Shown one piece after another: positions 1 through 21,324 of a stretch of DNA of 21,324 nucleotides. The notes beneath the pieces were generated by a model. It ran no database searches. It was not told where the DNA came from and saw only the letters and a program-made list of their open reading frames with translations. The position numbers and the translations under genes are program-made. Origin of the DNA: Candidatus Hydrogenedentes bacterium CG07_land_8_20_14_0_80_42_17 (GTDB lineage Bacteria; UBA8481); the NCBI GenBank assembly GCA_002780065.1, contig PEWQ01000125.1:1-21324 (forward strand), given 5' to 3'. How positions within the stretch are numbered: position 1 is the stretch's first letter; every line of letters begins with the position of its first letter.

Positions 1-169
1 GATTCTTTTTTCGATTTGAGTAGTATGAAGAAAAATTCTGGCTAGTTAAGCGCGCGGGTATCGTGTCGGTTTGGCGGGGCTCGTTCGGGTGCAAAATACT
101 CTCCGATGTGCTACAGAATCCTTCGAAAGCTCTTCTGCGTGAATTCATCGGCGGTTCTGAATACAAGTA
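1..169. other. Non-coding end segment with a GC-rich patch
   Basis: No convincing gene is seen here. Roughly positions 48-110 are clearly richer in G and C than the AT-rich surroundings. A plus-strand reading frame runs through the patch and stops near 143 but matches nothing I recognise. The base composition differs from the neighbouring genes, so this could be part of a repeat or a foreign remnant that continues outside the window. Confidence 0.3.
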
Positions 170-760
170 TTAACGTCTGTAAGTTCTTCCTGCTCGAGGT
201 ATACCTAATTCATCTGAAACATCCATAAATGCTATCGGAATGGAACGGCCATCTCTCTCAACATGAAAATGGAGATGAGGTCGAGTTGAAAATCCTGTGT
301 TGCCGCTAAGAGCAATAACCTCTCCGCTTTCTACACGTCTGCCTGGCGTCATCCACGTCGTATCGATATGAGCGTAAACTCCTATTGAACCATCATCATG
401 CATGATTCGAACATAATTTGCTTTTCTCGATTCTAAAGGAATTTTATCATCCTCAGGTTCATTTCGTATTCCAACTACAATTCCTTTTCGAGCAGCATAA
501 ACCGAAGTCCCTTTAGGCATTGCCCAATCGAATGCCCATGTTTCGTTCCCGCTATGGCTGAATTTCCCTCCGATTCCCTGCATCAAGATAAAGCTGTTTT
601 TTCCTTGAGGAAGCGGAAGAATGTATAACGGCTCGGTTTTAATAAAGAGATTCGGATCATCCATTCCGAAGACTCCGGAAAAGATCGGAGTAAAAGCAAT
701 ACATCCCGACATAAAAAAGATGCATAAAATTATGACAGGTAGTTTTACCTTACATTTCAT
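170..760 (-). CDS. M23-family (LytM) metallopeptidase lipoprotein
   Basis: Predicted 196-residue zinc peptidase acting on peptidoglycan. The N-terminus is a basic start, a hydrophobic stretch (about 8-18) and a lipobox-like MSGC with Cys20 as the probable lipidation site, so it is probably an envelope lipoprotein. The LytM domain spans about 65-175. His69 and Asp78 (HSGNETWAFD, a variant of the usual HxxxD), His131 (YAHI) and the PHLHFHV segment (His162, His164) supply the expected zinc and catalytic residues. There is no LysM or coiled-coil module, so this is a minimal M23 protein. It starts 9 bases after the malic-enzyme gene ends, so co-transcription is likely. No strong Shine-Dalgarno sequence is visible. 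With all key residues present it is probably active, but whether it cleaves cell wall or another substrate cannot be told. Confidence 0.88.
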   Translation of the reverse strand: MKCKVKLPVIILCIFFMSGCIAFTPIFSGVFGMDDPNLFIKTEPLYILPLPQGKNSFILMQGIGGKFSHSGNETWAFDWAMPKGTSVYAARKGIVVGIRNEPEDDKIPLESRKANYVRIMHDDGSIGVYAHIDTTWMTPGRRVESGEVIALSGNTGFSTRPHLHFHVERDGRSIPIAFMDVSDELGIPRAGRTYRR

Positions 761-769
761 TGAACAATA

Positions 770-2206
770 TTAAACGATCTTTTCATCTTGCGTGATTGTT
801 TTCTTTCTAGCAACACCTGTCTTTATAGCCGCAGTCATCACAGCTTTCGAAACAACTCGAGCTACATTCGGATTGAAAACGCTTGGAATAATATACTCCC
901 TTGATAACTCATCAGATTTCACTATATTTGAAATTGCTTTCGCCGCCGCAATCTTCATTGTATCATTTATTTCTTGAGCTCTAACTTGCAGTGCGCCGTG
1001 AAAAAGTCCAGGGAAACAAAGAACATTGTTTATCTGATTTGGATAATCGCTTCTGCCTGTTGCAACGATCTCAGCAACTTTCCACGCATCTTCAGGCATT
1101 ATTTCAGGGGTGGGATTTGCGAGTGCAAATACAATCGCGTGTTTATTCATTCTGCTTAAGTCTTTTGAAGTGACTAGTCCTGGACCGGAAACGCCTAAAA
1201 ATACATCTGCTTCTTTGAGAGCTTCCTTTATTCCGCCTGAAATATTGTTTGGGTTAGTCACGTTCGCATACCATTCTTTAATTGGATTCATATTCTCGGT
1301 TCTGCCTCGATAGATTATTCCCGATCTGTCACAGCCAATAATATTTTTTATGCCGGCACGCTTAAAAATCTTCGTGCATGCAACTCCTGCCGCTCCTACT
1401 CCCATAACTACAACTTTAATTTTCTTCATCTCTTTCTTCACAATCTTCAAAGCGTTCATAAGCGCGGCAAGAACAACAACTGCTGTTCCGTGCTGATCAT
1501 CATGAAATACAGGAATGTCTAACTCTTGCTTTAGCTTCTCTTCAATTTCAAAACATCGCGGCGACGATATATCCTCGAGATTAATTCCTCCGAAAACCGG
1601 AGCTATCATTTTAACTGCTTGAATAATCTCATCGACTTTCTTTGTATCTAAACATATCGGGAAAGCATCTACTCCTCCGAATTCCTTGAAGAGCTGTGCC
1701 TTGCCTTCCATTACAGGTATTGCGGCTTCCGGGCCTATGTCTCCTAAACCTAATACCGCTGTTCCGTCGCTGACGATCGCGACCATATTCTTTTTTATTG
1801 TCAGAGTGAAAACTTTTCGCTTGTTCTCATGAATCGCTTCGCATATCCGCGCAACACCAGGCGTATATGCCATAGATAGCATCGCACGGTTCTTAATCGG
1901 CAGTTTCGATTTCACCTCGATCTTTCCGCCGAGATGCATCAGAAAAGTTCTGTCGGAAACATTCATTATCTTGTAACTCTTATTTCTCTGAAGCTTCTTT
2001 ACAATCTCAGTTTCGTGTTGATTTGATGACGCCTCAATCGTGATATCTCGAGTAATGAAATTTCTGTCCGCGGTAATAAGATCTACCACTCCAAGACTTC
2101 CTCCGGCTTTTCCAATGATTGTTGCAAGCCGCGCAAACTGGCCCGGCTTATTTGGTATGAGAACTCTGATAGTAAAACTATAACTCGAGCTTGGATTATT
2201 CTTCAT
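770..2206 (-). CDS. NAD(P)-dependent malic enzyme with N-terminal ACT domain
   Basis: Oxidative decarboxylation of malate to pyruvate in the cytoplasm. Residues about 8-82 form an ACT-type ligand-binding domain ([20 protein letters not shown]), as found on a bacterial subset of malic enzymes and probably allosteric. The malic N-terminal domain follows with [31 protein letters not shown] and [37 protein letters not shown] leads into a Rossmann fold with the nucleotide loop [19 protein letters not shown] near the C-terminus is also typical. At 478 residues it fits the short bacterial class plus ACT. A GGAGG sequence 5-6 bases before the ATG supports the start. The choice of NAD over NADP is not clear from the loop. 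It lies between a CsgG-like gene (26 bases upstream) and the M23 lipoprotein, all on the same strand. Confidence 0.95.
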
Positions 2207-2232
2207 TTTGCCTCCGTAATTTCAATTAACTA

Positions 2233-3189
2233 TTATCTTGTCACATTATCGCCGCGCTGAAATCCTGAGCCTGACACGATTATCGCTTTTGACCACTTCT
2301 CTTCAACATTTGTGATCTCGATGATTCCTATCGCAGTTTTCTCTGTTCCCAAAACTTCGTTTGTCTCGGGATCGATCAGAGTTTCTATGATCCTATTCAC
2401 ATTTAGCCGCTCTCCGGTTTTTACTCCGTCTGAAAATCCTCGATTGATAACAATCGTTTTGTCTTCGTTAACTTTTACAACTGACCCTTCGAAGTTCTGA
2501 GTCATCATTACCTCGATCGTCTTCGTATCAAGCCTGTTGCTTATCCTATTAACCATGCGATCAATCAACTGCCTTACAGCTTGACCCAAAGGATGATTGT
2601 TGTTCCCGCCGGCGCTGAAAGAAAAGTCGTTGACCGTTCCCGCAAGTTGAGCTCCGGTCGCCTTCACGTCAGCGGCTTCGTCCATAGTCTCGATGATCTC
2701 TCCTGTCATCGCATCAATCAAGCGAATGTCCGCGGCAACTCTAGCCTTCGCCTCTGTAAAACCAATTCCTATTCCGCGATATCCAAGTCCAAAATTTCTG
2801 TCCTGAACATCGTAAGAAAATTCCGTTATTGCGCCTTTGATAAGAACCTGAGCGCCTTTGACTTTACCGATCGCCAATTGCTGACCGCGCTGAACTCTTC
2901 CGCTCTGAGTAAAATCCTGCTCTCCTAAAATCTCCGCAAGCGCTGCGCGCTCTAAAACTTGATACCGTCCTGTCTTCTTTAGCTCTCTAATTAGCATCTC
3001 CGCCATTCCCCAGCCGATATCGTTCTGGCCGGCAGGAACCTTGTTCTCAAAATCCAACACTGCAACACGCAGTAATCCTGCTGTAGGTGATCCTGAAGAG
3101 ACTCCGTTCGATTCCGCTGAAATATTTGCCGGTGCGAAAATTAATAAAATCGCAATAATCGCTAAACTAATACCTAATCTCTGAACCAT
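2233..3189 (-). CDS. CsgG-family outer-membrane assembly/secretion protein
   Basis: A 318-residue exported protein. I start it at the ATG at 3189 because GGAGGAAAAAAT precedes it directly; a longer frame opens upstream but lacks a signal peptide. The N-terminus is a classical signal peptide (hydrophobic 5-22, cleavage near ANISA). Residues about 38-215 match the CsgG fold: LLRVAVLDFENK, IGWGMAEMLIRELKKTGRYQVLER, GAQVLIKGAITEF and a VAADIRLIDAMTGEII strand pair. CsgG proteins form oligomeric outer-membrane pores or periplasmic partners. Unlike E. coli CsgG there is no lipobox cysteine. A C-terminal extension (about 230-318) with GSVVKVNEDKTIVINRGFSDGVKTGE resembles FlgT-like beta domains. The short coiled-coil protein 11 bases upstream is a possible partner. 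The family is clear; the exported substrate is unknown. Confidence 0.85.
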   Translation of the reverse strand: MVQRLGISLAIIAILLIFAPANISAESNGVSSGSPTAGLLRVAVLDFENKVPAGQNDIGWGMAEMLIRELKKTGRYQVLERAALAEILGEQDFTQSGRVQRGQQLAIGKVKGAQVLIKGAITEFSYDVQDRNFGLGYRGIGIGFTEAKARVAADIRLIDAMTGEIIETMDEAADVKATGAQLAGTVNDFSFSAGGNNNHPLGQAVRQLIDRMVNRISNRLDTKTIEVMMTQNFEGSVVKVNEDKTIVINRGFSDGVKTGERLNVNRIIETLIDPETNEVLGTEKTAIGIIEITNVEEKWSKAIIVSGSGFQRGDNVTR

Positions 3190-3200
3190 ATTTTTTCCTC

Positions 3201-3617
3201 CTACCGACTTGATCCTGACTGAGCTTCGAGTTCCTTGAGCCTTGACTCCAGCTTTGAAATTTGTTCCGTGATGCTCTGCAGTTTCTCTTTCAAAGCCGTG
3301 TTCTTCGCAATGAGCATCTGTTTCTCTTTCTGCCATGCAGCCCACCCCGAGCTTGTGAGGTATTCGTTCGCACGTTGGATTCCAGACTGAGCAGTTGGCT
3401 GAATATATGTCACCGAAGAATATTCATGAGGATATCCTCTGACAAAATATGCATTTCCCAGGAGTGCATTGTTTAATGGCCTGAGATAAAGAGTAGATGC
3501 AGTGTCATTTCCATAAGTTCCGGAGGTTGGTCCGTATATTACAACTTGAGCCTTTGCATTTACCGGAAGATTAAAAATTCCCGTTATTACAAAAATTGTT
3601 AATAAAAAGTTTTTCAT
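3201..3617 (-). CDS. Exported hypothetical protein with C-terminal coiled coil
   Basis: A 138-residue protein I do not recognise. Residues 1-23 are a signal peptide (MKNFLLTIFVITGIF, likely cleavage after NAKA). The middle is rich in Gly, Tyr and Thr and should be beta or disordered. Residues about 95-133 form a heptad-rich helix (KNTALKEKLQSITEQISKLE) followed by a short Ser/Gly tail. A strong GGAGGGAG sits just before the ATG. It is the first gene of the leftward operon, followed after 11 bases by the CsgG-like gene. The arrangement suggests a periplasmic or cell-surface partner of that protein, for example an adaptor or secreted subunit, but this is inference from position only. Confidence 0.75.
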   Translation of the reverse strand: MKNFLLTIFVITGIFNLPVNAKAQVVIYGPTSGTYGNDTASTLYLRPLNNALLGNAYFVRGYPHEYSSVTYIQPTAQSGIQRANEYLTSSGWAAWQKEKQMLIAKNTALKEKLQSITEQISKLESRLKELEAQSGSSR

Positions 3618-3912
3618 ACTCCCTCCTTCTTATTTTATTATATTAGATATTTCTGCATAAAATAAGCCATTTTTATTCAAAACTGAATATTTCTGTGTAT
3701 TTTTTTTTACTTTTCTAACTCTAAAATTTTTTGATAAGTTTCTTGACTTATTAATAATTAGAGAAGAAAATCCAATACTATAATAGTTATAGTTATAGTA
3801 TTGTCGGAAAGAGGGCTGGCAAAAAAGATTTAGGTAGTGAAAATTTATAGAGACAATGATAATGATACAAAGTCTTTTTTGCGTTTTATAACTGAGGGAG
3901 TTCTAATTATTT
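3618..3912. promoter_or_regulatory. Divergent intergenic control region
   Basis: This AT-rich spacer separates the leftward envelope operon from the rightward carD cluster, so it must hold promoters for both. On the minus strand a TATAAT hexamer lies about 20 bases before the ribosome-binding site of the coiled-coil gene. On the plus strand there is a TTGACT at 3743-3748 and a TATAAT at 3779-3784, but they are 30 bases apart, so they cannot be paired as one sigma-70 promoter. The 9-mer atatttctg occurs at 3647-3655 and again at 3687-3695, exactly 40 bases apart. No small gene is seen. Confidence 0.5.
3773..3803. repeat. 11-bp inverted repeat overlapping a TATAAT box
   Basis: The arms caatactataa (3773-3783) and ttatagtattg (3793-3803) are exact reverse complements around a 9-base spacer that contains further tagttatag repeats. 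The left arm overlaps a TATAAT (3779-3784). The site lies 110 bases before carD. It could be an operator or a hairpin in the 5' leader. There is no T-run, so it is not an intrinsic terminator. Confidence 0.55.
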
Positions 3913-4659
3913 ATGAATAAAAAAAAGCATTTGAAAGTTGTACCAAAGAAGAAAGAAAAGGCTTTATCACCAAAGAAGAAAGAAAAGGCTTTATCACCAA
4001 AGAAGAAAGAAAAGGCTTTATCACCAAAAAAGAAAGAAAAGACATTGAAAGTTAAGAAACCGTTAAAATTGAAATCTCCACAAAAAAATACCAAAGTTGC
4101 AAAAAAAACTCAGAAACAGGAAACTGAAATTGCACAAGTCGAGGTTAAGCGCCGCACGACGAAAAAAGATGCGAAATTTAAAATTGGAGAAATGATTGTC
4201 TATCCTTTCCACGGAGTCGGAATCATAAGGTCAATAGAGAAAATTAACGTCATAGGTGAAGACAAATGGTATTACACAATTGATTTTAGAAATGGCGAGC
4301 TGACGGTAAGAACTCCAATTGAAAACCAAAACGAAAAAGGAATGAGAAAAGTCATAAGCAAGTCCGAAGTAGATAATATTCTTGGGATATTGAAAAAGCG
4401 CCATCAAAGTGAAGAATCGGATTGGAAAGTGCGTTACAATGTTTATCTGGAAAAGCTCAAATCAGGCGATATTTACGAAGCGGCAAAGGTTGCGAGAAAT
4501 CTCTCGAAACGCGGTCCTGAAGGCGAACTATCTATGAGCGAAAAACGTCTGCTTGAGTCTGCAGTTCAACTCCTTATTCATGAAATTGCTTACGCTTCGA
4601 AGAAATCGCTCGAAGATGTTGAGCAGGAAATCAGTAAATATCTGAGGGCTGGCCGATGA
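3913..4659 (+). CDS. CarD/CdnL-family RNA polymerase-binding regulator with lysine-rich repeat tail
   Basis: A 248-residue protein. Residues about 88-150 are the CarD/TRCF-type RNA-polymerase interaction domain (KFKIGEMIVYPFHGVGIIRS) and about 155-245 the helical DNA-binding part (WKVRYNVYLEKLKSGDIYEAAKVARNLSKR). Such proteins bind RNAP beta and stabilise open complexes, mostly at rRNA and housekeeping promoters. The unusual part is residues 1-72: 30 of the first 70 residues are lysine, and the 9-mer PKKKEKALS occurs three times (11-19, 20-28, 29-37) followed by PKKKEKTLK. The repeated SPKK is a known minor-groove-binding motif in histones. Myxococcus CarD also carries a basic HMGA-like tail, but at its C-terminus. 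A GAGGGAG lies 12 bases before the ATG. The stop overlaps the next gene by 4 bases (ATGA), so the two are translationally coupled. Confidence 0.92.
   Translation: MNKKKHLKVVPKKKEKALSPKKKEKALSPKKKEKALSPKKKEKTLKVKKPLKLKSPQKNTKVAKKTQKQETEIAQVEVKRRTTKKDAKFKIGEMIVYPFHGVGIIRSIEKINVIGEDKWYYTIDFRNGELTVRTPIENQNEKGMRKVISKSEVDNILGILKKRHQSEESDWKVRYNVYLEKLKSGDIYEAAKVARNLSKRGPEGELSMSEKRLLESAVQLLIHEIAYASKKSLEDVEQEISKYLRAGR
3943..4040 (+). repeat. 27-bp tandem repeat inside carD (three exact copies plus a partial fourth)
   Basis: Identical 27-base units occupy 3943-3969, 3970-3996 and 3997-4023; a fourth, degenerate unit starts at 4024. The unit length is a multiple of three, so copy changes keep the frame and would lengthen or shorten the basic tail. 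The near-perfect identity points to recent expansion by slippage or unequal recombination. Confidence 0.95.
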
Positions 4660-5681
4660 AAAAGAATTGGATTGTTACGTTAATCATATTCTTGCCGGTA
4701 ATTTTTGTTCCCGTAATGTTTGCTCCGGAAGATCCTCGCAAATTTTATATTGGAATTTTTTCTTACGTTGCGGTCATTGCCGTCACAATGCTCTTTCAAC
4801 TCATGGGCTCCGTTTTTGACACGGCTAAAATCCGGCAGAGTCTTATAGGAGGCATATTAGGTGTTGCCGGAATATTTCTTCTTACACCTTTATTGCGTTC
4901 GTTCACGCATTCTTCTGTGGGACTGGGTGACTCGCCTATTGGACAAACAATTCTTTTGTCGGTGCTTTACTACTCAGGCTTTATGTTTGGAGCTGTTTTG
5001 AGTTATTTTTCATTTCAGCAAAAAGCAGGAGATAAAAAATCAGAGTCAATTGCATTGATAACAAGTGAAAAGAAGATATGTGATACTTCAGTTCTCATCG
5101 ACGGCAGATTAGCCGACATGGCAGATGCTGGTTTTCTCGACGGAGAAATTATTATTCCTCAATTCATCCTTAGAGAACTACAGAGCATAGCGGATTCTGC
5201 AGACCAGTTGAAAAGGAACAGAGGCAGACGCGGATTGGATATTGTAAAGAGATTACAGGATATTGAAGGACTGAAAGTTTCGATACCTGCAACCGATTTT
5301 CCAAGTGAAAAAGAAGTTGATCATAAACTTCTTTTGTTGGCACTGGACATCAATGCATCATTGATTACGAATGATTTTAATCTGAACAAAGTGGCCAAGG
5401 TTCGCTCGATAAAAGTTTTAAATCTCAATGATTTGGTGAACGCTTTGAAAACTATTTATCTGCCCGGCGAAGAGATAACGGTTCCTGTTACCAGAGCAGG
5501 CAAAGAGCCTGGTCAAGGAATTGCATATCTTGACGACGGTACCATGGTCGTAATGGATGGCGGCGCAAATCATGTCGGCAAGATGGTTAAAGCTACTGTA
5601 ACAAATATTCATCAAACTACTGCAGGAAGAATGATCTTTTCGAGATTCGAAAACATAAGCAAAAGAAACGGCGAAGAGTAA
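4656..5681 (+). CDS. Membrane-anchored PIN/TRAM-domain protein (YacL-like putative RNase)
   Basis: A 341-residue protein with four predicted N-terminal membrane helices (about 5-23, 31-50, 62-82, 97-117), a cytoplasmic PIN nuclease domain (about 140-265) and a C-terminal TRAM RNA-binding domain (about 268-334). The acidic PIN residues are visible: Asp143 in CDTSVLIDGR, Glu174 in FILREL, Asp222 in VDHKLLLLA and Asp240 in ITNDFN. This architecture is that of Bacillus YacL, which sits next to ispD and ispF in Firmicutes, as it does here. The ATG overlaps the carD stop by 4 bases. The order carD-yacL-ispD-ispF-cysS is therefore the familiar conserved one. The acidic residues predict metal-dependent ribonuclease activity, but a physiological target for YacL proteins is not established. 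Confidence 0.93.
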   Translation: MKKNWIVTLIIFLPVIFVPVMFAPEDPRKFYIGIFSYVAVIAVTMLFQLMGSVFDTAKIRQSLIGGILGVAGIFLLTPLLRSFTHSSVGLGDSPIGQTILLSVLYYSGFMFGAVLSYFSFQQKAGDKKSESIALITSEKKICDTSVLIDGRLADMADAGFLDGEIIIPQFILRELQSIADSADQLKRNRGRRGLDIVKRLQDIEGLKVSIPATDFPSEKEVDHKLLLLALDINASLITNDFNLNKVAKVRSIKVLNLNDLVNALKTIYLPGEEITVPVTRAGKEPGQGIAYLDDGTMVVMDGGANHVGKMVKATVTNIHQTTAGRMIFSRFENISKRNGEE

Positions 5682-5703
5682 TTTTTTATTGAAAAATTAG
5701 CGA

Positions 5704-6375
5704 ATGAAAACAGCTATTATTCTTCTCTCGGCAGGATTATCAAAAAGATATGGCGGCTCCAGATCGAAACTGCTTGAGCCTTTAGGAAAAAGACGTGTAA
5801 TCGATATCACTATAAACTCTTTGAAACATGCTTGCCCTTCAGGAGAAATATATCTGGTCTCCACTCCGGAATTTAGAAAAGAATCTGCGCTCGATTTACG
5901 TTGGATTGAAGGAGGAGCTCGCAGGCAGGACTCTGCTCGAAATGGAATTATTTCCGTTGAAGCCGATCGATATTTAATCCATGATGCGGCGCGGCCGTTC
6001 ATATCGAAACAACTTGTCGATAGATTATTGGATGCTTTATCTTCATTTGACGGTGTAGCTCCGGGACTGCCCGTGACGGACACTCTGAAACGAATTTCGA
6101 ATAATTCTATCTTCGAAACACCGGATCGAAATGAATTTGTTTTTGTTCAAACTCCGCAAGCTCTTAAAGCTGAATCTGCAAAAAAAGCGTTTCAGTCAGT
6201 TGATTGGAATGTAGAATATACGGACGATCTTGCAGTAATGGAAAAGGCCGGTTTTAAAACAGGTATTGTTGAAGGCGAACCTGAAAACATCAAAATCACG
6301 AGACCGGAAGATCTTATTCGTGCAAAAGAAATATACAAAAATTTTTCAAAAGGATTTTATGACGCCAATGATTAG
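5704..6375 (+). CDS. ispD: 2-C-methyl-D-erythritol 4-phosphate cytidylyltransferase
   Basis: Third step of the MEP isoprenoid pathway: MEP + CTP gives CDP-ME, in the cytoplasm. The 223-residue length is standard. The CTP-binding signature is present near the N-terminus (LLSAGLSKRYGGSRSKLLEP), followed by IHDAARPF, the substrate loop VTDTLKR, FVQTPQ and TDDLAVMEKAG, and the C-terminal GEPENIKITRPEDL. The first glycine-rich motif reads SAG rather than the common AAG, a mild change. It starts 22 bases after the PIN/TRAM gene and overlaps the start of ispF, so the two successive pathway enzymes are made together. ispE is not in the window. Confidence 0.96.
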   Translation: MKTAIILLSAGLSKRYGGSRSKLLEPLGKRRVIDITINSLKHACPSGEIYLVSTPEFRKESALDLRWIEGGARRQDSARNGIISVEADRYLIHDAARPFISKQLVDRLLDALSSFDGVAPGLPVTDTLKRISNNSIFETPDRNEFVFVQTPQALKAESAKKAFQSVDWNVEYTDDLAVMEKAGFKTGIVEGEPENIKITRPEDLIRAKEIYKNFSKGFYDAND

Positions 6376-6826
6376 AATAGGATTCGGTTACGATTCTCAT
6401 GCAGTAGATCCTGCTAGAACTCTGATACTCGGCGGAATTAAATTTGAAAACATTTCAGGTTTGAAAGGGCACTCGGATGCGGATGTCCTAGTGCATGCGA
6501 TTATCGATGCAATTTTATCTGCTTCAGGTCAAGGCGATATCGGCGAACATTTTCCGGATACCGATCCCGGATATGAAAATATCTCCAGCCTTGAACTTCT
6601 TCGCGAATCAATCCCAAGCGATTGGAATATAGAACAGATTGACGCAACCGTAATTTGTGATCAGCCAAAAATACTTCCTGAACGCAGCCGCATAATAGCA
6701 TCTCTAAAATCTGTTCTCGGACAAAACGTGCAGATAACAGTAAAAGGGAAGAGCACCGAGAAATTGGGATTTCTCGGAAGAGGCGAAGGCATTGTTGCAT
6801 TTGCAGTTGCGCTTCTGTCTAAATAA
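6368..6826 (+). CDS. ispF: 2-C-methyl-D-erythritol 2,4-cyclodiphosphate synthase
   Basis: Converts CDP-ME 2-phosphate to the cyclic diphosphate in the MEP pathway; a trimeric zinc enzyme. It begins with the family hallmark IRIGFGYDSHA (zinc ligands Asp and His) and continues with GHSDADVLVHAIIDAILSA, GDIGEHFPDTD and the C-terminal KGKSTEKLGFLGRGEGI. Length is 152 residues from this ATG, close to the usual 155-160. A second in-frame ATG at 6359 would add three residues (MTP), and an AAGGA just before it is equally compatible; further upstream extension would only run through ispD. It overlaps ispD by 8 bases, and its stop shares one base with the cysS start (TAATG). Confidence 0.95.
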   Translation: MIRIGFGYDSHAVDPARTLILGGIKFENISGLKGHSDADVLVHAIIDAILSASGQGDIGEHFPDTDPGYENISSLELLRESIPSDWNIEQIDATVICDQPKILPERSRIIASLKSVLGQNVQITVKGKSTEKLGFLGRGEGIVAFAVALLSK

Positions 6827-8154
6827 TGATTCTCTACGATTCACTTTCAAAAAGCCGAAAAGAAATTTCGTCTTCTAAAAGCATAGGTATTTATGTTTGC
6901 GGCATCACTCCTTACGATTCTCCTCATCTTGGACATGCGCGCGCCGCTGTGATTTTTGATGCGTTTGTAAGATGGTTGAGACATTTGCATCGCGAGGTGA
7001 ATTACATCCGCAACATAACCGACATCGACGACAAAATCATCGAGCGTTCAAAAGGCGAAGATATCGTCTCGTTTACAGCCAAATATATCGACGAATACCA
7101 TCAAATGGCTTCTCTGTTGAATTGCGTAAATCCGGATTATGAACCCAGAGTTTCTCAACATATCGGAGAAATAATTGCGCTCGTCAAAAAACTGATTGAA
7201 CTAGGACATGCATATTTGGCAAACGGTTCGGTATATTTTTCTGTAAGGTCATTTAAAGATTACGGCAGACTTTCAGGCCGCGACATTGACGAGCTTATAA
7301 CCGGCACGCGAATCGAATCTGAAGAAGAGAAAAAAGACCCGCTGGATTTTGCGCTCTGGAAGTCGGCAAAGGCAGGAGAACCGTCGTGGGATTCGCCTTG
7401 GGGAGAAGGCCGGCCTGGCTGGCATATTGAGTGCTCTGCAATGTCGATGAAATATCTTGGTGAAACATTTGACATTCACGGCGGCGGCAACGATTTGGTT
7501 TTTCCTCACCACGAAAATGAGAGGGCTCAATCCGAAGCGGCGACCTCGAAAGAGTTTGCAAAGATATGGATGCACAACGGATTGATAACGCTCAATAACC
7601 GCAAAATGTCGAAGTCAGAAGGAAATGTTCTTTCACCTTTTACTTTGATTAATAAATTCGGGGCAAGAACTTTGAGATATTATCTTCTTTCTGTTCGCTA
7701 CAGCAGTCCGCTTGATGTCTCAGAGGAACGGCTCTTTGAGGCTAAATCAGCGCTGGAACGCTTTGAAACATTTATTGCAAGTGTGAACAAAAATTCCATA
7801 GCGGAAGCAGACGAAAAAATAATTTCTGAATTTTCTTCTGCATTGAATGATGACTTTAACACTTCCGCCGCTTTTTCAATTCTTTTTGAGGCGATTAAAC
7901 GCGGCAACAAAGGAACAATAACCGAACGCAATGCAATTGCCGGAGCTATACGCTATTGCGGAGAAGCTGTCGGCATTGACTTCTTTCCAAAAGAAGAATA
8001 CAGAGATGAAGAGATAGAGAAACTTATTGGAGAAAGAAATGAGGCTCGACGAGAAAAGAATTTTGCGCGTTCCGATGAAATTAGACAAGAATTGTTGGCA
8101 AAAGGTATAATACTCGAAGATACTAAGGAAGGTACTAGATGGCGAAAATCCTGA
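6826..8154 (+). CDS. cysS: Cysteinyl-tRNA synthetase
   Basis: Charges tRNA-Cys. It is a class I synthetase of 442 residues, slightly shorter than E. coli CysS (461). Zinc-ligand Cys25 sits in VCGITPYD, and the HIGH-like motif is PHLGHAR (33-39). RNITDIDDKIIERS, WHIECSAMS (second zinc cysteine) and DLVFPHHENERAQSE (histidine ligand) follow, with KMSKS at 260-264. The helical anticodon-binding end includes ALNDDFNTSAAFSILFE. It is coupled to ispF by a one-base overlap, and its last 16 bases overlap kdsA. The ispD-ispF-cysS neighbourhood is a widespread conserved arrangement. Nothing suggests an added function. Confidence 0.97.
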   Translation: MILYDSLSKSRKEISSSKSIGIYVCGITPYDSPHLGHARAAVIFDAFVRWLRHLHREVNYIRNITDIDDKIIERSKGEDIVSFTAKYIDEYHQMASLLNCVNPDYEPRVSQHIGEIIALVKKLIELGHAYLANGSVYFSVRSFKDYGRLSGRDIDELITGTRIESEEEKKDPLDFALWKSAKAGEPSWDSPWGEGRPGWHIECSAMSMKYLGETFDIHGGGNDLVFPHHENERAQSEAATSKEFAKIWMHNGLITLNNRKMSKSEGNVLSPFTLINKFGARTLRYYLLSVRYSSPLDVSEERLFEAKSALERFETFIASVNKNSIAEADEKIISEFSSALNDDFNTSAAFSILFEAIKRGNKGTITERNAIAGAIRYCGEAVGIDFFPKEEYRDEEIEKLIGERNEARREKNFARSDEIRQELLAKGIILEDTKEGTRWRKS

Positions 8155-8954
8155 ATATTAATCTTGAAAATAATTTACCGATCACATTTATTGCAGGGCC
8201 ATGTCTTATAGAACCGAATGTCTTTGAGATTGCTAAACGCCTTAAAGAAATATCTGATCGAAAAAAAATAAAGCTCATATTCAAAGCGTCTTACGACAAA
8301 GCCAACCGGCAATCTTTGAGTTCACCGCGTGGTGGCGGAATCAAAAAGGGATTGGAGATACTGCTTGAAATAAAAAAAGAATTTGGACTCCCAATTCTAA
8401 CAGATATTCATCATCCTGAAGAGGCGGATGAAGCCGCCAAAGTTGCCGACTGTCTTCAAATTCCCGCATTCCTTTGCAGGCAAACAGATCTCGTCATAGC
8501 GGCGGCAAAAACAGGAAAGGCAATCAACATTAAAAAGGGTCAGTTTCTCGCTCCGCAACAGATGAAGTCTATTGTCGAAAAAGCGGCCGAGTCCGGGGCA
8601 CGTGATGTTATCGTTACCGAACGCGGAACTTGTTTCGGGTACGGAGATTTAATCTTCGACCCTAGATCGATTGAAATCATGAAAGAATTTGCGCCGGTTG
8701 TTCTTGATGTGACTCACGCAGTGCAGAAATCTCTGGCAGGTGATGGAAGATCAGGCGGCGATCGCCGCTTTGTTCCGGCGCTTGCTCGAGCCGGAACTGC
8801 TTTGGGGCTTGCCGGAATTTTTATTGAAACTCATTCGGACCCGCAAAATGCGCTTTCAGATCGAGACACTCAATGGCCGCTCGATGATTTTGAAAAACTC
8901 TGCGATGAAATTGTAATGCTCGATGAAGTGATAAAAAGGAAAAAAAATGAATAA
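8139..8954 (+). CDS. kdsA: 3-deoxy-D-manno-octulosonate 8-phosphate synthase (metal-dependent class)
   Basis: Condenses PEP with arabinose 5-phosphate to Kdo8P for LPS. It has 271 residues. Motifs seen: FIAGPCLIEP, FKASYDKANRQSLSSPRGGG, LTDIHHPEEA, INIKKGQFLAPQQM, TERGTCFGYGDLIFDPRS and VLDVTHAVQ. Cys22 occupies the position where metal-independent enzymes such as E. coli KdsA have Asn. His193, Glu230 and Asp241 show the same spacing as the other metal ligands in Aquifex KdsA (His185, Glu222, Asp233). It should therefore belong to the metal-dependent class. GGAAGG precedes the ATG inside the end of cysS. It overlaps kdsD by 8 bases; KdsD makes its substrate, so the two steps are linked. Confidence 0.95.
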   Translation: MAKILNINLENNLPITFIAGPCLIEPNVFEIAKRLKEISDRKKIKLIFKASYDKANRQSLSSPRGGGIKKGLEILLEIKKEFGLPILTDIHHPEEADEAAKVADCLQIPAFLCRQTDLVIAAAKTGKAINIKKGQFLAPQQMKSIVEKAAESGARDVIVTERGTCFGYGDLIFDPRSIEIMKEFAPVVLDVTHAVQKSLAGDGRSGGDRRFVPALARAGTALGLAGIFIETHSDPQNALSDRDTQWPLDDFEKLCDEIVMLDEVIKRKKNE

Positions 8955-9915
8955 TAAAATACTTGAAGATGCAAAAAAGGTTTTCGATATCGAGATATCT
9001 GCGCTGAAAGGAGTCGCATCTTCGCTTGACGAAAATTTTGTTAAAGTTATCTCTGCGATTGAAGCTAGAGAAGGCAAGGTTATTGTCACAGGACTCGGAA
9101 AATCCGGAGCTGTCGGCAGAAAGATTGCGGCAACGCTCTCTTCGACTGGAACTCCAACAGTCTTTATTCATGCGGCTGAAGGCCTCCACGGCGATTTGGG
9201 CATTATAGACAAAAAAGATATTGTCATCGCAATTTCATACTCCGGAGAAACGAATGAGCTTTCTCTTCTTATTCCGGCAATAAAAAGGCTTGGAGTCAAA
9301 CTCATAGCGATAACCGGTAAATTAGATTCAACTCTAGGCCGAGCCGCGGATATCTCACTTTCTGTGAATATAGATAAAGAAGCATGTCCGCTTGGGCTTG
9401 CGCCAACCTCGTCTACTACTGCAATTCTTGTAATGGGCGATGCTCTTGCTGTGGCTCTTTACCGCGCAAAAAACTTCACTGCCGAGGATTTTGCGTTGAG
9501 GCATCCGGGCGGCGCGTTGGGAAGATCTCTCAAAAAAGTTTCTGAATTGATGCACAAAGGAGAAGAGATTCCCGTCTCAAATGAAGATGACTCCATGAGC
9601 GACGTAATAATTGAAATGACCAAAAAAAAGTTGGGCATGACTTGCATTGTAAATTCAAAAGGCAAATTGAAAGGTATTGTCACCGACGGCGATTTGAGAA
9701 GACTGATGCAAAAAAGACAGAATAACGCTTTGGAGTTAAAAGCATCTGAAGTGATGACAAAGTCTCCGCGAACAATTAACGAAACGGAATTTGCTGTTAA
9801 AGCTTTGACTGTAATGGAAGAAAACAAAATCACTTCTCTGGTGGTTGCGGACAAAATGCAAAGACCTGTTGGAGTTATTCACATTCACGATATTCTCCGC
9901 TCGAAGGTGGTTTAA
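8947..9915 (+). CDS. kdsD: D-arabinose 5-phosphate isomerase (KdsD/KpsF family)
   Basis: Interconverts ribulose 5-phosphate and arabinose 5-phosphate, the precursor for KdsA. It has 322 residues, the normal length. An N-terminal SIS sugar-isomerase domain (about 30-165) shows VTGLGKSGAVGRKIAATLSS, HGDLGII, ISYSGETNEL and the conserved LGLAPTSSTTAILVMGDAL, then FALRHPGGALGR. Two CBS domains follow (about 205-260 and 268-322), including GIVTDGDLRRLMQ. The gene overlaps kdsA by 8 bases. No KdsC or KdsB gene follows, which is the more common arrangement; here hemW comes next. Confidence 0.95.
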   Translation: MNNKILEDAKKVFDIEISALKGVASSLDENFVKVISAIEAREGKVIVTGLGKSGAVGRKIAATLSSTGTPTVFIHAAEGLHGDLGIIDKKDIVIAISYSGETNELSLLIPAIKRLGVKLIAITGKLDSTLGRAADISLSVNIDKEACPLGLAPTSSTTAILVMGDALAVALYRAKNFTAEDFALRHPGGALGRSLKKVSELMHKGEEIPVSNEDDSMSDVIIEMTKKKLGMTCIVNSKGKLKGIVTDGDLRRLMQKRQNNALELKASEVMTKSPRTINETEFAVKALTVMEENKITSLVVADKMQRPVGVIHIHDILRSKVV

Positions 9916-9952
9916 AGAACTGCTAATCTTGCCGGCCGGAGATAACAAGATT

Positions 9953-11062
9953 TTGTTCGACTGCTTCAAACCTCGAATAGTACCGCCTCACCTCTATATT
10001 CATATTCCATATTGCGTCACAAAATGTCCATATTGCGATTTTTATTCTGCTCCTATTGAATCGCTTCCAAATCCGGATATTTACATAGATGCCGTTCTAG
10101 ATGAACTTTCTTTTTGTATAGGTAAATTCGATACGATCTTTATTGGCGGAGGCACTCCATCTGCTATTCCTCTAAAAACTTTTGAACGACTGTTGAAGAA
10201 AATTGCAGAGCGGTTGAAAAGTGGTTATGAATGGAGCGTGGAAGCAAATCCAAAAGATGTCACATCAGAACTAGTTCGAATGTTGAAAGATTATGGAGTG
10301 AACAGGTTTTCAATCGGATTTCAATCGTCGAGCGACAACGTTTTGAAAAGATTAGGGCGACGGCATTCTCAAAAAGATAACGAATGTGCTGTTGAAACTG
10401 CTGTGAATGCCGGTTTTGAAAAAATATCAGGCGATATAATATTCGGACTCCCCAATGACGAGCTCGAGAAGACTCTGGATTTCTTTTTGCAAAATAATAT
10501 TTCGCATCTTTCAGCATACGAACTTCACGTTGAAGGTAATTCGAGATGGAATATTGACGGATATGATCCTTCTGTTTCAGACGAAGAAAAAATGAAGTGT
10601 ATGGAAAAGACTATTTTTATTCTTGAAGAGCGAGGAATCATGCGCTACGAGATTTCTAATTTTGCAAAGCCGGGCTTTGAGTGCCGAAGCCATATAAATG
10701 TTTGGAGCTCAGGCGAATATGTTGGAATTGGAGCAGGCGCTCACGGCTTTGAACAGGGGATACGATACGTTCATTTGCCGAACACGAAAGAGTATGTTGA
10801 AAATAAAATAGTCGAATATGAAGACTCAAATAAACTTAAAGAAAATGCTATTGCCATGGAGACAATGATGCTCGGAATGAGAATGATTAGAGGAATAGAT
10901 ATCGAGAAGCTTTCGCCATTGCGAAAAAATGCGCTGATGAATCGTAAAAATATTCTCGATAGTCTTACAGCGGACGGATTGATCGAAATATTCGGCTCAA
11001 TAATAAAACCGACTTCACGCGGACTGCTTTTCGTTAACGAAATTGCATTACGATTCGCGTAA
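9953..11062 (+). CDS. hemW: HemW-like radical SAM protein (putative heme chaperone)
   Basis: A 369-residue radical SAM protein. The cluster motif is CVTKCPYCDFYS (CX3CX2C followed by DF), as in HemW rather than true HemN. FIGGGTPSAIP, VEANPKDVT, NRFSIGFQSS, RRHS, RYEISNFAKPG and GIGAGAHGF are family hallmarks, and a HemN_C-like winged-helix end starts near MMLGMRMIRGIDI. HemW proteins bind heme and are thought to insert it into respiratory proteins; they are often mislabelled coproporphyrinogen dehydrogenase. No ATG suits the start. I chose the TTG at 9953 because GGAG lies 11 bases before it and the length then matches the family; TTG at 9929 or an ATG inside kdsD (9845) are alternatives. 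Confidence 0.9.
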   Translation: MFDCFKPRIVPPHLYIHIPYCVTKCPYCDFYSAPIESLPNPDIYIDAVLDELSFCIGKFDTIFIGGGTPSAIPLKTFERLLKKIAERLKSGYEWSVEANPKDVTSELVRMLKDYGVNRFSIGFQSSSDNVLKRLGRRHSQKDNECAVETAVNAGFEKISGDIIFGLPNDELEKTLDFFLQNNISHLSAYELHVEGNSRWNIDGYDPSVSDEEKMKCMEKTIFILEERGIMRYEISNFAKPGFECRSHINVWSSGEYVGIGAGAHGFEQGIRYVHLPNTKEYVENKIVEYEDSNKLKENAIAMETMMLGMRMIRGIDIEKLSPLRKNALMNRKNILDSLTADGLIEIFGSIIKPTSRGLLFVNEIALRFA

Positions 11063-11112
11063 ATCACTAATCACTGTATAATGAAAATTGCCTCCAACAA
11101 AGGGAATGAATA

Positions 11113-11145
11113 ATGAACCTCGATTTTTTCGGAAAACTCCAGTAA
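11113..11145 (+). CDS. Possible ten-codon upstream reading frame before the EndoQ-like gene
   Basis: The frame encodes MNLDFFGKLQ. It has an AAAGGG eight bases before its ATG and stops 9 bases before the ATG at 11155, which itself lacks any ribosome-binding site. This fits termination-reinitiation coupling or a leader peptide. A TATAAT at 11077-11082 could be the -10 box of a local promoter, though no good -35 box is present. Short frames occur by chance, so this is tentative. Confidence 0.25.
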   Translation: MNLDFFGKLQ

Positions 11146-11154
11146 TCTTTCATA

Positions 11155-12387
11155 ATGACATTTATTGCCGATTTGCATATACATTCGAAATATTCGCGCG
11201 CTACTGCCAGAAATCTCGATCTTGAAATTATAGCCGGTTGGGCTATCAAAAAAGGAATCGACTTGGTTGCTACAGGTGATTTTACTCATCCAAAATGGTT
11301 TAACGAACTCAAAGAAAAACTTGTCTCTGCTGAAGAAGGTTTTTTTAAACTGAAAGATAAAAAGAATTCCAAAATTCGTTTCTGTTTATCTGTCGAAATT
11401 TCATCGATATACAAAAGCGAAGCTTTAGACGGTTCCGATCCTGCTCAGGCAAAAGTTAGAAGAGTTCACAATCTGATATTTCTTCCGTCGCTAGAAGATG
11501 CAGAGAAGTTTAATAAGAAACTTGGAAAGATCGGCAACATCAAATCTGACGGAAGACCCATTCTCGGGCTTAGTTCTAGAGCTCTATTAGAAATTCTTCT
11601 TGAAACAGCGCCGGACGGTTTTCTCATTCCGGCTCATATCTGGACTCCACACTTTTCGGTGCTCGGCGCGCAATCCGGTTTTGACTCCGTCGAAGCATGT
11701 TTTGGTGACCTTACTCAATATATTTTTGCTCTTGAAACAGGTTTATCCGCCGACCCGCCCATGTGCCGGCGACTCAGTATGCTTGACCGATATTCACTCG
11801 TTTCCAACTCTGATGCTCATTCTCCGGCAAATCTTGGCAGGGAAGCGAATATCTTCTCGTGCAACTTTAATTTTTCCTCGATGAAAAAAGCATTGATGTC
11901 CGGAAAAGGTTTTGAAGGAACAATCGAGTTTTTTCCGGAAGAGGGAAAATACCATCTTGATGGCCATCGCAATTGCGAGCGTAGCATGACACCTCATGAA
12001 ACAATTGCTGCCGACGGCCTATGCCCTGATTGCGGCAGAAAAGTCACTATCGGAGTTCTTCACAGAGTCGAGACTTTGGCGGACAGAGCAGAAGGCATGC
12101 AGTGCAAAAATCCAAAGCCATTTATCAGAGCTGTTCCTCTCGCAGAAATAGTTGGTGAAATATTAAAAGTAGGTTCGAAAAGTAAGAAAGTAGTAAAAGA
12201 GTATGAACGTCTCATCTCAGAAATAGCTCCTGAAATTGAAATTCTTACTAAAACTCCAATCGATAAAATTTCCGAAATTGCAGGCGAATCAGTTGCCGCA
12301 TCTATATCTCGAATGAGAAGAGGCAAAGCGAAAATTTTTGCCGGATACGATGGAGAATATGGAAAGATAAGTCTGCTAGCTCAATAG
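11155..12387 (+). CDS. PHP-domain protein of the EndoQ type (putative deaminated-base endonuclease)
   Basis: A 410-residue protein. The PHP metal site starts at ADLHIHSKYSRATA (His8, His10) and continues with GDFTHPKWFN (Asp42, His45), VEISSIYK (Glu81), IPAHIWTPHFSVLGAQSGFD (His161) and SNSDAHSPANLGRE (Asp220, His222). A small zinc module follows with Cys274, Cys290 and Cys293 (GLCPDCGRKVTIGVLHRVE), then a helical end with IAGESVAASISRMRRGKAKIF. This architecture is that of archaeal endonuclease Q, which nicks 5' of uracil, hypoxanthine, xanthine and AP sites, and of its scattered bacterial relatives. I infer a DNA-repair role from the family. It follows hemW by 92 bases and ends before a strong terminator. 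The long form with the zinc module argues against a histidinol-phosphatase. Confidence 0.82.
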   Translation: MTFIADLHIHSKYSRATARNLDLEIIAGWAIKKGIDLVATGDFTHPKWFNELKEKLVSAEEGFFKLKDKKNSKIRFCLSVEISSIYKSEALDGSDPAQAKVRRVHNLIFLPSLEDAEKFNKKLGKIGNIKSDGRPILGLSSRALLEILLETAPDGFLIPAHIWTPHFSVLGAQSGFDSVEACFGDLTQYIFALETGLSADPPMCRRLSMLDRYSLVSNSDAHSPANLGREANIFSCNFNFSSMKKALMSGKGFEGTIEFFPEEGKYHLDGHRNCERSMTPHETIAADGLCPDCGRKVTIGVLHRVETLADRAEGMQCKNPKPFIRAVPLAEIVGEILKVGSKSKKVVKEYERLISEIAPEIEILTKTPIDKISEIAGESVAASISRMRRGKAKIFAGYDGEYGKISLLAQ

Positions 12388-12447
12388 TTTTTTTTTAGTG
12401 AGCTAAATTGTTAATTTGAAAATAAAGTAGTTATGTAAGTTTTCCAC

Positions 12448-12481
12448 AGCTTTTCTCTATTGAGAAAAGCTAAGTTTTTTT
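12448..12481 (+). terminator. Intrinsic terminator after the EndoQ-like gene
   Basis: A perfect 10-base stem, agcttttctc (12448-12457) and gagaaaagct (12462-12471), closes a tatt loop and is followed by aag and seven T residues (12475-12481). It lies 61 bases after the EndoQ-like stop codon and ends the transcript from the carD-hemW cluster or from a local promoter. Confidence 0.85.
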
Positions 12482-12548
12482 CTTAAAAAAGAATGTTGCA
12501 TTAGTTATAAATTGATGCCATAATATTTAAACACTATAAATGACATGT

Positions 12549-12611
12549 ACGCCCGGTTGAACAAATGCGGCATTACCTGCCCCCCCTCAGGTGCCTCAAA
12601 TCGCCGGGCGT
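12549..12611 (+). ncRNA. Candidate structured RNA element
   Basis: A compact GC-rich element stands in a very AT-rich spacer. ACGCCCGG (12549-12556) pairs perfectly with CCGGGCGT (12604-12611). Inside, GGC (12569-12571) pairs with GCC (12593-12595) and, past an ATT bulge, ACCTG (12575-12579) pairs with CAGGT (12588-12592). The 8-base loop contains seven consecutive C residues. The single-stranded segments ttgaacaaat and tcaaatcg flank the inner helix. No T-run follows. I could not match it to a known riboswitch or ribozyme class. It lies 79 bases before the HNH gene, so it may be that gene's leader or an independent small RNA. Confidence 0.5.
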
Positions 12612-12689
12612 TAATTTTTAAGTCACAGAAATAGGAAACGCTCCATTTCTTTCTTGCGTATCAGTCATCATTTATCTAACATCTATTTT

Positions 12690-13283
12690 ATGGATACTCT
12701 AGTTCTGAATAAAAACTTTTTTGCTATTCAAATTACTAATTGGAAGCGAGCACTTTCTCTGCTTTACCTAGGGCATGCCGCTGCAGTCGACGAAGAGTAT
12801 CGGCTTTATGATTTTGAATCGTGGAGAGAAGTAGCAGATTCCATGACCAAATGCGCTCACGGTGCGATCATTACTCCTAATTTCAGCATTCCAATTCCTG
12901 ACGTTATTTCTTTAAGACTTTACAGCAAGCTTCCACCGATGACGATTAAGTTTACGAGACGCAACATTTACGAGCATTACGATTTCAGATGCTGTTACTG
13001 TGGAACTCGCTTTTCGTCTGATCAGCTTAATCTCGAACATATTATTCCGCGTTCACGTGGCGGAAAATCAGATTGGGAAAATGTGGTAACTGCTTGTATC
13101 GAATGTAATACCAGAAAAGCAAACAGACTTCCTCACGAAGCAGGAATGGCTTTGAGAATTAAACCTTCCAAACCGGGATGGAGAGGTCCTGATTCACTTC
13201 TGATGAGGTCGGGAATAAAAATCAGAGCTTCATGGCAGAGGTTCATTGATACCTGCTACTGGGATGGCGAATTAAAGATTTAG
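12690..13283 (+). CDS. HNH-family endonuclease
   Basis: A 197-residue protein starting at MDTLVLNKNFFAIQIT; a TTG at 12654 would add 12 residues unlike the family. The N-terminal 85 residues carry the conserved strand-helix pattern of this stand-alone family (WKRALSLLYLGHAAAVDEEY, ITPNFSIPIPDVISL). The HNH module is at about 91-146: RNIYEHYDFRCCYCG with Cys101 and Cys104, LNLEHIIPRSRGG with His117, WENVVTACIECNTRKANR with Asn131, Cys136 and Cys139. The four cysteines form the zinc knuckle and His117 is the expected general base. Similar single-gene HNH proteins are common in bacteria without phage context and their role is unclear. No clear Shine-Dalgarno sequence is seen. The metallopeptidase gene starts 16 bases downstream. 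Confidence 0.88.
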   Translation: MDTLVLNKNFFAIQITNWKRALSLLYLGHAAAVDEEYRLYDFESWREVADSMTKCAHGAIITPNFSIPIPDVISLRLYSKLPPMTIKFTRRNIYEHYDFRCCYCGTRFSSDQLNLEHIIPRSRGGKSDWENVVTACIECNTRKANRLPHEAGMALRIKPSKPGWRGPDSLLMRSGIKIRASWQRFIDTCYWDGELKI

Positions 13284-13299
13284 TTAAGGAAGAGGAGTT

Positions 13300-13701
13300 T
13301 TGTTTATTATTTCCGAAAATATTTACGAACAATTAATACAAGACGGCAAAAAAGCTCTGCCACGCGAAGCCGTAGGATTAATTTTTGGCCGAAAAGAAGG
13401 AACCTCGGAGATTACTGAATCCTATGTTGCGGCTGAAAATATATCCAGTTCTCAAAGCTCATTCGAGTTCGATAAAAAATTTTTCGAAACTGCAATTGCT
13501 TCTGCCGGTTCGTCTTTGATTGCATTGTTTCACACTCATCCGAACGATCTTCCTATTCCAAGCAGGAAAGATATAGATGGAATCGGAGATTGGACGCATT
13601 TAAAACATTTGATACTCTCATTCTACGGTGAGCCAAAACTCAAGGTGTGGGGAATATTTAACAGTCAGATTGTGCCTGAACCTTGGCGAATTGCAAAATA
13701 A
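13300..13701 (+). CDS. JAMM/MPN-family (M67) metallopeptidase
   Basis: A 133-residue single-domain zinc peptidase. The complete JAMM motif is present: Glu23 in REAVGLIFG, His78 and His80 in LFHTHP, then exactly seven residues, Ser88, two residues and Asp91. Bacterial stand-alone members cleave isopeptide or C-terminal bonds of ubiquitin-like sulfur carriers, or act in cysteine and cofactor pathways; no carrier gene is in the window. The start is a TTG preceded by AAGGAAGAGGAG, with AAGGA at a spacing of 9. It lies between the HNH gene and apt with short gaps, so an operon is likely, but the three products have no obvious common function. Confidence 0.88.
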   Translation: MFIISENIYEQLIQDGKKALPREAVGLIFGRKEGTSEITESYVAAENISSSQSSFEFDKKFFETAIASAGSSLIALFHTHPNDLPIPSRKDIDGIGDWTHLKHLILSFYGEPKLKVWGIFNSQIVPEPWRIAK

Positions 13702-13713
13702 AAGGAGGAAATA

Positions 13714-14238
13714 ATGAATCTCAAATCATATATTCGAGATGTGCCGAACTTTCCGAAGCCGGGAATAGTTTTCAAAGACATCACGACTCTAGTCGGCAAT
13801 CCAGCCGCATTCAAATATGTAATAGACAAATGGAAGAACGAATACGAATCTGCAGACTTGTCAGCGATTGTGGGAATCGAGTCTCGAGGATTCATCTTTG
13901 GAGCTCCGCTTGCTGAACAACTTAATCTTCCATTTGTGCCTGCCAGAAAACCAGGCAAACTACCGTGGAAAACAATCAAAGAAGAGTATGAACTGGAATA
14001 CGGAACAGATGCCATAGAGCTACACGAAGATGCAGTGAAGCAAGGCTCTAGAGTACTAATTGTAGACGATCTTTTAGCGACCGGCGGGACAGCTCTTGCC
14101 GCGGCGAAGTTGATTAATAAACTCGGTGGAATAGTTCATGCACTGGTTTTTGTAATTGAATTAGGATTTCTAGGTGCTCGCGATGGAAAACTTAAAGGCT
14201 ATAAGGTCGACTCTTTAGTGAATTACGATTCAGAATAG
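13714..14238 (+). CDS. apt: Adenine phosphoribosyltransferase
   Basis: Salvages adenine to AMP with PRPP in the cytoplasm. It has 174 residues, the usual length. The N-terminus IRDVPNFPKPGIVFKDITTL is typical of Apt, followed by IVGIESRGFIFGAPLA, FVPARKPGKLPW (flexible catalytic loop) and the PRPP-binding motif VLIVDDLLATGGT (114-126). A strong AAAGGAGGAAATA precedes the ATG. It starts 12 bases after the JAMM peptidase. The stretch after its stop contains a sigma-70-like promoter for the next operon and no obvious terminator. Confidence 0.96.
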   Translation: MNLKSYIRDVPNFPKPGIVFKDITTLVGNPAAFKYVIDKWKNEYESADLSAIVGIESRGFIFGAPLAEQLNLPFVPARKPGKLPWKTIKEEYELEYGTDAIELHEDAVKQGSRVLIVDDLLATGGTALAAAKLINKLGGIVHALVFVIELGFLGARDGKLKGYKVDSLVNYDSE

Positions 14239-14265
14239 ACGGCAAAAATTCTTGAACGATTTTTT

Positions 14266-14295
14266 TTGACAAAAGCAATTCAAATAGAATATAGT
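14266..14295 (+). promoter_or_regulatory. Sigma-70-type promoter for the second carD operon
   Basis: A perfect -35 hexamer TTGACA (14266-14271) and TATAGT (14290-14295, one mismatch to TATAAT) are separated by 18 bases. The start of transcription would fall near 14302, giving a leader of about 74 bases that contains the hairpin at 14341-14366. Confidence 0.65.
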
Positions 14296-14340
14296 TCTTT
14301 TCTAGTGAGAATTTTTTATAAATAATTAACTGTCCGGACT

Positions 14341-14366
14341 TTCATAGATCCGGGCGGATCTATGAA
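14341..14366 (+). promoter_or_regulatory. Perfect hairpin abutting the ribosome-binding site of the second carD
   Basis: TTCATAGATCC (14341-14351) and GGATCTATGAA (14356-14366) pair perfectly around a GGGC loop. The last stem bases GAA run directly into the Shine-Dalgarno sequence GAAGGGA (14364-14370), and the ATG is at 14376. A small palindrome GTCCGGAC lies just upstream (14332-14339). There is no T-run, so this is not a terminator; control of translation or mRNA stability, or a DNA operator, is more likely. Confidence 0.55.
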
Positions 14367-14375
14367 GGGAAGCGT

Positions 14376-14888
14376 ATGAATTTCAATATTGGTGATCAAG
14401 TAGTGCACCCTGTGCATGGCTTAGGTTGCGTCAAAGATATTCGGGAGACCTCAATACTTGGCGAGTCTGTAAAAGTTTATGTGATCTCGACCAAGAAGAT
14501 GGAACTCCAGATTCCGCTCGAAAAGGCCCGAGGGCTAGGAGTCCGAGCGGTTGCAACCCCGGAGCAAGCTGAAACAATGTTGAAGATAATCAGGTCGCCG
14601 GCAAAGGAGGATCCGTTCACTGCAAACGAAGGCTGGTATGAACGGGGAGAAGAGTTAAAAAAAAGAATTAGAGAAGGCGAAGCCGAGGATCTAGCCGAGA
14701 TTGTAAGAGATCTCGATAAAAACTCCAAAATTTATGAATTGAACATTAAAGAAAAAGAAATATTGATTCAGACAAAAGAACTTGTGATTCAGGAATTGAC
14801 TTATGCGCTTGGAATTCCTAAATCAAAAGTTATCGAAAAAGTTGAAGATGCCTTGAAGGCCAATTTGAAAAAGAAGGTGACAAGATGA
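14376..14888 (+). CDS. CarD/CdnL-family transcription factor (short form)
   Basis: A 170-residue standard-size CarD/CdnL protein. Residues 1-65 are the RNAP-beta interacting Tudor-like domain (MNFNIGDQVVHPVHGLGCVKDI, then LQIPLEKARGLGVRAV). Residues about 80-165 are the helical DNA-binding domain (RGEELKKRIREGEAEDLAEI, VIQELTYALGIPKS). It has no basic tail, in contrast to the paralogue at 3913-4659. A GAAGGGAAG lies just before the ATG, next to a strong hairpin. It overlaps the following TPR gene by 4 bases. By family it should stabilise RNAP open complexes and be the housekeeping copy of the two; that division of labour is inferred. Confidence 0.93.
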   Translation: MNFNIGDQVVHPVHGLGCVKDIRETSILGESVKVYVISTKKMELQIPLEKARGLGVRAVATPEQAETMLKIIRSPAKEDPFTANEGWYERGEELKKRIREGEAEDLAEIVRDLDKNSKIYELNIKEKEILIQTKELVIQELTYALGIPKSKVIEKVEDALKANLKKKVTR

Positions 14889-15358
14889 ATTCAATAAAAG
14901 TCAGCAGATCAGGCAGAGGCGAATCTCTTTACTCAGAGCACACAGGGCGTTTTGTAAGGCTCATTCTTGAAAAGCCGGAACAGGCTCTGGAAGAATACGG
15001 ATTCAACTTCGTATATTCTATTGATGAATCTGACAGCGCGGCTTTTTTGAAAAATATCGGCATAGCATCAGACTCTTGGCGGCAGAGATTTCTCGAAGCT
15101 GTTGCTCTTCATAGGCGCGGCGAGTTAAAAAATGCTGAAAAGGTTTATAAGGAACTGCTTTCTGAAGATGGAAAGCACAAAGAGATAGAGTACAATCTTG
15201 CGGCACTTTATTTGCAAAGTGGAGAAGAGGAGAAAGCAAAAGAGCATCTCGGCAAATTTGAAAAATTTGTTTCTTCTATAGAACCGGAAGAAAATGATGC
15301 TGTTATACTTGAAGAATTTACGCAGAGAATAAAAGAGATTAAAGAAGAATTAGAATAG
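14885..15358 (+). CDS. Small TPR-repeat protein
   Basis: A 157-residue soluble protein with no signal peptide. Residues about 60-125 hold two TPR-like helical pairs (FLEAVALHRRGELKNAEKVY and IEYNLAALYLQSGEEEKAKE). The N-terminal 55 residues (VRLILEKPEQALEEYGFN) are not recognised, and the C-terminal 30 are acidic and helical. Its ATG overlaps the stop of carD (ATGA), so it is made in proportion to that regulator. A protein-protein scaffold is the likely role; a link to transcription is suggested only by the coupling. Confidence 0.75.
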   Translation: MNSIKVSRSGRGESLYSEHTGRFVRLILEKPEQALEEYGFNFVYSIDESDSAAFLKNIGIASDSWRQRFLEAVALHRRGELKNAEKVYKELLSEDGKHKEIEYNLAALYLQSGEEEKAKEHLGKFEKFVSSIEPEENDAVILEEFTQRIKEIKEELE

Positions 15359-15380
15359 CAAATTTTATTTAAAATGTTCA

Positions 15381-15394
15381 GCCCTTACGAGGGC
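15381..15394 (+). promoter_or_regulatory. Small hairpin in the rpsU leader
   Basis: GCCCT (15381-15385) pairs with AGGGC (15390-15394) around a TACG tetraloop that resembles the stable UNCG class. It lies 32 bases before the rpsU start codon. With no T-run after it, it may be a leader element rather than a terminator. Confidence 0.35.
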
Positions 15395-15426
15395 AAAAAT
15401 TAGAAAAGAAGGGTGGTTGAAATAAA

Positions 15427-15627
15427 TTGGTTTACGTCCAGGTGACCTCTGAAGAAGGTCTCGAAAAGGCACTTAAAAGATTTAAGGCTAAGTGCGATAA
15501 AGAAGGCATAAAACGAGACATCAAGCGTCAGCGGGCATTCGAAAAGCCGAGTGAAAAACGGCGCCGAAAGCAGCGCAAAGCCGAAGCCAAATTGAGGAAA
15601 AGAGTTGCAAAGCAGAGAAAATATTAA
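15427..15627 (+). CDS. rpsU: Ribosomal protein bS21
   Basis: A 66-residue small-subunit protein involved in translation initiation. MVYVQVTSEEGLEKALKRFK, then EGIKRDIKRQRAFEKPSEKR and the highly basic tail ending RVAKQRKY are the full bS21 pattern. The start is a TTG preceded by a GGGTGG about 8-10 bases upstream; no ATG is available in frame. It stands alone between the carD-TPR pair and galU, with an inverted repeat after its stop codon. Confidence 0.95.
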   Translation: MVYVQVTSEEGLEKALKRFKAKCDKEGIKRDIKRQRAFEKPSEKRRRKQRKAEAKLRKRVAKQRKY

Positions 15628-15631
15628 AAGA

Positions 15632-15655
15632 AGGGGCGATTCATGAATCGCTCCT
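15632..15655. repeat. Near-perfect palindrome after rpsU
   Basis: GCGATTCATGAATCGC (15636-15651) is a perfect 16-base palindrome. It extends on both sides as AGGG and TCCT with one G-T wobble, giving a 24-base symmetric element in the 59-base gap between rpsU and galU. No T-run follows. It could be a factor-binding site, an RNA-stabilising hairpin at the rpsU 3' end, or a weak terminator. Confidence 0.6.
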
Positions 15656-15686
15656 ATCTGCGTCTTCATTTACTGAAGTTTAAGTT

Positions 15687-16571
15687 GTGAGCGTTAGCAA
15701 CATTCTTAAGGCGGTATTTCCGGCGGCGGGGCTTGGCACTCGATTTCTTCCCGCAACAAAAAATCAACCTAAAGAGATGCTTTCTCTTTACGATAAGCCT
15801 GCTATTCAATATGTAATTGAAGAGGCGGCCGGTGCCGGTCTTAAAGATATTTTAATTATAATTGCTCCCAATAAAAGAAGTATCATCGATCATTTTGACA
15901 GGAATGAATTGCTGGAAAAATATCTTGAAGCTCGTGGAAAAGAAGAACTGGCAAAAAAAATAAAAAAAATTTCAGAAATAGCGAGACTGCATTACACGTA
16001 TCAAGTTGATCCATTAGGGCTTGGGCACGCAGTTCTTATGGCTGAGCCTTTTATCGGAAATTCTCCGTTTGCTGTTTATCTTGCGGACGACATAATCGAT
16101 CCTCCTCCTTCAGGCAAAAACGCATCACAGCAGATGATCGACCTATTCAGCGAAACTGGTTCTTCGGTAATAGCTCTTGAAGCAGTTTCTTGGGAAAAAG
16201 TTTCCGGCTACGGAGTTGTCGATGGTAAAAAGATCGGTGAACGAAAAATTAAAATAACGAACGTAGTAGAAAAGCCTTCGCGTGAAGAAGCACCTTCAAA
16301 TCTGACTATTGTTGGCAGATATATTTTTACTCCGACCATATTTGAACTCTTGAAAAATACTCCTGCTGGTCGTAACGGAGAAATTCAGCTTACCGATGCA
16401 ATTCAAAAGCTAATCGAAATCGAACCCGTCTATGGACTTGAATTCGAAGGAAGAAGATTTGATACCGGCGATCCTGCAGGATTTCTCGAGGCAACGGTTG
16501 AGTTTGCTCTGAAAGGCGAGGATTCTGAAAGAATACGGAAATATTTAATAGAGCTTTCGAAAAAATTATGA
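15687..16571 (+). CDS. galU: UTP-glucose-1-phosphate uridylyltransferase
   Basis: Makes UDP-glucose from glucose 1-phosphate and UTP for envelope sugars. At 294 residues it is typical. The signature KAVFPAAGLGTRFLPATKNQ then PKEMLSLYDKPAIQYVIEEA opens the nucleotidyltransferase fold; LGLGHAVLMAEPFIG, FAVYLADDII, KVSGYGVVDG, VVEKP, IVGRYIFTP, GEIQLTDAI and RRFDTGDPAGFLEA follow. The start is a GTG without a clear Shine-Dalgarno; there is no ATG in frame before the catalytic motif. It lies 28 bases before cdsA on the same strand. Nearby kdsA and kdsD fit an LPS-bearing envelope. Confidence 0.94.
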   Translation: MSVSNILKAVFPAAGLGTRFLPATKNQPKEMLSLYDKPAIQYVIEEAAGAGLKDILIIIAPNKRSIIDHFDRNELLEKYLEARGKEELAKKIKKISEIARLHYTYQVDPLGLGHAVLMAEPFIGNSPFAVYLADDIIDPPPSGKNASQQMIDLFSETGSSVIALEAVSWEKVSGYGVVDGKKIGERKIKITNVVEKPSREEAPSNLTIVGRYIFTPTIFELLKNTPAGRNGEIQLTDAIQKLIEIEPVYGLEFEGRRFDTGDPAGFLEATVEFALKGEDSERIRKYLIELSKKL

Positions 16572-16599
16572 ATCTGCTTTTTGGTCAACCCTTGCATCC

Positions 16600-17274
16600 A
16601 TGCTCGCAAAACGAACAATGTCGCGTCCTCTAACTGATCTTAGAAAACGCACATTCTTCGGATTGTGCGGAGCCATCATCTTCATCTCAGCCATCATTAC
16701 TTCTTCAAAAGCTACGGCGATTCTTTTTTCATTGCTTTTTTTTATTAGTCTTTTCGAACTTTTTACAATGTACAAACAATTGAAGAATAAACTTTCGATA
16801 GCACATTTAATATTATTGGGAATTTATCCTGTCATCATAACAGCGGGCACTTTTTCTGCTATTTTGCTTAGACGGAAATATCCTTCACTACTGCTTTTAA
16901 CCGTCATTATCTGCACGTGGAGCGCAGACAGCGGCGCCTACTTTTACGGTATGAAATTTGGTAAGCATTTTATGATTCCCACAATATCTCCTTCAAAAAC
17001 ATGGGAAGGAGCAGTAGGAGGCTTTGTTGCTCCGATAATAGCGGCTCTAATTCTTGGATTATTTTCCAAGAATTTCACGTTTTCAATTTGCACCGGTATT
17101 GTAGCGGGAACTTTTGGTCAGCTTGGAGATATTGTTGAGTCAAAAATAAAACGGATAGTGGAAATAAAAGATTCGGGCTCATTGATTCCAGGACATGGTG
17201 GAATGCTCGATAGATTCGATGCCTTTTTCTTCAACTCTACAGCAATGTTTTTTATAGTTTCAGTTTTTCTTTAA
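16600..17274 (+). CDS. cdsA: Phosphatidate cytidylyltransferase (CDP-diglyceride synthase)
   Basis: Makes CDP-diacylglycerol from phosphatidate and CTP in the inner membrane, the branch point of phospholipid synthesis. Most of the protein is hydrophobic, with about six or seven helices. The CDS signature is complete near the C-terminus: ESKIKRIVEIKDSGSLIPGH followed by GGMLDRFDAFF; TWSADSGAYFYGMKFGKH and SPSKTWEGAVGG are also typical. At 224 residues it is shorter than most (about 260-285), with fewer N-terminal and middle helices. ATG 16618 is an alternative start. The last 18 codons, including the stop, lie in a 60-base repeat shared with the dapL end, so the present 3' end is one copy of a duplicated sequence; the frame is intact. 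Confidence 0.9.
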   Translation: MLAKRTMSRPLTDLRKRTFFGLCGAIIFISAIITSSKATAILFSLLFFISLFELFTMYKQLKNKLSIAHLILLGIYPVIITAGTFSAILLRRKYPSLLLLTVIICTWSADSGAYFYGMKFGKHFMIPTISPSKTWEGAVGGFVAPIIAALILGLFSKNFTFSICTGIVAGTFGQLGDIVESKIKRIVEIKDSGSLIPGHGGMLDRFDAFFFNSTAMFFIVSVFL

Positions 17275-17280
17275 TTCTCT
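17221..17280. repeat. 60-bp direct repeat, left copy
   Basis: These 60 bases are identical to 18351-18410; identity stops exactly at both edges (T versus C before, A versus T after). This copy provides the last 17 sense codons and stop of cdsA. It also contains, in the opposite orientation, the last codons of dapL, which are not used here. Confidence 0.97.
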
Positions 17281-17309
17281 ATCTTAACTGATTCTTTAGA
17301 GACATTGTC

Positions 17310-17783
17310 TCAGTCACAAATAACGACTGAACCATCATGTCCATTGTAAGTAAAATGCCAATGCAAGAGAATATCGCGTCCAATCAAACAATCAAAATTT
17401 TTAAGAGGACAAGAAACAATCGGGCTCTCTATACCGCTACCCCAAGGAAATATGATAAAACCATAATAAACTGGTTGCTGTTGTTCATCTTGAACTGAAG
17501 AAACTTTTTGAAAACCTGTGTGAACGAGTCCAAGTTGGTCAGCTACATCAGGCGTTATCACAGTACAACTTGCTCCTGTATCAATTAAGGCATTTATGTT
17601 AACTGTTGGAACACTTTTCCCCTGTTGTTTAAAATTTTCTTGAACAATCTGCGGGTGAGTAATGTTAACTTTGATAATAGCTCCCATTTGATATAAAACA
17701 ACTGACGATGGAATCTGGACGATTATTTCCTTTCCATCTTTCTTCATTTTACCCTGACCACCATACCTGTATGTGTTTATCAT
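17310..17783 (-). CDS. Retropepsin-like aspartic protease family protein
   Basis: A 157-residue protein without signal peptide or membrane helix. NALIDTGASCTVITPDVADQ contains the catalytic DTGA (Asp68) of retroviral-type aspartic proteases, which act as dimers. The second hallmark, CLIGRDILLHWHFTYNG (132-148), is the family's IGRD-type strand-helix before the last glycine. Residues 20-60 form the N-terminal strands. The start overlaps the DUF5678-like stop by 4 bases (ATGA), so the two are translationally coupled; an alternative start is Met13 (17747), preceded by a GGTGGTCAGGG stretch. Prokaryotic soluble retropepsin homologues of this kind have no well-defined targets. It lies inside the inserted cassette and its frame is complete, so it is probably functional. 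Confidence 0.85.
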   Translation of the reverse strand: MINTYRYGGQGKMKKDGKEIIVQIPSSVVLYQMGAIIKVNITHPQIVQENFKQQGKSVPTVNINALIDTGASCTVITPDVADQLGLVHTGFQKVSSVQDEQQQPVYYGFIIFPWGSGIESPIVSCPLKNFDCLIGRDILLHWHFTYNGHDGSVVICD

Positions 17784-18019
17784 AACGTAGCTTCCATGAT
17801 AAAGTTTAGCGGTTCTTTTTCAACTAAATGATAAACAAGAAAGCTTGTGTCTACCCCATATAAACGTACTCCTTCCTTTGCAGCTCGTTCATAACTATCG
17901 TAAGAAGCCACTAGATTTTCTTCAAACACAAGAATGAATTTGTTACTATGCTCCTTGAGTAAGGATTCTTTGTTTTTGTTAACGAAATCAAGATTTTTCT
18001 TCAAATCTTTTTCACCCAT
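17780..18019 (-). CDS. DUF5678-like small protein
   Basis: A 79-residue protein starting at the ATG at 18019, which has AAGGAGGAAGAT directly before it; a TTG start six codons earlier is less likely because it lies upstream of that site. A charged helix (3-30) precedes a compact alpha-beta core: KFILVFEENLVASYDSYERA, then a helix and SFLVYHLVEKEPLNFI. This resembles the DUF5678 pattern (a strand with the protein's own value, a DSYE-type helix, a closing strand). It overlaps the retropepsin-like gene by 4 bases. The tight coupling suggests that the two proteins act together, possibly as substrate, inhibitor or targeting partner of the protease. The function is unknown. Confidence 0.7.
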   Translation of the reverse strand: MGEKDLKKNLDFVNKNKESLLKEHSNKFILVFEENLVASYDSYERAAKEGVRLYGVDTSFLVYHLVEKEPLNFIMEATL

Positions 18020-18053
18020 ATCTTCCTCCTTTTTCAATTATATGATAGGAACT

Positions 18054-18235
18054 TCAATTCTCGTTGCATATTTGCGAAGGTAGCAGAGCGAGTTGATGTT
18101 GTAAACACGAAAGGGTGGCGGCAACATCATCTTCGATGGACTCGATATTGCCCTCACTGATGCAACCAGGTAGAGAGGGACATAGACTGTGAAGCATCCT
18201 TCTTCGCTTGGTTCAAGAACGGCTTGAATCTTCAT
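18054..18235 (-). pseudogene. Frameshifted HicB-like antitoxin remnant
   Basis: The ATG at 18235 follows a strong GGAGG and encodes MKIQAVLEPSEEGCFTVYVP, the N-terminal strands of a HicB-like antitoxin. The frame then turns into unrelated sequence. Shifting by one base within ccctctct restores SLPGCISEG, the hallmark that normally follows, and continues to a stop at 18054-18056. One base has therefore been lost, either by mutation or by a sequencing error. The sequence after SEG is a poor match to a normal HicB. No HicA toxin gene is adjacent. It starts 34 bases before the DUF5678-like ribosome-binding site and could be the first, now broken, gene of that transcript. Without the shift the frame reads on to about 18038. 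Confidence 0.72.
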
Positions 18236-18250
18236 CTCACCCTCCTGCAA

Positions 18251-18350
18251 ATATTGTGCGCTGTCGCACCGAGAAAATCAAGGGAATGTTTTCGCACCCT
18301 GAACAACGCTACGCCCATGCGAATTTTTACGAAAGAAAACGCGGCTCCCC
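18251..18350 (-). promoter_or_regulatory. Leader of the inserted cassette with repeated TCGCACC and a hairpin
   Basis: This stretch upstream of the hicB remnant is richer in G and C than the cassette genes. TCGCACC occurs at 18264-18270 and at 18292-18298, a period of 28 bases. GTGCG CTGT CGCAC (18256-18269) forms a five-base hairpin. Such paired sites before a hicB-type gene would suit autoregulation, but no clear promoter hexamers are visible. A short frame (18232-18318) overlaps the hicB start by 4 bases. Confidence 0.35.
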
Positions 18351-18410
18351 GCCTTTTTCTTCAACTCTACAGCAATGTTTTTTATAGTTTCAGTTTTTCT
18401 TTAATTCTCT
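18351..18410. repeat. 60-bp direct repeat, right copy
   Basis: This is an exact copy of 17221-17280. Here it supplies the C-terminal codons (KRIKEKLKL) and stop of dapL on the minus strand; on the plus strand it still carries the orphaned end of cdsA. Confidence 0.97.
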
Positions 18411-19617
18411 TCAAAGCAAGTTCAATGCGCTTAGACTCGCCGAATGCGCTCAGCCTGAAATATCCTTCACCCGCCGGTCCAAATCCTGCTCCAGGTGTGC
18501 CTACCACATTCGCTTCATTTAAAAGTTTATCGAAAAATCTCCATGAATCCATTCCAGACGGAAGCTTCACCCAGATATACGGAGCATTAACTCCACCGTA
18601 AACTTCGAAGCCGACGGAAGCCAGACCTTCCCTGATCATCCTTGCATTTCCGAGATACAATTCAATTAATGATCGGATTTGCTGCTTCCCTTCATCAGAG
18701 TAAGCTGCTTCGGCAGCACGCTGAACAGGATATGAAACACCGTTGAATTTTGTGCAGTGACGTCTGTTCCAAAGTCCATTCAAAAAAACTTTTTTCCCAT
18801 TGGAAGTATTTGCGTTTACATTTTTTGGAACTACTGTAAATGCGCATCTAGTTCCGGTAAAGCCGGCGTTCTTTGAAAAGCTTCTAAATTCTATTGCGAC
18901 CTCTTTCGCGCCTTCAATCTCATAGATAGAATGCGGCAGATTTTTATCTGTTATGTAAGCTTCATAAGCCGCATCGAATAAAATAATCGATTCGTGCTTT
19001 CGAGCATAATCCACCCATTTAGTTAGAGCGGTTCTATCAAGCGTTGCGCCTGTCGGATTATTTGGAGAGCATAAATAAATTATGTCTACGTTTTCTTTCG
19101 GAAGATCAGGATTGAATGAGTTCTCTGAAGTGCATGGCAAATAAACTATTCCTTCGTATCTGCCATCAGAAAGCGCATTGCCGGTCCTTCCAGCCATCAC
19201 ATTAGAATCCACATATACCGGATAGACCGGATCTTCCAGAGCAACAACATTATCAACAGAAAAAAGTTCTTGAATATTTCCCGTATCACATTTAGAACCG
19301 TCGGAAACAAAAATTTCATCTTTATCTAACTCTACGCCTCTGGCGCGATAATCGTTCTCGATAATCTTTTCGACCAGAAAATCATAGCCCTGTTCAGGAC
19401 CGTATCCGTGAAATGTCTTCTTCTTCTTCATCTCTTTTACAGCTTTTTTAAAAGCAGACACAATACTTCTAGGAAGAGGTTCGGTGACGTCACCGATTCC
19501 AAGCCTGATTATATCCGCGTCCGGATTTAATCTTCTGAACTCCAAAGTTCTTTTGGCAATTTCAGGAAATAGGTATCCCGCTTTCAGCTTCAAAAAATTT
19601 TCATTCACTCTAGCCAT
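18382..19617 (-). CDS. dapL: LL-diaminopimelate aminotransferase
   Basis: Converts tetrahydrodipicolinate directly to LL-diaminopimelate with glutamate and PLP, bypassing the acyl branches of lysine and peptidoglycan synthesis. It has 411 residues, as expected. Family markers are [83 protein letters not shown] and [15 protein letters not shown], where Lys249 should form the PLP Schiff base; [20 protein letters not shown] follows. GAGGTGA lies 5 bases before the ATG. The gene starts 4 bases after folK ends. Its last nine codons lie in the 60-base repeat flanking the inserted cassette. Confidence 0.96.
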
Positions 19618-19621
19618 ATAT

Positions 19622-20089
19622 TCACCTCTTTTTTTCTAATCGCAATAGATTAAATCCCAACTCTGACAGGAGTTCTAATAAAAATTTTCTTTGGAGAAGT
19701 CTAGGATGAGGAAGAACCAATTCATTAGTATCAGTTATCAATAGGTTTCCATTCTTTTCAATAATCAAGATATCGAGATCAAGGGTTCTCGGCATGTATT
19801 TGCCTTTTTCCATCGAATTCCTGCCCGCCGAAGTTTCGATATTGTTTAACTTTTTCAAAAGAGCTTCAGGCTTATCGTAAAATATGCCGCAACAAACCGC
19901 ATTCAAATAAGAAGGCTGTGGAGTCAAGTTGCCTTCAGCATTGAGCGCAGAGGTTTCAATTATTTTACTGTGTTTACTATCTGTAAAAATTTCATCGAGC
20001 TGTTTTAATCCATACTTAATATAACTCAAACGCTCTCCAAGATTAGAACCTAAACTTATCCAAGCAATAAGCTTATTGTCATTTTTCAC
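19622..20089 (-). CDS. folK: 7,8-dihydro-6-hydroxymethylpterin pyrophosphokinase
   Basis: Transfers pyrophosphate from ATP to hydroxymethyl-dihydropterin in folate synthesis. It has 155 residues. The N-terminal [30 protein letters not shown], the ATP/magnesium segment [10 protein letters not shown] and [20 protein letters not shown] are diagnostic. It overlaps folB by 4 bases, so the product of the preceding enzyme is used by its operon partner. The end of the protein (LRLEKKR) is short, with no fused FolP or FolE domain. Confidence 0.94.
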
Positions 20090-20451
20090 CTTATTCTCGT
20101 CACTTCGATTTCTGAATATTCAACAGGCAGAGACAGCGCGGGTTTCAATTTACGAATATAAATTTTCACTCCGGTCAGAATAGGAAATTCTTTAAGTAAT
20201 GTATCCGCAATAAAAGCTCCAAGCGGCTCCATTAACCTGTAGCGTTGCTTTTTAAAGAGCTCAACAATGCGATTACAAATTCGAGCGTAATCAGGTCTGC
20301 CTTTAAGAGTATCTTTCAGAGGATTCGAAGGTTCATCGTAGAACGCGTCAAAGCCTATCGAGAACTGCGATCCAAGTCTTGCTTCGTTCTTTTCAAGCCC
20401 ATGAAATGCCCAAACTGAAATACCTCTAACGCTGATCTTTACTTCCGGCAT
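20086..20451 (-). CDS. folB: Dihydroneopterin aldolase
   Basis: Cleaves dihydroneopterin to hydroxymethyl-dihydropterin and glycolaldehyde. I start it at the ATG at 20451, giving 121 residues as usual for the family and only a 7-base gap to dapB; frames starting at 20484 or 20517 would overlap dapB. VKISVRGISVWAFHGLEKNE carries the substrate-site pattern, followed by QFSIGFDAFYD, DYARICNRIVELFK, RLMEPLGAFIADTLLKEFP and KIYIRKLKPAL. There is no clear ribosome-binding site, so it may rely on coupling with dapB. Confidence 0.9.
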   Translation of the reverse strand: MPEVKISVRGISVWAFHGLEKNEARLGSQFSIGFDAFYDEPSNPLKDTLKGRPDYARICNRIVELFKKQRYRLMEPLGAFIADTLLKEFPILTGVKIYIRKLKPALSLPVEYSEIEVTRIR

Positions 20452-20458
20452 AACAAAA

Positions 20459-21277
20459 TTAATTGTCTTTTTTGAATAGAACATCAGCCATCGAATATTT
20501 GCCCGCCGGCTTTCCAATTAGAAACTTAGCCGCGCGCAAAGCTCCGAGCGCAAAAGTATCACGCGAAGAAGCTCTATGGGTCACTTCGATACGTTCTCCG
20601 GTTGTTGCAAAAATAACAGTATGCTCTCCGACAATGTCACCGGCTCGAACTGCATGAACTCCGATTTCTCGAGGTTTTCGTTTAGCATCAAGTCCTTTTC
20701 TTCCGAATACTGAATTCTCTTTCTCAATTCCTGCGGCAGAAGAGACAAGATCGAGCAGTTTCATAGCTGTGCCGCTCGGAGCGTCTTTCTTTTTGTTATG
20801 ATGAGCTTCAATAATTTCTATGTCGTAGTCTTCCCCAAGCGTTTCTGCAATCAATGGTGCGATTCGAAAAAGTAAATTCACTCCGACCGACATATTCGGA
20901 GCGGCAATGAGAGGAATTTTTTTCGATGCCTGCTCAATAATTTTTTCCCCATCTTTTTCAAGTCCTGTTGTGCCGATGACCATAGGAACATTGTGCTGAA
21001 GCGCAATTTGAATGTGCTCAATTGTTGCCGACGGCGAAGTGAAGTCTATTAAAACGTCCGCGCCTTCAAGCGACCTGGTGCAATCCGAAGTAATGACAAC
21101 TTTTATTTCACCACAACCTGCTACTATTCCCGCATCTCTGCCGATAACAGGGTGACCGCTCGCTTCGAAAGCTCCGATAACCTTAAACTCGCTGGATTCC
21201 GAAGCCAAAGCGATAATCCTTCCGCCCATTCTGCCTCCGGCGCCAGCTACTGCAACTCTTATTATCTTCTCATTCAT
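20459..21277 (-). CDS. dapB: 4-hydroxy-tetrahydrodipicolinate reductase
   Basis: Reduces the dipicolinate precursor to tetrahydrodipicolinate, which is the substrate of DapL at the end of this operon. It has 272 residues from the ATG at 21277; a longer TTG frame adds nine unlikely residues. The nucleotide loop VAVAGAGGRMG (8-18), VLIDFTSPSATIEHI, VIGTTGLEKDG, APNMSVGVNLLFRIAP, EIIEAHHNKKKDAPSGTA (catalytic His pair and Lys, then substrate loop) and GEHTVIFATTGERIEVTHRA are complete. It is the first gene of the operon; no upstream promoter is evident in the 47 bases left in the window. dapA is not present. Confidence 0.96.
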   Translation of the reverse strand: MNEKIIRVAVAGAGGRMGGRIIALASESSEFKVIGAFEASGHPVIGRDAGIVAGCGEIKVVITSDCTRSLEGADVLIDFTSPSATIEHIQIALQHNVPMVIGTTGLEKDGEKIIEQASKKIPLIAAPNMSVGVNLLFRIAPLIAETLGEDYDIEIIEAHHNKKKDAPSGTAMKLLDLVSSAAGIEKENSVFGRKGLDAKRKPREIGVHAVRAGDIVGEHTVIFATTGERIEVTHRASSRDTFALGALRAAKFLIGKPAGKYSMADVLFKKDN

Positions 21278-21324
21278 TATTGTAAGTTTACAAAAAAATA
21301 ACAAAGAATCAACAGGAAGTAGAG

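Follow-up and report, generated by a model that had tools for sequence, protein, structure and literature searches.

Toxin-antitoxin (TA) modules and small defence modules are, to our knowledge, plainly mobile and mostly lack a recombinase, and how such modules come to lie in a chromosome is still an open question. A pattern of insertion with long target duplication was reportedly described for restriction-modification (RM) genes by Nobusato et al. of Kobayashi's group in 2000 (Gene 259:99), and we know of no solution to its mechanism since it was proposed. In Helicobacter pylori, 'insertion with long target duplication' came to light when strains were compared, and it has been associated with RM genes (PMC1643837, PMC3031569, PMC3874152), a precedent that was missing from the original prediction on the locus described here. 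The target duplications are given in a 2013 review as long, variable and 'in the order of 100 bp' (PMC3874152). Transposed genes of Arabidopsis also have host-derived flanking repeats, and excision followed by reintegration via a circle has been proposed for them (PMC2869330).

The window analysed here comprises positions 1 to 21,324 of contig PEWQ01000125.1 from Candidatus Hydrogenedentes bacterium CG07_land_8_20_14_0_80_42_17 (assembly GCA_002780065.1). Its insert between cdsA and dapL (site C46) and the sister inserts in the same genome resemble the Kobayashi type in that a module without a linked recombinase lies between direct repeats of host sequence, which are variable and of the order of 100 bp and permit precise loss or amplification of the module. 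They differ in cargo, which here consists of TA or defence-type pairs and not of RM genes: no RM gene is present among the cargo at C46, and one sister insert (C58) has a PD-(D/E)XK-like gene. They also differ in number, since 1.47 Mb sampled from a single genome, in a poorly sampled phylum, holds at least 11 of them; and whereas in H. pylori the evidence comes from comparing strains, the present cases are known from filled sites alone. The transposed genes of Arabidopsis also have genic flanking repeats of more than 30 bp, whose sequence is present just once where the target is empty, but they belong to a eukaryote, their parental copies are often known and reintegration of a circle has been proposed (PMC2869330). 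Insertion sequences and unit transposons are likewise flanked by a direct target duplication, but the present inserts are without a transposase, terminal inverted repeats or a fixed short duplication. Site-specific integrative elements that restore gene ends also use direct repeats to complete an interrupted host gene, but here there are eleven sites with eleven different repeats, inserts of ~1 kb and no integrase. A text search of the literature, largely outside subscription papers, did not find the pattern for TA cassettes recurring in one genome. Judged from sequence, the inserts would thus be a Kobayashi-type structure extended to TA and defence cassettes in a poorly sampled phylum.

The duplication and its cargo at the cdsA-dapL junction

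Two blocks at 17221-17280 and 18351-18410 form a direct repeat in which 60/60 bases are identical at a spacing of 1130, and the sequences diverge immediately outside both copies on either side. The left copy ends cdsA (phosphatidate cytidylyltransferase; 16600..17274, plus strand), which matches Pfam CTP_transf_1 along residues 23-223 of its 224 (E=9e-46). Its stop side lies at offset 54, and the final 54 bp of the gene are within the repeat. The right copy ends dapL (LL-diaminopimelate aminotransferase; 18382..19617, minus strand; TIGR03542, E=6e-191, residues 3-408 of 411), whose end at 18382 is offset 32 and whose final 29 bp are within the repeat. The two genes are convergent and each copy completes one of them. 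Since the CTP_transf_1 and TIGR03542 matches reach the ends encoded by the repeat, both gene ends look native. The simplest ancestral layout would be a single copy of the repeat in which the tails of cdsA and dapL share 23 bp. The original prediction had described the sharply bounded blocks, the assignment of the gene ends and this collapsed site, and the coordinates agree with it on all of these. Its 1.07-kb insert was right in size and is, more precisely, the 1,070-bp segment 17281-18350 between the copies.

Comparable-score flanking repeats were found around 0 of 3,914 random 500-bp segments of the same genome, and a chance origin of the 60-bp repeat is therefore excluded. As the prediction had suggested, the 60-base sequence was searched for beyond the site; no further occurrence of it or of the insert was found in the genome assembly. 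No recombinase or integrase domain was recognised among the insert ORFs scanned, and the insert termini have no inverted repeat of more than 6 bp. The absence of a recombinase and a duplication far beyond the lengths made by transposases, both of which had been claimed for this locus, are thus borne out by the insert and its 60-bp repeat. An Rfam scan of the window gave no RNA gene match, a search for a tRNA as a possible attachment site found none, and the cassette was not found in viral contigs and plasmids. The neighbours of cdsA differ in the one other genome of the phylum examined; searches of relatives and of the phylum, together with a CdsA contig scan of one genome, gave no relative with an empty site that was close enough.

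The insert carries, in minus-strand order, a HicB remnant, a DUF5678-like gene and a protease gene, the latter two intact. The remnant of a HicB-type antitoxin (18054..18235, minus strand) is frameshifted; its two frames jointly match HicB_lk_antitox with E=7.5e-4, and an RBS-like AGGAGG lies upstream. The finding of a decayed HicB between perfect repeats means that the antitoxin gene had either lost its frame before arrival or was broken very recently, the age limit set by the perfect repeats being a loose one, with only ~31 bases of the right copy free of coding constraint. The DUF5678-like gene (17780..18037, minus strand) encodes a small protein of 85 aa with a sub-threshold Pfam match to DUF5678 (E=0.07). 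It has a TTG start, with an internal ATG 18 bp later, and shares 4 bp with the protease gene. Its AlphaFold model is a confident small fold (pLDDT 85.6), for which comparison with the PDB gave no meaningful match. The third gene (17310..17783, minus strand) encodes a clan AA (retropepsin-like) aspartic protease of 157 aa, with matches to Pfam Asp_protease_2 (3e-6) and RVP (1.8e-4), the LIDTGAS active-site motif and a weak match to a PADLOC candidate defence family (PDC-M08B, 2e-4).

A DUF5678-like homologue was observed directly upstream of the protease at 19 of 21 loci in other genomes across the domain (L031-L051), and the two genes therefore constitute a conserved two-gene module. From its sequence the module is possibly TA- or defence-like; profile search gave no match of the pair to a TA family. 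The original prediction had proposed looking for the same cassette elsewhere with other flanking duplications. No host-type long flanking repeats were seen around the clan AA protease homologues at the 21 other loci, where three had matches of 16-29 bp. The cassette itself is therefore not the maker of the repeats.

Sister inserts in the same genome

The genome assembly comprises 207 contigs and is 87% complete. A total of 1.47 Mb of it was sampled as stretches, and each contig was compared with itself for unique direct repeats of at least 26 bp spaced 0.25-10 kb apart. Besides that of the window, nine repeat pairs enclose addiction or defence-type genes; a tenth sister site, C2 (27 bp), was picked up when the length limit of this survey was lowered, and also by a family search. 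The ten sister inserts measure 0.56-1.34 kb and lie between unique direct repeats of 26-202 bp whose copies are 87-100% identical. The claim that an insertion duplicated about 60 bp of its target and left both genes whole is thereby greatly strengthened by ten further cases.

The cargo across the sister sites consists almost entirely of TA or candidate-defence genes, several of them in PADLOC candidate defence families. At C55 (L060), a 76-bp repeat (75 identical; 8490-8565 / 9590-9665) encloses 1024 bp with a Phd/YefM-like gene and a PIN gene, and a SpoU-type methylase gene and a BioF-like gene converge on this insert, which also contains a 19-bp tandem array (ATCTTGAGATACCGCACGC). At C19 (L090), an 81-bp repeat (79 identical; 3891-3971 / 4877-4957) encloses 905 bp encoding a Bro-N protein (PADLOC PDC-S13). 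Here the start of proS is inside the repeat, and the insert lies between a promoter-plus-start fragment and intact proS. The longest repeat, at C58 (L063), measures 202 bp (190 identical, 94%; 3951-4152 / 5350-5551) around 1197 bp with DUF433, DUF5615 and the PD-(D/E)XK-like gene. Unstab_antitox and ParE genes occupy the 908-bp insert at C86 (repeat 82 bp, 79 identical), and a YafQ toxin with a partner the 809-bp insert at C82 (114 bp, 99 identical). RhuM (PADLOC PDC-S05) is found at C135 (58 bp, 58 identical; insert 1055 bp), and a nucleotidyltransferase (NTP_transf_2) with HepT at C137 (50 bp, 49 identical; insert 680 bp). The shortest repeats surround AbiEii and an HTH gene at C107 (26 bp, 26 identical; insert 1337 bp), HicA and a HicB-like gene at C98 (26 bp, 25 identical; insert 556 bp), and RelB-like and ParE/HigB genes at C2 (27 bp, 25 identical; insert 583 bp); these 26-27-bp sites are individually the least secure of the class. 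The G+C content is 26-52% in the inserts and 37-46% in the flanks, and no linked recombinase was recognised in the sister inserts. Across the 11 sites the copies of a repeat diverge by 0-13%, and the insertion events are therefore of different ages.

Host gene boundaries are intact at 11/11 sites. The repeats hold convergent gene ends at C46, C55 and C2, and at C58 a divergent promoter, where both start regions are duplicated and both genes keep their starts. The start of one gene lies in the repeat at C19 (proS) and C137, the end of one gene adjoining the start of another at C82 and C98, and a gene end only at C86, while C135 and C107 are intergenic. The phenomenon is special neither to cdsA-dapL nor to convergent genes; among the other sites are gene starts, divergent promoters and junctions of co-directional genes. 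Placed at random in this genome, an insertion leaves every called gene whole in 16% of cases with no duplication, in 20% with a duplication of 60 bp and in 30% with one of 202 bp. Against this random 16-30%, sparing at all 11 sites is therefore a result of selection. The same figures bear on the earlier claim that the duplication favours survival of the insertion, which is true in direction and weak in size: duplication helps gene survival modestly on average, yet it keeps genes whole at sites like C46.

The reverse test started from TA loci, which were located by family searches of the whole genome for ParE, PIN, HepT, MNT, Phd/YefM and HicA. Nine loci with both flanks were testable, and three more at contig ends were left out. 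A long flanking repeat was observed at 4/9 (C2, C55, C137 and C98) and was absent at the other five (C92, C3, C100, C97 and C85), the random expectation of such repeats being less than 1 in 3,900 (0/3,914 random segments). Three TA loci lie close to contig ends, at most a few hundred bases away, at L146 12799-13292 (Phd-ParE), L063 15859-16095 (MNT) and L190 29-797 (MNT-HepT); long repeats around these loci could have broken the assembly.

Possible origins of the inserts

We consider it probable that the insert at cdsA-dapL, as one of at least 11 such inserts, arose by break-capture of a foreign fragment of ~1 kb with copying of the target, and that such inserts are retained through addictive cargo. 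At each site two strand breaks would have occurred, offset by some tens of bp up to two hundred bp. A fragment of DNA would have become attached to both ends, and fill-in of the single-stranded tails would have copied the stretch between the breaks. A template-switch repair that returned upstream of its departure point would give an equal product, and we infer the offset breaks, the joining of the fragment and the fill-in, or the equivalent template switch, from the structure of the sites. Insertions would have survived only where the duplicated stretch held a gene boundary, leaving a set of sites that all spare genes. If the two repeats recombined, the empty site would be recovered without change, which makes an insert unstable unless its loss is punished. 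Cells that lose a TA module would be penalised, and the surviving inserts would be enriched for addictive cargo. We propose that the retained cargo is mostly TA and defence modules because unpunished inserts would be lost via the repeats. The retention argument is weakest at C46, because the HicB remnant is dead and the DUF5678-protease pair is the only candidate for addictive cargo. Ku, the usual bacterial end-joining protein, was sought in the genome and not found; any end joining would therefore proceed by another pathway, this absence being uncertain because the genome is 87% complete.

A bolder reading, which we think rather unlikely, is that the lineage possesses a dedicated insertion system that makes staggered cuts 26-202 bp apart and repeatedly delivers cassettes of ~1 kb, with addiction or defence genes, to gene boundaries, and that this is a general chromosomal route for recombinase-less TA modules. 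A related idea is that an unlinked transposase, integrase or retroelement-like enzyme nicks widely and inserts the cassettes in trans. Eleven alike events in one genome, with inserts of 0.56-1.34 kb and continuing over time, would be in keeping with such an enzyme. Nevertheless, comparison of the insert ends across the 11 sites revealed none that are shared, and inverted matches near the termini reach no more than 6 bp at C46 and 4-8 bp elsewhere, so that terminal inverted repeats are absent. The cargo is not common to the sites and the duplication length is not fixed, varying eightfold from 26 to 202 bp. In view of these features we regard an enzyme acting in trans as improbable.

Equally improbable in our judgement is integration of the Campbell type, in which a circle with the cassette and a copy of a host segment recombines into the chromosome by homology and leaves repeats on either side. 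It yields exact long direct repeats, and a plant model has been published (PMC2869330); moreover, recombination between the present repeats would make such circles, which could spread an existing insertion among strains. However, the 11 sites and their cargos are unrelated, and every circle would have had to carry the matching host boundary beforehand, and neither the repeat nor the insert at cdsA-dapL recurs elsewhere in the genome. Integration of this type would explain the spread of an insertion but not its origin.

An assembly artefact, with a repeat-length join made during metagenome assembly, is conceivable for a fragmented assembly such as this one, where an exact 60-bp repeat could equal the word length of the assembler. 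The sister repeats, however, range from 26 to 202 bp with lengths that differ at nearly every site, and the copies differ by substitutions in 8 of 11 pairs, which a loop in a k-mer graph cannot create. A constant overlap of 60 bp at contig ends is not seen, and even a graph loop would require reads over both junctions. A k-mer assembly artefact is thus excluded as a general cause for the class, and we give an artefact hardly any weight at this site. It is just as far-fetched that an older tandem duplication of the cdsA/dapL boundary received foreign DNA exactly between its copies, which is compatible with this one site taken alone but would require a precise second insertion at a tandem junction 11 times independently, and leftover tandem copies without an insert were not seen among the unique repeats in 1.47 Mb.

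Break-capture with copying of the target remains our preferred reading. In this bacterium, small selfish pairs of genes seem to become chromosomal by a route in which 26-202 bp of the target are copied and the genes of the host are spared. The sites further suggest a simple rule: an insert between long repeats can be excised precisely, and what remains is therefore the addictive cargo. At least 11 clean examples, from several TA and candidate-defence families and of varied ages, provide pairs of junctions on which break-capture can be tested against enzyme-driven models.

Other repeats in the genome

Several further repeat pairs were examined and do not belong to the class. The pair at C125 consists of paralogous genes and that at C113 of AT-rich interspersed repeats. 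At C138 (L183), a 135-bp direct repeat (4829-4963 / 9232-9366; 98.5%) is a GGGGTCAGGCTTGAAC-type element; it surrounds core genes and is also present on another contig. At C11 (L082; 119-392 / 2590-2796), diverged repeats of 53 bp and 39 bp lie in a glycosyltransferase region and their order is non-collinear.

AT-rich interspersed repeats (TGCAAATTGGAAAG units) and GGCGTCCATTGACGCG arrays were observed at many contig ends (L054, L057, L060, L066, L071, L099 and L111), and they are probably the cause of the fragmentation of this genome. In the window itself, a 27-bp tandem repeat in three copies (ACCAAAGAAGAAAGAAAAGGCTTTATC) is present at 3942-4028, close to where the ORF 3913-4659 begins.
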